NCBI GenBank assembly: GCA_018436925.1
Contig: JAHDKI010000008.1
Location: forward strand, 1 to 64,000
Origin: Syntrophaceae bacterium
GTDB taxonomy: Bacteria > Desulfobacterota > Syntrophia > Syntrophales > Smithellaceae
DNA: 64,000 bases
Direction of reading: 5' to 3'
In this document: positions 1 through 64,000 of the stretch, in pieces
Layout of the letters: each line of letters starts with the position of its first letter
How positions within the stretch are numbered: the first letter of the stretch is position 1
Program-made: the position numbers and the translations under genes
Notes under the pieces: model-generated
What the model saw: only the letters and a program-made list of their open reading frames with translations
What the model was told of the DNA's origin: nothing
Databases searched by the model: none

Positions 1-17
1 AAGCGATCAAGAAGTCC

Positions 18-263
18 ATGATGTCCCGACCTCTGAGAATAGAATATCCGGATGCGTTATATCACGTGACCGCACGAGGAAATGCGAAGAACGATATCTT
101 TCATTCGGATTTCGACCGGGAAGTATTCTTGAAGATATTTTTAGGCGTTGTTCGGATGAGACATAGGGGATGCCCGAAGAATTCTAAGTTTCCAGTGGTT
201 GCTCATGGAGATGCAGGCATGGATAGGAAAGAAGCAATAGAGGAAGCCGAAGATAGGGATTAA
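18..263 (+). pseudogene. REP-associated tyrosine (Y1) transposase, N-terminal fragment
   Basis: The first ~45 residues (SRPLRIEYPDALYHVTARGN) match the N-terminus of REP-associated Y1 transposases (RAYTs). After GVV at residue ~45 the sequence stops resembling the family: the catalytic HxH segment and the Tyr helix are missing and a stop follows at residue 82. RAYTs are usually 150-320 residues. It is a decayed fragment, followed two bases later by a second Y1 fragment of a different subfamily. The gene may have begun upstream; either ATG at 18 or 21 could be the start. Confidence 0.7.
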
Positions 264-265
264 CG

Positions 266-567
266 ATGCCGAGATCAGCAAGACTTGATGCACCCGGTGG
301 ATTGCACCATATCATTATTCGGGGGATGGAGAGAAAAACCATTTTCCGTGATGATGAAGACAGGGAAGATTTTCCGAGCCGTCTTGACAGGCTGTTGTCG
401 TCGACAAAGACGTCATGCTTTGCCTGGGCGTTTATGCCGAATCACGCTCATTTTTTTTTCCGGACCGGCAGCACACCGATTGCAAAGTTGATAAGCCGGC
501 TTCTAACGGGCTATGCCGTTATTTCAATTTCAGACACAAGCGTAGCGGCAGATACCGTGCGTTGAGT
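266..567 (+). pseudogene. Second Y1 transposase fragment, frameshifted
   Basis: The reading frame begins MPRSARLDAPGGLHHIIIRG and contains the catalytic HUH segment as MPNHAHFFF, so it is a Y1-type transposase of the other common subfamily. The frame breaks after LLTGYAV near position 519. Shifting by +1 recovers YFNFRHKRSGRYR, which matches the expected FNRRHKRxGHLFQ region, then stops at 565-567. The Tyr helix and C-terminal part are lost. I infer an inactive remnant. Together with the preceding fragment it marks an old insertion site. Confidence 0.75.
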
Positions 568-586
568 TGATGCCGTGCCGTCGGGC

Positions 587-1399
587 TCACTCCAGAGCGG
601 AATTCATGATTCTGCGGGTTCGCTCCATGAGCTCCGTCAGGTTCTCTTCTGAATAATTTTTGACGGGGACCGGCGGATGAATGGTCAGCGTCACGCTGCC
701 GGGTTTCAGGTCGATGCCGCCTTTGGGCAGGACTTTCCGTGTGCCGGAAATGGTGACGGGCACGATGGGCAACCCCAGATCCAGCGCCATCTTGAAGGCG
801 CCTTTTTTGAAAGGCTTCAGGATGCCGTCGGTGCTGCGCGAGCCTTCCGGGAAAAAGACGACGGAGGTTCCGTTGACGATTTTCGCTTTGGCCGCGTTGA
901 TCGTTTCCACGGCCTGTTTTGTATCGGAGCGGTCAATGAAAATATGGCCGAGCATTTTGCATGCGGGGCCGAGAACCGGAACCTTTTCCAGTTCTTTTTT
1001 CATGACCCACTTAAAATCGACGCCCAGCCAGCCGTACAGAACGTAGATGTCGTAAAAGCTCTGGTGATTGGCGGTGATCACGTAAGAGGTTTGCGGCTTC
1101 ATATTGTCGGCGCCCAGAACGGTGACGGTCATGGGGGTGAAAAAGCTGTTCAGCCGCGCCCAGATCACGCCGCAATAACTGCCCGCACGCGGATTGACCA
1201 GGATCGAGACGAGCATCGCCAGAATGCCCAGAATAAATGTGGAGACGGCCAAAAGCGGAAGAATCACTAGCCATTTATAGGGCTGGTAGACGGCGCGCAA
1301 AATGGCGCCTTCGTTTTTTTCAGCCAGCCCTTTTAAGTTGTTTGAAAATCTTTGCCGGTACTCCTCCACAAAATCCTTGGCTGCGTTTCCCAATCCCAT
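587..1399 (-). CDS. 1-acyl-sn-glycerol-3-phosphate acyltransferase (PlsC family)
   Basis: This 270-residue protein of the LPLAT family transfers an acyl group to lysophosphatidic acid in phospholipid synthesis at the inner membrane. An N-terminal hydrophobic stretch (about residues 43-68) anchors it. The catalytic NHxxxxD motif is present as NHQSFYD, and the substrate motif FPEGSRS lies about 70 residues later. The ATG is preceded by a GAGGGGG Shine-Dalgarno sequence. It has no operon partner: the next gene is a DNA-binding protein on the same strand. The family is certain; the exact lysophospholipid substrate is not. Confidence 0.9.
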   Translation of the reverse strand: MGLGNAAKDFVEEYRQRFSNNLKGLAEKNEGAILRAVYQPYKWLVILPLLAVSTFILGILAMLVSILVNPRAGSYCGVIWARLNSFFTPMTVTVLGADNMKPQTSYVITANHQSFYDIYVLYGWLGVDFKWVMKKELEKVPVLGPACKMLGHIFIDRSDTKQAVETINAAKAKIVNGTSVVFFPEGSRSTDGILKPFKKGAFKMALDLGLPIVPVTISGTRKVLPKGGIDLKPGSVTLTIHPPVPVKNYSEENLTELMERTRRIMNSALE

Positions 1400-1451
1400 A
1401 TCGTTCCCCCTCGCTGAACATGATTTGATGGTCGGTTTGAAGAAATCCCGG

Positions 1452-1940
1452 CTAAAGCTTATCCTTCACCTCGCGCCAAAACAACTCAACGCCTTCCTTC
1501 CAGCCCTTGATATACTTTTCGGAAAAAACGCTGAAGCGCTCCTGCGCGTCGCGACCGGACGCGGTGATCCGTCTTTTATATTTTTTGAACATCTCGGAAA
1601 AATACATTCCCAGTTCCGTGTCCCGGTCGGGGTTTTGCGGCGGAATCCAGGACAGGGCGTATTGAAGCTCATCGTAGTGGGCGGTTTTGCACCAATCGAG
1701 GCCGTCTTTTTTCCCCCATTCCGCGATATTGGATTCGAGGTCGTTTTTTTCTTTTTTCAGCCGCGCCACGATGGATGAAAGATCGATCTCGCTGCGCACT
1801 TTGGAGGTCCAGGCTTCTTTTTTCAGGATCATGCCGGACACGGCGCTTTGAAAGACTTGTGAAAAGTTCAGGGAGGATTTCCAGTCCTTCATTTTTTCGT
1901 AGAGTTCATCCGGAACGCTGAGGGTGATTTTTTTAGCCAT
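1452..1940 (-). CDS. Ribbon-helix-helix N-terminal protein of unknown function
   Basis: A 162-residue protein begins MAKKITLSVPDELYEKMKDW, a typical ribbon-helix-helix DNA-binding start like antitoxin or CopG repressors. The rest is a charged, helical region with no family I recognise, about 110 residues longer than a plain antitoxin. An upstream in-frame ATG at 1988 exists, but the family-like N-terminus starts at 1940. No toxin gene sits beside it, so a toxin-antitoxin role is not supported. It could be a stand-alone regulator. Confidence 0.6.
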   Translation of the reverse strand: MAKKITLSVPDELYEKMKDWKSSLNFSQVFQSAVSGMILKKEAWTSKVRSEIDLSSIVARLKKEKNDLESNIAEWGKKDGLDWCKTAHYDELQYALSWIPPQNPDRDTELGMYFSEMFKKYKRRITASGRDAQERFSVFSEKYIKGWKEGVELFWREVKDKL

Positions 1941-2094
1941 GCCAATACCTACTATGTGTGGAAATACATACTGATTGAAGTGATACATACTTTATCTTGA
2001 AAGCGGTGTCAATACGCAAGATGCGGGCGGAACCGGGGGGAGGGCTGTCGCTGATTCTTCGTAATATTGCGATGACCGGCGGATGACGTCCGGC

Positions 2095-3201
2095 TTAAAG
2101 AATCGTGCGTCTTCCGTTGTATTTTTCCGTATCGTAATATTTGGCCACGTCCACCAGATTCAGTTTGTTGACGACTTCCTTAAGCGGAACTCCTGTGATT
2201 TCTCCGCGCGACAAGGAAACCATGCGGCCGAAATCTTCGTTGACAATCATGTCGACGGCGGCGATGCCGAACCAGCGCGCCATGAGCCGGTCGCGGGCGG
2301 ACGGCGACCCGCCCCGCTGCAGGTGGCTTAAAATCAGATGGCGGGCTTCAAAGCCGGTTTTCTTTTGAATTTCAGAGGCAACGAAAGCGGCGATGCCGCC
2401 TAAGGATTCGTGGCCGAAATCGTCCAGTCTTTGGTCTTTGACGAATTCGCTGCCGCCTTCGGGTTTGGCCGCCTCGGCGGTGACGATGATCGAGTAGTTG
2501 ACTTCGCGGCCGTGGCGTCGGCGCAACAAGTCGCAAATCCGTTCCATGTTGAACGGATGCTCCGGAATCAAAATGATGTAAGCGCCGCTGCACTCGCCGC
2601 CGGAGAGCGCCAGCCATCCGGCGTGCCGTCCCATCGTTTCGACGACGAAGATGCGGCCGTGGGAACCGGCGGTCGTCCGCAGGCGGTCGATTTCCTCCAT
2701 GATGACGTTGACGGCTGTGTCGAAGCCCAGCGAGTAGTCTGTGCCCATCAGATCATTGTCGATGGTTTTGGGAATGCCCACGGTTTTGATTCCCAACCGG
2801 TGCAGCTTATAGGCGACTCCGAGCGTGTCTTCGCCGCCGATGACCACCAGCGCATCGAGCTTCAGTTTTTTGATATTGTCGAGCACTTTGGCCGAGCGGT
2901 CGTTTTGCGGATTGAACGGATTGGTCCGTGAGGTGCCCAGGTTGGTTCCTCCATAGCGGTCCCAGGTTCGCACCGCCTCTTCGTCCAGAGGTTTGATGTA
3001 TTTTTTCAGACTTTTCGGATCCGCCGGATCGACCTCGACAAGTCCTTTCCATCCTTCGGCGATGCCGGCCACTTCGAACGTCAACGAGCGATTTTCAGGG
3101 TGCCGGGATTCCAGAGCGCTTTTGGTGACCCACTTGATGGCGCCGTTCAACCCCGGGCAGTCTCCTCCGCCTGTCAGGATCCCGATTTTCATTTTCATCA
3201 T
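2095..3201 (-). CDS. pfp: 6-phosphofructokinase, probably PPi-dependent type
   Basis: The protein is a 368-residue member of the PfkA superfamily, phosphorylating fructose 6-phosphate at C1. GILTGGGDCPGLNGAI is the N-terminal phosphate-binding loop, PKTIDND carries the catalytic Asp, and METMGRHAGW-like sequence (ETMGRHAGW) binds substrate. At the donor site it has GGEDT rather than GGDGS, and PKTIDND rather than PGTIDND. Asp and Lys at these two places are what distinguish PPi-dependent (Amycolatopsis-type) enzymes from ATP-dependent ones. It is the last gene of the trehalose operon, 11 nt after otsB, with an AAGGAGG ribosome site. Donor specificity is inferred from these residues only. Confidence 0.85.
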   Translation of the reverse strand: MMKMKIGILTGGGDCPGLNGAIKWVTKSALESRHPENRSLTFEVAGIAEGWKGLVEVDPADPKSLKKYIKPLDEEAVRTWDRYGGTNLGTSRTNPFNPQNDRSAKVLDNIKKLKLDALVVIGGEDTLGVAYKLHRLGIKTVGIPKTIDNDLMGTDYSLGFDTAVNVIMEEIDRLRTTAGSHGRIFVVETMGRHAGWLALSGGECSGAYIILIPEHPFNMERICDLLRRRHGREVNYSIIVTAEAAKPEGGSEFVKDQRLDDFGHESLGGIAAFVASEIQKKTGFEARHLILSHLQRGGSPSARDRLMARWFGIAAVDMIVNEDFGRMVSLSRGEITGVPLKEVVNKLNLVDVAKYYDTEKYNGRRTIL

Positions 3202-3212
3202 GATGCCCCTCC

Positions 3213-3992
3213 TTATGATTTTTCAAGGATCGCCTTCACGGTCCGCAGAAGTTTGGCGACTTCGTGCTGGCCGTGCAGATAAAACGCCGCCCGGCTGTCG
3301 GCGGCTTCTCCCACGCGGATCGAGAAAATTGTATTCCGCTCCAGGCGAAACACACGTTCGTCCGTATCGTCGTCGCCTGCGAACAACGCTTTTTTAAACT
3401 TTTCCTTTTCCATCAAGATCCCGAGCGCCGCTCCCTTATCCGGCGCGCCTTTCGGGATGAGATTTTCAATGAACTTGCCGGAGATCCGCACCGGCTTGGG
3501 GGTCAGCCGGTCCATCGCCTGGAGAATTATGTCGTGCGCCGCCGGGATATTGACGGCGCGCCGATAATGAATCGACAGCGTCGCTCCCTTATTTTCGATT
3601 TCGACGCCTTCGGGGTACTCCGGACCCATCAACTCGCTCAACTGATTTTGCCAGCTTTGCGCAAAGCGCACGAATTGATTTTCGCGCAAATCCCATCCCG
3701 GAAGCCCTTCGGCGCCGTGATTGCCGATCAGATAGCGCGGGGTGGCCGGCAGATGCGAAAGCGCGTCATACCGGGAGCGACCGGTAATAACGGCGACGGG
3801 CGCGCGGGCGGCGAGCGCGATGAAGGCTTTTTGGATATCGGCGGGAATCCCGATGGTCGCGGGATCCGGGACAATCGGCGCCAGTGTGCCGTCGAGATCG
3901 AAGGCCAAAAGGGTTTGGCCGTCGACAAAAGCGGCCAGTTGGGCCAAAGCGTCGCGATCAAACAGATAGGCGGGATACAGGGCGTCGGTCAT
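3213..3992 (-). CDS. otsB: Trehalose-6-phosphate phosphatase
   Basis: This 259-residue HAD-superfamily phosphatase removes the phosphate from trehalose 6-phosphate. The nucleophile motif LLAFDLDGTLAP is near residues 28-39, AVITGRS is the second motif, and FAGDDDTDE near the C-terminus supplies the Mg-binding acids. The length is usual for OtsB. Its ATG overlaps the TGA of otsA by four bases (ATGA, 3989-3992), which implies translational coupling of the two enzymes of the same pathway. Confidence 0.95.
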   Translation of the reverse strand: MTDALYPAYLFDRDALAQLAAFVDGQTLLAFDLDGTLAPIVPDPATIGIPADIQKAFIALAARAPVAVITGRSRYDALSHLPATPRYLIGNHGAEGLPGWDLRENQFVRFAQSWQNQLSELMGPEYPEGVEIENKGATLSIHYRRAVNIPAAHDIILQAMDRLTPKPVRISGKFIENLIPKGAPDKGAALGILMEKEKFKKALFAGDDDTDERVFRLERNTIFSIRVGEAADSRAAFYLHGQHEVAKLLRTVKAILEKS

Positions 3993-6250
3993 GCTCCGCC
4001 TCCGATTCGCGCTTCGAGTTTTTGCCTTTGCCGGATCTGAGCGGCGTCCAGAAGCATTCTTGCCGCCCAGCGGTAAACGTTGAAATTCTGGACCATGGAA
4101 CGCATGGAGCGCATGCGCTGCTGCTGTTCAAAATCCGGCATGGTGAGCGCCGAGTAAAGCGCCTCGGCCGTCTGTTCGATGTGGTATGGATTGACGATCA
4201 GCGCTTCGTAGAGCTCATGGGCCGCTCCCGTAAACCGGCTCAACACAAGCGCCCCCCGTTCGTCGTCGCGAGCGGCAATGAATTCCTTGGCGACCAGATT
4301 CATGCCGTCATGAAGACTCGTCACCATGCAAACGTCGGCGGCGCGATAAAAGCGGTTGACGTCCTCGGGCTGGTGATGCTCGATTTTCAAATGAACGGGC
4401 GTGTATCGATCCGTGCCGAACCGGGCATTGATCTGATCGGCCAGCGTCCGGACTCGCGATTCGAAAGACTGGTACTCTTCAAGCGATGATCGCGACGGCG
4501 CGGCGATCTGAATAAAGCTGAATTTGCCGATCAGATCCGGGTGGACCTCCAGCATTTTTTCAACCGCCCGCAGTCGCTCAAGAATGCCCTTCGTGTAATC
4601 CAGGCGATCCACGCCCAGTCCGATGCGGCATTCCGGAGCGAGAGTAAACGCCTGCCGGATTTGCGCGCGGCAATCCGCAACCGACGGCTGGGTTGTCTGC
4701 CAGGGCGGCGGCCACTGGATGGAAATGGGGTAGGCTTCCACGAGCGTCAGATTGCCGCCGTGCCAGATGGTGGCTGAGGCATGATTGACCCGCGTTTCCA
4801 GATACCGGTCGACGGTTTCCAGAAAATTCTTGCAATGGAATGGGGTGTGAAATCCGAGAATGGTGCTGCCCAGCATGCCCCGCAGAAGCTCCTCCCGCCA
4901 GGGGCAAATGCCGAAGGATTCCGGATTGGGCCACGGAATGTGCCAAAACGTGATGATCGTGGCCTTGGGCAGCGCCGCTCGAAGCATGCCCGGCAAAAGA
5001 GCGAAATGATAGTCCTGGACCAAAACCACCGGATCGTCCCGTCGCGCTTCTTCGGCAACGGCATCGGCAAACCGCTGGTTGACCGTCTTGTAGTGCTCCC
5101 AGTCGCCGGTGCGGAAGATGGGCCGGACGTGAGCAATGTGGCAAAGAGGCCATAATCCTTCATTGGCGAAGCCGTAATAATACCCTTTTTCCTCTTCCGG
5201 GGAGAGCCAGATGCGCCGAAGCGTGTATTCCGGATGGCCGGGAGGCACGGGGATGTGGTTGTTTCCATCCACCATGCCGCGGTCGCCCGAGCCGCTGCCG
5301 TGGGCGATCCAGATGCCCGAACAGGCCCGCACAATCGGTTCAACCGCCGTGACGAGCCCGCTGGCCGGTCTGGAAAACGACATGCCGGATGGTTTTTGTG
5401 TGTGAATGTAGGGTTCGCGGTTTGAAACAACCAGAATTTGCTCGCCCGCCAGCTGCTCGTAAAGCAGTTGGCGAAGCGTACGCGGAGTCCAGGTTATCGT
5501 CAGGTCGTCGGCCATGCGCCGCTCTGCGTCGATGGAGCGCAGCAGCCATCGCAGATCGCCGACCAGCGGCTGCAGCTCGGAGTCGACCGGTTTGGTGAAT
5601 GTTTTAATCAGGCTTTCGCCCCGCAGAAGTGTGCGCATGCCGTTGAGCCAGCCGTGCCAGCTCAGATGGGCCACCAGCACCGTGATGAGAGAGACGACCA
5701 GTCCCAGGACGACAAAGAAAATCACGATGTATTTGCGGGTGTCGGCGCTGCGGCGTTCGACGAAGCTCATGTCGTGGACCAGCACCAGCGCGCCCGCCGG
5801 CATGCCGCCGACGGTCAGCTGTTTGGCGGCCACGTGGACCAGGCCTTGGGGCAGTTGGATCAGCGATTTGCTTTCGTCTTCGGCCGAAAGCGGATAAGCA
5901 CAGCCCAGAGATCTGGGGTACATTGGTGAAGAATACAACAGCTTGCCGTTGAGATCACAATATCCCAGCGCGAAAAGCCGTTCGTCCTGCGTGGCGCCGG
6001 ACAAAAGGGCGTTGATTCTTTTTTTGTTGCCCTGTTCCAGAAGTTCGGCCAGCGGTTCGGAAAGGGTGTTGGCGATGAGATGCGAACGGGTCGCCAGATC
6101 GCGCACCGACCAGCGCAGATTCAGCCGGTCCACCAGCGGCACGACGAGGTACGCCAGCAGCGTCAAGGCGATCATCAGCGGCAGAACGAATCGCAGCGTC
6201 AGACGCAGGGAGCGCAGCGATGTGATTTTCTTTATCGTATGCGCCGTCAT
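3989..6250 (-). CDS. otsA: Trehalose-6-phosphate synthase with N-terminal membrane domain
   Basis: This 753-residue protein is a GT20 glucosyltransferase (from about residue 270) joined to a ~265-residue N-terminal part. The catalytic domain shows the start motif [15 protein letters not shown] (the donor-phosphate Arg and Lys) and [12 protein letters not shown] (nucleotide-sugar Asp and Glu), so it should be active. The N-terminal part has a membrane segment at ~21-40, a predicted extracytoplasmic stretch to ~172, a second membrane segment at ~174-195 and a HAMP-like linker. E. coli OtsA is 474 residues and lacks all this. The layout resembles a sensor module tethering trehalose synthesis to the membrane; what it senses is unknown. 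Confidence 0.92.
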
Positions 6251-6262
6251 GATGCATCCTTT

Positions 6263-8053
6263 CTAGAAAGCCGTGTCCCATCGGCGGCTCAGACGGATGG
6301 CGGAATTAATAAGCCCCACCATGCTGTAGGTCTGAACGAAATTACCCCAAGGCGCGCCGGTTTGAGGATCGATGTGCTCGGCCAACAGGCCGTGGCGGTT
6401 GCGCCGGGCCAGCAGGTTGGCAAACAAATCGCGCGCCTCTTCCGTGCGGTTTAAGGCGGCCAGAGCATAGATGTACCAGAAGGTGCAGACGACGAAGGCG
6501 TTTTTCGGCACGCCGAAATCGTCGGGTTCAACGTAACGATAGATATAGCTGCCGTTTCGAAGTTCCCTTTCAATGGCCGAGACGGTTGAGGCAAAGCGCG
6601 GATCATCCGCCTGCAAAAATCCGATATCGTGCAGAAGCAGAAGGCTGGCGTCGAGACTTTCGCCTTCAAAAAAAGAGACAAACGATTGCTTCTTATCGTT
6701 CCATGCGCGCTGATGGACAACTTCTGAAATCCGGTCCGCCTTGCTTCTCCAGTATGCGGCGCGGTCCGGAAGGCCCAGATAGAGGGCGATTCTGGCCAGG
6801 CGGTCGCAGGCGGCCCAGCACATGACGCTGGAGAACGTGTGGACGCGCATTGTGTTGCGCGTTTCCCAAGGGCCTGAGTCCGGTGAATCGAAAACGGTGA
6901 TCGCCATTTCACCCAGCGGCTCCAGCCGTGTAAAAAGCGGCAGCCCGCCGCGATGGGCCATTCGCCGGTCGAAAAAAACGTGCGCAACGGCTAAAATGGC
7001 CGATCCGTAAACATCGTGCTGAATTTGCTGGCAGGCCTGATTGCCGATCCGGACGGGTCCCATGCCCTGAAAGCCGGGCAGGCTGTCGATTTCACATTCC
7101 TCCAGGCGTCCCCGTCCATCGATCCCGTAAACCGGCTGGAGGCGCCCGGCCGGCGTTCCGGCCACCACATTGATTAAATAGTTCAAATAGCGCTCCATCG
7201 TGTTGGTCGTGCTCAGACGGTTCAGGGCGTTGACCACGAAGTAGGAATCCCGAAGCCAGCAGTAGCGGTAATCCCAATTGCGGCCCGAATGCGCGGATTC
7301 GGGAATGGAGGTGGTCATGGCCGCGATGATCGCGCCTGTGTCCTGAAAAGTGTTGAGTTTGAGTGTGATGGCCGCGCGAATGACCTCGTCTTGCCATTCG
7401 AAAGGAATGGACAGATCCCGAACCCAGTCTCGCCAGCTGTGCAGCGTTTCCTCTAAGAAACGGTGGGAAAGCTCACCGACGGCGTCGGGGATGGTTTCGT
7501 CGGGTCCGAAAATGAGCGTGGCGGTTGTTTCCAGGAAAAACGGCAGCTCCTGGAGAATCGCCGTCACCGAGATGTCGGTGGTCAGCCTCAAAATCCAGGA
7601 CGGGGCGACATAACGGATGTGGTGGCTGCCGTGCGTGACGGTGCAGCTGGATTTGCCGAACTCGCATACAGGGCGGGTCCGCACGCAGATGCGCGGCGAT
7701 CCGTGAAGGCGGCGGATCCTCCGGACGATCATCACCGGCATGTACATCCGGCCGTACTGGTGGAAGCGGGGGGCAAAGTCTGTGATTTCGACAACCCCGC
7801 CGTGACTGTCGGTAAGCCGGGTTACGAGCACGGCCGTATTGGGCAGATAGGACTGTTTGGCGTCGACCTGATCCAGAAGCTCCACGATGCAGTATCCTGC
7901 GCCCCGGCCGTCTTCATGATCGCGAAGCAGAGAACAGAAAACCGGGTCTCCGTCGAAACGGGGCACACAGCACCAGACCAGTTCACCGCGTTCGTCGATC
8001 AGAGCGCCGATCTGACAATTGCCGATCAAACCAAGGTCCAATGAGTTGTTCAT
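6263..8053 (-). CDS. Glycoside hydrolase family 15 (trehalase or glucoamylase type)
   Basis: The protein is 596 residues, with an N-terminal beta domain beginning NNSLDLGLIGNCQIGALID and a C-terminal (alpha/alpha)6 barrel. The family signature GRNWDYRYCWLRDSYF and the late catalytic-base region LLAEHIDPQTG are both present. No signal peptide is seen, so it should act in the cytoplasm. GH15 proteins next to otsAB are often trehalases or alpha-glucosidases; here the stop is 12 nt before otsA and the gene follows a glucose-type kinase, which favours intracellular trehalose or maltodextrin breakdown. Exact substrate is inferred from context. Confidence 0.88.
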   Translation of the reverse strand: MNNSLDLGLIGNCQIGALIDERGELVWCCVPRFDGDPVFCSLLRDHEDGRGAGYCIVELLDQVDAKQSYLPNTAVLVTRLTDSHGGVVEITDFAPRFHQYGRMYMPVMIVRRIRRLHGSPRICVRTRPVCEFGKSSCTVTHGSHHIRYVAPSWILRLTTDISVTAILQELPFFLETTATLIFGPDETIPDAVGELSHRFLEETLHSWRDWVRDLSIPFEWQDEVIRAAITLKLNTFQDTGAIIAAMTTSIPESAHSGRNWDYRYCWLRDSYFVVNALNRLSTTNTMERYLNYLINVVAGTPAGRLQPVYGIDGRGRLEECEIDSLPGFQGMGPVRIGNQACQQIQHDVYGSAILAVAHVFFDRRMAHRGGLPLFTRLEPLGEMAITVFDSPDSGPWETRNTMRVHTFSSVMCWAACDRLARIALYLGLPDRAAYWRSKADRISEVVHQRAWNDKKQSFVSFFEGESLDASLLLLHDIGFLQADDPRFASTVSAIERELRNGSYIYRYVEPDDFGVPKNAFVVCTFWYIYALAALNRTEEARDLFANLLARRNRHGLLAEHIDPQTGAPWGNFVQTYSMVGLINSAIRLSRRWDTAF

Positions 8054-8079
8054 AACAGGCCTTTCATGAAAGAGGACAC

Positions 8080-9045
8080 TCAGGATTTCAGTTCGTTCCA
8101 GATCAGCGCCGATGCGCCCAAAACGGCGCCTGTCCCGGCGGGCAATCCGGAGGGCGCAATTTTCACCGTGCCGCGATAGACGCTGAATAAAAATTCATCC
8201 AGGTAGCGGGCGGTGGGATCGATCAGCAGATCGCCCGCCGAGGCCAGGCCTCCGGTTAGAAAAATGGCTTCCGGGCTGATATGGGCGACGGCGTCAGCCA
8301 GCTTCATCCCCAGAATGCGCGCTGTCTGATCGAAGGCCGAAAGGGCGATCGCATCGCCTTTCGAAGCCAGCTCAAAAATTCGTTTTGCGGTGATCTCGAC
8401 GATCTTCAGGGCGCGGAGCCGGCTGGGATCGTTTCTCAGCGCAAGCATCTCCAGCGCGGTTCGGATTAAACCCGAAGCGGAGACATAGGCTTCCAGACAG
8501 CCGCGTTTTCCGCAATGGCACTGCCTGCCTTCGGGATCGACCGTTGTATGGCCGAGTTCTCCGGCAAAGCCGCTTACGCCGTAGTGCAGCCGATCGTTGA
8601 GGACGAGTCCGCATCCCAGACCGGTGCCCAGTGTCACGACCATGAAATCCTTCATGCTCCGGGCGCTGCCGAACATTTTTTCCCCGATGGCCGCCGTACT
8701 GGCATCGTTGGTGAGGGCGATGGGAAGATTGTAATACGCTTGAAGAAGGGACTTCAAGTGCACAACGGCGCCCCACTTCAGATTGACGGGGTTTTCGATG
8801 GTTCCCCGGCGAGGATGCGCATTGGGCGCCCCAAGGCCGATGCCTCGAAGTTGAAATCCTTCCGGCAGCGGTTTGCCGAGAGCATCGATTTGAATTTTGA
8901 GCCGGGAAAGAAAATCCTCCGCCGGCCTGTCCGCCATCGTCGGCATAACCGCCGTTGTCAATATTTTTCCATGACCATCCACGAATCCGAAGGCGGTTTC
9001 CGTTGCGCCGATATCGATTCCTAAAACCATGTCATTGCGCTGCAT
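8080..9045 (-). CDS. ROK-family sugar kinase (probable glucokinase)
   Basis: The protein is 321 residues. LGIDIGATETAFGF is the N-terminal ATP phosphate loop, LGTGLGCGLV the second one, and CHCGKRGCLEAYVS the ROK zinc motif with the ExGH-like region (ELGHTTVD) just before it. It most likely phosphorylates glucose released by the downstream GH15 enzyme. The ATG at 9045 is preferred over upstream non-ATG starts because AGAGG lies six bases before it. It is the first gene of the operon ROK-GH15-otsA-otsB-pfk; the promoter is about 280 nt upstream. Confidence 0.87.
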   Translation of the reverse strand: MQRNDMVLGIDIGATETAFGFVDGHGKILTTAVMPTMADRPAEDFLSRLKIQIDALGKPLPEGFQLRGIGLGAPNAHPRRGTIENPVNLKWGAVVHLKSLLQAYYNLPIALTNDASTAAIGEKMFGSARSMKDFMVVTLGTGLGCGLVLNDRLHYGVSGFAGELGHTTVDPEGRQCHCGKRGCLEAYVSASGLIRTALEMLALRNDPSRLRALKIVEITAKRIFELASKGDAIALSAFDQTARILGMKLADAVAHISPEAIFLTGGLASAGDLLIDPTARYLDEFLFSVYRGTVKIAPSGLPAGTGAVLGASALIWNELKS

Positions 9046-9498
9046 ACACAACCTCTGTTTACCAAGCGGCCCGATATGCGGGACGTTTTCTAATCAGACA
9101 GCGGATTTCCAAAGGCGAAAACGCCTTTTTGCCCTGCTTTGCGGCCGTTGAAAGGGTGGTTTTGTAAAAAACGTTTTCCGTGTTTACCGTCTGCCGGGTT
9201 GTGCCGTCAGTCAGTATGCGTTCGCGGGGGGATTCGAATCAGCGTGTCTTGAGCGATTCCGTTTGCACCAGAAGATTTTGCGGTCCGGCCGGCCTTGCGC
9301 CCTTGAAAGATGGTCTTCTAAACGGTTAAAAGTATAGGCAACGCCGCGCCATCTGTCAATCCTCAAAAATCCGCAAAAAAATAATGCGAAAAATCACGGT
9401 GAAATGGAGGTGCGGTCGGCTTTTTGTGTCCGCGTTGAGAAGATGCGTATCGGCGCGGCGCCCGGGTATTGGTCACCAGGACGTCGTTTGAAGACTCT
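9046..9498. other. Intergenic region with long leader of the trehalose operon
   Basis: No coding region is supported on either strand. It holds the promoter at 9331-9359 (minus) and the ~270-nt leader this implies. I found no recognisable riboswitch in the leader. Confidence 0.6.
9331..9359 (-). promoter_or_regulatory. Sigma70-type promoter of the trehalose/glucose operon
   Basis: On the minus strand TTGACA (9354-9359), a 17-bp spacer and TATACT (9331-9336) form a near-consensus promoter pointing at the ROK kinase gene. The predicted start near 9324 leaves a leader of about 280 nt, long enough for post-transcriptional control. Confidence 0.75.
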
Positions 9499-10341
9499 TC
9501 AGAAATTGACCACCGGCTCAAGGGCAACAGGCGGATAGATTTGTCCGTGATTGGGCGGCATGGAATTGTAAACCCAGTTCAGATCAATGGTTCCCAGAGA
9601 GATGCCCCGGAAACGTTTGCAGCCGTTGAATATGCCGCGCGCCAGAACATCTTCCATTTGCATCGTCAGGGCGAATACGGCGACGGTCGAGCCGGGCTTG
9701 AGTGCCGAAAGTGTCTCGTGTCCCGCGCCGGGGTGAAAAGCCAGCCGCCCCGAGTCGGCCGCCTGACACTGAATCAGCGGACAAACGACCGGATAGCCGT
9801 CCGCATCGATGAAAGACAAGAACTTCAGAGCATCAAGCGCGTTGAAAAGCCTTTCGCCGAAATGCGTTAAAACCTTTTTCCGATTGATCGCGGCGGCGCT
9901 TTTGGCCGCCTTCGTTGCGAGCGCCGAAAGCACGATCGATCCCAGAGGCAGCGGTCCGCCGGGCGTTGTTTCCACCAGGTCGAAGTAATGCACCGTATTG
10001 ATGCCGAAATATGTGTTGTAGCGGAACATCGGCTGCTTGTTGTAGACCTCATACTCCGGTCCCTCGTTCAGGGCATGCGTCCAGAGCGCCTTGCCGCGCC
10101 ACAGTTTTTTGTCCAGCGTCAAAACGGCAAAACCGACTTTTCGGGTTTGCTGCATGTAGGTTTTGCTCAATCCCTTGCAGAATTCACCCACGATCAGTTG
10201 GTCGGGCGCCGCGGCCATCACCGAGGTTAGGAGCGACAGATGCGGCAATCCCTCGGGCGTGACCGTGGCGATGATCCCCACTTTTTCCGACGGTTCAAAC
10301 GCCTTCATATCCGATTCGGTAAAACGGGTGGTTGCAGTCAT
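9499..10341 (-). CDS. FMN-binding split-barrel (pyridoxamine-phosphate-oxidase-like) protein
   Basis: The protein has 280 residues. The opening region (VGIIATVTPEGLPHLSLLTSVMAAAPDQLIVGEFC) has the pattern of flavin-binding split barrels of the PNPOx-like clan. A second similar segment (FLSFIDADGYPVVCPLIQC, ~residue 190) suggests two half-barrels. It is the last gene of the glycyl radical operon, 19 nt after the activase, with an AAAGGA ribosome site. A redox or substrate-binding role with the glycyl radical enzyme is only guilt by association. Confidence 0.6.
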   Translation of the reverse strand: MTATTRFTESDMKAFEPSEKVGIIATVTPEGLPHLSLLTSVMAAAPDQLIVGEFCKGLSKTYMQQTRKVGFAVLTLDKKLWRGKALWTHALNEGPEYEVYNKQPMFRYNTYFGINTVHYFDLVETTPGGPLPLGSIVLSALATKAAKSAAAINRKKVLTHFGERLFNALDALKFLSFIDADGYPVVCPLIQCQAADSGRLAFHPGAGHETLSALKPGSTVAVFALTMQMEDVLARGIFNGCKRFRGISLGTIDLNWVYNSMPPNHGQIYPPVALEPVVNF

Positions 10342-10360
10342 GATCTGATTCCTTTCTGCT

Positions 10361-11392
10361 TTATCGGCATCCCGGCTTCAAAATGTTTTTAGCCTTGTTG
10401 TCCGGCCTTTGATTTTCGTCTTTGATCAGCTTCGTCGATCCGCTCCAGGACACGATGTCAGGCGCGACCACCGAGCGGGCGATTTCGGAAAGCGCCTCCA
10501 TTTGTTTTTTTTCCGGCAGCGCCAGATCGGCAAGCGGCCAGACCAACCCCAGCCGCTTGTATTTGTCCCGGCACAGATTGTTAAACGCGCAAAGCTCCCA
10601 TCGGGACACCGCGCCGGCCAGATGATCCCGGATGAACCCGCCCAGCCCCCGGATATTATCGGCCGTGTCGGTCATGCCGGGAATAACGGGGGTGCGCACC
10701 CAGATCGTCTGGGGATAGATGTGGTCGCTTTTAAATTTTGCCGCATACACGGCATTGGCGAGGATTTGTTCGTTTCCCGAACCGGTGAATTGTTTATGCT
10801 TGACCGGGTCGATTTCCTTGAGGTCGAACAAAAGAAGGTCCACATAGGGCAGAAGGTCCGCGAAAACTGCCTGGGGCGCCTGTCCGCAGGTATCGAGCGC
10901 CGTAGAAATGCCCCGGGCGCGCAATTCTTTCAGAAGCGCCAGACTAAAATCCATCTGCAGAGCCGCCTCGCCGCCGGAGAGCGTCACGCCGCCGCCGGAC
11001 TGCTCGAAGTAAGCGCGGTCTCGCGCCAGTTCGTCCGCGAGATCCCGCACTTGCCATTTTCGCCCTAACAGCTCCATCGCGGTGGAGGGGCATTCCTCCG
11101 CGCACAGACCACATCCCGTGCAACGGTCGCGGTTGATGACGATACCATCGTCCGTCAACGCCAGAGCGTTTTCCGGGCAGGTCCGGACGCAGATGCCGCA
11201 GCCCAGGCAGCCAACGCCCAGCCACTGAACCTGCGGTTTGAAGAGGATGCTTTCGGGGTTGTGGCACCACAGGCAGGCAAGCGAACAGCCTTTGAAGAAG
11301 ACCGTGGTGCGCAGGCCCGGGCCGTCTTCGGTGGACATGCGGGTGATTTCCAGGATCGTCCCGGACGGCTCTTTTAACGGATGAGTCTTCAT
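10361..11392 (-). CDS. Glycyl-radical-enzyme activating protein (radical SAM)
   Basis: A 343-residue radical SAM enzyme that should install the glycyl radical on the neighbouring enzyme. The radical SAM cluster motif is CSLACLWC (CxxxCxxC), near residue 35. It is followed by two ferredoxin-type [4Fe-4S] motifs, CLGCGICVRTCP and CTGCGLCAEECP. This insert is found in activases of decarboxylase, dehydratase and succinate-synthase type enzymes and is absent from the PFL activase. GGEAAL-like SGGEAALQ binds SAM. The gene starts 11 nt after the glycyl radical enzyme, so the pair is co-expressed. Confidence 0.93.
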   Translation of the reverse strand: MKTHPLKEPSGTILEITRMSTEDGPGLRTTVFFKGCSLACLWCHNPESILFKPQVQWLGVGCLGCGICVRTCPENALALTDDGIVINRDRCTGCGLCAEECPSTAMELLGRKWQVRDLADELARDRAYFEQSGGGVTLSGGEAALQMDFSLALLKELRARGISTALDTCGQAPQAVFADLLPYVDLLLFDLKEIDPVKHKQFTGSGNEQILANAVYAAKFKSDHIYPQTIWVRTPVIPGMTDTADNIRGLGGFIRDHLAGAVSRWELCAFNNLCRDKYKRLGLVWPLADLALPEKKQMEALSEIARSVVAPDIVSWSGSTKLIKDENQRPDNKAKNILKPGCR

Positions 11393-11403
11393 GCGGAGGC
11401 GTC

Positions 11404-13914
11404 CTAAAACTTGTTGTGGCTGACCCGCTCGATTACTTCATTTTGCAGTTCCCGGCCCACCGTCGTGAAATATGCGTTGTAGCCGGTGACGCGCACCAGC
11501 AGATGCCGGTAGTTTTGCGGATGGGTCTGCGCATCTTTGAGCATGTCGGGATCCAGCATGTTAATCTGAAGGGCCGTGCCGCCCTGGCGCGCGTAACCTT
11601 TCAGAAACGCCTTGAACTTCGCCTTGTGCTCGGGGTCGCGCAGAATCGACGGGTTGAATGTCATGGTGTGGCTTGCGCCGTTGGGCAGCAGATTGAAATA
11701 CCCGTCCCAATCGCCTGGACCTTCAACGGCTTTGCCTCCCAACACCTTGCCCACGGAATTGGCGTTGGCCGTGGGGCCTTTAATGTCCGCGCCGTTTGAG
11801 GGACAAATCGCGTTGGACAAAAACTGGCCTTTTGTGCGGCCGTCGGGACTGGCCGACAGGATGAAGCCGTCGCCCGCCCAGTAGTTCCAGCTGAGCATGC
11901 CGGGCCGAAACCGGCGGTTCGTTGATTTCGTGCGGTGTTTCCAGGTTTCGTCGCACCAAAGCTCCATCACTTTAAGGGCCAAAGCATCTGCCTCGTCGTC
12001 ATCGCGTCCGTATTTCGGCGCGCGGTTTTTGGCCATCGCCTGAAGGACTTCATGCCCCTGCCAGTTGGCTTGCAGCGCGGCGAGAAGCTCGGCCATCGTG
12101 CAAACTTTTTTGTCGAAGACCAGATATTTGACGGCTAAAAGGGAGTCCACGGTCGTGGCGAAAGTGACGGCCTCCAGCGTAGTCAGGCTGATTTCCGCGC
12201 CGCCTTGCGTGATATCCCTGGCCTGCTTAGCGCAGCCTTGCACCAGGCACGACAGATAGGGTGTCGGGAAAAACTGCGCGCGGATGGATTCGGACACGTC
12301 GTAAAGATCAACGCATTTTTGAATAATGTAACGCGTCTGTCGGGCATAGGCCTGCCAGAACGCCTCCCACGTTCGAAAGGTTGTCGCATCGCCCGTTTTC
12401 GGTCCGTCTTGTTTCGGTTTCTCCGTTTTGCCGGTCATGGGATCGGTATAAGGGATCAAATCCCTGCCGCCGGTGAGCGCAAGCTCCACCGCCTTTAAAA
12501 GATTCAAATTGTTGTCCACCGTGCCGGAGCGGTCATTTCCAACCATTGTATTTTCGAGGCACCCCACCGGCGCGTAGTCGTGAACGTTGTCCGGCGTGAT
12601 GAGATGTTCAAGATCCGCCCGTCTGGCCTCGAGCATCATACCGGCCATGGAACGTTCGTCGAAGTTGAGCAAAAACGGCGCGCCCTGGCTCGATTCGATC
12701 ATCTCCACCACTTTGTCCAGAAGTGCCTCGGGGGTATGCCGATGCAGCCGCACATTGGGTTTGGGTTCCAGGATGGGCGACATCTCATCGATGACCTCTA
12801 AAATGACATAGGTCAGATCATTGGTCATGTCCGCGCCTTGGGCGCCCAGGCCCGAAAGCGTGATGAGCTGGCCAAAGCCCGCCGTAATGCCCTGGTTGCC
12901 GTTGCGGATCATTGCGTCATAGGCGGTGTTGGCGTGCACCCAGAAGCATTTGAGAATCTCTTTGGCAAAGTCGCGGTCCATGCCGTCGCGGATCGACGCG
13001 TGATAATAGGGGTAAAGGTACTGATCCACGCGGCCGAACGATACACCCGCGCCGGGATAGTTTTCATCGGTCATTACCAGCATGTGGTTGAGCCACAGGG
13101 CCTGCACGGCTTCCCAGAAATTGGCGGCAGGCTCCCACGGCACGCGGCTTAAATTCCGCGCCATCATCGAAAGCTCTTGTTTCCGGATCGGGTCTTTTTC
13201 CCTTTGAGCCATTTGCGCGCAGAGGTCTTTATATTTGTAAGCCAGATCGCGCGCCATCGCGGATGCGGTGACCATCGCGCGAAGTTGTGCGCCTTTCGGG
13301 CCCTTGCGTTCGGGCTCGGTCAACGTGTTGTAGCGCGAAAGCAGCTCGGCGTGCACCCCCTTCCAGCCGATCTTAAGCACCCGCTCATGTCCTGGAATCA
13401 GATGTCCGCTGGTCGCGCCGGCGTTGCCGTAGCCGTGGTCGTGAAACCATTTCATCTTTTCTCTTGCGCCGCCCCTGCCTTTGACGAGTTTTAGCCACTT
13501 TTTGCTTTCCTTTTCGGTAAAGCACATCGAGGTCTGAATGTTGAATCGCGCGCCCGCGATCAGATCGCCCGGCAGAATTTCCTGCGGGACACGGTTCACG
13601 ATGACGTCGCGCACAAACCACGCGCGCCGCTCAACCAAAGGCCAGCTCCAGAAATCGACCGGCAGATCCACGGGTCTTGCCGCCTGCAGATAGGATGCCC
13701 CCAGCGTGGAAAGCAGCATGTAGGTTTCCGGCACGATATAGAAAGTCATTTCATTGTAGATCACGTCCCAGGGCGTTGCCGTCGTCCAGGCCGTAAATTC
13801 GTTGTTCCAGGCGCGCCCGGTGCCCTTAAAATAATAGTCGCGAAGCCACCTGATGCGGTCGGACAGGCCTTTGGGTTCCTTGACGGCGTGATTGGCTGAG
13901 GTTTGTTGTTTCAT
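11404..13914 (-). CDS. Glycyl radical enzyme of unknown substrate
   Basis: An 836-residue pyruvate-formate-lyase-superfamily enzyme. The glycyl radical loop RVTGYNAYF puts the radical at Gly811, and the thiyl cysteine is Cys452 in APVGCLEN. The Cys-x-Glu pattern at the active site is shared by dehydratase and decarboxylase type members; pyruvate formate-lyase instead has adjacent cysteines, so this is not PFL. No small accessory subunit of the benzylsuccinate synthase or hydroxyphenylacetate decarboxylase kind is beside it. An AGGAGG-like site precedes the ATG. It lies between its FadR-type regulator and its activase. The substrate cannot be named from sequence alone. Confidence 0.92.
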   Translation of the reverse strand: MKQQTSANHAVKEPKGLSDRIRWLRDYYFKGTGRAWNNEFTAWTTATPWDVIYNEMTFYIVPETYMLLSTLGASYLQAARPVDLPVDFWSWPLVERRAWFVRDVIVNRVPQEILPGDLIAGARFNIQTSMCFTEKESKKWLKLVKGRGGAREKMKWFHDHGYGNAGATSGHLIPGHERVLKIGWKGVHAELLSRYNTLTEPERKGPKGAQLRAMVTASAMARDLAYKYKDLCAQMAQREKDPIRKQELSMMARNLSRVPWEPAANFWEAVQALWLNHMLVMTDENYPGAGVSFGRVDQYLYPYYHASIRDGMDRDFAKEILKCFWVHANTAYDAMIRNGNQGITAGFGQLITLSGLGAQGADMTNDLTYVILEVIDEMSPILEPKPNVRLHRHTPEALLDKVVEMIESSQGAPFLLNFDERSMAGMMLEARRADLEHLITPDNVHDYAPVGCLENTMVGNDRSGTVDNNLNLLKAVELALTGGRDLIPYTDPMTGKTEKPKQDGPKTGDATTFRTWEAFWQAYARQTRYIIQKCVDLYDVSESIRAQFFPTPYLSCLVQGCAKQARDITQGGAEISLTTLEAVTFATTVDSLLAVKYLVFDKKVCTMAELLAALQANWQGHEVLQAMAKNRAPKYGRDDDEADALALKVMELWCDETWKHRTKSTNRRFRPGMLSWNYWAGDGFILSASPDGRTKGQFLSNAICPSNGADIKGPTANANSVGKVLGGKAVEGPGDWDGYFNLLPNGASHTMTFNPSILRDPEHKAKFKAFLKGYARQGGTALQINMLDPDMLKDAQTHPQNYRHLLVRVTGYNAYFTTVGRELQNEVIERVSHNKF

Positions 13915-13950
13915 GCGCGCCTCCTTTGCTTCGGTGCGAGTCGATACGGT

Positions 13951-14679
13951 CTACCCCGCGTCGATGACGTCGCGGAGCGTCTGTTCTCCATGCGCCAGAA
14001 TCGCCTTCATGACGGATTCGGCTTTCTTGTCGCTTTTGCGTTCGATGGCTCTCGTCAGGTCGCGGTGGTACTGATGCACCGTGGTGATGACCTGCGGATC
14101 GCGGAAGAACTGTCCGGAGAGATTGGTGTAAACCGGTCGAAACGAATTGAGAAGCAGGGGGTAGACGGTATTGCCGGATGCGACCGCGACGAGCAGATGA
14201 AATTCAAAATCCAGATCGGTGATTTTCCGGGCATTGCGCCTGGGCGCGGCTTCCTCTTCCAGCAGGATACCGCGAAATCGGGCAAGCTGCTCATCGGTGC
14301 GATGGAGCGCCGCCAAACGCGCGAACGTGGGTTCCATCATCATCCGCAGCTGCAAAAGGCTCTCCAGAAGCCCCGGCTCCAGCTTGCCTTTTTGATACTG
14401 GATCAGCGAGGACAATAGCGTGAGCGATCCTTCCCGGCGATAGTCGTTGACCACCGTGCCCACGCGGGGGGTCAGGGTCACCAGCCCGCGCGCGGCCAGC
14501 TCGACGAGCCCTTCATGCACAACCGGGCGGCTCACGCCCAGTTGCAGGGCCAGCTCCCGTTCCGGGGGCAGCTTCTGTCCGATTCGAAATTTCCCCGAAA
14601 GAATCAGTTCTTCAAAGCGATGCACAAAAACATCTTTCAGGCTTTCCGTTTTAATGGGTTCCAGCAAGGCTTCCATCAT
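13951..14679 (-). CDS. FadR/GntR-family transcriptional regulator
   Basis: A 242-residue regulator. The N-terminal winged helix is typical of GntR proteins (LILSGKFRIGQKLPPEREL, then LGVSRPVVHEGLVELAARGLV). The C-terminal all-helical FCD domain keeps the metal/ligand set in DLDFEFH, HQYHRDL and HGEQTL. FCD regulators usually respond to organic acids. I place the start at 14679, where GGAGGA lies 12 nt upstream; an in-frame ATG at 14736 would put the operator inside the gene. It is first in the glycyl radical operon and probably controls itself and the enzymes. Confidence 0.88.
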   Translation of the reverse strand: MMEALLEPIKTESLKDVFVHRFEELILSGKFRIGQKLPPERELALQLGVSRPVVHEGLVELAARGLVTLTPRVGTVVNDYRREGSLTLLSSLIQYQKGKLEPGLLESLLQLRMMMEPTFARLAALHRTDEQLARFRGILLEEEAAPRRNARKITDLDFEFHLLVAVASGNTVYPLLLNSFRPVYTNLSGQFFRDPQVITTVHQYHRDLTRAIERKSDKKAESVMKAILAHGEQTLRDVIDAG

Positions 14680-14707
14680 GAACGCCTCGGTTCCTCCTTT
14701 TGGCTGG

Positions 14708-14718
14708 TGGTATGACCA
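14708..14718. promoter_or_regulatory. FadR-type operator TGGTATGACCA
   Basis: A perfect inverted repeat TGGT-N3-ACCA sits between the promoter and the regulator's ribosome site. This is the consensus half-site layout of FadR-subfamily GntR regulators, so it is the likely autoregulatory operator of the operon. Confidence 0.7.
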
Positions 14719-14723
14719 GATCT

Positions 14724-14752
14724 TGTGTACGCTCAAAAGGGGGCTTTGTCAA
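14724..14752 (-). promoter_or_regulatory. Promoter of the FadR-glycyl radical operon
   Basis: TTGACA (14747-14752) with a 17-bp spacer and a weak -10 TACACA (14724-14729) on the minus strand. The predicted start at ~14717 falls inside the operator, as expected for repression. Confidence 0.55.
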
Positions 14753-14914
14753 TGCTGAAAAAGATCGACACCCTGCGGGATCATAGCGGTCATCTTCAGG
14801 GCGACGGATTCCTCGGCTTTGGAGGATTGACACAGCGGTTGTTCCGGTTTACTACCTGTTCATAGCTCAGCGGTGCGATCATCCGCCGGGTAAAGGCATT
14901 TAAAAGGAGGTTTT

Positions 14915-15355
14915 ATGAAACGCTTAGTCGGGATTATCGTTTTGGGGTCTGTGATGATGTGTTTATCGGCGGCAACGGTCTTTGCCCAGTCCGCTATTCC
15001 GGATCTGAAAGGCAAGTGGGTGTCCAAAACCTACAGCCATCATCATGAGAAAAGAGGGTTCTATTCGACTGCCGACGCGGGCGGCGAATGGATGATCAAA
15101 GAGCAGCAGGGAAGGTTTTTCACCGGAGAGCGCACGTACGTCAAAAAACAAATTAAGGGGAAAAAGATCACGGAAGGGTTCTCCGGCGTCATTTCCCGCG
15201 ACGGCAAGCGCTTCTATATGGTCGATCATGACGAAGATATGATTTTCGGAGAAATCGTCGCCGCGGATATTCTGGAGATGGTGGTCATGAATGACGGAGA
15301 TGAAAATCATCATGCCCATGTCGGCGTGCTGGAGGTTCACAAGGTGAAGCCTTAA
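14915..15355 (+). CDS. Exported protein of unknown function
   Basis: A 146-residue protein with a clear signal peptide (MKRLVGIIVLGSVMMCLSAA, cleavage likely after VFAQ). The mature part begins with DLKGKW and alternates short charged and aromatic segments, suggesting a small beta-barrel fold, but I recognise no family. AAAGGAGG lies before the ATG. It is probably periplasmic. Neighbours (a divergent regulator and alkaline phosphatase) give no functional hint. Confidence 0.7.
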   Translation: MKRLVGIIVLGSVMMCLSAATVFAQSAIPDLKGKWVSKTYSHHHEKRGFYSTADAGGEWMIKEQQGRFFTGERTYVKKQIKGKKITEGFSGVISRDGKRFYMVDHDEDMIFGEIVAADILEMVVMNDGDENHHAHVGVLEVHKVKP

Positions 15356-15520
15356 TGCCGGATCGCGACGATTTGGGCGGCCGCTTTTTGATCAACCGGA
15401 CGCGAAGAAAACGAATCCGGGGTGACACACGTCACAGCATAAAAGCCTGATGCGTTTAATGATGCAGACAAGGGGGATGGTTGCCCCGAATTCGAAGGGT
15501 TGCGCTAAAAAGGCTGACGG

Positions 15521-16936
15521 ATGAATACGCTGTTATTTTATGGGATATCGGCGGGACTTGCCCGGATTTTCGGGATGTTTTGCGCCCTGCTGTTTTGCGT
15601 CACCTGTTCAAATGGGGGCTCCGGCGACGGATTGATTCCCGTCGGGAGGGCCTATTCCCCCGACCCGAATCTTCCGCGCCCCAAGAATGTGATCCTGTTG
15701 ATCGGCGACGGGATGGGCTACAATCATGTTGTTGCCTCAAGCGTCTACCGCTATGGATCGGACGACGCCAGGCCCTATGGCAGCTTTCCGATCCAGTTGG
15801 CCATGACGACTTACCCGGCCGGAGGCCATTACCGCGCGGCCGATATGTGGGCGGATTTCGACTGGGCCATAAGCGGCGTGATGACGGATTCCGCCGCTGC
15901 GGGGACGGCCATGTCCACCGGATCGAAAACGATTGTGGGGCGAATCGGCATGGATCCGTCGGGCAATCCGCTGACCCATGTGATTCAGATCGCGCGGCTA
16001 AGCGGCAAGGCCACGGCGGTTGTAACGAGCGTTGAAATCTATAACGCCACTCCGGCCGCATTCACCGCGCACAGCCTGAGCCGGAATTCCTATAAGGACA
16101 TCTCCTCCGAAATGATCAATGTCTGCGGCGTTGACGTCATCATGGGAACGGGACACCCCTATTACGACAATAACGGAAATGAGAGGCTCGATGCGAATTT
16201 GAACCCCGCGCCGGATTATGAAGGCTTTTATGAAGCAGATTACACCGCTGTGGCAGCCGGTTTGAAAGGATTCACGTTTATCGATTCACTTTCAGATTTC
16301 GAGGATCTTGCCGACGGCACCATGACCCCGCCCGCACGGCTTTTCGGTCTGGCGAGGGTCGCAGATTGTCTGCAATGCAGGCGCGCCGGTACAAGCGCCA
16401 TACCGTTTTTTGATCCTTCGATCTCCACGGTTCCAACCCTTGCAACCCTGGCCCTGGGCGCGTTGAATCTGGTCAGCCGGAATCCCGAAGGATTCTTCAT
16501 CATGATTGAAGGTGGCGGGATCGATAGAATGTCGCATCTGAATCATCTCGCCAGAACCATCGAAGAAATGATGAATTTTGAAGACGCCGTCACCGCCGTC
16601 ATCACATGGGTCGAAGCCAACAGCAGTTGGGAGGAAACCCTCCTGATTATTACCGCCGATCATGAAACGGGCTATCTATGGGGATCCGGGTCGGGTCGCC
16701 CTGCCGTTTTCAACCCAATCGGCACGAACGGCGCCGGAACCCTGCCGGACATGGTCTTTTATTCCACGGGACACAGCAACAGCCTTGTGCCCGTTTACAT
16801 CCGAGGATATGGCGCACAGCAACTGCTTCCCTATGCGGACAAAACCGACCCCGTCCGGGGCCGGTATCTCGATAACGCCGAACTGGGCGAATTCTTAAAA
16901 TGGGCGGTGGATGACCTCGACGAAGAGTTGCCGTAG
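15521..16936 (+). CDS. Alkaline phosphatase family protein
   Basis: A 471-residue secreted or lipid-anchored phosphomonoesterase. KNVILLIGDGMGYNH carries the first metal-binding Asp. MTDSAAAGTAMSTG carries the nucleophile Ser in D-S-A. ITADHETG and YSTGHSN supply the later metal ligands. A hydrophobic N-terminus ending in CSNGG may be a signal peptide with an imperfect lipobox. It should hydrolyse phosphate esters in the periplasm. It is a single gene, converging on the diguanylate cyclase. Confidence 0.93.
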   Translation: MNTLLFYGISAGLARIFGMFCALLFCVTCSNGGSGDGLIPVGRAYSPDPNLPRPKNVILLIGDGMGYNHVVASSVYRYGSDDARPYGSFPIQLAMTTYPAGGHYRAADMWADFDWAISGVMTDSAAAGTAMSTGSKTIVGRIGMDPSGNPLTHVIQIARLSGKATAVVTSVEIYNATPAAFTAHSLSRNSYKDISSEMINVCGVDVIMGTGHPYYDNNGNERLDANLNPAPDYEGFYEADYTAVAAGLKGFTFIDSLSDFEDLADGTMTPPARLFGLARVADCLQCRRAGTSAIPFFDPSISTVPTLATLALGALNLVSRNPEGFFIMIEGGGIDRMSHLNHLARTIEEMMNFEDAVTAVITWVEANSSWEETLLIITADHETGYLWGSGSGRPAVFNPIGTNGAGTLPDMVFYSTGHSNSLVPVYIRGYGAQQLLPYADKTDPVRGRYLDNAELGEFLKWAVDDLDEELP

Positions 16937-16959
16937 AGCCGCGATTCGCGGGGAAAACC

Positions 16960-18741
16960 CTATGCCGGCGCGGCGGCGGCCGAGCGGTTTCTTCCGGCGC
17001 GCTTGGCTTCGTAGAGGGCCTGATCCGCTTTGATGACGAGCTCTTCCGGTTTTGCCCCCTCCGCCGGGACGGCGGTGGCGATTCCCAGGCTGATGGTGAT
17101 TTTGCGTCCGCTGCGGCTTGCTGGGTCCATGGCCGGCTTGCCGATCGCGTGTCGGATGGCTTCAGAAAGTTCGAAAGCGCTTGCCGCGTCCAGATGGGGA
17201 AACAGCAAAATGAACTCCTCTCCGCCATAGCGCGCCGCCAGTTCGCCGGTTCGTCGGGTGTGACTTTTCAGAATATCGGCCACGCGGCAAAGACACAGAT
17301 CGCCAGCCTTATGGCCGTGCGCGTCGTTGTATTCTTTGAAATGATCCACGTCCGCCATGACAATCGACAGGGGCGAACCCAGCCGCTGACAGCGGTTCCA
17401 TTCTTCAGTGAGCGCCTCATCGAACTTTCTGCGGTTGGCCAGCCTTGTGAGCGGGTCGGTTTCCGCCATTTGATGATCCAGTGTATTGCGCCGGATCAGC
17501 GCCATCGACAAAAACAGCAGGGCCGCAAAAAGAGAAAACGGGATCGGCCATTCGCCGAGCGGCTGATAAGGAATGAATCCGTGGATCCGGAAAAAGTCGT
17601 AAACCGCAACGCAATGCGCAACAATCCATCCGATGGCGAAAAGCCCGGCGTTGGAAACGCCTTTATGCCAGAAATAAAAGGCCAGACTAATCGAGAAAAG
17701 AGGGTTCAAGACGATCAGCGCTAAAGAAACGCCGATGATGATCGGCTCGGGCAGCCCGGGGAGGATGATGAACGTGAGGCTCAGATACTGGAAAAACAGC
17801 ATGATCCGGTCGAGGACCACGGAGCGGCTTTTGAGAGATAAAAACAGCCGGAAAAATTTTGCGCCCGTAAAAAAGAGCCCGGCGATGACGATCAGCTGAA
17901 GGGGATTGTTGATCGGCAGGAGCGCGTCAGGCAGAAGCATCCGGATAAAACCGCCCCGGATGGCGGTGTGCAGGCCGAAAAAAATACCGTATGCAGCCAG
18001 CCAGATCGGCGTGCCTTTATAGAGAAAGGATCCCACGGAAACAAAGTATAAGGTGACAAGCGCAAGCAGTCCGAGAAGCGCTCCGTAAATCGCATAGTCC
18101 CGGACGGCTTTGCCCACAAGAGCGGAATCGGTTAAAACGCGAACGGGCAGGATCATCCGCGACGCGGACTGCACGCGCAGATAGACGGTTTTTGTTTCAC
18201 CCGGGGCGATCATCACGGGAAAGACGAAATGCCGGTCCGGCAGAACGTTTGCGGAGGACGCCATGCCGCTGCCGGTGTGTTCTTCCGAAAAAACGCCTTG
18301 CCGGTCCTTTGTGAACAGGCTCACCACCTGAGTGACCGGGTATTCAAACGAGACATAGACTTTTTCCGGCGCATCGCTGCGGGCGGCCAGGGAAAAGCGA
18401 ATCCAGATTGCCGCCTGTGTGAAACCGAGGTTGGGAATTCGGCCCGGCGGAGTTTGCATCCAGTCTTTTCGGTCCTCGACCTGCTCCACGGTAAGGCGTT
18501 GCGACGGGTCGGACAGAATGTCCAGGTATCCGGACAAATCATAGGAGGGTTTGTCTTCAAGAATCAGAATTGCGCCGCAGGCGATATGGACCGCGAAGAG
18601 ACTCATGCCGAGTACGGCCAGTGCAAGGATAACGCATTTTAGAAAGGAGGATCGCCTCTTTGAGGCCGCCGGCAGGCTCAGAGCGGGTTTCCCGCCAACA
18701 GGCGATGCGCATGGGCGGCCGGAGGAGACGGATTTTATCAT
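16960..18741 (-). CDS. Membrane diguanylate cyclase (7TM-DISM and GGDEF)
   Basis: A 593-residue protein that should make cyclic di-GMP. After a signal/anchor segment, an extracytoplasmic DISM-like sensory region (~60-200) precedes about seven membrane spans (~205-400). The C-terminal GGDEF domain has the active loop as GGEEF and the metal/substrate segment MADVDHFKEYND. The inhibitory site position reads RTGE, not RxxD, so product inhibition may be weak. I chose the ATG at 18741 because GAGG lies nine bases upstream; longer starts have no ribosome site. Confidence 0.9.
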   Translation of the reverse strand: MIKSVSSGRPCASPVGGKPALSLPAASKRRSSFLKCVILALAVLGMSLFAVHIACGAILILEDKPSYDLSGYLDILSDPSQRLTVEQVEDRKDWMQTPPGRIPNLGFTQAAIWIRFSLAARSDAPEKVYVSFEYPVTQVVSLFTKDRQGVFSEEHTGSGMASSANVLPDRHFVFPVMIAPGETKTVYLRVQSASRMILPVRVLTDSALVGKAVRDYAIYGALLGLLALVTLYFVSVGSFLYKGTPIWLAAYGIFFGLHTAIRGGFIRMLLPDALLPINNPLQLIVIAGLFFTGAKFFRLFLSLKSRSVVLDRIMLFFQYLSLTFIILPGLPEPIIIGVSLALIVLNPLFSISLAFYFWHKGVSNAGLFAIGWIVAHCVAVYDFFRIHGFIPYQPLGEWPIPFSLFAALLFLSMALIRRNTLDHQMAETDPLTRLANRRKFDEALTEEWNRCQRLGSPLSIVMADVDHFKEYNDAHGHKAGDLCLCRVADILKSHTRRTGELAARYGGEEFILLFPHLDAASAFELSEAIRHAIGKPAMDPASRSGRKITISLGIATAVPAEGAKPEELVIKADQALYEAKRAGRNRSAAAAPA

Positions 18742-19697
18742 ATCAATTGACCTCATCACGGACCGGGTTTTGCCCCCGGCGGAAATTTCTTTTGCCGGAT
18801 GACGCCCCGGCGGCTTGTATGCGGTCTGATTCAGAAGTGGACCTCGCAGACGCAATCCCTGATGTCCGCAATCCGTTTTGGGCTTTATCGCGGCGACGGC
18901 GAGCCATTTTTGCTCGTTTCAGAATAAATAAGACGAGCTTCTTTAAGAAGACGGCGCGAAGCAAGGTCTTGGGTGTTGTCTGGTTTCGGCCGGCGACGGC
19001 ATCGCCCCTGACCCGTTAAATACAAGGACCGATTGTCGAAGTCAATGAAAAATGAGGAAAAGCCGGGCGGCACCATACGGCCATCTGGAAAAGATTATCC
19101 GTTTACAGGCAATGTCGCGTTCCCTATCCTTCCTTCCACAAAAGATCATTCGTCTTGATGCGTATCAATCTCTTATGTTTAACTTCGCCGACTCGGAAGA
19201 CAGGTTGGAGAAACGACGCCGGCCGGCATGGAGATGCGGGGCAGTATGATCAGAAGGCGGATGTCGGTCTTGTTTTTGTTCCTGGCCGTCGCCTGTCGAT
19301 TGATGATCAATGTTTTCGGGCGCATGGAGGTGATGTTGAGGAAGGGCCGGGCCGTCGAAAACATCCGGTCCCGCTCGTCTCCGACGAAGGATCGGCGTCA
19401 TAAAGTATGGATGATTAAAGACCTTTCGCCTGACAACCGATAACAGATCAAGAGTACGCGCACTATATAACGGGTGATCCGATGCAATGGATCACTCAAA
19501 TGGTTGAAAACGTCTTGATCCATTCGGCCGGCGTCCTGGGAGCGGTCGATATTCTTATGTTTTTTTTCAGGGGAAACCGGGTCCGGAAGTCTTGCGTTGT
19601 GTAAGCTTCGTGTGTCGCCGGCTGAAGCATTGGAGTGGCTTTCCGGACGCATGGGCCCTGCAGGCCGGAGAATCCGGAGCGCGAACCTGTTTTGGCA
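18742..19697. other. Divergent intergenic region, no gene recognised
   Basis: About 950 bases between the diguanylate cyclase (minus) and the hybrid kinase (plus). Several short open frames exist but none has a family match, a convincing ribosome site or consistent codon use. It must hold both promoters; I see no clear -35/-10 pair. Confidence 0.5.
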
Positions 19698-22600
19698 ATG
19701 AACCGAGAAGACATGATGGAAAGCCTTGAAAAGCTTCTGAATGCAACAACCTTGCCGGCTTTGGTTCTAACCGGCGACGGAGATATTCTCCGGGCGAATG
19801 ATGTTTTTTATCGATGGACGGGATCTCGGCCCGGCAAGCCGGCAAAAGCCGACGGCTTGACTTTCTTTTCGGTTCCCGACAGGGAAGCGGTTAAAGAGGC
19901 GATCCGCGCCACGCTGCAAGAAGCCGCGCCCGCCTCCTTGGATCTTGCGCTTTTCTGCGCCGACGGATCAACCAGACCCCTTCACTGGACAATTCTAACA
20001 ACCCGCCTGGAAACCCCTCCGCATCAACAGGTTGCTTTCCTGTGCGCGTCAAGCGCCGCCGCCGGGCCCGCACAGGGCGATGCGAAGTTGAATCAAGAAA
20101 GCCTCCGGCTGGTCTTTGACAATGTGGGCATCGGTATGATGTGCGCCGATGAGCATGCGCATATCGTTTTGGTCAATAAAACATTTGAGGATCTTCTGGG
20201 GTATACGAGGGCCGAAGCTGAAGGGAAAATGAAGTGGACGGCCCTGGTGGCCTTCGACGAGGATTTGAACCGGATCCTGGACTATCACCGTCTGCGCAAT
20301 ACGGATCCGGATGCCGCGCCTTCCGCTTACGATGCAAGGATCAAAACCAAAAACGGAGAGATCCTCGACGTTGTCGTGCGCGTGACGACAATGCCGCAAA
20401 CCGGCTATCGGCTGGTGTCCGTTGTGGACCTGACGGCGGAAAGAAAAGCTCAGCAGATTGTCCGCGAAAGAGAAGCCAGGTACCGGTCGCTTGTGGACAA
20501 CATGCAGGATACGCTTTACCGGTGCGATACGCAGGGCAATCTGACGTTCATCAACGCGTCGGGGGCCAAAAGCCTGGGATATGATAAACCCGAAGAGATG
20601 CTGGGCAAAAACATCGCGAAAGACTTCTACTGGCGCCCGGAACTGCGGGACGTTTTTTTAAAGGATCTGGCGCGTACGGGGAAGTTGACCAATTATGAAG
20701 TCACGCTCAGGCACAAAGACGGGTCCCCGATCTCCATTGTGACCAACAGCCGGTTTTTCCATGATGAAAAAGGAAACCTCCTGGGCGTGGAAGGCCTCTT
20801 CATGGACGTCACCCAACAAAAAGCGGCGCAGCGGGCGATGATAGAAAATCAGGACCGGCTTGAGGCTATCACGAAGACCTTGCCGGGAGTCGTCTACCAG
20901 TTTTGCGCGTCGGATCAGGGAAACTATCGCCTCAATTTTGCAAGCGGGCGCATGCTCGAGTTATTCGGATTGAGCCCGGAGGATGACGATTTATTCGCGG
21001 CATTTTTGTCGCATATTTATGGCGACGACCAAGACAGCCTGATGGCCTCTATCCGCCAGGCGGTGGAGACCCGTTCGCCGTGGAATTATGAAGGCCGTTT
21101 CGTGAAGCCGTCGGGCGACTTAATCTGGTTTCACGGATTGGCGACGCCGTCATGGTACGACAATCAACTGGTCTTCAACGGTATCCTGCTCGATATCAGC
21201 GAACGTAAACGGGACGAAGAAAAAAGGAAAGAGGCGGAAATTCTCTATGAGACCCTGGTGAATGCGCTGCCCGACGGCGTCATTCTGACGGATCTGGGCG
21301 GACAGGTAATGTATGCTTCGAGGCGGGCCTTGTCGCTGTATGGTCTTTCCGGACCGGAAAGCCTTGCGGGGCGCTCGATTCTGGACTTCGTCGCGGAGGA
21401 AAGCTATGAAAAAGCCGTGGCGGATTACCGGCGTCTCGTCGAGAGCGGGGGCGTGATGACGCAGCAGTATGTTCTTTTGCGCGACGACGGAAGTTCTTTT
21501 CCCGCCGAAGTCTTCGGCTCGCTGATTACGGACGGAGCGGGCCGGATGAAAGGGACGCTTTATGTCGCGCATGATATCACCGAGCGCCGCCGCGATCATG
21601 AGGAACGAAAGCGTCTGGAGCAGCAGATTATTCACGCGCAGAAAATGGAGGCGATCGGCAAACTGGCCGGCGGAGTGGCTCATGATTTCAACAATATCCT
21701 CATGGGCATTCAGGGCAATGCCTCGCTGATGCTCATGGACGTCAGTCCGGCGCATCCCTATCACCAGCGGCTCAGCCGGATTGAAGATCATGTCGCTCGC
21801 GGCACCCGGCTGACCCGTCAGCTTTTGGGGTTTGCCAGAGGCGGAAAATATGAAGTCAAAATCCTGTCCATCAACGATCTGATCCGCAAAAGCGCCCAGA
21901 TTTTCGTTGAAACCCGCAAAGAAATTGAAGCGGAATTCGACCTGCAGCCGGATGCTTATCCGGTGGAGGCGGATGCCGGACAGATCGAGCAGGTGCTGCT
22001 TAATCTGTTTATCAATGCCGCGCAAGCGATGCCTCAGGGCGGCTTTTTGCATATCAAAACCGAAAACACGGAACTGCCCGAGCCCGACGTTCGGCTGTTT
22101 AAAATGCAGCCCGGCCGGTATGTCAAAATATCCGTCACCGATACGGGCAGCGGAATGGACCGCGATGTGCTCGATAAAATATTCGAGCCGTTTTTCACCA
22201 CGAAAGCCGCAAAAGGCGGCACAGGTCTGGGGTTGGCGTCGGCCTATGGAATCATCCGCAACCACGGCGGCCACATCGAGGCCGAAAGCGAAAGCGGCAA
22301 GGGGGCCAAGTTCAGCCTGTATCTTCCCGCGTCGGCCAAAGCGATTGAGGCGGAATCCGAAACACCGGCCGGCCAGCTGGTGCGCGGAAGCGGCTGCATT
22401 TTGATGGTGGATGATGAATCCATGATCCTGCATTCGGCGGCTGAAGTCCTGACCAAACTCGGCTATACCGTGCATCGGGCGGCAAGCGGCCAGGAAGCCG
22501 TCGCTATTTATCTGCAGAAAAAGAAAGAGATTGATCTGGTTATTCTTGATATGATTCTGCCCGGCATGAACGGGTCGCAGGTTCTCAAAATGCTCAAAGA

Positions 22601-22757
22601 CGCCAAGCCGGACGTGAAGGTCATTTTGTCCAGCGGCTACGGGATCGACGCGGAAGTGCGCAAGGTTATGGACATGGGCTGCCGTGGATTCATCGCCAAA
22701 CCCTACAGCTTTTCCGAATTATCGCGCCTGGTCAGCAAAGTGCTTCAGTCGTCATAA
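19698..22757 (+). CDS. Multi-PAS hybrid sensor histidine kinase
   Basis: A ~1019-residue soluble hybrid kinase. Five PAS-like domains (about 10-120, 135-250, 265-380, 395-510 and 520-640) are followed by the dimerisation/phosphoacceptor helix with His662 in GGVAHDFNNIL. The ATPase follows (NLFINAAQAMP, DTGSGMD, FEPFFTTK, GTGLGLA), then a C-terminal receiver with phosphorylatable Asp951 in LVILDMILPG. No membrane segment is seen, so it senses a cytoplasmic or redox signal. The start is uncertain: 19635, 19698 and 19713 are all in frame and none has a strong ribosome site. No partner regulator is adjacent. Confidence 0.9.
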   Translation: MNREDMMESLEKLLNATTLPALVLTGDGDILRANDVFYRWTGSRPGKPAKADGLTFFSVPDREAVKEAIRATLQEAAPASLDLALFCADGSTRPLHWTILTTRLETPPHQQVAFLCASSAAAGPAQGDAKLNQESLRLVFDNVGIGMMCADEHAHIVLVNKTFEDLLGYTRAEAEGKMKWTALVAFDEDLNRILDYHRLRNTDPDAAPSAYDARIKTKNGEILDVVVRVTTMPQTGYRLVSVVDLTAERKAQQIVREREARYRSLVDNMQDTLYRCDTQGNLTFINASGAKSLGYDKPEEMLGKNIAKDFYWRPELRDVFLKDLARTGKLTNYEVTLRHKDGSPISIVTNSRFFHDEKGNLLGVEGLFMDVTQQKAAQRAMIENQDRLEAITKTLPGVVYQFCASDQGNYRLNFASGRMLELFGLSPEDDDLFAAFLSHIYGDDQDSLMASIRQAVETRSPWNYEGRFVKPSGDLIWFHGLATPSWYDNQLVFNGILLDISERKRDEEKRKEAEILYETLVNALPDGVILTDLGGQVMYASRRALSLYGLSGPESLAGRSILDFVAEESYEKAVADYRRLVESGGVMTQQYVLLRDDGSSFPAEVFGSLITDGAGRMKGTLYVAHDITERRRDHEERKRLEQQIIHAQKMEAIGKLAGGVAHDFNNILMGIQGNASLMLMDVSPAHPYHQRLSRIEDHVARGTRLTRQLLGFARGGKYEVKILSINDLIRKSAQIFVETRKEIEAEFDLQPDAYPVEADAGQIEQVLLNLFINAAQAMPQGGFLHIKTENTELPEPDVRLFKMQPGRYVKISVTDTGSGMDRDVLDKIFEPFFTTKAAKGGTGLGLASAYGIIRNHGGHIEAESESGKGAKFSLYLPASAKAIEAESETPAGQLVRGSGCILMVDDESMILHSAAEVLTKLGYTVHRAASGQEAVAIYLQKKKEIDLVILDMILPGMNGSQVLKMLKDAKPDVKVILSSGYGIDAEVRKVMDMGCRGFIAKPYSFSELSRLVSKVLQSS

Positions 22758-22799
22758 AGGGCGCCGAATGTCGGCGGCATGAGGGGGAAGTGCTCAGCG

Positions 22800-23168
22800 T
22801 CAGGGCATCTCTTTGAGGGTCAGCCAGTGCCTGTCGGCCTTCCCGATGTTGGCGGAAAGGTCGCGGCTCCACTTGTCGTAGGCGGCCCGGCTGCAGTTGA
22901 GATAAAGTTTTCCGTCCACGATTTTCCAGACTTCGGGGTCGGTTTCGGCCTTGCGCGCTTCGGCCATGGCCCAGGCGCAATAGCCGTCGTATTGCGGGGC
23001 GTACTGTTCGGGGGCGTTCGCAAATCGATCGCGGTTTTGACGGCTTGAAAATAACCAGGTTTTGCCCCTCCACTCCATGTTCACAGACGAATCCCCCTTC
23101 ACGGCTTCTGCGGAAGTGAAGTACGCGACAGGGTCATAACCTTTGATTGCCGTCGGAGTGTCTGCCAT
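22800..23168 (-). CDS. YHS-domain protein
   Basis: A 122-residue protein. It begins ADTPTAIKGYDPVAYFT and continues with FSSRQNRDRFANAPEQYAPQ, YCAWAM and WKIVDGKLYLN, the hallmark pattern of the YHS domain family, thought to bind metal. Many relatives have a signal peptide, but here the frame starts directly at the domain and the upstream codons are not hydrophobic, so the start may be truncated or the protein cytoplasmic. Confidence 0.75.
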   Translation of the reverse strand: MADTPTAIKGYDPVAYFTSAEAVKGDSSVNMEWRGKTWLFSSRQNRDRFANAPEQYAPQYDGYCAWAMAEARKAETDPEVWKIVDGKLYLNCSRAAYDKWSRDLSANIGKADRHWLTLKEMP

Positions 23169-23321
23169 AGCGTCACTATTAAACCCGCGAACAGGATAAA
23201 TGCAATCGGAAAAAATTCTGTTTCGGGTGCGGCCTTCTTTCGGGCGGCATTCCTGACGGAGCGCCTTTGCTTTGAATGGACCGTTTTTCTCTCCGGGGGT
23301 GACGGCTTGTCCGGTTATCGA

Positions 23322-23615
23322 CTAACAGGGTTCGGATGCCGGAGACCAAACCGCAAACCCTTCACCAAACCAGAAGTCCTTATAGTCGATCGTGGTTTGG
23401 TCAAGCAGGCTGCTATCATCTTTGTCGTAAGCAAATCCGATGCCTTCTACCTGCACAATCTCATCGTTTTCCCGAGGTTCTTCCAGAACCAACGCCAGCC
23501 TCGGCCCGACTCACCCATATCCCTGCCGGATGAGCCGGACGGATCGGGCATGAAAACGATCAAGCGCGGCCAGAAGTTCAGTTTTTGCTTTTTGCGTCAT
23601 GGTGATTTTTATCAT
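23322..23615 (-). CDS. HesB-like selenoprotein (in-frame TGA = Sec35)
   Basis: A 97-residue reading frame on the minus strand contains one internal TGA (23511-23513) and ends at TAG. It begins MIKITMTQKAKTELLAAL. The region after the TGA, VGPRLALVLEEP then NDEIVQVEGIGFAYDKD and TIDYKDFWFGEGF, is the pattern of IscA/HesB-like proteins. The TGA sits where this family has its conserved Cys, which is selenocysteine in known HesB-like selenoproteins. GGGAG precedes the ATG. A hairpin follows the TGA at SECIS distance (23472-23504). The C-terminal CxC of true IscA is absent; only Cys97 remains. A nonsense mutation is the alternative, but both halves look intact. Confidence 0.85.
23472..23504 (-). 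promoter_or_regulatory. Putative SECIS hairpin of the HesB-like gene
   Basis: Starting six bases after the TGA, CCGAGG can pair with CCTCGG. Inside lies an apical stem GGTTC/GAACC with loop TGGAA. The loop guanines are about 27 nt after the TGA, within the range of bacterial SECIS elements. Found by eye, not by folding software. Confidence 0.65.
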
Positions 23616-23706
23616 GATTTCTCCCGATGCTGTTTTAGACATTAAGATAAAGGCGCTTTGAGATAAATCAAGGTTTTACTGAACAAAATAATGCGGATCG
23701 CTTATT

Positions 23707-23745
23707 CGTCATTTCCGGCGACGGTTTTTTTAATTCCGGATGACG
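23707..23745. repeat. Inverted repeat, REP-like
   Basis: CGTCATTTCCGG (23707-23718) and CCGGATGACG (23736-23745) are imperfect inverted copies. The motif CATTTCCGG followed by ATGACG recurs near 29543-29574, suggesting a dispersed palindromic family. Confidence 0.45.
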
Positions 23746-23875
23746 GATCAGTCTTGCTGATGATTGCCTGTTTTTCATATTTCCGTTGTCAAGGTTCATC
23801 AAACGGAGATATAATCGCGCCTCCAGGAAACGGATTTCTGAACGTCCGCATCTTTCGATCACAGGAGAGGTTGCC

Positions 23876-24886
23876 ATGCTCATTGTCATGCATCGCCATG
23901 CCACGCCGGAACACATCGACGCCGTTGCCGCAGCGGTTGAAAACATGGGGTTGACCGCATCGCCCATACCCGGAAGCGAAAGGACCGCCATCGGGGTTTT
24001 AGGCAATTCGGGTTATGTGGACGACGGCCCGATCCGCGATCTTCCGGGCGTGAAGGAAGTCATCCACGTTTCGAAACCCTACAAGATCGTATCGAGGGAT
24101 TTTCATCCGCAACCGACGCGGATCCGGATCGGCCATGAGGAAATCGGCGAAGGAAGGCCGCCGATCGTGATAGCCGGGCCTTGCGCCGTGGAAAGCGAAG
24201 ATCAGATTATGAAAACGGCCCGGGCGGTGAAAGCCTGCGGGGCGAAAATGTTGCGCGGCGGGGCCTTCAAGCCCCGCACCGGGCCTTACTCGTTTCAGGG
24301 ATTGAAAGAGGAAGGCTTGAAGCTTCTGGCCATGGCGGGCCGGGAAACGGGGCTTCCCGTTGTCTCCGAGGTCATGGCGGCCGGTCATGTGGAACGGGTG
24401 GCCGGCTATGTTGAGGTGCTTCAGGTCGGCGCCAGGAATATGCAGAACTTCGAGCTGCTGCGGGAAGTGGGCCGCGTCCGCAAACCGGTTGTGCTCAAAC
24501 GCGGATTGAGCGCCACGCTTGAAGAATTTCTGGCGGCGGCGGAATATATCCTGGCCGAGGGCAACAGCGAGGTGATCCTTTGCGAACGGGGGATTCGAAC
24601 GTATGAAACGGCTACGCGAAATACGCTGGATCTGTCCGTCGTGCCGCTTATCCGCGGCCTGTCGCATCTGCCGATCATCGTGGACCCGTCGCATGCCACG
24701 GGTCGGCGCTCGCTGGTGCCGCCGATGACGAAAGCGGCGCTGGTGGCGGGCGCCGATGCCGTCATGATCGAGGTTCACCCCGAGCCGGAAAAGGCTCTTT
24801 CCGACGGACCTCAGTCTCTCACGTTTGAGGGATTTGAAAAACTCATGGAGGAGATCGTCAGGCTCAAGGCGTTTTTGGGCTACTGA
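23876..24886 (+). CDS. aroF: 3-deoxy-7-phosphoheptulonate (DAHP) synthase
   Basis: A 336-residue enzyme condensing phosphoenolpyruvate and erythrose 4-phosphate, the first step of aromatic amino acid synthesis. It has an N-terminal ferredoxin-like regulatory domain (~1-70, starting MLIVMHRHATPEHIDAV) as in Thermotoga-type enzymes. The barrel follows, with AGPCAVES, RGGAFKPRTGPYSFQG, LCERGIRTYE and VDPSHATGRR. The ATG at 23876 has AGGAGAGG just upstream; longer frames are not family-like. It stands alone. Confidence 0.95.
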   Translation: MLIVMHRHATPEHIDAVAAAVENMGLTASPIPGSERTAIGVLGNSGYVDDGPIRDLPGVKEVIHVSKPYKIVSRDFHPQPTRIRIGHEEIGEGRPPIVIAGPCAVESEDQIMKTARAVKACGAKMLRGGAFKPRTGPYSFQGLKEEGLKLLAMAGRETGLPVVSEVMAAGHVERVAGYVEVLQVGARNMQNFELLREVGRVRKPVVLKRGLSATLEEFLAAAEYILAEGNSEVILCERGIRTYETATRNTLDLSVVPLIRGLSHLPIIVDPSHATGRRSLVPPMTKAALVAGADAVMIEVHPEPEKALSDGPQSLTFEGFEKLMEEIVRLKAFLGY

Positions 24887-25419
24887 AAGCGCGCCGCCGG
24901 GGCGATCCCCCTCGGGGTCGGTGGTGTAAACTTCTGAAAAAATGATTCCTTTTCATTTGGGCCCGGGGCCGATCAGATAACTCTTGACAACCCACAGCAA
25001 TCCTGAAATACATACAACCAACGCTCGTTGTATAAGCGTCGGTATAGGATTTAAAGGGGTTGAATGTTTTACTGATGTTGGATGTCCCGGCAAAGGACCT
25101 GAATTTGCAGAAGAGGTGAAGCGGATTTGATTCAGTGTCCTTAAAGAGCGATAAAGCACGCCTGCAACAAATCGCTGCTATTTATATTCAGAAGATCCGG
25201 TTTTTAAAATCGATTCCCAATGTAAATGATGTGATGAACCGCATAGCGTGTGACGCTTTTGGAGGCATGTGTGCCTTCGCGGCGAGGCCTGCCTGCAATC
25301 AGACCCATGTTTTTCCCATGTCGCCGGAAAGCTCCGGGAGACAAGGCAAAGCAGAATAAATCGGTTCTGGAAGGGATGCCTTCCAAGCCGGAAATCATAC
25401 CCAGGAAAGGAAAAACGAA
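24887..25419. other. Intergenic region with a palindromic operator candidate
   Basis: About 530 bases before the solute-binding protein gene. No coding region is supported. It contains TTGACA at 24984-24989 without a clear -10, and the palindrome described at 25012-25033. Confidence 0.5.
25012..25033. promoter_or_regulatory. Palindromic operator candidate
   Basis: Outer arms ATACAAC and GTTGTAT enclose the perfect inner palindrome CAACG-CT-CGTTG (25019-25030). Two nested palindromes of this kind look like a TetR-type operator. It is 390 nt upstream of the binding-protein gene, so the link to that gene is unsure. Confidence 0.35.
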
Positions 25420-26661
25420 ATGAAGAAGTTGAAAGCGTTATTGTGTTCAGTGTTTGCCTTTACGGTTCTGGCAGGAGCGCAAACGGTCTTCGCAGATGAA
25501 ATTGTGGTCGGGTATACCGGCCCTCTGAGCGGTCCGGCGGCGGAATACGGACAGGATTGTATGTATGGTTTGGATATGGCGGTCAAGGAACTCAATGCCG
25601 CAGGCGGCGTGACCGTCAAAGGCAAAAAATACACCTTCCGGATGGAGCGGCTTGACGATCGGGCCGATCCCACCCAGGCAAAAAACAACGCCTTGCGTTT
25701 TGTCAATCAGAATAAGGCTATCGCCGTATTCAACCCCATGATTACAACGCTGGCCTCCATTATGTCCATTCCCCAGACGCCCGGCAATGAATTCATTATT
25801 GCCGGATACACCAGCATCCACACCATCATGCGCCAGGGGCACCCGATGATCATCAATGCCGTATCGGATTTCACGGTGTATGCGCAGAATATGGCCGAGC
25901 AGGGCCGCGCCAGAGGCTGGAAAAAACTGGCTATGGTCGTCACCATGGGCGGCTACGGCGATGCCTGGCGTAAGGCTTTCTCCGCCATTTGGGCGGCCAA
26001 AGGCGGTTCCATTGTGGGCGATTATCCCGCCAACTATTATGTAGATACGGATTTTTCTTCTCAGTTGACCGCTGCGATGTCGAAAAGACCGGATGCTCTG
26101 CTCATCGGCGGACCTTCTGCCACAACGGCGTTGGTCATCGAGCAGGCCAGAGGCATGGGATTCAGAGGCGGTTTCATTCTGATCGACCAGGCCAAGCCGG
26201 ACTACGTCGCCCGCGTGCTCAAAAACATGAAACTGCTGGAAGGCATGATCAGCACGGGCGCGATTGCCGCATTGCCTTTGCCGGCGGGAGAACCGTTCAA
26301 CAACCGGTTCCGCGCCGCCTACAAAAGAGAGATGACCGCGGAATGCGTGCTTCACTACAATGTCATGAAAGTCATCGCTAAAACCATTGCAATCACGAAT
26401 TCGATCAATCCGGTTGATATTCGTCGCAATCTCCACAAGGCTTTGCCCACCAGCGGCGATCAGGTTCCCAATGAACTGTTCGGTATCGACGACAACGGGA
26501 ACTTCTACTGCGGCCTGGTCATGCAGACGGTTAAGGACGGCAAATTCAGCAAAGTCGATTACCTTTTGACTTTCCCGAAAACGCAGGCTGAATTTGAAAA
26601 ATACAAAAAGATGAGCAAGTCGGCCGAACCGGAAATGATCCGCTGGGCTCCTCTGCAGTAA
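25420..26661 (+). CDS. Branched-chain amino acid-type ABC substrate-binding protein
   Basis: A 413-residue periplasmic binding protein of the LivJ family. It has a signal peptide (MKKLKALLCSVFAFTVLAGA, cleaved before DEIVVGYTGPLSGPAAEYG). The start of the mature protein, the AVKELNAAGGVTVKGK region and LDDRADPTQAKNNALRFV are typical. No permease or ATPase genes are adjacent, so it must work with a transporter encoded elsewhere. Relatives in syntrophic bacteria often bind organic acids or aromatic compounds, so the ligand is open. AGGAAAGG precedes the ATG. Confidence 0.9.
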   Translation: MKKLKALLCSVFAFTVLAGAQTVFADEIVVGYTGPLSGPAAEYGQDCMYGLDMAVKELNAAGGVTVKGKKYTFRMERLDDRADPTQAKNNALRFVNQNKAIAVFNPMITTLASIMSIPQTPGNEFIIAGYTSIHTIMRQGHPMIINAVSDFTVYAQNMAEQGRARGWKKLAMVVTMGGYGDAWRKAFSAIWAAKGGSIVGDYPANYYVDTDFSSQLTAAMSKRPDALLIGGPSATTALVIEQARGMGFRGGFILIDQAKPDYVARVLKNMKLLEGMISTGAIAALPLPAGEPFNNRFRAAYKREMTAECVLHYNVMKVIAKTIAITNSINPVDIRRNLHKALPTSGDQVPNELFGIDDNGNFYCGLVMQTVKDGKFSKVDYLLTFPKTQAEFEKYKKMSKSAEPEMIRWAPLQ

Positions 26662-26700
26662 AAGCCTTTAGAGACGATCCCCCGGGGATTGGCGCTTGGA

Positions 26701-26738
26701 AAGCCCCCGCTTGCCTGTGAGCAGGCGGGGGCTTTTAT
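26701..26738 (+). terminator. Rho-independent terminator after the binding-protein gene
   Basis: Stem GCCCCCGCTTGC (26703-26714) pairs with GCAGGCGGGGGC (26721-26732), with one wobble pair and a six-base loop, followed by TTTTATA. Confidence 0.85.
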
Positions 26739-26884
26739 ATTTCACGAGGATTCTCCCTGCTCTGCCTTAAACGCCCGTCCGGCGGAGGCCTGCCGTAAGG
26801 ATCCACAGGCGCTGCGCATTAGGCATTGACGGGCAGTAGCCGATTGCCTATAGTGAGATCACTTCCGCCGGAAAGGACTGGCTC

Positions 26885-27811
26885 ATGAAAAAAAATCTGC
26901 TTTTTGTATGGATGGCCGCTGCGCTGTCAATCTTATGCCTGTCGGGATGCGTCGTAACGCCGCCGGCGTCTGAGGGTCGGTATGAGCAGGATCGTCCTGT
27001 TTACCGTGACGACAGGCCGGTTTATCCGTCTGTCGATATCAGCGATCTTCAACAGCGAATCGGGATGCTGGATCAACGCATCGACCTGGGCATGCGAAAT
27101 GGCCTTTTGACCCGGGACGAAGGCCGAATGCTGCGCCTGGAGTTGCAGCAGGTGAAAGAAGACGCGTCCCGGATGCTCCGCGACGGGCGGATGACGCAGC
27201 GGGAGAAAGATCGAATCAACGCGGATCTGGATCGCCTGGAAAAGCGCGTTGTGCGCGAAGCGAGAGACGACGACCGGCAACGCCCCCGCCAGGAGGATAT
27301 CCGGGATCTCGAACAGAGAATCGCCGCTTTGCAGCAAAAAATCGACTTCGGCATACGAAAAGGCGCATTGACCCGGGATGAAGGCAGAGCGCTGGATGTA
27401 GAGCTCCAACAAGTCAAACAGGACGCGTCCCGGATGCTTCGCGACGGGCGGATGACGCAGCGGGAGAAAGATCGAATCAACGCAGATCTGGATCGCCTGG
27501 AAAAGCGCATTGTGCGCGAAGTGAGAGACGACGACCGGCAACGCCCCCGCCAGGAGGATATCGGCGACATCGAAAAAAGGATTGCCCAATTGAATCAGCG
27601 CATCGATGCCGGCTTGCGCGACCGATCCCTCGGTCCGGTTCGGGCAAGATCTTTGAGAGCGGACGTTAAAAAGATTGAAGATCAGGCGGCGCGACTCAAA
27701 AAAGACGGCCGGATCAGCCGGCAGGAAAAAGACCGGCTCAACGAAGCGCTTGACCGGCTTTGGCAAGATCTGGAAAAGGAAAAATCCGCAGGCCGAAAAA
27801 GATGGAAGTAA
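26885..27811 (+). CDS. Lipoprotein with three 87-residue helical repeats
   Basis: A 308-residue lipoprotein: signal peptide with lipobox LSGC (Cys22). After a Pro/Asp-rich linker it consists of three consecutive repeats of about 87 residues (51-137, 138-224, 225-308), each starting DI-x-D-(L/I)-(E/Q) and containing DGRMTQREKDRIN-like sequence. The repeats are Arg/Glu-rich and probably form coiled coils. Copies 1 and 2 are nearly identical at DNA level, copy 3 is diverged. I do not recognise the family. Periplasmic location is inferred. Confidence 0.75.
   Translation: MKKNLLFVWMAAALSILCLSGCVVTPPASEGRYEQDRPVYRDDRPVYPSVDISDLQQRIGMLDQRIDLGMRNGLLTRDEGRMLRLELQQVKEDASRMLRDGRMTQREKDRINADLDRLEKRVVREARDDDRQRPRQEDIRDLEQRIAALQQKIDFGIRKGALTRDEGRALDVELQQVKQDASRMLRDGRMTQREKDRINADLDRLEKRIVREVRDDDRQRPRQEDIGDIEKRIAQLNQRIDAGLRDRSLGPVRARSLRADVKKIEDQAARLKKDGRISRQEKDRLNEALDRLWQDLEKEKSAGRKRWK
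27035..27556 (+). repeat. Tandem 261-bp coding repeat (two near-identical copies)
   Basis: 27035-27295 and 27296-27556 are direct repeats inside the lipoprotein gene; the longest shared blocks are almost base-for-base identical. A third, diverged copy follows to the stop. Recent duplication or unequal crossing-over is the likely cause. Confidence 0.85.
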
Positions 27812-27829
27812 TCATCGCCGTCCAATCCA

Positions 27830-27867
27830 AAACGGCGAGGGGCCTTGTCTGAAGGCCCTCGCCGTTT
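27830..27867. terminator. Bidirectional terminator between convergent genes
   Basis: Inverted arms AAACGGCGAGGGGCCTT (27830-27846) and AAGGCCCTCGCCGTTT (27852-27867) with a five-base loop. It lies between the lipoprotein (plus) and the CoA-ligase-like gene (minus), whose stop it nearly touches. Confidence 0.75.
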
Positions 27868-27869
27868 GG

Positions 27870-29294
27870 TCAGGATCCGGATCCGCCGTCCATCAATGCC
27901 CTCCAGCGGGCATACTGCGCCATGTAAGATAAAGCGCGCACCGCTTTGCGGGTCGTCGAATAAAAGGGGATGCCGCAGCGCTCGGCGAGCTTGCCGAATT
28001 CAACGACCCCCTGCATCGACGGCCCGTAACACCAAGAAACCACCGGTTTTGCCTGACAGGATCCGATATAGCCCAGCAGTTCTTCATAGTAAGCCGGGGC
28101 GAGCCCGTGCGAGATATAGGCGTTGATGTAAAGGCAGTCGATGTTTTCGTCATCTTTGAGGATGTCGAAGCATTCTTTGTACAGATTGAAGATCCCGGCG
28201 CCTGCGGTTGCCGAAGCCGGTCCCACATCGACGGGATGGTTGCCCAGCGTGTCGCTGGCCTGGACAAGCTTACGCCTACTTTCCGCAGACAGAGCGCCGA
28301 GCGTCAGGCCGTTTTCTTCCGCGGCGTCGATGCACTGAATGCCGATGGCGCCCGAAAAGGTGAGCACGCCCAATCGGTTGCCTTTCGGAAGCGGATATCG
28401 AAGAAAGGGCGTGGCGCAATCGCGGAGGTCTTCGTATTCGTCAACAAGCAGCGCGCCGCTTTGCCGAATGAATGTCCGGTACAGATCGGCGTTGCCGGCC
28501 AGAGAACCGGTATGAGAGGCCATGGCCGCCGCCGCACCGGGCGAGCCGCCCGGCATCAGGCATAGAACGGGCTTTTTCCGGGACACTTTTTTAAGCCTGT
28601 CCAGAAAAGTTTTCGGCCTTCGGGAATGTTCCATATACAGCGATATCACGTCCGTGCCGTCGTCTTTTTCCAGATACTCCAGGCAATCCGTTTCATCGAT
28701 GTCGGACATGTTTCCCAGGTCGATCACTTTATTGATGCCGGCTTCGTATTCATTCCAGGCCACGGCCTGGGGGCTGTACATGCCGGTCTGGGTGATGATG
28801 GACAGTCTTCCCGGTTTTTCATAGTCGTAGCCCCGGTCGTAGGGAACGGTGGTGAAGCGGTCCCAGGCATTAAAGACGCCGACGGTATTGGGACCCATCA
28901 GGCGAATCGAATGGCTCTTCGCGATGCGCAACACTTCTTCCTGGCGAATCTTCCCTTCGGGGCCGGCTTCTCCAAATCCGTCGGAAACAATGACCACGGC
29001 TTTCACTCCTTTGGCTCCGCACTGGCGCAGGAGACCCGGCACATGCTTGTAGGAGGTGACAATCACCGCCAGCTCGGGAACGCGAGGCGTCTGGGCAAGA
29101 TCTTTATAGACTCTGACGCCGTAAACGCTTTGGGCTGTGGGATGAATCGGGTAGATGTCGCCCGGATAGTTCCATTTCAAAAGATCGCCGACAATGACGC
29201 CGGCGCCGAAAAACCAGTTTTCCTGCATGCTGCCGAACAAGGCGATGCTTTGCGGGTTGCAAAACGGATCCAGTGGAGAAGGCTTTCGTTTCAT
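27870..29294 (-). CDS. ADP-forming acyl-CoA synthetase-like protein (alpha-type domains only)
   Basis: A 474-residue protein with an N-terminal CoA-binding Rossmann domain (NPQSIALFGSM, then PIHPTAQSVYG, LMGPNTVG) and the succinyl-CoA-ligase-like domains after it. SHTGSLAG near residue 265 carries the phospho-His position. It corresponds to the alpha half of acetate-CoA ligase (ADP-forming); the ATP-grasp beta subunit is not fused and not adjacent. With a partner elsewhere it could make ATP from an acyl-CoA, useful in a fermenting or syntrophic cell. A related protein lies at 43200-44669. Confidence 0.82.
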   Translation of the reverse strand: MKRKPSPLDPFCNPQSIALFGSMQENWFFGAGVIVGDLLKWNYPGDIYPIHPTAQSVYGVRVYKDLAQTPRVPELAVIVTSYKHVPGLLRQCGAKGVKAVVIVSDGFGEAGPEGKIRQEEVLRIAKSHSIRLMGPNTVGVFNAWDRFTTVPYDRGYDYEKPGRLSIITQTGMYSPQAVAWNEYEAGINKVIDLGNMSDIDETDCLEYLEKDDGTDVISLYMEHSRRPKTFLDRLKKVSRKKPVLCLMPGGSPGAAAAMASHTGSLAGNADLYRTFIRQSGALLVDEYEDLRDCATPFLRYPLPKGNRLGVLTFSGAIGIQCIDAAEENGLTLGALSAESRRKLVQASDTLGNHPVDVGPASATAGAGIFNLYKECFDILKDDENIDCLYINAYISHGLAPAYYEELLGYIGSCQAKPVVSWCYGPSMQGVVEFGKLAERCGIPFYSTTRKAVRALSYMAQYARWRALMDGGSGS

Positions 29295-29746
29295 AAGATT
29301 TTATCCTCTTTTATGTCTGTTTCTGAATGAGACTGTGCTGCCGGGTTTCGGATGAAGACGCGACGCCGATACTCTAGTGGTTTAGCAAAAAGACTGCAAC
29401 GAGAAATTCACTGAAGGGCTGAATGAGAAAAAAGACTTATTAACGGTCTCATAATAGTATTCATGATTGACCTGTTTTAGTTTTAATCGTTTTCGCGGTC
29501 TTGCGACCTTTAGGTTACGAAAGCCGTGAACCAGCTCAATGCATTTCCGGACGCCGGCTTCCGCCGGCATGACGAGTGTGCATTTTAATTATGAGACGAT
29601 GAATCAAGCCTTGAAGATCGGATCGACTCCGCAGGCCGGATGGTTTGCGCGGACCACAGACGCAAAGATTCATTTTCTCGGCCACGGGCACAGCCGAACG
29701 TCGGCGCAGGCAGGCCGACCCGTTTTGCGCTGAGCATTCATTCAGA
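29295..29746. other. Intergenic region, no gene recognised
   Basis: About 450 bases between the CoA-ligase-like gene and the HDOD gene, both on the minus strand. No open frame has support. It holds the REP-like palindrome at 29543-29574. Confidence 0.5.
29543..29574. repeat. REP-like palindromic element
   Basis: GCCGGC-TTCC-GCCGGC (29553-29568) is a perfect palindrome flanked by CATTTCCGG and ATGACG. The same flanks occur at 23707-23745. Such elements are mobilised by Y1 transposases like the fragments at the start of the window. Confidence 0.5.
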
Positions 29747-30595
29747 TCATCGCTTTTCCAGGAAGAATTCGCAGGCCGCGTCGATTTCTTCAACCGCCTC
29801 AGGCAGCCAGCTTTCGGGCGCGGCCAAAAGCGGTTTGAGGGCGTCTTCAACCCGGCCTTCAAAAATGATGTCGTCGGGATGGACGGAATAATTGCTGTTG
29901 GCCAGCATATTGGCGGCGATGACGCATTCCACCAGGCCGGTGGTGTCATCTTGAGTGACATAGTAGTGATGACAGGCGATCGCTTCCACGATGGGATCGG
30001 GCATCTGCCACTTTCTGGCGAGATACGCCCCGATCTGAACATGGTCGAGAGAGGCGACTTCCTGTTCGGCGTCGGCAAAAGCAAGGTTTCGCTCGCGCAC
30101 GGCCTGCAGGATGCGCAGAAAATCGTCCTTGAAATAGTTCAGCAGAATGATCTTTCCGGCATCGTGCAGAAGGCCCGCGATAAAAGCGTCTTCGGGCGCG
30201 GCCAGGCGGCTTCTTTGCGCCAGTTGCCGGGCCAGAACCGCCACACTCACGCTGTGGCGCCAGAAATCCGTTGTGTTGAAACCGGCCGGCCGGTCTTTGA
30301 CGGTCAGGGCGTCGAGCACGGTAACCGAGACGATGGCGTTTTTAACGGCGTTGAATCCCAGAATCATGACCGCATGCGAGATGGAGTTGCACGTTTTGCC
30401 GAGGCCGTAAAAGGCGGAATTTACCAGACGCAATATGCTCGACGACATGCCGGGATCCACTTCAATGATCCGGGCGATTTTTTCAATGGATGCCTGTTTA
30501 TCCTGCAGAAGCTTGTTTACCTGAAAATAGACGGCAGGCAGGGTCGGAAGATTGGTGATTTTTTCCAATGTGTCCCAGGCGGTTTTGTTGTCCAT
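29747..30595 (-). CDS. HDOD-domain signalling protein
   Basis: A 282-residue protein made of one HDOD domain. It starts with LEKITNLPTLPAVYFQVNKL and continues DPGMSSSILRLVNSAFYG, then GLLHDAGKIILLNYF. HDOD proteins are regulatory relatives of HD phosphohydrolases that lack full catalytic sites and act in two-component and c-di-GMP signalling. GGAGGG sits before the ATG at 30595; the longer frame to 30676 would overlap dinB and has no ribosome site. Confidence 0.85.
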   Translation of the reverse strand: MDNKTAWDTLEKITNLPTLPAVYFQVNKLLQDKQASIEKIARIIEVDPGMSSSILRLVNSAFYGLGKTCNSISHAVMILGFNAVKNAIVSVTVLDALTVKDRPAGFNTTDFWRHSVSVAVLARQLAQRSRLAAPEDAFIAGLLHDAGKIILLNYFKDDFLRILQAVRERNLAFADAEQEVASLDHVQIGAYLARKWQMPDPIVEAIACHHYYVTQDDTTGLVECVIAANMLANSNYSVHPDDIIFEGRVEDALKPLLAAPESWLPEAVEEIDAACEFFLEKR

Positions 30596-30672
30596 AGGAT
30601 CCCTCCGAACTGTTTTGGCGCGTCTTGCGGAAAAGCGATTTGACAAATGTATCGGCATTATACGCCGGAAAC

Positions 30673-31746
30673 TCAAGAAAAGGAATGGTTTTGATCCTTC
30701 TTAACCAGATTGCCCGCGCGCATGCCGACCAACCGGACTTTCCTGCCCGAGAGATCCACGCGCTTGAGGCAGGAAAAAGCCAGCCGCCGTAAAGCCTCTT
30801 CCCGGTCGGAAGGCGATGGCAAAGAACAGGCGCGCGTGAGCGTGCGAAAATCGTCGAACCGGATTTTCACCGTGACGGTCCGGGCTTGGTATCCGCGGTC
30901 GAGCAGATCCCCGGTTACGTCTTTGGTCAGCGCCGCAAGCGTCCGCGCGATGATCTGCCAGTTTTTTACGTCCGTCTGAAAGGTGGTTTCCCGGCTGAAC
31001 GATTTGGGTTCCCAGTGCGTGACCACGGGGCTTTCGTCGATTCCCCGGCAGGCCTCAAAAAGGTAACGGCCGTAGGACGAGCCGAAATGCGCGATGAGCG
31101 CCTCTTGCGAGAGCGCCGCGAGTTTTCCGATGGTGTCGATTCCCATGGCCTTAAGGTGCTCATCGGTCTTCGGGCCGACGCCGTAAAGCTTGCGGATCGG
31201 CAAAAGCCACAGGCGCGCTTCGATGTCTTGTTCAGTCAGGATCGTGAGGCCGTCGGGTTTTTGCAGGTCCGAGGCGATCTTGGCCAGAAGCTTGTTGGGG
31301 GCGATGCCGATGGAACAGGTGAGTCCTGTTGCTCGAAGAATTCCGGTTTTAATCGTCGAAGCGACGGACTGGCTTGTCTGGTCAATGTCGGAAATGTCGA
31401 GATACGCTTCGTCGATCCCGCCGCTCTCCATGAGGGGGGTGACGGTTAAAAGCACATTTTTGAACCGTCGCGACACCTCGGCATAGGTCTCATAATCGAC
31501 GGGCAGGAAAATGCCCTGCGGACAGAGTTTGTAGGCGCTGCGAAGCGGCAGGGCGGAATGGACGCCGAAGGTTCTCGCTTCGTAGTTGGCGGTGGAAACC
31601 ACGCCGCGGCGGGTCGGATCGCCTCCGCCGCCGATGATGACGGGTTTGCCTTTGAGCTCGGGCCTTCGCTGCTCCTCGACCGCTGCAAAAAAGGCGTCCA
31701 TGTCGATATGGAGGATGCGCCTCGGCGTCTTGCCTTGTGTGTCCAT
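30673..31746 (-). CDS. dinB: DNA polymerase IV (Y-family)
   Basis: A 357-residue translesion polymerase. The palm opens with ILHIDMDAFFAAVEE (first catalytic Asp and Phe steric gate), GIDEAYLDISD supplies the other acids, and GVGPKTDEHLKAMGI is the helix-hairpin-helix thumb. The little-finger domain completes it (FQTDVKNWQIIARTLAAL). An SOS-like box lies in its promoter. If the predicted -10 is right the transcript begins almost at the ATG, and no ribosome site is seen. Confidence 0.95.
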   Translation of the reverse strand: MDTQGKTPRRILHIDMDAFFAAVEEQRRPELKGKPVIIGGGGDPTRRGVVSTANYEARTFGVHSALPLRSAYKLCPQGIFLPVDYETYAEVSRRFKNVLLTVTPLMESGGIDEAYLDISDIDQTSQSVASTIKTGILRATGLTCSIGIAPNKLLAKIASDLQKPDGLTILTEQDIEARLWLLPIRKLYGVGPKTDEHLKAMGIDTIGKLAALSQEALIAHFGSSYGRYLFEACRGIDESPVVTHWEPKSFSRETTFQTDVKNWQIIARTLAALTKDVTGDLLDRGYQARTVTVKIRFDDFRTLTRACSLPSPSDREEALRRLAFSCLKRVDLSGRKVRLVGMRAGNLVKKDQNHSFS

Positions 31747-31753
31747 AAGCGCA

Positions 31754-31782
31754 TCTATATAGAACTAACGTTCTACGGGCAA
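31754..31782 (-). promoter_or_regulatory. dinB promoter with GAAC-N4-GTTC SOS-like box
   Basis: On the minus strand TTGCCC (31777-31782), a 17-bp spacer and TATAGA (31754-31759). The spacer contains the perfect inverted repeat AGAACGTTAGTTCT (31761-31774), i.e. GAAC-N4-GTTC, the layout of Gram-positive LexA boxes. A repressor there would block the polymerase directly. Confidence 0.65.
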
Positions 31783-31843
31783 GCTGTTTTTGAAAAAAGG
31801 AGGGAATAACCTGGATCAATTGCGGCCGATGCGGTCTGAGAAT

Positions 31844-31917
31844 TGGCTGAGGAGCAAGGACTCGAACCTCGATTACCAGGGCCAGAACCTGATGTCCTAC
31901 CTTTAGACGACTCCTCA
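31844..31917 (-). tRNA. tRNA-Gln (CTG anticodon)
   Basis: Minus strand cloverleaf: acceptor TGAGGAG pairs with CTCCTCA, the anticodon stem CAGG/CCTG encloses loop TTCTGGC with anticodon CTG, and the T arm has GGTTCGAGTCC. Discriminator G and the CCA end are encoded (31844-31847). 74 nt including CCA. Confidence 0.95.
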
Positions 31918-32142
31918 ACAGACCGAGACATTCAACGCCCGACTAATCAGCAATCAGCGTGCCACGGAGGCTCTTCGTAAAATGCGTCAAGGATTCGCAA
32001 GGTTGCCGGTTTTTCAGTCTGTTCGGAGGAACACAGACTTGTGCTTTTGAAAAAAAATAAAACATAATTGTTCCCGCTCAACGTCAAGCGGGGAGAGAGC
32101 AGAAAATCCGTTCTCTCCCCGCGAAAGTTTCAGACCGGCGAA

Positions 32143-32484
32143 TTATCCGATGGCGACGCCGCCTCGTTCGCCGGAACTGATCCGGACGCATTCGGCCAGA
32201 TCGACGACGAAGATTTTGCCGTCGCCCACGGAGCCGGTGTGCGCGCCCTTGGTGATGGCGGAAATCGTCGGTTCAACAAAGGCTTCGTTGACGGCGATAT
32301 CAAGCCGGACCTTGTTGAGCAGACCGCCCGCCTCTTTGGCGCCGCGGTAAATTTCGGTGACGCCTTTTTGCCGGCCCTGACCCAGCACATTGGTGACGGT
32401 CATTAAGTTCACGTCCACCGCCTCGAGTTCCTGCTTCACCGCCTGCAGTTTATGCGGCTGAATGATGGCGATAACCAGTTTCAT
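32143..32484 (-). CDS. glnK: Nitrogen regulatory protein P-II
   Basis: A 113-residue signal protein. The T-loop GRQKGVTEIYRG keeps the Tyr that is uridylylated in proteobacteria, and the C-terminal signature TGSVGDGKIFV binds ATP. It blocks the ammonium transporter when nitrogen is plentiful. It follows amt by 11 nt on the same strand, so it is GlnK-like by context, although the usual order is glnK first. AAGGAGGG precedes the ATG at 32484. Confidence 0.94.
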   Translation of the reverse strand: MKLVIAIIQPHKLQAVKQELEAVDVNLMTVTNVLGQGRQKGVTEIYRGAKEAGGLLNKVRLDIAVNEAFVEPTISAITKGAHTGSVGDGKIFVVDLAECVRISSGERGGVAIG

Positions 32485-32495
32485 AAGCACCCTCC

Positions 32496-33728
32496 TTATT
32501 CAATCACGGTGTAGGCCGATTCGCTCTGCTGGGTGAGGTCGAGGCCCACGATTTCATGTTTTTCATCCACACGCATGCCGATGATGGTGTCAACCAGCTT
32601 GTACAGGATGAAGGTCATCGCCGCGGCAAAGACAATCGCGACAACCACCAAAAGACCCTGCACGGCGAATTGCTGGACGCCGCCGAACAACAGGCCGTCG
32701 GCGCCGTTTTCGTTCACGGCGGCCTGGGCGAAAAGGCCCACGGCGAATGTGCCGAAGATGCCGCCCACGCCATGCACGCCGAATGCGTCGAGCGAATCGT
32801 CATAGCCGAGTTTGCCTTTGATCACGGCGACGGCAAGATAGCAAAGGAGTCCGGCCATCAGGCCGATCAAAATGGCGCTCATGGGGCTGACGAATCCGCA
32901 GGCGGGCGTGATGGCGACCAGCCCTCCGATGGCGCCGGTGACCGTGCCCAGCACGGTGGGCGATCCGTTGTGCCACCATTCAACCAGCGCCCAGGTGAGA
33001 CCCGCTGCGGCGGTGGCCACCTGGGTGGCGACCATGGCCTGCGCCGCCAGGCCGTCGGCGGCAAGCGACGATCCGGCGTTAAATCCGAACCAGCCGAACC
33101 ACAAAAGCGCCCCGCCCAAAACCGTGAAGGGCAGGTTGTGCGGCCGGATCGGTCTGGCATTATAGCCCAGCCGTTTGCCCAAAAGGAGGGCTAAAACCAG
33201 GGCGGATATGCCGGAGCTCACATGGACGACAATGCCGCCTGCAAAATCCAGCGCGCCCAGGGCGGCCAGCCAGCCGTCTTTGTTCCAAACCCAGTGGGCC
33301 AGTGGATCATAGACCAGTGTTGCCCACAGGACGATAAATACAAGGAAAGCCGAGAATTTCATCCGCTCGGCAAACGCCCCGATCATCAGCGCGGGCGTGA
33401 TGATGGCAAACATGGCCTGAAAGGTCATAAAGGCGTAGTGCGGAATCGTGGTTCCGTAATCGGCGCTGGGGGCGGCGCCGACGCCGGCAAGCCCCATCCA
33501 GTCCAAATTGCCGATGATGCCGGAAATCGACGGTCCGAAGGCCAGTGAATAGCCGAAAAGGGTCCATTGCAGACTAATGACGCAAACCACGATAAAGCAC
33601 TGCATCAGGATGGACAAAACATTCTTGCGCCGGACCAGTCCTCCGTAAAAAAAGGCGAGCCCCGGAATAGTCATTAAAAGGACCAGGGCGCTGGCGGTTA
33701 AAACCCATGCGGTATCTCCCGAGTTCAT
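32496..33728 (-). CDS. amt: Ammonium transporter
   Basis: A 410-residue inner-membrane channel of the Amt family with about 11 membrane spans. WVLTASALVLLMTIPGLAFFYGG is the N-terminal span, GGIVVHVSSGISALV and FGVHGVGGIFGTFAVG carry the twin pore histidines. GGGAGG lies ten bases before the ATG. It is first in a two-gene amt-glnK operon behind a sigma54 promoter. Confidence 0.96.
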   Translation of the reverse strand: MNSGDTAWVLTASALVLLMTIPGLAFFYGGLVRRKNVLSILMQCFIVVCVISLQWTLFGYSLAFGPSISGIIGNLDWMGLAGVGAAPSADYGTTIPHYAFMTFQAMFAIITPALMIGAFAERMKFSAFLVFIVLWATLVYDPLAHWVWNKDGWLAALGALDFAGGIVVHVSSGISALVLALLLGKRLGYNARPIRPHNLPFTVLGGALLWFGWFGFNAGSSLAADGLAAQAMVATQVATAAAGLTWALVEWWHNGSPTVLGTVTGAIGGLVAITPACGFVSPMSAILIGLMAGLLCYLAVAVIKGKLGYDDSLDAFGVHGVGGIFGTFAVGLFAQAAVNENGADGLLFGGVQQFAVQGLLVVVAIVFAAAMTFILYKLVDTIIGMRVDEKHEIVGLDLTQQSESAYTVIE

Positions 33729-33775
33729 TTTTCATTTACCTCCCGAAAAGTACTTTTTCTTTTGCCTGTAAACAG

Positions 33776-33792
33776 CGCAAGGATGGTGCCAA
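33776..33792 (-). promoter_or_regulatory. Sigma54 promoter of amt-glnK
   Basis: Minus strand TTGGCAC-N5-TTGC matches the -24/-12 consensus with correct GG-to-GC spacing. The start would be ~37 nt before the amt ATG. Nitrogen-limited expression through an NtrC-type activator is inferred. Confidence 0.8.
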
Positions 33793-33965
33793 GAGAGGTT
33801 TATTTTGATAAGTAATGGAATTTATATAGTATTATGGCGATCTGGCGTTGCTGATAAAAGAACAAAATTGTCCGATAGGGGATGAGCCAAAACTAATTTG
33901 TGGGAACGGGAGGGGGTCTCATTACATTTTTGTGAAATGCTTTTCGGCAAAAAAGCCTCTGAACG

Positions 33966-34000
33966 GAAAAAAGCCCGACGGCATCTTCTTGGGTGCCGTC
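33966..34000 (-). terminator. Terminator of mgtE
   Basis: GACGGCA and TGCCGTC arms (33977-34000) on the minus strand are followed by GGGCTTTTTT. The hairpin overlaps the stop codon of mgtE. Confidence 0.8.
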
Positions 34001-35360
34001 AGGTCAGAAGCTTAATGAAAATGGTGGCCAGCCCCAAAAAGGTGAGAAAGCCGAAGGCGTCTGTAAACGCCGTGAGAAAAATGTGCGAGCCTAAAGCCGG
34101 GTCCTGTTTGAGCTTCTTGAGGATAAGCGGAATGAGGGCTCCGACAAGCGTTCCGGCAAAAACGCTGATGATCATGGCCAGTCCCAGGATCAACCCCAGA
34201 ATCGGAATGCCCTTCCACAGCCAGGCGATCAACCCGATGACAATGCCCACGGCGATCCCGTTGGCGATCCCCACGGCGATCTGGCGGAACAATGCGCGTT
34301 TGGCGTTTTCAAACGTGATTTCTCCCAAAGCCATGCCGCGGACGATGAGTGTCAGGGTCTGACTGCCGGCGTTTCCGCCCAGGCCCGCCACGACCGGCAT
34401 GAAAAAGACCAGCGCGACCATGTATTTAATGGTGTCTTCAAAAAAACCGATGACCAGAACCGACGCCAGCGCAGTGAGCAAATTGAGATACAGCCAGGGA
34501 AGCCTTTTTTTAACGGAATCGGTGGTCCGGTTGAACACCGTGTCGTCTTCATTCAAGCCGGCGATGCGGTAGATGTCCTCGGAGGTTTCTTCTTCCACCG
34601 TGTCCATGATGTCGTCGATAGTAATGCGTCCCAGCAAATGGTTTTGGGCGTCGACCACCGGCACGGAGACCAGATCGTATTTGCGAAAGATCTTGGCCAC
34701 TTCTTCCTGGTCCATGTCCTCCGGGACGCTCGGAATGTCTTTTTCGATCGCGTCCACAATCGGCGTGAAACGTTTATTGGTAATGAGCCGCTGCAGGGGG
34801 ACGGCGCCGATTAGCTTGTCCTGGTCGTCCACAACAAAAATATTGTAGATGTTTTCCACGGCATCCTGTGCGTCGGCCACAGCCTGGAACGCGTCATTGA
34901 TCGTTGAGGTATGCCCGACCGAAACCAGCTCGGATTGCATGATGCCGCCGGCGGTGTCCTCGGCGTATTTGAGCAGTTCCTTGACTTCCTCGGATTCTTC
35001 CGGTTCGATGGCGTCCAAAACGGCCTTGGCCTGATCTTCGGACAGCTCCGCGATGAAGTCCGCCGCGTCGTCGGAGTCCATCTCTTCGATGATGTCGGTG
35101 AGCTGTTCGTTGGAGAGGTCTTCGATGAGTTCTTCGCGGGAGGTGTCGGAAAGCTCCAGAATCACGTCGGAGGCTTTTTCCACGTCCAACAGGGTGAAAA
35201 GGCGCAGCCGATCTTCCTCATCCAGATAATTAATCAGCTCGGCGATATCTGCGGCGTGGAGTTTGGAAAAAAGTTCGATGATGTCGAACTCGCGGTTTTG
35301 TCCGATGAGTTCTTTGAGCGTTTCCAGGCGCGTCGGTTTTTTTCTATTGACCTTTTCCAT
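33999..35360 (-). CDS. mgtE: Magnesium transporter MgtE
   Basis: A 453-residue Mg2+ channel. The acidic N-terminal superhelical domain (many DE-rich turns, ~20-130) is followed by two CBS domains (~135-255) and five membrane spans. The pore signature PVVAGLGGNAGSQTLTLIVRG is intact. The cytosolic part senses Mg2+ and closes the channel. A single gene, with its own terminator. Confidence 0.95.
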   Translation of the reverse strand: MEKVNRKKPTRLETLKELIGQNREFDIIELFSKLHAADIAELINYLDEEDRLRLFTLLDVEKASDVILELSDTSREELIEDLSNEQLTDIIEEMDSDDAADFIAELSEDQAKAVLDAIEPEESEEVKELLKYAEDTAGGIMQSELVSVGHTSTINDAFQAVADAQDAVENIYNIFVVDDQDKLIGAVPLQRLITNKRFTPIVDAIEKDIPSVPEDMDQEEVAKIFRKYDLVSVPVVDAQNHLLGRITIDDIMDTVEEETSEDIYRIAGLNEDDTVFNRTTDSVKKRLPWLYLNLLTALASVLVIGFFEDTIKYMVALVFFMPVVAGLGGNAGSQTLTLIVRGMALGEITFENAKRALFRQIAVGIANGIAVGIVIGLIAWLWKGIPILGLILGLAMIISVFAGTLVGALIPLILKKLKQDPALGSHIFLTAFTDAFGFLTFLGLATIFIKLLT

Positions 35361-35557
35361 AGCCCGTTCCGATCACAAAAAAAGTTAAGACCGATTTTTG
35401 CAAGTGTTTTTAAAAAGCGAAAGAAAATCGACAGGGCCGGCCACAAAGACGGCGAGGGTCCATTCCGATTAAGCGCGAAGGCTTGGCTCCGGTAGCGGGA
35501 CTATAGGGAAGTTCCAGTGCAATGTCAACAGGATTCCATAAAGTCGGGGGATTATTT

Positions 35558-36334
35558 TCAGGCCAGGTGGATGGGCGGCCGGATGGCCGGAAGAGATTCG
35601 CCTTCATAGAGCACTTTTTCCAGAAAAAGCCCCGACGGCGGCGCCGTGTGGCGCGCGGGTGCGTCCGAAAAAGTGTTTAGCATCGCTTCCAGATCTCGCA
35701 GCGACACGCGTCCGCGGCCCGCTTCGACGGTCATGCCCACGATCCGACGCACCATTTTCCATAGAAAGTGCGAGCCGGCGATGCGGATGGCGTAAAGGTT
35801 GTCCAGCACGGCCAGATCGATGGATTCAATATCCACCTTGGTCGAGGCTTCCTTATCGAGCCGCTTGTCGGCAAACGAGGCGAAGTCGTGAAAGCCTCGA
35901 AAAACGTCGATAGCCTGCCGCATCTTTTTAACATCCAGCGGATCTTTCACCCACCAGACGAATTTTTTAGCCAGCGCGGTGCGCCGCTTCGCGATCAGGT
36001 AAAGGTAGCTGCGGCTTATGGCCGAATGGCGGGCATGAAAACGCGGATGGGCCGTTTCGGCGGAAAGCACATGGACGCTGGCCGGCAGCCGGTCATTCAA
36101 TCCCATTCTGAGCGCATCGGGACGAATCTTCACCGCGGTTTCCAAATGGGCAACCTGGCCCAGGGCGTGAACGCCCGCGTCGGTGCGGCCCGCGCCCTGA
36201 ATGTCGGCCGGGGCGTCAAGCAGATCTTTGGCCGCCGCGATAAGCGCGCCCTGAATGCTTTTGGCATTTTTTTGCGCCTGCCAGCCGCTGTAGCCGGTGC
36301 CGTCGTATTCGATGAGCAGTTTGTATTTGTTCAT
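35558..36334 (-). CDS. truA: tRNA pseudouridine(38-40) synthase
   Basis: A 258-residue tRNA-modifying enzyme acting on the anticodon stem. The catalytic Asp is in GAGRTDAGVHALGQ (~residue 53), and RRIVGM and FLWKMVR are typical C-terminal motifs. The true start is the ATG at 36334, which overlaps the TGA of the upstream NlpC/P60 gene (ATGA); the longer upstream frame is not TruA-like. The two are translationally coupled. Confidence 0.93.
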   Translation of the reverse strand: MNKYKLLIEYDGTGYSGWQAQKNAKSIQGALIAAAKDLLDAPADIQGAGRTDAGVHALGQVAHLETAVKIRPDALRMGLNDRLPASVHVLSAETAHPRFHARHSAISRSYLYLIAKRRTALAKKFVWWVKDPLDVKKMRQAIDVFRGFHDFASFADKRLDKEASTKVDIESIDLAVLDNLYAIRIAGSHFLWKMVRRIVGMTVEAGRGRVSLRDLEAMLNTFSDAPARHTAPPSGLFLEKVLYEGESLPAIRPPIHLA

Positions 36335-37680
36335 GGTTCGTCCAATTGCCGGGGCGGCAGGAGAATGTTCATGGCGGTGATATTCTGCAAAAGCGAACCG
36401 GCCGCCGAATCGATGTCGCGAAGCTCCCGACCCGGTTCGAGCGTCGTGATCACCGCCTGGCCGATGATTTTGCGTCCTTCGCGTCCCCGGAGGTCTTTGG
36501 TGCGGACCCCCCAGATGTTGTGAAAAATAAGCGTCCGTCCTTCCCACTTGCCGATATAGAGCATGACGTGTCCCTTGCGCCACAGCAGGCTTAAGTAGGG
36601 AACGCCTTTTTCCAGAATCGTCCGCTCTTTCTCACGGGGAGGCAAGTCCGCCAGATCAATGAACTCGCCCGCTTCCCGGACCTGGTCTTCCGAATGACGG
36701 GGCAGCCAGATGCCGAACACGGCGAAAAAGTCCCGGGTCATCGACGAACAGTCGCGCCGTCCGTACATGCCGCCCCATCCGTAAGGCTCTCCGATCATTT
36801 CATTGGCGATCCTGGCGGCATTGACGGCGGTGAGGCGTAAAGGTTTGGGGGCGGCGGAATCGGCCGAAACGTACCCCCGGCGAACCGCGGCATTGCGGTT
36901 TTCATCGGCCACGGCGACCAGGAGCTGCAATCGTCCATCCGCCGCTTCGAGAAGCGGAAAGAGATGCCCCACAAAGGTCTGGATGAGAAAGCGGCCCCGC
37001 TCGTCGTGAACCGTGGTGAAATCACGCGTGATGACTCCATAGCGGCCCGTCTCCCAGGTTTGGATGAACTCGTCATCCACCGTTGCGACGTCCTGGGCGG
37101 GAAGCCATCCGAACGTGAATGATGTTTCCACCAGCAGCCAGGCCCCGTTTCGGCTGGTGTGGCAGATATATAAAGGTGTGTTGACGGCCACGGTCGAGCG
37201 CTGCAGGTTGTCGAACGGCCAGGCCCAGGCGTCTCCGTCGCGGTCGTAAAAATGCGGGGAAGACGTCGGCAGTACGCGCAGGTCGGTGTTGCGGATGGTG
37301 ATGCCCCGGCCGACCCTATTGGGAAACACGTCGAGATTCGCGTTTTGTCGCAATCCTCGAATCCATGAAGGCGGATGGAGTTTTTTATTTTCCCCGTAGC
37401 CCCTGCGCAGGGCGAATTTGTCGAAATCCTGGATGATGCGGTGCGGCAAGGCGTGGAACGGTTCACTTTGATGCCAGACGGAAAAATGGATGATGTTGTA
37501 GTCTTCGTCCATCTGTTGCTGCGCGGCGGCGGTAAGAAGATCCGCCGACGCCGTTTGCGCATTCAAGTAAAAGGCATGGTTCTGGCAAAGATCCCGCACA
37601 TCCCGGATGGATTCCGGGGCGGCGGCGCAGCTGCATAAAAGGGTAATCAGAAAAGCCAGGGTCAGGCGGTATCGTTTCAT
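36331..37680 (-). CDS. SH3/NlpC-P60 lipoprotein, probable peptidoglycan endopeptidase
   Basis: A 449-residue lipoprotein (lipobox LLCSC at ~15-19). An N-terminal helical stabilising region and two SH3-like domains (~120-290) precede an NlpC/P60 domain with IGEPYGWGGMYGRRDCSS, the nucleophile Cys, then KGHVMLYIG with the His and FHNIWG with the third polar residue. It should cleave peptide stems of murein in the periplasm. Coupled to truA by a 4-base overlap. Confidence 0.88.
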   Translation of the reverse strand: MKRYRLTLAFLITLLCSCAAAPESIRDVRDLCQNHAFYLNAQTASADLLTAAAQQQMDEDYNIIHFSVWHQSEPFHALPHRIIQDFDKFALRRGYGENKKLHPPSWIRGLRQNANLDVFPNRVGRGITIRNTDLRVLPTSSPHFYDRDGDAWAWPFDNLQRSTVAVNTPLYICHTSRNGAWLLVETSFTFGWLPAQDVATVDDEFIQTWETGRYGVITRDFTTVHDERGRFLIQTFVGHLFPLLEAADGRLQLLVAVADENRNAAVRRGYVSADSAAPKPLRLTAVNAARIANEMIGEPYGWGGMYGRRDCSSMTRDFFAVFGIWLPRHSEDQVREAGEFIDLADLPPREKERTILEKGVPYLSLLWRKGHVMLYIGKWEGRTLIFHNIWGVRTKDLRGREGRKIIGQAVITTLEPGRELRDIDSAAGSLLQNITAMNILLPPRQLDEP

Positions 37681-37876
37681 GGCGCTCCCGTTACAGAGGA
37701 TTGGTGTTCCCTATATATTCTTTTTTTCCCCGCCGGGCAAGATAAAGCCGATACGGAAGGCCAGTCCCTGTCCGGATGGATTTCGCCGGCAAAATATTTT
37801 CTAGCATAAGAAAAAAAACGCTGGTATAAGAAGAGCCGTCACGAATCGTTCATTACAAGAAGAAAGGAGCATGCCT

Positions 37877-38362
37877 ATGATCGCCGTCAGTGTTTTGAAG
37901 AAATTCGCTTTTTTCAAAGATTTCACGAATGATCAACTGGTTAAAATCGAGCCGCTGGCGCAGGAGGAAAGCTATCCGGCCGGCGCGCACCTTTACGCGA
38001 ACGGTGATCCGGCCCGCTGCCTGTATCTGGTGCAGTCCGGCAAGGTGGCCATGTTTATGGAAAACGATCTGGGACCGGGCAAGCCGCCCATGCAGGTGAC
38101 GGTGGACGTCATCACACAGGGAGAAACCATGGGCTGGTCGGCGGTGGTGGATCCTTATATTTACACGCTGTCCGCCCGCTGCCTGGAAGCCACGAAATTC
38201 ATCGCCTTTGATTCAATGAAGCTCCGCCAACTGATGGAGGAGGACTGCCCGTTGGGATACCGCATCATGAATTCCATCTCCAAGGTGATTGCGACGCGTC
38301 TGACGCACACCCGGATCATCCTGGTCGGGGAGCGAGGCCTCGCCACGCTGACCGACTATTAG
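37877..38362 (+). CDS. Cyclic-nucleotide-binding-domain protein without HTH
   Basis: A 161-residue single-domain protein of the Crp/cNMP-binding fold. LKKFAFFKDFTNDQLVKIE starts it, then the jelly roll with GAHLYANGDPARCLYLVQSGKVAMF. The phosphate-binding cassette is not clearly conserved and no DNA-binding helix follows, so it is a stand-alone sensor or scaffold. ATG at 37877 is preferred over 37871, because AGGAG then has a seven-base spacer. It begins a run of plus-strand genes. Confidence 0.8.
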   Translation: MIAVSVLKKFAFFKDFTNDQLVKIEPLAQEESYPAGAHLYANGDPARCLYLVQSGKVAMFMENDLGPGKPPMQVTVDVITQGETMGWSAVVDPYIYTLSARCLEATKFIAFDSMKLRQLMEEDCPLGYRIMNSISKVIATRLTHTRIILVGERGLATLTDY

Positions 38363-38383
38363 TAACGCAGGAGGCTTTCTTTC

Positions 38384-38851
38384 GTGAAAAAAGACGAACT
38401 GACCGCTATTGTCGAAAAAGCGATCGCCAACGAGGATGAAGCGAATCGGTTTTATCAGGCGCTTGCGGACAAAGTAACCGATCCGGCGGCAAAAGACACG
38501 CTGCTTTATCTGGCAAAAGAAGAGCTCAAACATAAAGCGTATCTGGAACGCTATCGCCAGGAAAGTTTCATTTCCAACGCCACGGAAATCGACAAAATTC
38601 CCGACTGCCGGGTGGCGGAATTTGCCGGATCTCCCGGCGTGTCCTACAACCTGGGCAGCAAAGAGGCTTATCTTCTGGCCGCCGCCCGGGAGCTCAATTC
38701 CTACAATCTATACGCCGGAATGGCGGCCCTGCATCCCGAAGGCGACATTCGCAACATGCTTCTTCAGATGGCCAATGAAGAGCTCAAACACAAAGAAAAA
38801 GTGGAGTATCTCTACTCCAACACGGCCTTTGTTCAGACGGACGGGGGATGA
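38384..38851 (+). CDS. Rubrerythrin-like ferritin-fold diiron protein
   Basis: A 155-residue protein of the ferritin/rubrerythrin group. Two EExxH motifs, EELKHKAYL and EELKHKEKV, and the other acid in ANEDEANRFY provide a diiron site. There is no C-terminal rubredoxin domain. Likely role is peroxide reduction or iron handling in an anaerobe. It starts with GTG (38384) behind AGGAGG. The stop codon lies inside a terminator hairpin. Confidence 0.87.
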   Translation: MKKDELTAIVEKAIANEDEANRFYQALADKVTDPAAKDTLLYLAKEELKHKAYLERYRQESFISNATEIDKIPDCRVAEFAGSPGVSYNLGSKEAYLLAAARELNSYNLYAGMAALHPEGDIRNMLLQMANEELKHKEKVEYLYSNTAFVQTDGG

Positions 38852-38873
38852 GGCCTCATCCCCCGGCGTTTTT
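38842..38873 (+). terminator. Terminator overlapping a stop codon
   Basis: A perfect 24-bp palindrome (arm CGGGGGATGAGG) followed by GCGTTTTT. It contains the TGA of the rubrerythrin-like gene. Confidence 0.6.
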
Positions 38874-38915
38874 GCAAATTCACCGCGGACGCGGCGTTCA
38901 TTAAGGAGTTGATTC

Positions 38916-39464
38916 ATGCACGATTTTGTTCCCAAAAAAATATTCTTCACCAAAGGCGTCGGCACCCACAAAGATGAGTTGCATTCTTTCGAGCGCGCCC
39001 TGCGCGACGCCGGCATTGAAAAATGCAACCTGGTTCAGGTATCGAGCATCCTGCCGCCCGGTTGCAAGGTTGTTCCCAAATCCCAGGGGCTCAAATCCCT
39101 GGTTCCCGGCGCCATCACCTACTGCGTGATGAGCCGCTGCTGCTCGAACGAACCCAAAAGGCTTTTGGCTGCGTCGGTGGGCTGCGCCATTCCGGCGGAC
39201 AAGACCTCCTACGGGTACATCAGCGAACACCACGCGTTCGGCATGACCGAAAAGCAGACCGGCGATCATGCCGAGGATCTGGCCGCCGCGATGCTCGCCT
39301 CGACCCTGGGCATTGACTTCAATGTGGATGAAAGCTGGGACGAAAAGAAAGAGATCTTCAAAATCAGCGGCAAGATCGTCCGCACCCTCAATGTGACCCA
39401 GTCGAAAATCTGCAGCGACAGCAATTTCACCACGGTTGTCGCCGCAGCCGTTTTCATCTTCTAA
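38916..39464 (+). CDS. pdaD: Pyruvoyl-dependent arginine decarboxylase
   Basis: A 182-residue proenzyme that converts arginine to agmatine for polyamine synthesis. It cleaves itself between two serines in NLVQVSSILPPG, creating the pyruvoyl group. FFTKGVGTHKDELHSFE opens it, and the C-terminal part with GYISEHHAFG is conserved. TAAGGAG precedes the ATG. CheW follows after ~58 bases; no functional connection is obvious. Confidence 0.95.
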   Translation: MHDFVPKKIFFTKGVGTHKDELHSFERALRDAGIEKCNLVQVSSILPPGCKVVPKSQGLKSLVPGAITYCVMSRCCSNEPKRLLAASVGCAIPADKTSYGYISEHHAFGMTEKQTGDHAEDLAAAMLASTLGIDFNVDESWDEKKEIFKISGKIVRTLNVTQSKICSDSNFTTVVAAAVFIF

Positions 39465-39522
39465 ACCGGACTTCCCCGGCGCGCCTCGCGCCGGTTTCCG
39501 GAAACACACAGGAGGACAAGAC

Positions 39523-40038
39523 ATGACCGACCCGACGACCATCATGGATCAGGCCGTAAAGGTAATGCACGAAAAGGAAGGAAAGTATCTGACCTTCAGC
39601 CTTGCCGGGGAAGAGTACGGCATCGGCATTCTGAAGGTGAAGGAAATCATCGGGATGCTGCCGATCACCGTCGTGCCGCAGACGCCCCCTTATATCAAAG
39701 GGGTGATCAATCTGCGCGGCAAGGTGATTCCGGTGATCGACCTGCGGCTGAAATTTGCGATGCCGTCCGCCGACTATACGGAGCGCACCTGCATCATCGT
39801 GGTGGAGATCAACGCCGCGGGCCGGATGATCATGATGGGCATTGTGGTGGATTCCGTCTCCGAAGTGCTCAACATTAAAGGCGCCGATATTGAAGAAACC
39901 CCTTCATTCGGCACAAAACTCAACACCGAGTACATCCTGGGAATGGCCAAAGCGGCTGGCGGCATTAAAATTCTGCTCGATATCGACCGAGTTTTGTCCA
40001 TTGAGGAACTGCAGGCCGCGCAGAGCGCCGCTGAATAA
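39523..40038 (+). CDS. cheW: Chemotaxis coupling protein CheW
   Basis: A 171-residue CheW-domain adaptor linking chemoreceptors to CheA. LTFSLAGEEYGIGILKVKEIIGM and PPYIKGVINLRGKVIPVIDLR are the signature strands. AGGAGG lies before the ATG at 39523; an upstream frame overlapping pdaD is not part of the domain. No other chemotaxis gene is nearby. Confidence 0.95.
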   Translation: MTDPTTIMDQAVKVMHEKEGKYLTFSLAGEEYGIGILKVKEIIGMLPITVVPQTPPYIKGVINLRGKVIPVIDLRLKFAMPSADYTERTCIIVVEINAAGRMIMMGIVVDSVSEVLNIKGADIEETPSFGTKLNTEYILGMAKAAGGIKILLDIDRVLSIEELQAAQSAAE

Positions 40039-40095
40039 AAAAAGCCGGGACCGCCGATTTGTTTTCACGAAAGGACGCTGAAAAATCCCTCGCCT

Positions 40096-40956
40096 ATGGA
40101 ACTTCAGATACCGGATTTGAAATATCAGGATGTGGGCGGAGCGCAGCTGCCCTATCTTTTTTACGAAGGCGGCGCTCCGCAGATGCTTTTTGTCCATGCG
40201 ACGGGTTTTCTGCCGTGGTTGTGGCATCCGATTATTGCGCAGTTTGTGCCCGGGCATTCGGTTTGGGCGCCCTACATTTGCAATTACCGGTCCTGCAACC
40301 CTTATGAAGGCGGTTTGAGCTGGGATGTCGTGGCGCAGGATCTTGCCGCTTTTTGCCGCGCGCAGCAAATCGATCACCCCGTCGTCATCGGCCATTCCAT
40401 GGGGGCGACCGTGATTTCCATTGCCACGGCCCTGTATGGTTTGACCCCTGAGAAAATGATTCTGATCGAACCGATTTTTCTTCCGGATGAGTTCTACCGG
40501 ATGAAACCCAGTGTCAAAGATCATCCACTTGCCTCCCGATCCATCAAGCGGGTCAACTACTGGAAAAGCGAAGACGAAGCGATGGCCTATCTCAAATCGC
40601 GTTCGTTTTTTTCGGATTGGAACGACGAGATTCTTTCCCTCTACAAGCAGTTCGGCATGGAAAAGCTCGATGCCGGAGACATGCAGCTGACCTGCACGCC
40701 CCAGAGCGAAGCCGCCATGTTCATGGGCGGCTGGAGCATCGATCCCTGGCCGCTGTTGCCGAAAATCAGCTGTCCGGCCCTGGTTATCGAAGGGCTCAAA
40801 AGTCCCAACGTCGGCCTGGTGGATATCCGGCGGGCCGTGTCCGCGCTTCCGCGGGGCATCTACGAATCGGTGGCCGATGCCGGGCATCTGATTCCCATGG
40901 AGAAGCCCGCCGAGATAGCATCGATCATCGGGGAATTCGCGGCAACGCAGCCGTAA
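40096..40956 (+). CDS. Alpha/beta hydrolase
   Basis: A 286-residue cytoplasmic hydrolase. LFVHATGFLPWLW is the oxyanion region (HxTG), GHSMGATVIS holds the nucleophile Ser, and DAGHLIPME the catalytic His near the C-terminus. The substrate is unknown; an esterase or lactone-type activity is plausible. It ends 26 bases before the ParA-like gene. Confidence 0.88.
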   Translation: MELQIPDLKYQDVGGAQLPYLFYEGGAPQMLFVHATGFLPWLWHPIIAQFVPGHSVWAPYICNYRSCNPYEGGLSWDVVAQDLAAFCRAQQIDHPVVIGHSMGATVISIATALYGLTPEKMILIEPIFLPDEFYRMKPSVKDHPLASRSIKRVNYWKSEDEAMAYLKSRSFFSDWNDEILSLYKQFGMEKLDAGDMQLTCTPQSEAAMFMGGWSIDPWPLLPKISCPALVIEGLKSPNVGLVDIRRAVSALPRGIYESVADAGHLIPMEKPAEIASIIGEFAATQP

Positions 40957-40982
40957 CCGAATCCCTTTCAGGAGCCTTCCTC

Positions 40983-41750
40983 ATGCGGCAACCCGACATC
41001 ATCGCTTTTTGCAATCAGAAAGGAGGCGTCGGCAAGACCACCTGCGCGCTCAACATCGCCGTGGGACTGACGCTTTTGAAGAAAAAAGTCCTGGTCATCG
41101 ATTTTGATCCTCAGGCGCATCTGACCTATTCGCTGGGACTTGACGCCCATCAGCTGAAAAGCACGATTTACGACGTGATGAGGGGGACGGTGTCCGTTGA
41201 TGAAGCGGCCATGGATATTAAGGGCATGAAGGTGCTGCCGGCGAATCTGGATCTGTCGCGTCTGGAAACGGAGATGATCGCGCTTTCCAAAAAAGAATTT
41301 GCGCTCAAAAGCCGTTTGGCCGATCTATCCGTTTTTCACTATGTGATCATCGATTGTCCGCCCGCTTCGGGCCTGCTCACCGTCAACGCGCTGGTTGCCT
41401 GCCAGGACGTCTATATTCCGCTGCAGATGGAATTCCTCGCGCTCAAAGGTATGAGCCGGCTTTTAAACCTGATTGCCGAAGTGAAAAAGAAGTATAACAA
41501 GAACGGCCCCGCCTATCGGGTGATTCCCACCCGGTATGACGCGCGCAAAAGGCTCAACAACGCCATTATGGATAAGGTGCGCGAGCGCTTCGGCGACCGG
41601 GTTTTCAAATCCGTGATTCGGGAAAATATCGCCGTGGCGGAAGCGCCGAGTTTCGGTCAGTCCATCTTTGAATACGCGCCGAAAAGCCATGGCGCGGAAG
41701 ATTATCTGGCGCTGTGCCGGGAGATGCTTCGCAAAAAGCCTTCCGCATAG
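40983..41750 (+). CDS. ParA/Soj-family ATPase
   Basis: A 255-residue P-loop ATPase. Deviant Walker A KGGVGKTT near residue 14, DFDPQAHLTYSLG (Walker A') and IIDCPPASGLL (Walker B). It has no N-terminal DNA-binding domain and no parB neighbour, so it may position a protein complex (chemotaxis cluster, given cheW upstream) rather than chromosomes. That role is inference. Confidence 0.9.
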   Translation: MRQPDIIAFCNQKGGVGKTTCALNIAVGLTLLKKKVLVIDFDPQAHLTYSLGLDAHQLKSTIYDVMRGTVSVDEAAMDIKGMKVLPANLDLSRLETEMIALSKKEFALKSRLADLSVFHYVIIDCPPASGLLTVNALVACQDVYIPLQMEFLALKGMSRLLNLIAEVKKKYNKNGPAYRVIPTRYDARKRLNNAIMDKVRERFGDRVFKSVIRENIAVAEAPSFGQSIFEYAPKSHGAEDYLALCREMLRKKPSA

Positions 41751-41811
41751 GCACAAAGCGCCGTCCGGCTTTTTGCCGGGTGGCACGATTCATTTATTGA
41801 GGAGGGATCCT

Positions 41812-42234
41812 ATGCGTATAACGACTATGTCGGTCATGATCGCCGCCGGAATTTTGTTTTTCGCGACGGGGGTCGGCGCGCAGATCAAGGACGGTCTGTG
41901 GGAATTTACCACACAGGTTCAGATGCAAGGCATTCCTCAGCCGATGCCGCCTGCGACCTTCCGTCAGTGCATCACGAAAGAGGATCCCGTCGTCAAAGAT
42001 CAGGACAAGAATCACAGCTGCAAGACCACCCGTCTGAAGATCAGCGGCAATACCGTGAGCTACGCGATCGACTGTCAAACGCCCGAAGGCACGATGTCCA
42101 GCGAAGGGAAAAACACGTATACCGGGTCCACGATGGCAGGAGAGGCAACCACCCGTTTCAAGATGAAAGGCCAGCCGGCCATGCAGATGAAAAGCAGGAT
42201 GAAGGGGAAATACATTGGACCGTGTCCAAAATAA
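41812..42234 (+). CDS. DUF3617-like exported protein
   Basis: A 140-residue protein with a signal peptide (SVMIAAGILFFATGVGA, cleaved before QIKDGLWEFT). The pattern DGLWEFTTQVQMQG with FRQCITKED and later paired Cys is that of the DUF3617 family; function is unknown. Two or more disulfides are likely in the periplasm. GGAGG is placed well before ATG 41812. Confidence 0.75.
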   Translation: MRITTMSVMIAAGILFFATGVGAQIKDGLWEFTTQVQMQGIPQPMPPATFRQCITKEDPVVKDQDKNHSCKTTRLKISGNTVSYAIDCQTPEGTMSSEGKNTYTGSTMAGEATTRFKMKGQPAMQMKSRMKGKYIGPCPK

Positions 42235-42253
42235 TATGATGAAGGAGCAGAAA

Positions 42254-43003
42254 ATGAGACTCAAAGACAAAGTGGCCATTGTGACGGGATCGGGACGCGG
42301 CATCGGCGAAGGCATTGTGCTTCGTTTTGCCGAAGAAGGCGCGAAAGTTGTCGTCAATGATGTCAATGAAGCGGATGCGAAAAATGTGGTCGATCAGGTG
42401 AAGGCAAAAGGCGGCCAGGCCGTTTCCGTGATCGGCTCCGTTTCGGACCGCGCGACCGTGCAGAAGATGGTGGACACGGCGGTGAAGGAATTCGGAACGC
42501 TGGATATCATCATCAATAACGCGGGCATTACGCGCGATTCCATTTTGCACAAGATGACCGACGATCAGTGGGACGCGGTGATCGACGTGAACCTCACCGG
42601 CGTGTTTTACGGCATTCAGTGCGCCGCGCGCGTCATGCGCGAGAAAGGCTACGGCAAGATCATCAACATCTCCTCGACCAGCGCGCTGGGAAACGCCGGC
42701 CAACTCAATTACTCCGCCACCAAGGCGGGCGTGATCGGCATGACGAAAACCGCCGCGAAAGAATTAGGCGCCAAGGGCGTGAACGTCAACGCCATTGCGC
42801 CGGGCATGATCTGGACGGATATGATGAAAAACATGCCGCCGGAAACCATCAAGCAGATGGACGCGATGCTGCCGTATCTCGTGCCGATGAACCGCAAAGG
42901 CTCTCCGCTTGACATCGCGAACCTGGCGCTTTTCCTGGCGTCCGATGAAAGCTCGTTTATCACCGGCCAGATCATCTTCTGCGACGGCGGGATGAAGATG
43001 TAA
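42254..43003 (+). CDS. fabG: 3-oxoacyl-ACP reductase (FabG-type SDR)
   Basis: A 249-residue short-chain dehydrogenase that reduces 3-oxoacyl-ACP (or -CoA) with NADPH. GSGRGIGEGI binds the cofactor, NNAGI is structural, and the Ser/Tyr/Lys triad shows as ISSTSALGNAGQLNYSATKAG. AAGGAG before ATG 42254 fixes the start. Many SDRs share this pattern, and a role in beta-oxidation-type reactions is possible. It ends at a bidirectional terminator. Confidence 0.85.
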   Translation: MRLKDKVAIVTGSGRGIGEGIVLRFAEEGAKVVVNDVNEADAKNVVDQVKAKGGQAVSVIGSVSDRATVQKMVDTAVKEFGTLDIIINNAGITRDSILHKMTDDQWDAVIDVNLTGVFYGIQCAARVMREKGYGKIINISSTSALGNAGQLNYSATKAGVIGMTKTAAKELGAKGVNVNAIAPGMIWTDMMKNMPPETIKQMDAMLPYLVPMNRKGSPLDIANLALFLASDESSFITGQIIFCDGGMKM

Positions 43004-43066
43004 ACAGAAAAAGGCGATGGGCAAAAAGCCCCAGGCGACAGACTCGGCGTCAACTATTAAGAAAAA

Positions 43067-43103
43067 GGGCGGTCGGCTTTTTTTACGCGGCCGCCCATTT
43101 TTT
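43067..43103. terminator. Bidirectional terminator between fabG and the ACD-like gene
   Basis: Arms GGGCGGTCG (43067-43075) and CGGCCGCCC (43088-43096, one wobble) with T-runs on both strands (43098-43103 and the A-run at 43062-43066). Confidence 0.7.
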
Positions 43104-43199
43104 GTGCGGGCCGGAAGCGGTTTGCCCGCGCTCCGGGTTCGAAGAATTGTGGAATGCTTCGGGTGCGGTTGCGTTCCATGATTTCCGGTCCGGATGATG

Positions 43200-44669
43200 T
43201 TAGCGTCGCTTTTCGTAGTAAGTCGCGACTTTGGCCAGGGCCCGGATGGCCTGTTCCGGTGAAGCGTAAGCCATAACGCCCATCTTGTCGAGGCGGCGAA
43301 CAAGGTTGACCTCGCCCGGCTGGTCAAATCCGACGGCATCGATCACCGGCAGGATCGGTTTATTGAATTCTTGAATTTGCCGCGCGATCAGATCCACCAG
43401 TTCCATTTCGCCTTCGATCATCCTGCGGGCCGGTTCTTCCATGACTGGGTTGGGCAACACGGCGGATTCCAGCCAGCGCGTGGCGCGGCTGGTCATGTAC
43501 CCCAGACCCAGCAAAACAATGGCATCGAGATCCGCGTGCGCAAGCAGGGCCGCGGTGGAGTCGGTGATCATCGACACTTTGCCCGGAGCGATCAGATCGA
43601 CGGGGTTGCGCCGGCTCCAGAAGGGCGGTAAAAAGGCGTCAAGCATGGCGACGACGCGTTCATTCAAAGGGGGAACCTCAAGTCCGGCCGCCTCGCATAA
43701 ATCAGCCGACAGAACTCCCAGGCCCCCGCCCTGCGTGACGATGCCGATACGCCTGCCTTTGATTTCCGGCTGGGACAAAAGCAACCCCGCAATGTCCACC
43801 ATCTCATCAATGGTGTCGGCCAAGATCATATTGGTCTGCCGGCCGATGCCGCGAAACACCGCATAGCTTCCGGCCAGCGCTCCCGTATGGGATTGGGCCG
43901 CGGCGGCGCCGATACTGCCCGTGCCTCCCTTGAGCAAAATGACCGGTTTGAGCGCCGCGAGCCGCCGGATCGTGTTGACAAAGCGCTTGCCGTCGCGCAC
44001 GCCCTCCACATACAGACAAATGATCCGCGTCTTTTCATCGGTTTCAAGATAGTCCAGATAATCTTCCACGGTCAGATCCGCTTCGTTTCCGGAACTGATC
44101 AATCGGCTGATGCCGATTTTCCGCCGGATCAGCCGATCCGCAATGCTGGTTCCCAGATTGCCGCTTTGCGAGACCAGCGCGACGGAACCCTGCGTAAATT
44201 GCGAAGCGGTCATCACCGCCTGCAGGCGCGACGGATAGGCGCTGTAGAGGCCCATGGTATTGGGCCCCACCAGCCGGATGCCGTTTTGGCGCGCAACGGA
44301 AACGATATCCTGCTCCAGGGCTTTCCCTTCAGGGCCCGTTTCGGCAAATCCCGCCGTGACGACAATGGCCGCGTAAATGCCCGCATCCCGGCACTGGCGC
44401 AGCGCATCGGCAACCGTTTCTTTGGGAACAATGATGACGGCCAGGTCGATGGGCCGCGGAACATCCTGCAGGCTTTTGTAGATGGGCCTGCCCAGCCAGT
44501 TGCCGCCTTGCGGATTGATGGGGTAGATCGTTCCGGCGTATTCTCCCCGAAGAATGTGATGAAGAATGTTGAAACCCCATTTGGCGGGATTTGTTGAAGC
44601 GCCGATAAATGCGATTGAACGGGGTTCGAACAACGAGGCGTAAGAGAATTGATCAGTCATGTGAAACAT
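43200..44669 (-). CDS. ADP-forming acyl-CoA synthetase-like protein
   Basis: A 489-residue protein of the same family as 27870-29294. The CoA-binding domain shows PRSIAFIGASTNPAKWG, PINPQGGNWLG and LVGPNTMG. The ligase domain carries the phospho-His motif SHTGALAGS. The ATP-grasp part is absent. It is the last gene of the acyl-CoA ligase/MerR operon, 98 bases after merR. It may conserve energy from, or regulate, the acyl-CoA pool. ATG at 44669 or 44660. Confidence 0.82.
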   Translation of the reverse strand: MFHMTDQFSYASLFEPRSIAFIGASTNPAKWGFNILHHILRGEYAGTIYPINPQGGNWLGRPIYKSLQDVPRPIDLAVIIVPKETVADALRQCRDAGIYAAIVVTAGFAETGPEGKALEQDIVSVARQNGIRLVGPNTMGLYSAYPSRLQAVMTASQFTQGSVALVSQSGNLGTSIADRLIRRKIGISRLISSGNEADLTVEDYLDYLETDEKTRIICLYVEGVRDGKRFVNTIRRLAALKPVILLKGGTGSIGAAAAQSHTGALAGSYAVFRGIGRQTNMILADTIDEMVDIAGLLLSQPEIKGRRIGIVTQGGGLGVLSADLCEAAGLEVPPLNERVVAMLDAFLPPFWSRRNPVDLIAPGKVSMITDSTAALLAHADLDAIVLLGLGYMTSRATRWLESAVLPNPVMEEPARRMIEGEMELVDLIARQIQEFNKPILPVIDAVGFDQPGEVNLVRRLDKMGVMAYASPEQAIRALAKVATYYEKRR

Positions 44670-44767
44670 TTTTTATCGCGTCGCGGAAGCCGGCAGGAAA
44701 GATTTGTAGGGTCTTTGATCCTGCGCGCACGGCCCGTCCGCTTTCGCACCCACCCGCCGTGACGGGT

Positions 44768-45157
44768 TTATTTGTTTATCTTCGAGCTGACCCGCTCGCG
44801 GTATTCCAGAATCTCGTGTCGCAGAATGTCCAGATCCGCGATGCGGTCGTTGAGCCTCTTTAAATGATTGTCCAGCAGTTCCAGAAGCCTCTTGAGGACT
44901 TTGTCGCTGGATTTCTCATACGTCCACATGGCTTCGAGTTCCTGCATTTCCGACAGCGTCATGCCCATGATCTTAAGCCGTTTAATGAGCTTGAGGCGCC
45001 GCAGGTCCGCATCGGTATAAATGCGCCTGCCGCCCTCCACGCGTTTGATGGAGTTGAGCAGGCCGATTTCTTCGTAGTACCGGATGGTCCGCTGGCTCAT
45101 GTCCAGTTTTTTGGCCAGGTCTCCGATGGAGGTGTATGGTTCGGTCGTTTCTTCCAT
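44768..45157 (-). CDS. MerR-family transcriptional regulator
   Basis: A 129-residue regulator. The N-terminal winged HTH begins TSIGDLAKKLDMSQRTIRYYEEIGL, followed by YTDADLRRLKLI and a coiled-coil dimer helix. No C-terminal metal-binding Cys are present, so it is not a metal sensor; MerR relatives of this kind (LiuR type) control acyl-CoA and branched-chain acid genes. Co-transcribed with two acyl-CoA ligases, 15 nt after the second. Likely target is the palindrome at 48514-48531. Confidence 0.87.
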   Translation of the reverse strand: MEETTEPYTSIGDLAKKLDMSQRTIRYYEEIGLLNSIKRVEGGRRIYTDADLRRLKLIKRLKIMGMTLSEMQELEAMWTYEKSSDKVLKRLLELLDNHLKRLNDRIADLDILRHEILEYRERVSSKINK

Positions 45158-45172
45158 GAAGAATCCTTTGAC

Positions 45173-46723
45173 TCAGGCGTTGTAGAGATCTTTGAGCTCT
45201 CGCTTTAAAATTTTGCCCGACGGATTTTTAGGCAATTTGTCCGTGATGAACACCTTCTTGGGGCATTTGAATCCGGCCAGCCGTTCCCTGCAATACGCGA
45301 TCACGGCCTTTTCGTCAAGGGTCGCGCCTTTTTTCGGAACGATAACCGCCGCCACGATTTCAATCCACTTCGGATCGGGCAGGCCGATCACCGCCAGTTC
45401 TTCAATTCCCGGATACTGATACAACACTTCTTCGACTTCACGCGAGGCCACATTTTCGCCGCCGGTTTTAATCATGTCTTTCTTGCGGTCCACCACATAG
45501 AGATAACCGTCGGCGTCGAAACGGCCCAGATCGCCGCTGTGGAACCATCCGAATTCAAAAGCCTCCGAGGTCTTTTCCGGATCGTTTAAGTATCCCGTCA
45601 TGACATGGCCGGAGCGATGCACGATTTCGCCCACCGTCCCCACCGGAACGAATTTGCCGTCGTCGTCCATCAGCCGGGTTTCCACATTGAGCACCGGCTT
45701 ACCGGCGGAGCCGGGTTTCAGAAGCTGATCTTCCGGTTTCAGAATCGTAGCCACCGGCCCCATTTCCGTCTGGCCGTAATAGTTCCAAAGCTTCAGGTTT
45801 CGGAAGGTCACGGCGAGCTGCTTGATGATTTCCACCGGCATGATGCTTGCGCCGTAGGCCGCTTTTTTAAGAGATCGATGGTTGTAGCCGGCGAATTCCG
45901 GATGATTCAGAATGCCGATCCACACGGTGGGCGGCGCAAACATGTGCGTGATCTGATACTTTTCAATGAGCTTGATCATTTCCAGAGGATCGGCCTTGTG
46001 CATGATGACGTTGGTCGCGCCGACGTAAAGATAAGGCATGAGGAAGCAGTGCAGCTGAGCGCAATGGAACAGGGGCAGAGCGTGCAGGCTCACATCGTCG
46101 GTCTCATACTGGCCGTCGAAGATGCAGCTGTGATACTGCGACATCAGCGCCCGGTGCGACAGCATCGCGCCTTTGGGTTTCGATTCGGTGCCGCTGGTAT
46201 AGGGAATCTGGACGATGTCTTCTGCGCCTACATCCACCTGGGGCTCGTCGTAATTCATCGCTTTCATGTCTTCGATCAGGTTGAAAAAGCCCGAGGGAAC
46301 CTGTGCGTCCGCCAGAGGAATGAACCCCCATTTTTCGACGGAAGGAAATTTGTTCATCTCTTTGGAGATCATCGGGTACAGACCGTCCTCGATGATAAAC
46401 AGGCGCGATCCGGAATGATTGATGACGTAAGCGATTTCGTCGGCGTTGAGCATGTAATTGATCGGAACCTGGATGGCTCCGATCTTGGCGAGCCCGATCA
46501 TGCTGATGGGATAGTAATGCGAGTTATAGGCATAAACAGCCACGCGGTCGCCTTTCCTGACCCCGTAGCGGGTCATGAGATTGGCAAAGCGGCGCGATTC
46601 CCTCTCGAGATCGTAAAAGGATAATTTGACATCGCGAAAGATGATGGCGGTCTTGTCGCCGTATTTCGTGGCGGCCCGGCGGGCCATATCCCCAATGGTG
46701 TCGCGATTGATAATGTTGCTCAT
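45173..46723 (-). CDS. AMP-forming fatty acid-CoA ligase
   Basis: A 516-residue acyl-adenylate synthetase. PYTSGTESKPKGAMLSH is the AMP/phosphate loop, WNYYGQTEMGP the acyl/adenine motif, SGDLGRFDADGYL and DRKKDMIKTGGENV the hinge. The C-terminal NPSGKILKREL carries the catalytic Lys. It activates an organic or fatty acid with ATP and CoA. Substrate not inferable from sequence. Second gene of the operon. Confidence 0.93.
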   Translation of the reverse strand: MSNIINRDTIGDMARRAATKYGDKTAIIFRDVKLSFYDLERESRRFANLMTRYGVRKGDRVAVYAYNSHYYPISMIGLAKIGAIQVPINYMLNADEIAYVINHSGSRLFIIEDGLYPMISKEMNKFPSVEKWGFIPLADAQVPSGFFNLIEDMKAMNYDEPQVDVGAEDIVQIPYTSGTESKPKGAMLSHRALMSQYHSCIFDGQYETDDVSLHALPLFHCAQLHCFLMPYLYVGATNVIMHKADPLEMIKLIEKYQITHMFAPPTVWIGILNHPEFAGYNHRSLKKAAYGASIMPVEIIKQLAVTFRNLKLWNYYGQTEMGPVATILKPEDQLLKPGSAGKPVLNVETRLMDDDGKFVPVGTVGEIVHRSGHVMTGYLNDPEKTSEAFEFGWFHSGDLGRFDADGYLYVVDRKKDMIKTGGENVASREVEEVLYQYPGIEELAVIGLPDPKWIEIVAAVIVPKKGATLDEKAVIAYCRERLAGFKCPKKVFITDKLPKNPSGKILKRELKDLYNA

Positions 46724-46759
46724 GATTGCACCTTTCTTTTTACGCTATGGGCCCGGCCT

Positions 46760-48412
46760 TTAAGAATTTGCTGCCAATCCGTATTTCTTTTCAAACATTT
46801 CCTTCAACTTGAATTTCTGAATTTTGCCGCTGGCGGTCATGGGATAGCTATCCACGAATTCCCAATATTTCGGAATTTTATGCCGGGCGATTTTGCCCTT
46901 GCAGAATTCGATGAATTCGTCGGCCGATGCCGACAAACCGTTTTTCAACTGCACGGCTGCAAGCACCTGTTCTCCGTATTTGGCGTCGGCGACGCCGAGG
47001 ACCTGGGCATTGGCGACTTTCGGATGTGTGTACAGAAATTCCTCGATTTCGCGCGGGTAGATATTCTCGCCGCCGCGGATGATCATATCCTTGATGCGTC
47101 CGGTTACCTTGAAATACCCGTTTTGATCCACTTCGCCCAGATCGCCCGTGTGCAGCCAGCCTTCGGCGTCGATGGCGGCCGTCGTGGCCTCCGGCATCTT
47201 GTAGTAACCTTTCATCACACAGGCGCTGCGCGTGACGATTTCCCCCTGCGTGTCCGGCGGCAGATCACGGCCCGTTTCAGGGTCGACAATTTTGCCTTCG
47301 ATGTCCGGCAGCAGGCGGCCCACGGTGGACACACGCAGCTCGACCGGATCGTCGCGCCGGGTCATCGTCATCACGGGAGAAGATTCCGTCTGGCCGAACG
47401 CGATGACGACTTCCGGACAGTGCATTTTTGTCCGGACGGCGTTCATCGCTTCAATGGGGCAGGGCGCGCCCGCCATGATGCCTGTGCGCAGCGAGGTCAG
47501 ATCATAGCGGTTGAAATCGGAAGCATTGAGGATGGAGATGAACATGGTGGGCACGCCGTTAATCGCGGTGCATTTTTCGGTTGTGATATATTGCAGCGCC
47601 AGGTCCGGATCGAAGAATTCCACCACGACCATGGCGGACCCGTGATAGACGCAATTGAGCGTGCTCATGACGCAGCCAAAGCAGTGAAAAAGCGGCACTT
47701 GAATGAGCAGAGAATCCTTTTCGGTCATTCCCATTACATCGCCGACCATGCGGGCATTGTTGACGATGTTGGCGTGAGTCAGCATGACGCCTTTGGGAAA
47801 GCCGGTTGTGCCGGAGGTATACTGCATATTGATGACATCGTCGCTGGTCAGCGACGCCATCCGGTCGTTGAGCTCCGTATCGGACACGGTCTTGCCCATT
47901 TCGATAAAATCGCGAAAAGAAAGCATGCCGGGCGTGCTTTCGCGGTTGCCGATATAGACGACATTTTTCATAAGCGGCATTCTGGCGGAGGCAAGCCCGC
48001 CGGGCCGGCAGGCCTCAAGTTCCGGCAGCACTTTGCGGACGGTTTCGTAGAAGCTGGTGTCGCGATAGCGTTCAATGAGAAACAGCGTGGTGGAATCGGA
48101 CTGTTTGAGGATGTATTCCAGTTCGTGCGATTGGTAATTGGTGTTGACCGTTACCAGGACGCCGCCCACCATGCCGAGGCCGAATTGCAGATAGATCCAC
48201 TCCGGGACGTTGGTCGTCCAGACGGAAACATGGTCGCCGCGCTTGACGCCCAGAGCCAGAAGACCTTTAGCGGCGGCGCGACACTGGTCGTAGAGTTGGC
48301 GGTAAGTGTAGCGGATCTGAAACTGAGGGGAAATGAGCGCCGGATGCTGGGGAAACCGTTGTGCGGTGTCCCGAATGACATCGCCGAGTGTTTTGCTGAC
48401 AAAACCGGTCAT
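46760..48412 (-). CDS. AMP-forming fatty acid-CoA ligase
   Basis: A 550-residue ligase. MQYTSGTTGFPKGVMLTH, FGQTESSPV, HTGDLGEVDQNGYF, GRIKDMIIRGGENIYP and the terminal SGKIQKFKLKEM match medium/long-chain acyl-CoA synthetases. First gene of the operon ligase-ligase-merR-ACD. About 110 nt separate the promoter from the ATG. Having two non-identical ligases together suggests two chain types or branched/aromatic substrates, which is inference. Confidence 0.94.
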   Translation of the reverse strand: MTGFVSKTLGDVIRDTAQRFPQHPALISPQFQIRYTYRQLYDQCRAAAKGLLALGVKRGDHVSVWTTNVPEWIYLQFGLGMVGGVLVTVNTNYQSHELEYILKQSDSTTLFLIERYRDTSFYETVRKVLPELEACRPGGLASARMPLMKNVVYIGNRESTPGMLSFRDFIEMGKTVSDTELNDRMASLTSDDVINMQYTSGTTGFPKGVMLTHANIVNNARMVGDVMGMTEKDSLLIQVPLFHCFGCVMSTLNCVYHGSAMVVVEFFDPDLALQYITTEKCTAINGVPTMFISILNASDFNRYDLTSLRTGIMAGAPCPIEAMNAVRTKMHCPEVVIAFGQTESSPVMTMTRRDDPVELRVSTVGRLLPDIEGKIVDPETGRDLPPDTQGEIVTRSACVMKGYYKMPEATTAAIDAEGWLHTGDLGEVDQNGYFKVTGRIKDMIIRGGENIYPREIEEFLYTHPKVANAQVLGVADAKYGEQVLAAVQLKNGLSASADEFIEFCKGKIARHKIPKYWEFVDSYPMTASGKIQKFKLKEMFEKKYGLAANS

Positions 48413-48513
48413 GGATGCACCTCGCCATATGTTGAAATCAAATCACGCGGGCCTGTCGTTTCCGAAAACGGTCAGGCCCGCGCAATCAGGTCTAACCGGA
48501 ACCGTCTCAAATG

Positions 48514-48531
48514 CCACTTAACGTAAACTGG
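48514..48531. promoter_or_regulatory. Palindromic operator candidate (MerR type)
   Basis: CCACTTAACGTAAACTGG is a gapped palindrome (CCA..TT.ACGT.AA..TGG), just downstream of the -10 box of the ligase operon. TTTACGTTAA-like half-sites are reported for LiuR-type MerR regulators. Confidence 0.45.
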
Positions 48532-48535
48532 GCTG

Positions 48536-48563
48536 AGTATAGCCGGATTTGCATTTCTGTCAA
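48536..48563 (-). promoter_or_regulatory. Sigma70 promoter of the acyl-CoA ligase operon
   Basis: Minus strand TTGACA (48558-48563), 16-bp spacer, TATACT (48536-48541), pointing at the 48412 start. Confidence 0.72.
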
Positions 48564-48684
48564 TACTTATTTTTATCGCTATCCGGATTTGTCGTTCTCT
48601 TGCTTATTTCAGCGGGCCGGGCATGGCCGTTTCCCGGGGGTTGGGTTGGGGGCTGACCAAGTTCAATGAGATCTCTCAAGATAA

Positions 48685-48727
48685 GCGGCGAAGCGTTGCC
48701 GGAGCATGAAGGGCGACGCTTCGCCGC
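48685..48727. other. Long hairpin after the outer-membrane protein gene
   Basis: GCGGCGAAGCGTTGCC (48685-48700) pairs with 48711-48727 over about 16 bp, including one wobble. It follows the stop of the minus-strand gene at 48739 but has no T-run, so it may be an RNA-stabilising 3' hairpin or a weak terminator. Confidence 0.45.
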
Positions 48728-48738
48728 AGGTGATCCGA

Positions 48739-49512
48739 TCAGAAGGCGATGGTTAGCCCGGCAAGCGCCGTCCAGTCATCTTCAGTTGACGTCAGGCCGT
48801 ATTTCACGCCGGCATCGAGTGTGATCCTTTCGGAAACGTCGTACGAGATCCCGCCCAGGGCAAACGCAGGATGCGTGTTGCTTGACGGATCGGGATTTCT
48901 TTCCGCGCCGACATTCGCCATCAGTTTCAGGCCGCTGATGATCTCCATCTCGGCGGCAATAGAGGCATGCCAGAGATCTTCCCGCTCGCTGAATGTATTT
49001 TCATTGCGGATGTAGCCTAAGTTTGCATGAATCGCGACGGGCTCGAATTCTTTAGTGCCGAGAAAAAACAGGCGGTAGCCGGTCCGTCCCGCGCCCAGCC
49101 CCTTATCTTCATTACCCGACGGGACGGATACGCCGGGTTTCAGCGCCAAAGACCACCCTTCCTTTTCAAAAAATCGCCATTTGACATCAAAAGCAATATC
49201 GGACAAGCCATCTTCGCGCTCAAGCAGCAAGCCGTTTTCTTTTACTTGATGCCATACATAAGGCACCCCCACGACAAAATCGATTGTGTCGGTCAGGCCG
49301 ACGGCAATGCTCGCGGCCGCCTCACCGCCTTGACTTTTAAAAGTCGTCCATTCATCTGCTTTATCCTTATCCCAGGACAGCGACAGGCCGAGTTCCACCT
49401 GGCCTGAACCTTTCCCTTGGGTGCCGGTGTCGTCCGTCACCAGCGGATGCCCCGCAAACGCCGTTTGTACCATCATCAAAAACCCCAGAACTGTTAAAAA
49501 CCATCGCTTCAT
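48739..49512 (-). CDS. Outer-membrane beta-barrel protein (phenol MetA-like family)
   Basis: A 257-residue protein with a signal peptide (TVLGFLMMVQTAFA, mature start GHPLVTDDTGTQGKG). It is followed by alternating amphipathic beta strands and ends in Phe (LTIAF), the outer-membrane insertion signal. The HPLVTDDTGTQG start resembles the MetA-pathway phenol-degradation transporter family. The function may be passive transport. It lies downstream of the feo genes but has its own RNA hairpin upstream, so it may not belong to that operon. Confidence 0.78.
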   Translation of the reverse strand: MKRWFLTVLGFLMMVQTAFAGHPLVTDDTGTQGKGSGQVELGLSLSWDKDKADEWTTFKSQGGEAAASIAVGLTDTIDFVVGVPYVWHQVKENGLLLEREDGLSDIAFDVKWRFFEKEGWSLALKPGVSVPSGNEDKGLGAGRTGYRLFFLGTKEFEPVAIHANLGYIRNENTFSEREDLWHASIAAEMEIISGLKLMANVGAERNPDPSSNTHPAFALGGISYDVSERITLDAGVKYGLTSTEDDWTALAGLTIAF

Positions 49513-49535
49513 TGATTCATCTCCTTTGATTTTTT

Positions 49536-49587
49536 CGCTAGGAACGGTTTTTAGTCCGGTGATAACAGGATGAAACCATTCCTAGCG
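49536..49587 (-). other. Leader hairpin before the beta-barrel gene
   Basis: Arms CGCTAGGAA and TTCCTAGCG, extended after one mismatch by GGTTT/AAACC, form a 14-bp stem with a ~22-base loop, 24 nt upstream of the ATG at 49512. There is no T-run on the coding strand. Possible attenuator or mRNA-stability element. Confidence 0.5.
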
Positions 49588-49594
49588 GATTGAT

Positions 49595-49756
49595 TTACTG
49601 AAGCCGGACGAGCCGGTCCTTATCTTTTTCACGATCGGCAACGCACGAGCACCTCCCGCAACCTGCGCAGACGCTTTTTTGTCTGATGCTGCGATACAAC
49701 AACCATCCCGCCGCCCCGACAATAACGATAATTAACAATACATCTATGACACCCAT
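49595..49756 (-). CDS. FeoB-associated Cys-rich small membrane protein
   Basis: A 53-residue protein. One N-terminal membrane helix (DVLLIIVIVGAAGWLLYRSI) is followed by VCAGCGRCSC, a cluster of four Cys, then a charged tail. This is the layout of the small Cys-rich proteins found next to FeoB, which may help iron delivery or redox at the transporter. It starts 72 bases after the feoB stop, with the heptamer repeat between them. Confidence 0.85.
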   Translation of the reverse strand: MGVIDVLLIIVIVGAAGWLLYRSIRQKSVCAGCGRCSCVADREKDKDRLVRLQ

Positions 49757-49769
49757 CGCACGCTCCCTT

Positions 49770-49829
49770 GTCCTTTAACCTTGAACCTTGAACCTTGAAC
49801 CTTGTCCCTTGAACCTTGTCCCTTGACCC
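49770..49829. repeat. Heptamer tandem repeat (CCTTGAA)
   Basis: About eight copies of CCTTGAA and its variant CCTTGTC lie end to end between feoB and the small Cys-rich gene. Copy number is likely variable by slippage. It sits between cotranscribed genes and may affect their relative expression. Confidence 0.8.
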
Positions 49830-52027
49830 TAAAGCCCTATCAATTTTCCGCCCTGGTAGATGACAAACGCCGCCGTCCAGGCCAGCGCCGACTGATAGGC
49901 AATGGCGATTCCCGCCCACTTCCAGGTGCCGAATTCATGCCGCATCGCGATGAGCACAATCACGCAGGGCATGTACAGAAGAACAAAAACCATGAACGCG
50001 TAGGCCGAAAGCGGCGTAAACGCCTGCGCGATCGTTGTCTTTAAATCCTCGGCGCCTTCCTCTTCTTCCGCGCTGATCGTTGCGATGCCGAAAGTTGAAA
50101 AGACGTTTGTTGCCGCCTCCCGAAGCGCGCCCGCAAACGACACGCCGATTTCCCGAAGATCTTCAACGAAACTCGGCGCGGCTTCTTCTTCCTCACCTTG
50201 TGCCTGCGGGGCATAAACCACAGCCATGGTCGAGACGACAATTTCCTTGGCAATCACGCCGGTGATCAGCGACGCCGAGGCCTCCCAGGTGCCGAATCCC
50301 AGCGGCGCGAAGATCGGCGCGCTGATTTGACCGATTTTGCCCAGGTAGGACTCCTGCTTGTTTTCCACACCCCAGGGGAGGTTGAGCAAAAACCACACAA
50401 GAATCGCAACGGCCAGAATGTAGGTTCCCGCCTTGATTAAAAAGTGCTTGCCTTTCTCCCAAGTGTGAATGAGCAGGTTCTTCAACGTGGGCATGCGATA
50501 GGGAGGCAGCTCCATGATGAACACCGGCGCTTCCCCTCGGAAGAGCGTTTTCTTGAAAATGAAACCCATTATCACTGCCATTCCAATACCGAACACATAC
50601 AGGGACCACAAAATGGTTCCGGCCTGCGAGGCGAAAAAAGCGCCGACAAACACGACATACACGGGCAGGCGCGCGCCGCAGGACATCAATGGAATTAAAA
50701 GCGCCGTGAGCGCCTTGTCCCGCGGATTTTCCAAGGTGCGGGTCGCATAGACGGCAGGCACGTTGCAGCCGAATCCCATCAGCAGGGGAATAAATGATTT
50801 CCCGTGCAGGCCGATGGCGTGCATCATTCGATCCATCACGAAGGCGGCCCTGGCCATGTAGCCGGACCCTTCCAGAAGGGTTATGAAAAACATCATCGCA
50901 AAAATAGGCGGCACAAACGCCAGCACGAATCCCACGCCGCCGATGACGCCCTCAACCACCAGAGAAACCAGCCAATCCGGCGCAGCGGCAAAGTCAAGCA
51001 GCCTCTGGGCCCAGCGCGACAGTGGTCCGGATGTCAGGCCGTCAAACCAGTCGGTAAAGGGACCGGCAATGTCGAAAGTCAATTTGAAGATCAGCCACAT
51101 GGCTGCAAGAAACACCGGAATGCCCAAATAGCGGTTGAGCACGACCGCGTCGATCCGCTCGGTCAGCTCCTTTTTTCGAATCTCCGGTTTTTTTAGCGCC
51201 TCTCGCGTCAGACCCGCCGCCAGGCCATAGCGCGTATCGGCCAGATGCGCTTCCAGGTCTTCGCCGTGAGCGGCCTTGAGGTGTTTTACGGCTTTCTCAA
51301 TAGGCAGAGCGTCGGCCTCGACGGCATACTCGCTCAGCACGCGCTCGTCGCGCTCCAGGACTTTCAGAGCGAACCAGCGAAGCGGCAAACGACCGGCCAG
51401 AACTTCCGGATGATCCTTTAAAGCGTCAGCAATAGGCGCGAGCGCCTGCTCAATATCTTCGCCATAGGAAACAAATCCGGGCGCATGCGCCCCAGGATCG
51501 ACGGCGAAGGAGACCGCCGTGGTCATCAGATGCTTAAGGCCTTCATTTTTCGTCGCAATTGTCGGAACCACGGCGCAGCCGAGAATCGATGCAATCTTGT
51601 CGGCATCGATGCGAAACCCCTTTTGCGCGGCTTCATCCGTCATGTTGAGCGCGATGACCAGCGGAATGCCCAACTCAAGCAGTTGCAACGTGAAGTAGAG
51701 ATTGCGCTCAAGGTTGGTCGCGTCCACGACGTTGACGATGACGTCCGGCTTTTCTTTCACCAGATAGTCCCGGGCGATCACTTCTTCCTGTGTATAGGGG
51801 CTCAGGCTGTATGTGCCCGGCAGATCGACCAGCGAAATGTCCCGCCCATCGTACTCAAGCGACGCGGTCTTTTTTTCCACCGTTACGCCCGGCCAGTTGC
51901 CGACATGCAGTCGCGATCCGGCAATTGCGTTGATCAGCGTCGATTTTCCCGCGTTGGGATTTCCGGCGACAGCGATGGTCAGCCCCTGTTTTTCCGGATT
52001 TTGTGAACTCTTTTGACTTGCCATCAC
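49829..52027 (-). CDS. feoB: Ferrous iron transport protein B
   Basis: A 732-residue inner-membrane Fe(II) transporter. The cytosolic G domain has GNPNAGKST, DLPGTYSL and NMTDEA. The membrane domain follows with the two Gate regions (GSGYMARAAFVMDR; GCNVPAVYATR). GTP hydrolysis gates iron uptake. The start overlaps no neighbour and is 2-3 bases after feoA. Fur-regulated through the box upstream of the operon. Confidence 0.97.
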   Translation of the reverse strand: MMASQKSSQNPEKQGLTIAVAGNPNAGKSTLINAIAGSRLHVGNWPGVTVEKKTASLEYDGRDISLVDLPGTYSLSPYTQEEVIARDYLVKEKPDVIVNVVDATNLERNLYFTLQLLELGIPLVIALNMTDEAAQKGFRIDADKIASILGCAVVPTIATKNEGLKHLMTTAVSFAVDPGAHAPGFVSYGEDIEQALAPIADALKDHPEVLAGRLPLRWFALKVLERDERVLSEYAVEADALPIEKAVKHLKAAHGEDLEAHLADTRYGLAAGLTREALKKPEIRKKELTERIDAVVLNRYLGIPVFLAAMWLIFKLTFDIAGPFTDWFDGLTSGPLSRWAQRLLDFAAAPDWLVSLVVEGVIGGVGFVLAFVPPIFAMMFFITLLEGSGYMARAAFVMDRMMHAIGLHGKSFIPLLMGFGCNVPAVYATRTLENPRDKALTALLIPLMSCGARLPVYVVFVGAFFASQAGTILWSLYVFGIGMAVIMGFIFKKTLFRGEAPVFIMELPPYRMPTLKNLLIHTWEKGKHFLIKAGTYILAVAILVWFLLNLPWGVENKQESYLGKIGQISAPIFAPLGFGTWEASASLITGVIAKEIVVSTMAVVYAPQAQGEEEEAAPSFVEDLREIGVSFAGALREAATNVFSTFGIATISAEEEEGAEDLKTTIAQAFTPLSAYAFMVFVLLYMPCVIVLIAMRHEFGTWKWAGIAIAYQSALAWTAAFVIYQGGKLIGL

Positions 52028-52029
52028 AC

Positions 52030-52254
52030 TTACTGGGCCTCCACTTCAATTGATTTGGCTTCACCCCGTCTTAGGGACAAAGCATAGCTTTTAATGCGAA
52101 CCTCGATCGGATCTCCCATCGGGGCGACTTTCTCGACGCGCACCCCAGTTCCCCCGACAACGCCCATGTCCATCAACCTGCGTTTGAGCGCGCCTTCTGC
52201 ATTGATCTTGACAATTTTTCCCGCCTCGCCGGGTTTCAAATCCGCCAGCGTCAT
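52030..52254 (-). CDS. feoA: Ferrous iron transport protein A
   Basis: A 74-residue SH3-like protein. LADLKPGEAGKIVKI, RRLMDMGVVGGTGVRVEKVAPMGDP and SLRRGEAKSIEV match FeoA, which binds FeoB and modulates its GTPase. The ATG overlaps the stop of the preceding feoA-like gene (ATGA, 52251-52254). Confidence 0.94.
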   Translation of the reverse strand: MTLADLKPGEAGKIVKINAEGALKRRLMDMGVVGGTGVRVEKVAPMGDPIEVRIKSYALSLRRGEAKSIEVEAQ

Positions 52255-52589
52255 GATTCATTCCTCCGTACGTAAATTTTCATTGCCGCGCCGCGTCCCA
52301 AAGCGATCCGGCATTCGTCCACCCGAATGACGATGGGTCCCGAGCCGCTGTTGGTGATCATTTGGACTCTTTTTCCCGGTCGCAGACCCATATTGATCAA
52401 ATGGCTCGATTCAGGATTGCCGTGTCCATGACAGTGGCACCTTTCACACCGTCCGCAACAACCGCCTTGACCCTGTCGATGGCCGTGACCGATTATTTGA
52501 TGGTGGGTGCGTGCAGAATGGACTTTCTGATCCCGATCGACAATCTCTCCCGCTTCTCCTTCACTTAATAATGCCAGTGGCGACATCAT
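52251..52589 (-). CDS. FeoA-like protein with His/Cys-rich insertion
   Basis: A 112-residue protein. The opening (LLSEGEAGEIV) and the end (LINMGLRPGKRV, GPIVIRVDECRIALGRGAA) form a FeoA SH3 domain. Between them is a ~30-residue insert with HH, HGH, CCGRCERCHCHGHG: five Cys and several His that look like a metal-binding loop. It is the first gene of the feo operon, with AAAGGAG before the ATG. An iron-sensing or storage role at the transporter is plausible but not shown. Confidence 0.85.
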   Translation of the reverse strand: MMSPLALLSEGEAGEIVDRDQKVHSARTHHQIIGHGHRQGQGGCCGRCERCHCHGHGNPESSHLINMGLRPGKRVQMITNSGSGPIVIRVDECRIALGRGAAMKIYVRRNES

Positions 52590-52619
52590 GAGATCTCCTT
52601 TCTCTTATTAATATGCAAA

Positions 52620-52634
52620 TGATAATCAATATCA
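52620..52634. promoter_or_regulatory. Fur box of the feo operon
   Basis: TGATAATCAATATCA is a 7-1-7 Fur-box palindrome (consensus TGATAATNATTATCA, one mismatch), about 30 nt upstream of the first feoA ATG. Confidence 0.8.
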
Positions 52635-52717
52635 ATATAGGTTCCAATAAAAACGGCTCTTGCGCCGGTCATTTTGTCTGGTGATGAAGTGTTATGTGCT
52701 AGGTGTTAGGTGGGTAC

Positions 52718-52740
52718 TTAAAACTTAAAACTTAACACCT
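52718..52740. repeat. Second heptamer tandem repeat (TTAAGTT on minus strand)
   Basis: Three tandem copies of ACTTAAA on the plus strand lie just after fur and before the feo Fur box, inside an AGGTGTTA/TAACACCT inverted repeat. Similar in period to the repeat at 49770-49829. Confidence 0.6.
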
Positions 52741-52744
52741 AAAA

Positions 52745-53182
52745 CTATTTACTCTTCTTCCTACAATTTCCACAATTTCCGTAAAGATACATCTTATGAT
52801 CCGTCAGCTCGAAACCGTATTGCTCTGCAATGCGCTTTTGCAACTCTTCAATTACCGTGTCGACCACTTCCACGGTTTTTCCGCAGCTCCGGCAGATGAG
52901 GTGATCGTGATGCGGATGGTTATAGTTATGCTCATATCGCAGCACGCCGTCGCCGAAATCCACTTCGCGCGCGAGCCCGGCTTCGGACAGTAATTTCAGA
53001 TTGCGATAAACGGTGGCCTGCCCGATGGACGGATCGCGTTTTTTGATGATATCGTAGAGCTGTTCGGCAGAGACGTGTTCCTCGCGCTTTAGAAACGTAT
53101 CTAGAATGAGTTCGCGCTGCGGCGTGTCCCGTAAATTGTGACGGCTTAAATATTTGCCGAATATGTCTCTTTCTTCCCGCAT
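52745..53182 (-). CDS. fur: Ferric uptake regulator Fur
   Basis: A 145-residue metal-dependent repressor. The winged-helix part contains TPQRELILDTFL and ATVYRNLKLLSEAGL. The His-rich regulatory site is YNHPHHDHLICRSCGK, and a second CxxC (CGNCRK) binds structural zinc. It faces the feo operon. Fur boxes lie on both sides, so feedback control is likely. Confidence 0.95.
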   Translation of the reverse strand: MREERDIFGKYLSRHNLRDTPQRELILDTFLKREEHVSAEQLYDIIKKRDPSIGQATVYRNLKLLSEAGLAREVDFGDGVLRYEHNYNHPHHDHLICRSCGKTVEVVDTVIEELQKRIAEQYGFELTDHKMYLYGNCGNCRKKSK

Positions 53183-53198
53183 GCCTCAAGCCCGTAAT

Positions 53199-53215
53199 TG
53201 ATTATCATTATCAAG
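53199..53215. promoter_or_regulatory. Fur box upstream of fur
   Basis: TTGATTATCATTATCAA reads on the minus strand as TTGATAATGATAATCAA, matching the GATAATGATAATC Fur hexamer array. It lies between the promoter and fur, so fur is probably autoregulated. Confidence 0.8.
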
Positions 53216-53223
53216 CGGGTCTT

Positions 53224-53253
53224 CTATACTCGATGTCTTTTGACCCTGTCAAG
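53224..53253 (-). promoter_or_regulatory. fur promoter
   Basis: Minus strand TTGACA (53248-53253), 18-bp spacer, TATAGA (53224-53229). The Fur box follows just downstream. Confidence 0.7.
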
Positions 53254-53616
53254 AACTATTTGTGATGATTTCATATGGCCATGAAACGGAATGGATTTGC
53301 TGGGATGAACTCGCAGGCTTGATCCGGAAAAGCATAGAAAGCAGCCTTGATGAAGATAAACAGGCCTTATGTTCCGGAATTCAAAGTAGTCGGAATGCGG
53401 TCAGCCGGCTTTCCGTATTCAAGCTCGGTGGATTAAGTCCCGGCGTCGTGATTCTTTACAATTTTACGTTTAAGGAAATTTAGGCATCCGGCAAAAACAT
53501 AAGCGACAGATTGTATTGTATCGATATTATTAACGAATGTAAGAACTGCTCTCCGAATATGGTCTTGTGGCCTTAATATTGCAAAAAATCGGGCCAAATC
53601 AAAAAAGGAGGACGCA

Positions 53617-54150
53617 ATGAATCAGCAACTCAAATTAATAAAAGTTGTCTTTTTGATCGTATCATTTTTAGCCCTCACATCGATTGCTTATGCTGTGCCC
53701 ACAACAGTAAACTTTACGGCCTACGATTTCGGTGACAACGCGCCAACCGATCCTGTTACAGGCACAATCATTTATGATGCCGTCGGAGACTGGTCTACGG
53801 GGGTTCCTATCATCTCCATCGATATGTTGATAGGCGGCTATAATTACACGGTCGGAGAAGTCAATGTGGGCTCATCCGGAAACTCGTACATCATCGGCGG
53901 CATTCTTTATGGCATCAATGCCATTTCCAGCAACACGGTGGATTTCTGGCTTACATTCACTCAGACGGCGGCAGATACTTATGCCACCAATTCCTTCTAT
54001 TACAGCACGAGTGGAGGGGGAAACATTTGGAGCACGTATAAATTTTCACAATTCTCCGTCACCAACGCAGTTCCCGAACCGGCCTTGATACTGCTTATGG
54101 GGCTTGGCCTTTTAGGGATTGCCGGCGTCAGGAGAAAGATGAAAAAATAA
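53617..54150 (+). CDS. PEP-CTERM sorted exported protein
   Basis: A 177-residue protein: signal peptide (VVFLIVSFLALTSIAYA), Gly/Ser/Asn-rich central part with no known domain, and the C-terminal sorting signal VPEPALILLMGLGLLGIAG followed by RRKMKK. This is an exosortase (EpsH) substrate destined for the outer surface or extracellular matrix. AAGGAGG precedes the ATG. A terminator follows. No exosortase is seen in this window. Confidence 0.9.
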   Translation: MNQQLKLIKVVFLIVSFLALTSIAYAVPTTVNFTAYDFGDNAPTDPVTGTIIYDAVGDWSTGVPIISIDMLIGGYNYTVGEVNVGSSGNSYIIGGILYGINAISSNTVDFWLTFTQTAADTYATNSFYYSTSGGGNIWSTYKFSQFSVTNAVPEPALILLMGLGLLGIAGVRRKMKK

Positions 54151-54176
54151 AGCCGGATAAAAAACATTCAAAAAAA

Positions 54177-54206
54177 GGCAGGGCCAGCATTGGCCCTGCC
54201 TTTTTT
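54177..54206. terminator. Bidirectional terminator
   Basis: Perfect stem GGCAGGGCCA/TGGCCCTGCC with GCAT loop, an A6 run before and T6 run after, so it works on both strands: the PEP-CTERM gene (plus) and the msrA gene (minus). Confidence 0.93.
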
Positions 54207-54442
54207 ATGGAATACGGGAGACGGGCAAAAAAATACGTTGCGCTTGCCTTCCCGCTTCTTTCTTCAGAATTATCCTTTTTCCGCAGCAGGACGTCCTTCA
54301 AGTCCATCTCCATCAACGTCGACAGGGTGACAGGCTCAAAAACACCTTTTTGGATATTCTCGTCAGAGTGTTCTCGATTTTCTAAAACCGTTGAGCACCG
54401 TCAGGAAGAATTTTCCGCCGGGCTTTGGCATGCCGTTTACAT

Positions 54443-55288
54443 TTAATTCGATCTCACAATATTGCGAAGCCTCTGTCGTCCCGCCTCCGAAAGACCAAGA
54501 GAGGCAAGATCCATTTCCAGCTCCGCCAATGTGCCGATGCCGTTGACATAACCATTCACCCTTGCTGCCGCCGTGGAGGCCACGAACTGATTGTCATCCG
54601 GATAAAAGGAACTAAATTCCTGCATCAGCTCTTTTTGGGACCGCAAACCGTACTTCTGATGGTAGGCTTCGGCCGGGTAGAACGTTGAAGCCGGCACGAT
54701 TTCCGTGTAGATGGGCCCCTTGATTTTCATGGCCACCCTCTTGAAGGAGTCCATGGCTTCCTTCCTCTGCTTTTCGTCGTGATAGAAGATGAAGGCTGCG
54801 TACTGACGCGAATAAGAACGATCCCCCGGCGAATGATTGTTCCAGAAGATGTCCAGGAGCGTCTCATAGGAAACGCTTTTCGGATCGTATTCGATCCGGA
54901 TGGCTTCGCTGTGGTCTCCCAGCCGGGTATAGGTCGGATCCTTTGATGTTCCTCCTGTATAGCCGACCTGGGTACGGATAACACCTTTGACAAGCCCGAA
55001 CCGGGCGTCCGGACCCCAGAATCACCCCATGGCGAAGGTGGCTATCTGCGTTTCTGCCGGTGTGATAAGGTCTATCGGCGGCAAAGCACCGCCGGGCCGG
55101 GCCTCATGCTGCTGGGGCTGTTTCATGTTAATGCTTCCTTCCCGGGATATCGGGCACGTGGTCTTTCCCTCGGCCGTTGCGGTTAAGATCGGTACCCATA
55201 CCGCCGAGAAAACGAATGTTAGTAGGACAAGAAAAGACCATCTCCCCCCATCCCGGAAAATATTTCGATTTCTTGTTTTTTCAGTCAT
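54443..55288 (-). CDS. msrA: Exported peptide methionine-S-sulfoxide reductase, selenocysteine form (TGA = Sec89)
   Basis: A 281-residue minus-strand frame interrupted once by TGA (55022-55024). Before it: an N-terminal membrane/signal segment (WSFLVLLTFVFSAVWVPI), a linker and IATFAMG. After it: FWGPDARFGLVKGVIRTQVG, YTGGTSKDPTY, DHSEAIRIEYDP, the MsrA fold. The TGA is exactly the active-site Cys of GCFWG, so the enzyme reads GUFWG. A hairpin at SECIS distance follows. The MsrA part contains no resolving Cys, only Sec. Known Sec-MsrA proteins exist in some bacteria. It would repair oxidised methionine in the periplasm. A mutation to stop is the alternative, but everything else is intact. Confidence 0.9.
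54989..55009 (-). promoter_or_regulatory. Putative SECIS hairpin of msrA
   Basis: Starting 12 bases after the TGA: GAC-GCCCG, loop GTT, CGGGC, two bulged T, GTC. The loop G is about 21 nt from the TGA, and the loop GU resembles bacterial SECIS loops. Found by eye. Confidence 0.65.
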
Positions 55289-56018
55289 AGTTTTTTACTC
55301 TTTTCTAAACGGTCCGCGGCTTGAGGCGTCCGTTCTTGAATGAAATGATTGATGTTCTGTTGCCACATCGACATTACGCCTGTAATTTAACCACCCTTTG
55401 CGGCCTGGCAATACGTGAGCCGTAAATGGCACAGAAGGGCATCCTCAAGAAATTAAGTTTCTCAGGGCGAGCAGCTATTTCAGGGCATGCCTTTGCTCAA
55501 TATCCTCGACTGTGGCGCCAGGCTCATTGCACGACAGCCAAAAACTCGACCTTCGGAATCAAACAGTACGGCCGTCTGATGCTCCATTGGCGAAACTCGA
55601 ATTCCAAAGGCGAAGCTTTGGGAATGACTAAATTGAACAATCCCGCAAAGCGGAGGGCATACAATCATGTCCGTGGTTTCCCAAGCGCCACAGCGTCACG
55701 GCCATGATTCGCGCAGTCACGCTCCGATGAAGCTGCGGATTCTTCAGATGTTTGATCGAACCAAAAGAAGTAAAAAAAACATTGTCTTTGTTCAGTGTGT
55801 GAATGGTCGGGATCATCCGAAGTGAATTAAGCGTTATGTCCCCGGAATTCACACATCTAAAAAAATGTATCTCCATCTCTGTCCTAATCATCTTGACACG
55901 CACAAGGGTTCTTCTTATACTCCCCGGACGATCAGCAGTCGCTTGCTTCCCCCAAAAGCTTCCTGCTGAATTTCCATGGGCTCACTGTCATCTTAAAAAG
56001 AAACGAAGGGAGAGCTTC
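55289..56018. other. Intergenic region, mostly unassigned
   Basis: No supported gene. A minus-strand stretch near 55550-55610 reads TAVLFDSEGRVFGCRA, which resembles the N-terminal ATP loop of FGGY carbohydrate kinases with a break just before it; it may be a decayed kinase fragment but is too short to call. The region ends with the promoter of the XRE-cupin gene. Confidence 0.4.
55893..55921 (+). promoter_or_regulatory. Sigma70 promoter of the XRE-acyl-CoA dehydrogenase operon
   Basis: TTGACA (55893-55898), 17-bp spacer, TATACT (55916-55921). The start near 55928 gives a ~90-nt leader. Confidence 0.78.
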
Positions 56019-56564
56019 ATGATCAAGAAAGCCGACGAATCCTTTGGCGGGCGAATCCGCAGATTGAGAGAGGCAAAAGGAATCAGCCTTGAAACGCTCT
56101 CGCACGATACCGGCTACACGGTTAAATTCCTCAAAGAGATTGAAGAAGACAAAACACCTCCGCCTGTCGCCGTCGTCCTCCAACTGGGACGAGTCTTCAA
56201 GGTCGATGTCGATCAATTGCAGGAAAATCGTGAGAAGGAAGCGGCCAAAAGGCGGCGAGCCAGCCACAGGAAAAGAGTTTCTTCCTATGCCTACACCCCT
56301 CTGACTGCGCCGGGAAAGGATAAACATTTAAGAGCCTACCGCGTGACCATCGATCCCGAGACCGAACATGAAGGGGTTGAGTACCACCATGAGGGTGAAG
56401 AATTCATCTATGTTCTGCAAGGGGGGCTCACGATTTCGGTGGGACAGAACACGTCAAAGTTGAAGACGGGACAGAGCCTGAGCTTTGATTCCTCCCTTTC
56501 CCATAAGCTCAGCAATCCAACCCGGCAAAAAACAGAACTTCTGGTGGTCATCTATCTGCCGTAA
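56019..56564 (+). CDS. XRE-cupin transcriptional regulator
   Basis: A 181-residue regulator. The N-terminal helix-turn-helix is GGRIRRLREAKGISLETLS through TVKFLKEIEEDKT (~10-62). A basic linker leads to a C-terminal cupin (YHHEGEEFIYVLQGGLTISVGQ). Such regulators usually bind a small carboxylate or CoA ester in the cupin. GGGAG precedes the ATG at 56019. It directly precedes two acyl-CoA dehydrogenases and probably regulates them. Confidence 0.9.
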   Translation: MIKKADESFGGRIRRLREAKGISLETLSHDTGYTVKFLKEIEEDKTPPPVAVVLQLGRVFKVDVDQLQENREKEAAKRRRASHRKRVSSYAYTPLTAPGKDKHLRAYRVTIDPETEHEGVEYHHEGEEFIYVLQGGLTISVGQNTSKLKTGQSLSFDSSLSHKLSNPTRQKTELLVVIYLP

Positions 56565-56573
56565 GGAGAGGAC

Positions 56574-57725
56574 ATGTCTTTTCAACTGACCGCGGAACAG
56601 AAAATGGTCAGGCTCATGGCCAGAGATTTTGCGCGCAAGGAACTGGAGCCTGCCGCCGCCCAAAGGGACAAGGAAGAGATCTTCCCCGTGAAGGTGGTGA
56701 AGAAGATGGGGCAGCTTGGCCTGCTGGGCATGATGGTTCCTGTCAAGCACGGCGGCGCGGGCGCCGGGGCGGTAAGCTATTGTCTGGCTCTTCAGGAAAT
56801 CGCCTATTCATGCGCCTCCACGGCCGTGACGATGTCGGTGGCCAATCTCTCCACCGAACCGCTGCTCAAATTCGGCAATGAAAAGCAAAAGTCTAAATAT
56901 CTTGTCGGACTGGCCCGGGGAGACCTGCTGGGGTGCTTTGCCCTGACGGAGCCGGGCGCCGGTTCGGATCCCGGAAGCCTCTCGATCAAGGCCGAGGATC
57001 AAGGCAGCCATTATCTCATCAACGGAACAAAAATCTTCATTACCCATGGACAGTATGCCGATGTTGTCAATCTCATTGCCAGAACCGGCACGGAAAAAGG
57101 CAGCAAGGGGCTTTCGGCTTTTATCATTGAAAAAGGCACGCCCGGATTTTCCATCGGCGCGCGGGAAGATAAGATGGGGCTCCGGGCGTCCAATACCGTG
57201 GAGCTTCTTTTTGAGAACTGCAAGGTTCCGAAGGAGAACCTGCTGGGAAAGCCGGGCACAGGATTCAAAATAGCCATGACCGCCCTGGACAGCGGCCGCA
57301 TCGGGATCGCCTCGCAGGCTTTGGGCATCATCCGGGCCTGTCTGGATGAAAGCATCCGCTATGCAGGCGAACGAAAACAGTTCGGCAAGACCATCAATTC
57401 GTTCGAGGCCATTCAGTGGATGATCGCCGACATGGCGACGGGGCTCGAGGCCGCAACCTTGCTGACCTTGTCGGCGGCCTGGAGAAAAGACCATAAAATG
57501 CCTTTCACCAAAGAAGCGTCCATGGCCAAACTATTTGCTTCGGAACTGGCGAACAAAAGCGCCTATCTGGCGCTGCAGATCCATGGCGGATACGGCTATC
57601 TCAAGGATTTCAAGGTGGAGAGGCTTTACCGGGATGCCCGGGCCACCTCCATCTATGAAGGCACATCCGAAATTCAGAGGCTGGTCATCGCCAGAGAGCT
57701 TCTGAAAGACCGCAGCTACGAATGA
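56574..57725 (+). CDS. Acyl-CoA dehydrogenase
   Basis: A 383-residue flavoenzyme of the short/medium-chain type. ALTEPGAGSDPGSL binds FAD and substrate, and the catalytic Glu is in SIYEGTSEIQRLVIAR near the C-terminus. GYGYLKDFKVERLYRDAR is the second signature. It oxidises an acyl-CoA to an enoyl-CoA; electron-transfer flavoprotein genes are not in this window. Nine bases after the regulator's stop. Confidence 0.95.
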   Translation: MSFQLTAEQKMVRLMARDFARKELEPAAAQRDKEEIFPVKVVKKMGQLGLLGMMVPVKHGGAGAGAVSYCLALQEIAYSCASTAVTMSVANLSTEPLLKFGNEKQKSKYLVGLARGDLLGCFALTEPGAGSDPGSLSIKAEDQGSHYLINGTKIFITHGQYADVVNLIARTGTEKGSKGLSAFIIEKGTPGFSIGAREDKMGLRASNTVELLFENCKVPKENLLGKPGTGFKIAMTALDSGRIGIASQALGIIRACLDESIRYAGERKQFGKTINSFEAIQWMIADMATGLEAATLLTLSAAWRKDHKMPFTKEASMAKLFASELANKSAYLALQIHGGYGYLKDFKVERLYRDARATSIYEGTSEIQRLVIARELLKDRSYE

Positions 57726-57756
57726 TCTGACAATAAAAAACGGAAAGGAAATCAAC

Positions 57757-58899
57757 ATGGATTTTGAACTGTCCAACGAAATGAAAATGCTCGCGGATAT
57801 GGCCGGTAAGTTTGCCGTTAAAGAAGTGGAACCCCTGGCACAGAAGGCGGACGAGGAAGAAATGTACACGCCGGAAATCCGCAGGAAAGCCGGCGCCAAC
57901 GGCTTGATCGGCTGCTGGCTGCCCGAGGAATATGGCGGGGGCGGCGTGGGTTTTCTCGGCAACACCATCATTACGGAACAGATTTCCCGGGTTTGCATGG
58001 GCATTGGCCTGAATGTGACGGCGGCCACCTTCGGATGTGAAAACATTCACTTCTACGGAACCAAGGAGCAGAAAGAGAAATATCTTCCTCCGGTTTGCGC
58101 GGGAGACGCCGTCTTTGCAGGCGCCTACACAGAGCCCAATGCCGGCACGGATGTGGCCGGTTACAAGACGCGGGCGGTTCAGGATGGTGACGACTATGTC
58201 ATCACCGGCAATAAAATGTTCATCACCAACGGGACGATCTGTGATTGGATGGTGGTCCAGGCCATCACCGATCCGTCTGAAAAAGTTCACAAAAGCTTCA
58301 GCCAGTTTATTGTTCCGGCCGATGCCCCGGGGGTCACAAGAACCAAGATCAAAGGCAAAATGGGGATTCGAGCCAGTGACACGGCGGAAATAGCCCTGGA
58401 CGGCGTGAGGGTTCCCAAAGAGAATATGATCGGAAAGCGCGGCGCCGGATTTTACCAGCTCATGCACTTTTTTGACGTCACACGGGTGATGGTGGCGGGC
58501 CAGGGTTTAGGACTTTCCCAGGCCTGTCTGGACGAGTCCGTCAAATACTGCAAGGAGAGAACGGTTTTCGGAAAGCCGCTGGGCTCCTTCCAGCTTACGC
58601 TTCAGAAGCTTGCCGATATGTGGATCAAGATAGAGGCACTACGCAATATGACGTACAAGGCCGCCTGGCTGATTGATTCCGGCAAACCGGATTATCATCT
58701 TTCGGCCATGGCAAAATATTTTGCCGGGCAGACCGCGGTTTTCTGCGCCAATCTTGCCGTGGAGCTTCATGGCGGATACGGATACATCGAGGAATACAAA
58801 GTACAAAAACTGTATCGTGATGCAAAAATCCTTGAACTCTACGAGGGAACCAAGGAAGCCGAGATCATGACGCTTGGGAAAGTCCTTTTGTCGCAATAG
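57757..58899 (+). CDS. Acyl-CoA dehydrogenase
   Basis: A 380-residue paralogue. AYTEPNAGTDVAGYKT replaces the usual TEPGAGSD, and the Glu-base region is ELYEGTKEAEIMTLGK. GYGYIEEYKVQKLYRDAK is conserved. The altered FAD motif and C-terminus suggest a different substrate (branched, aromatic or cyclic acyl-CoA). GGAAAGGAA lies before the ATG, 31 bases after the first dehydrogenase. Confidence 0.93.
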   Translation: MDFELSNEMKMLADMAGKFAVKEVEPLAQKADEEEMYTPEIRRKAGANGLIGCWLPEEYGGGGVGFLGNTIITEQISRVCMGIGLNVTAATFGCENIHFYGTKEQKEKYLPPVCAGDAVFAGAYTEPNAGTDVAGYKTRAVQDGDDYVITGNKMFITNGTICDWMVVQAITDPSEKVHKSFSQFIVPADAPGVTRTKIKGKMGIRASDTAEIALDGVRVPKENMIGKRGAGFYQLMHFFDVTRVMVAGQGLGLSQACLDESVKYCKERTVFGKPLGSFQLTLQKLADMWIKIEALRNMTYKAAWLIDSGKPDYHLSAMAKYFAGQTAVFCANLAVELHGGYGYIEEYKVQKLYRDAKILELYEGTKEAEIMTLGKVLLSQ

Positions 58900-59358
58900 A
58901 AACGGTGATCGACAAACTGGACAACCCCACCGCAGCGGCGAAGGATGCAAGAAAAAGTGTTGCCTCGCAGCAGGCTTCGCGGAATTCGGGGGACGTAACA
59001 CGTATTAATCTCTCATCGTTGTTTTCATGTTTGTCCCTGTCGAATATCCTGATAACCTGAAGGTTGTGCGAAGGGCACGAGCGCCGAAACGCAGAATATT
59101 GAAGCTTGTCCATCATCAGGATCAAGATAAGCATCCTCCGCTTTATGCGCCGGAATATAAATGCGAGTTGGATCAAAAAAACGTTAGAAATCTGCTCAGA
59201 AGCGATAGAGAAGGGTTGTCAGGCGCGTTTTGCTGGTTTCGCGGCAGACGTCCATTTGCAAAGAAATGGAAACGGACTTTGCCGAGGGTATTACTTTTTT
59301 AGAATATTTTTCTCTTGAGAGAAAGCATGTAGGATGTCCCGCTCGTTGGCCTCACATT
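58900..59358. other. Intergenic region, no gene recognised
   Basis: About 460 bases between the second acyl-CoA dehydrogenase (plus) and galE (minus). Short open frames exist but no family is recognisable, and there is no clear terminator. Confidence 0.45.
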
Positions 59359-60366
59359 TTAACCATGTCCTTCCCGGATTCCGGAATCTTCTGATGACCG
59401 ACTATCGCGTTTATGCCAGTTGACAGCTGTCGAGAGGATGTTCCTGATGTCTTGATATTCGGCCCGCCAGCCGAGGGTCTTTCGGGCTTTCGAGGCGTCC
59501 GCAACCAGGCGGGCGGGATCTCCCGCGCGGCGCGGGGCGGGAACAGCATTGACATTCAGCCCCAGGTCGTTGAGTGCAAAAAGGATTTCTTTAACCGACG
59601 TGCCCTGTCCTGTTCCGAGATTGACAAAATCCGATGTCCCGTTATTGACAAGATGCTCGACGGCCAGCAAATGCGCGCGTGCAAGATCTTCGACATGAAT
59701 ATAATCTCGGATGGCGGTGCCATCCGGTGTGGGAAAATCCGTTCCGAAAATTTTCAGTGGCGCTTGATCCGCTGCGGAACGGATGGCCAGGGGGATGAGG
59801 TGCGTTTCTGGGTCATGTCGTTCACCGACTTCGCATTCGGGGTCGGCTCCGGCGGCGTTAAAATAGCGCAAAGCCATAGAACGGATCTCGCCGCGCGCGG
59901 CGAGATCGCTTAAAATCCGCTCGATGATCAGCTTGGTTTGTCCATAAGGGCTGATCGGCATCTGAGGACACGACTCTGTGATGGAATCCATCTCGGGAAT
60001 TCCGTAAATCGCGCAGGAACTCGAAAAGACCATTCGACTCTGTCCGTTTTCCCGCATCGCCTCCAGAAGACATAACGTCCCGCCCACATTGTTTTTGTAA
60101 TACTTAAACGGCTCCGTCACGGACTCCCCGACGTAGGAGCAGGCGGCAAAATGAATGACGGCAACGGGGGCGTAAGACTTCAGGGCTTTTTTTAATTTAT
60201 CGCAATCGAGAAGATCTCCGTGTTCAAAGGGGCCCCATTTCACAAAATCCGCATGTCCGGTGGACAGGTTATCGTAACAGACGGGTTCGTAACCGCTGTG
60301 CGCCAGAAGTTTGCAGGTGTGAGATCCGATGTAGCCTGCGCCCCCCGTCACAAATATTCTTTTCAT
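59359..60366 (-). CDS. galE: UDP-glucose 4-epimerase
   Basis: A 335-residue extended SDR. VTGGAGYIGSHTC is the NAD loop, SSSCAIYG and SPYGQTK hold the catalytic Ser/Tyr/Lys. It interconverts UDP-glucose and UDP-galactose for polysaccharide synthesis. It starts eight bases after the FAD-oxidoreductase gene on the same strand, likely one transcript. Confidence 0.94.
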   Translation of the reverse strand: MKRIFVTGGAGYIGSHTCKLLAHSGYEPVCYDNLSTGHADFVKWGPFEHGDLLDCDKLKKALKSYAPVAVIHFAACSYVGESVTEPFKYYKNNVGGTLCLLEAMRENGQSRMVFSSSCAIYGIPEMDSITESCPQMPISPYGQTKLIIERILSDLAARGEIRSMALRYFNAAGADPECEVGERHDPETHLIPLAIRSAADQAPLKIFGTDFPTPDGTAIRDYIHVEDLARAHLLAVEHLVNNGTSDFVNLGTGQGTSVKEILFALNDLGLNVNAVPAPRRAGDPARLVADASKARKTLGWRAEYQDIRNILSTAVNWHKRDSRSSEDSGIREGHG

Positions 60367-60374
60367 AAATCACC

Positions 60375-61796
60375 TCACGACAGACCTGTCGCCGATAGTC
60401 TGCAATTTTCCTGATACTCGTAATCCGTATTGACGGCCCACAGATCGTGCCGGCTGCCGTTTGCGATATTTTCAGCCGCGAGCAGTCCCATTAAAATACT
60501 GTGGTCCTGGTTGTTGTACTTAAAAGCACCCTGGCGTCCGATGAAACAGAGATTCAACTGCTCGCTTAAGACCTTTTCAACGCAATCAAGATGCTTTTTA
60601 TACCCCGATGCATATATGGGGTAGGATTGGGGAAGGCGAACGACCTTTCCGTCTTTGACCGACCGGCGCAAAATCAATGAGGTTCGACAGGCTTCATCCG
60701 TGGCCAGTTGAATCAGCTCCTGCTCTCGGGCGCTCCAGATGTCGTCTTCGTCATGGCACCAGTACTCCAAACAGATAATGGTGTTGGGCGATTCCCGATT
60801 CTCTCCCGGCGCCCAGTTGCTGAAATTGGTGATGCGGCCGGTTTTCAAATCGGGAGAATGGACATAAATCCACTGATCGGGAAAAGGGTTTGCGCCTTCG
60901 ACAAGCAGATACACCAAAATGGTATTTCGAAAGCGCAGGCATTTTGCGCGCTCTTTTACCTCCGCCGGAACATTCATGCGTTCGATAAGTTGGGTGATCG
61001 GCATCGATGAAACAATGAAATCAAAAGGCCTTTCAGAGCCGTCTTGCAAAATCAGCACAGCTTTGCCCTCCGGCGTTTGGGCGGCGCGCACCGAGGCCGC
61101 AGGTGTGCCAAGATGAATTCTTCCCCCCAGGTCACAAATCCTTTTGGCCATTTCGTCGTAAGCGAAGCCGGTGCCCAGATGCGGGTAGGCAAATTCATCC
61201 ACCAGCGTCTTGTGTTTGGAGCCGGACGAACCGAAAAGGGCCGATTTGATCGCCTCCGAGAGGGAAAACTTCTTGATTCTCTGCGCCGCGAAATCGGCGT
61301 CCAGTTCCGAACAGGGCAGGCCCCAGAGCTTTTCACTGTAGGCTTTGAAGAAGATGTTGAACAGCCGGCGTCCGAACCGGTTGGCCACCCAGGCCTCGAA
61401 GGTCGATTCGTCTTTTTCGGGGAATAGGCCGGCCTTTAGATAACTCAAAACACACAAAGCCGCCTCGAAAAAGCCCAGGTTGATGATTGCATTAGAGGCC
61501 TTGAGGGGATAGTCGAAAAAACGGTTGCGATAGTAGATGCGGGTTAACCGATTGACCAGGCTATAGCGCGAGCTGATCACGTTGCTCCAGATCTTGTTGA
61601 CGCGGGGGTCGTTGCTGAAAAACCGGTGAGGTCCAAGATCGACGAGTTGTCCCCAAAGCGGAATGGTTTTGGCCATGCCGCCCACGGCGTTAGCCGCCTC
61701 GAAAACCTCAACCATCAGTCCTTTGCCGGCTAGTTGATAGGCACATGTTAAACCGGCTGGTCCTGCGCCGATGATAGCAACTGTCTTTTCGGTCAT
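60375..61796 (-). CDS. FAD-dependent amine-oxidase-type protein, polysaccharide-linked
   Basis: A 473-residue flavoprotein. VAIIGAGPAGLTCAYQLAGK binds FAD, then GGMAKTIPLWG. The later KLWGLPCSELDADFAAQRIK and PYPIYASGYK-like (SYPIYASGYKKHL) region matches protoporphyrinogen-oxidase-like or UDP-galactopyranose-mutase-like proteins seen in sugar gene clusters. With galE directly downstream, a role in nucleotide-sugar or surface polysaccharide chemistry fits. The reaction is not established. Confidence 0.82.
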   Translation of the reverse strand: MTEKTVAIIGAGPAGLTCAYQLAGKGLMVEVFEAANAVGGMAKTIPLWGQLVDLGPHRFFSNDPRVNKIWSNVISSRYSLVNRLTRIYYRNRFFDYPLKASNAIINLGFFEAALCVLSYLKAGLFPEKDESTFEAWVANRFGRRLFNIFFKAYSEKLWGLPCSELDADFAAQRIKKFSLSEAIKSALFGSSGSKHKTLVDEFAYPHLGTGFAYDEMAKRICDLGGRIHLGTPAASVRAAQTPEGKAVLILQDGSERPFDFIVSSMPITQLIERMNVPAEVKERAKCLRFRNTILVYLLVEGANPFPDQWIYVHSPDLKTGRITNFSNWAPGENRESPNTIICLEYWCHDEDDIWSAREQELIQLATDEACRTSLILRRSVKDGKVVRLPQSYPIYASGYKKHLDCVEKVLSEQLNLCFIGRQGAFKYNNQDHSILMGLLAAENIANGSRHDLWAVNTDYEYQENCRLSATGLS

Positions 61797-62221
61797 TCAA
61801 CATCCTGTGCTTTTGTCAGCTTCTGGCAATCATAGAAAAAGCGGCACTCTGATACAATAATTTTTGACATATTTCCAGAAATACATTAGGGAAGCGTTGC
61901 GCCACCGGTTCTGTGCCGCATGAATTTACAAGACCTTGTTCGATCAAAGTTTATCTGAGATTTTAAATCGCGGGGAAAGGGAAATTCCAGAAACACAACA
62001 CTTGTGAGGTCGGACAAGGTCGTGTGATCCGAATTTCCAACGAAGTTGATGCGCACGGGTTTTTGTTGCAAGCTGAACACGCAAGGAAGCGGATAGGCAA
62101 AGCTACGGAAGGTATTTCCATGCAAAAATCATTGTGAGGATTACTTTGTTCGGGTTCCCCAATAACGATAAAATGTCTCGGCGCAGGAGATTCAGCCGCG
62201 GTTAAGAGAAATTCCGGTGGA
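61797..62221. other. Intergenic region, AT-rich
   Basis: About 425 bases between divergent genes, noticeably more AT-rich than the rest. No gene or clear promoter is supported. Confidence 0.45.
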
Positions 62222-64000
62222 ATGATGCAAGTGGAAAAAAACGTGCAATCTAAGCAGGATGCCATATTCAAGGCTTTAATCTATTCATTTTTTTTCATAT
62301 TTGTCCTCTTGAGCTTACGTTACCAGTATTTGCTTCTCAGCTACAGAGAGTGGGGGGACGAATCCGAAACCATTGTCGCTGCAAAAATGATGGCGGCGGG
62401 CATGAAGCTGTATGCGGAGATATTCAACCAGCATGGACCCCTGACATTTTTGCCGGGGATAATCACTGAGATGATCGGGGACTATGGGATTAAGGGGCAT
62501 AGAGTATCCATTGCGTTGCTTCAAATACTGGCCGTTTTCTCAATCTATAATGCTCCGGTACTGAAATCTGTAACGCAGAAAATAATCGCTTCCGCGGTTT
62601 CGGTGGTCATGATTATTGTGTTTTTGCCTGATATTTTCGGGCATATGTACAAATATCAGACATTGGCAGGAATTCTACTTGTTGTCATTGGGTCTCAATA
62701 CACAATCCCCGCTATTTGTTGTCCTCATCAATTGAATCGTTTCAGGGTGGTTCTCGGGACTATTCTGATCACCTCACTTCCATTTTTGGCGATAACGTAT
62801 TTGCCCATTGCGGGCCTGCTGTTTCTGGCTTCCTTGCGAAAACACTATTTGGCGCATGCTATCATTGGCTGCTTTGCCGGGCTTCTGGCCAATATGCTTT
62901 TTTTAGGGTTTTACGGATCGTTTTCCGGATTCCTGGCTTTTCATTTGTATTTGAATGCAAAAATACTTCCCCTGTACACGGGTCTTCAGCCGGGCTGGCA
63001 GTTAATCGTCAATGCCGTTAGGACCGCTACTTCAGATTTAGCGCACTTTTTATCATTGATCGTCATCCTTCTGGGCGCAGCAATTCTTGCCTTCAAAGAA
63101 AAATCGTTTCCCTGGCGAACGCTGTTTCTGGTGGCTGGTTTATGCAGTTTGCTGATGCGCGGCGCAGGCTTCCACGGGATGCCGTATTTTTACGCAATCC
63201 TGCCATTGCTCGTTTTAACGTTAAGCGCCATGGAAGATGAATCCCGGGCTTCTAAGTTTGTTGCCATAGGGCTCTTGTTGCTTCTTACACTGAAGGTATC
63301 GCTTTTGCTTCCTGGAGAAAGGCAGAAATTATCGTCCGCGCAAATTCCGAAAGAAACAGAGTTTTCGCAATTGGTTCAACTTTATACAACGAAGGAAGAT
63401 AGAATCATTGCTTATTCCTTCCAAAACTTCCAGTACATAGCCTCAGAGCGATTGCCGGCTTCTGCGCATTTTTTCTATTTTCCGTGGCAGGAGAAATATA
63501 ATGAAAATCCTAAGTATGGCGTGCTTTTCGATGCATGCGAACAAATAAAAGAGTCGGCGCCGAAAGTGATGTCGATTGACAAGTGGAAGGTGTGGGATAA
63601 GTATCCGTGGGACAGCTACGCCACGTGCTTGCAAGCATTTCTTGATTCCAGCTATCAGCAAATTCCTGATAAGCCTTATTACATCCGGAAGGATCTTATC
63701 AGAGATTATGATTCATTTTTGGCCGGCAGCGAAGGCAAAAAAAAGATCGCAAGTCCGCCGTTGAGTAAGGCGCAACCCATTCACTTGAAGCCCTTTCAAT
63801 ACCTCACAAGCCCTCATGAAGATAGAAGGTTGACGGGTCTGGATATTCTGTTTGGAACGTATATTCGCGTAAATCCCGGCGCCGCGCGGCTGATCCTGAC
63901 GCGAGCGAGCGGATCGAATTATGAGGTTGATTTTTCATTGCCTGATTTGCAAGACAACAGATACAAACATTTTGATCTTCCGGAAGATGCCTACGTCGCA
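62222..64000 (+). CDS. GT-C-type membrane glycosyltransferase (partial, runs off the end)
   Basis: An open frame of at least 593 codons with no stop before the window end. It starts MMQVEKNVQSKQDAIFKAL and has about 10-11 membrane spans up to ~residue 350, then a soluble C-terminal part. The first loop after span 1 has WGDESETIVAAKMMAAGMKL and then FNQHGPLTFLPG, the layout of ArnT/PMT (GT39-like) lipid-linked sugar transferases. Sugar donor and acceptor unknown. Codon use and AT content differ from the upstream genes, suggesting horizontal gain. GGTGG lies before the ATG. Confidence 0.78.
   Translation, partial: MMQVEKNVQSKQDAIFKALIYSFFFIFVLLSLRYQYLLLSYREWGDESETIVAAKMMAAGMKLYAEIFNQHGPLTFLPGIITEMIGDYGIKGHRVSIALLQILAVFSIYNAPVLKSVTQKIIASAVSVVMIIVFLPDIFGHMYKYQTLAGILLVVIGSQYTIPAICCPHQLNRFRVVLGTILITSLPFLAITYLPIAGLLFLASLRKHYLAHAIIGCFAGLLANMLFLGFYGSFSGFLAFHLYLNAKILPLYTGLQPGWQLIVNAVRTATSDLAHFLSLIVILLGAAILAFKEKSFPWRTLFLVAGLCSLLMRGAGFHGMPYFYAILPLLVLTLSAMEDESRASKFVAIGLLLLLTLKVSLLLPGERQKLSSAQIPKETEFSQLVQLYTTKEDRIIAYSFQNFQYIASERLPASAHFFYFPWQEKYNENPKYGVLFDACEQIKESAPKVMSIDKWKVWDKYPWDSYATCLQAFLDSSYQQIPDKPYYIRKDLIRDYDSFLAGSEGKKKIASPPLSKAQPIHLKPFQYLTSPHEDRRLTGLDILFGTYIRVNPGAARLILTRASGSNYEVDFSLPDLQDNRYKHFDLPEDAYVA

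Follow-up and report, generated by a model that had tools for sequence, protein, structure and literature searches.

The window analysed here, the whole 64,000-nucleotide stretch at positions 1 to 64,000 of contig JAHDKI010000008.1 (GCA_018436925.1, Syntrophaceae bacterium), carries a selenocysteine (Sec) MsrA gene whose lineage, widespread in Desulfobacterota and Planctomycetota, appears to make two products per gene, an exported and a cytosolic one, that would protect both envelope and cytoplasm. Based on sequence comparison, we put the probability of this reading at roughly 0.6. We hold with high confidence that the window gene itself encodes a functional selenoprotein MsrA of the C. oremlandii type (1-Cys/1-Sec, with a helical domain), which is predicted to be exported and most likely has a cytosolic form as well. 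The features of the gene are collected in Table 1; all coordinates are positions of the window.

Table 1. Features of the Sec-MsrA gene in the window.
Feature	Position	Strand	Details and basis
Sec-MsrA coding sequence	54443..55288	-	281 residues, U at 89; translation, Pfam, PDB match
TGA, very probably read as selenocysteine; catalytic residue	55022..55024	-	translation and orthologue comparison
MsrA catalytic domain, residues 83-220	54629..55042	-	Pfam match
Helical domain at the C-terminus, like that of C. oremlandii MsrA; residues 221-276	54461..54628	-	PF20939 below cut-off; CoMsrA alignment
Upstream start codon ATG of the predicted exported precursor	55286..55288	-	weak Shine-Dalgarno, -2.4 kcal/mol
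Hydrophobic core, predicted signal peptide, residues 18-35	55184..55237	-	hydropathy 2.57 over 14 residues
Putative cleavage site of signal peptidase, after ATA (residue 39)		-	judged by eye
SECIS stem-loop GAC-GCCCG-GTT-CGGGC-TT-GTC	54989..55009	-	codon constraint, conserved inner pairs, folding
Internal Shine-Dalgarno AAGGAAG	55134..55140	-	7 nt upstream of the internal ATG
Internal start codon ATG (Met55), proposed cytosolic form	55124..55126	-	position conserved in most orthologues

The gene and its protein

The initial annotation described the frame from 55288 to 54443 as a single MsrA protein broken only by the TGA at 55022-55024, and translation confirmed this, with U as residue 89 of 281. 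When Cys was put at U89, the protein matched Pfam PMSR (PF01625) at 2.1e-42 (145 bits, cut-off 23.7), the catalytic motif GUFWG lying within the domain. Standard gene calling does split the gene, as had been expected: the sole downstream ORF in the list has 103 aa and begins at an inner ATG. The best solved relatives in PDB were those of Clostridium (Alkaliphilus) oremlandii MsrA (CoMsrA; 4LWJ, 4U66, 7C13; PMC4479559, PMC4333827), aligned by phmmer over residues 79-276 with an E-value of 2e-56. The alignment reaches CoMsrA residue 203 and thus includes the helical domain, while the match to PF20939 (19.7 bits) stays under the cut-off of 23.7.

CoMsrA is a native Sec protein of the 1-Cys type, which has no resolving Cys and carries a C-terminal helical domain (PMC4479559). 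The window protein matches it in every feature that can be tested on sequence: Sec at the catalytic position (GUFWG), a C-terminal helical domain and no resolving Cys, with zero Cys after U89, as had been annotated. The missing resolving Cys was, however, taken to be unusual for a Sec-MsrA; since the characterised CoMsrA is itself of the 1-Cys type (PMC4479559), it is the rule for this kind of enzyme and no oddity. The novelty of the protein was overstated as well. According to the relevant passages of two reviews (PMC13188914; PMC9312934), bacterial Sec-MsrAs with the motif GUFWG/H and, like that of the window, with UGA at the catalytic Cys are on current lists of bacterial selenoproteins. 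The selenoprotein itself belongs to a known family, and what is new is its N-terminus. Whereas CoMsrA has almost no N-terminal extension and aligns from its residue 6, so that it has no room for a signal, in the window protein the domain is preceded by about 80 residues, which hold a predicted signal peptide and a proposed internal start. The same passages of the two reviews (PMC13188914, PMC9312934) make no mention of export or alternative starts of Sec-MsrA.

A candidate resolving Cys was seen 66 residues past U/C (NPC, shortly before RQY) in most Planctomycetota Sec-MsrAs (L092-L110) and in the Cys form L135; it is lacking in the window protein and in most Desulfobacterota forms.

Reading of UGA 89

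We consider it next to certain that the TGA of the window MsrA encodes selenocysteine, as initially annotated, because the Sec machinery is present, the TGA is kept in orthologues, the codons of the downstream stem-loop are constrained and the stem is altered in a Cys orthologue. The sel genes and the close orthologues had both been named as checks. The genome (3.52 Mb, estimated to be 100% complete) was found to contain selA, selB, selD and tRNA-Sec (anticodon TCA; UCA), with selB on the same contig as the Sec-MsrA gene. Its selD (L018) has an in-frame TGA too, so SelD is probably a selenoprotein.

The in-frame UGA aligns with the catalytic Cys of homologues. A search of 395 Desulfobacterota genomes gave Sec-MsrA and ordinary MsrA matches in two clearly separate classes: an in-frame TGA was present in 28/28 of the best matches (E < 1e-46, that of the window included), being kept in all 27 sampled orthologues, and in none of the ordinary MsrAs (E > 1e-37) among the matches listed. 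In a search of 343 genomes of Planctomycetota, the phylum of one relative, 37/38 matches had the TGA and one was without it.

An interrupted frame could also mark a pseudogene or a sequencing error, with the TGA as a mere nonsense mutation in the gene of a Cys MsrA, and the genome does hold, where a contig ends, an incomplete MsrA-MsrB fusion of the ordinary kind. Against this stand the 27 other Desulfobacterota and 37 Planctomycetota genes that carry a TGA at this very position, the intact domain, the presence of the Sec machinery and the constraint on the SECIS codons; moreover, a 99% identical MAG retains the TGA, which disfavors a sequencing error. The explanation is exceedingly improbable, and we regard it as already refuted by the sequence comparison.

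In one Sec-MsrA (L039, genome G363) a second TGA replaces the active-site Trp (GUFU), which may be a mutation, an error or a second Sec.

Stem-loop downstream of the TGA

The stem-loop that starts 12 nt past the TGA had been proposed to fit a bacterial SECIS, and codon constraint was found exactly there. We aligned 28 Sec genes and compared the codon choice in 190 columns with each gene's own usage. Synonymous z values at codons +6, +7, +8 and +9 were 16.7, 20.4, 6.3 and 15.7, as compared with a mean of 0.8 over the 190 columns, which places the stem-loop codons NCC-CRG-TTY-GGG within the five most constrained synonymous sites of the gene; the sole comparable site outside the stem-loop was a Ser at +62 (z 11.6). 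Codon +6 was only TCC or GCC, codon +7 was CGG in 22/22 cases of Arg and CAG in 6/6 of Gln, and codon +9 was GGG in 27/28 genes. Codons +6 to +9 together make the stem-loop CCCRGUUYGGG, the three inner pairs of which are kept in 38, 40 and 41 of 41 non-redundant genes. In the Planctomycetota Cys orthologue L135 the codons are CGT and GGC, and all that is left of the stem is two inner pairs and the one that closes the loop. As the synonymous constraint sits at exactly the stem-loop codons, a working SECIS is supported by these comparisons.

Folding of the single sequence was dropped as proof of the SECIS, since it was not significant, and the codon test was used instead. In the 49-nt RNA another hairpin was the energy minimum (z -0.49). 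This competing hairpin uses nucleotides that would lie under the decoding ribosome, and no codon constraint is seen on its 5′ side. When the first ~12 nt were masked as if by the ribosome, the SECIS stem became the minimum, with pair probabilities of 0.7-0.8. The Rfam scan of the window gave one tRNA and nothing else.

Predicted export signals

The protein was initially annotated as exported. The signal is present: the N-terminus opens with basic residues, followed by a long hydrophobic segment and an A-x-A site. Yet export alone probably gives an incomplete picture, since both here and in most relatives the signal peptide is followed by a stronger internal Shine-Dalgarno/ATG. For the N-terminus the window gene was compared with 47 relatives, calling export on hydropathy (1.8 or more) and motifs. 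A hydrophobic N-terminal segment was found in 36/48 orthologues vs. 26% of neighbouring ORFs. Most orthologues in the two phyla thus seem to bear export signals, and these are of diverse predicted types: by eye, we recognized twin-arginine motifs in L021, L023, L028, L035 and L037, lipobox-like ends in L030, L032, L036, L092 and L102 among others, and also signals of the plain type. The Cys-MsrAs of Desulfobacterota are also often exported-looking (30/42).

Proposed internal start site

In most orthologues an in-frame ATG lies between the signal and the catalytic domain, usually 31-36 codons before U, and is preceded by an AAGGAG-like sequence. A candidate internal in-frame start with a Shine-Dalgarno after the signal peptide, the feature that would define dual localisation by internal initiation, is conserved. 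With a duplex energy of -5 kcal/mol or better taken as the threshold, which like the search window was set after inspection of the sequences, such an in-frame SD-ATG was counted in 30/46 genes with enough upstream sequence; the other two frames gave 0 and 1, and about a third of the orthologues are without the site. The background in neighbouring ORFs was 27/349 (8%). In 200 codon permutations a mean of 8.4 genes had an SD-ATG (maximum 14), and in 200 synonymous resamplings the mean was 18.4 of 46 (maximum 26). The observed 30 exceeds both maxima, so that there is an excess of both the ATG and the codon choice. Among exported-looking Cys-MsrAs an SD-ATG follows the hydrophobic segment in 2/30, their linker being shorter with less room for a site, vs. 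21/29 exported-looking Sec-MsrAs once relatives more than 70% identical had been taken out (Fisher p 1.4e-7; 8e-6 for Desulfobacterota and 2e-5 for Planctomycetota), although the thinned sequences are still related. The genes behind the profile of Shine-Dalgarno spacing had been selected for their good scores.

It is conceivable, if rather unlikely, that the protein is exported only and that the internal SD-ATG is no start, the AAGGAG-like stretch reflecting chance in Lys/Glu-rich linkers or slowing of the ribosome. Lys-Glu pairs readily give AAGGAG, synonymous resampling alone reaches 18/46, and orthologues without the internal site do exist (L021, L035, L037, L044-L047). The observed count, however, lies above anything obtained in either type of randomization, the off-frame ATGs and the exported Cys-MsrAs hardly show the site, and a pausing site would need no ATG at start-codon spacing.

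We think it improbable, and more so than export alone, that the enzyme is cytosolic only, with the internal ATG as the true start and the upstream frame translated rarely or not at all. This would agree with the near absence of an N-terminal extension in the characterised C. oremlandii enzyme and with the strength of the internal Shine-Dalgarno, which in the window is -6.5 as compared with -2.4 upstream; the order is the same in L025, L030, L032, L036 and L092. The upstream frame is nevertheless open and holds a complete predicted signal peptide, and drift would have destroyed the hydrophobic segments of diverse sequence that 36/48 orthologues have kept, which disfavors this explanation. Furthermore, L021 and L037 are without an internal start and must therefore use the upstream one.

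The most likely reading, held with moderate confidence, is that a second, cytosolic form is made from the internal Shine-Dalgarno/ATG beside the exported precursor. At UGA 89, SelB and tRNA-Sec very probably insert Sec with the help of the hairpin that follows directly. Translation from the first start would give the exported precursor, and translation from the internal Shine-Dalgarno/ATG after the signal peptide the shorter cytosolic enzyme, placing one selenium enzyme in two compartments. By analogy to C. oremlandii MsrA, Sec may reduce MetSO and become a selenenic acid, to be resolved by an external thiol either directly or via a diselenide dimer.

For Neisseria PilB, a secreted form and a cytoplasmic form from an internal AUG have been reported, as cited in a passage of PMC2907840. 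PilB resembles the window gene, for which two such products are proposed, in being an Msr gene, but it encodes a Cys enzyme, a Trx-MsrA-MsrB fusion, and neither contains Sec nor is of the CoMsrA type. Porphyromonas gingivalis HBP35, a protein unrelated to that of the window, likewise has a signal peptide, and Met-to-Ala mutants showed that it also comes in shorter cytoplasmic versions begun at internal Met codons (PMC2907840). Our literature search, which covered open-licence papers, found no two-form Sec-MsrA.

If the dual start is true, gene callers miss such a gene twice, by halting at the TGA and by picking one of two starts. It would also be a conserved, cross-phylum case of one bacterial gene product sent to two compartments by alternative initiation, in which one costly selenium enzyme guards both cytoplasm and envelope.

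Electron donors, other Msr genes and distribution

Glutaredoxin is normally cytosolic, and this counts against an exported enzyme, as the C. oremlandii MsrA uses glutaredoxin. CoMsrA was shown to be reducible by glutaredoxin but not by thioredoxin, and it can dimerise through its catalytic residue (PMC4479559). If the dual start is true, one must also ask how a one-Sec enzyme is reduced beyond the cytoplasm. The genome itself encodes two glutaredoxin-domain proteins with signal peptides (L087, L089), the N-terminal part of which we take to be DUF4124-like. They are possible extracytoplasmic reductants and candidates for this species only. An exported glutaredoxin as a conserved partner was rejected, as full-length relatives were confined to about a dozen of the 395 genomes, hardly any of them with Sec-MsrA. 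The family NCBIfam NF041383 (Trx_VPGUxxT_two) was likewise rejected as a fused partner: no genome was over the cut-off, and many matches were to the MsrA-like half. The second half of this model matches the N-terminal region of MsrA, and its members may be Trx-MsrA fusions.

Of seven further genomes sampled within the bacterium's family none has the Sec form, though this form is scattered through the phylum. This pattern suggests loss or transfer, between which, as regards the two phyla, the Sec-MsrA tree with its few strong branches is too weak to decide.

At the end of contig C20 the genome carries part of an ordinary MsrA-MsrB fusion (L086), and thus the Sec-MsrA is not its only Msr. A fixed operon was dismissed, since no single gene accompanies Sec-MsrA everywhere. 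An MsrB gene adjoins Sec-MsrA on the same strand in 10/28 Desulfobacterota genomes, not including the window, and the one MsrB N-terminus examined has a TAT-like signal.
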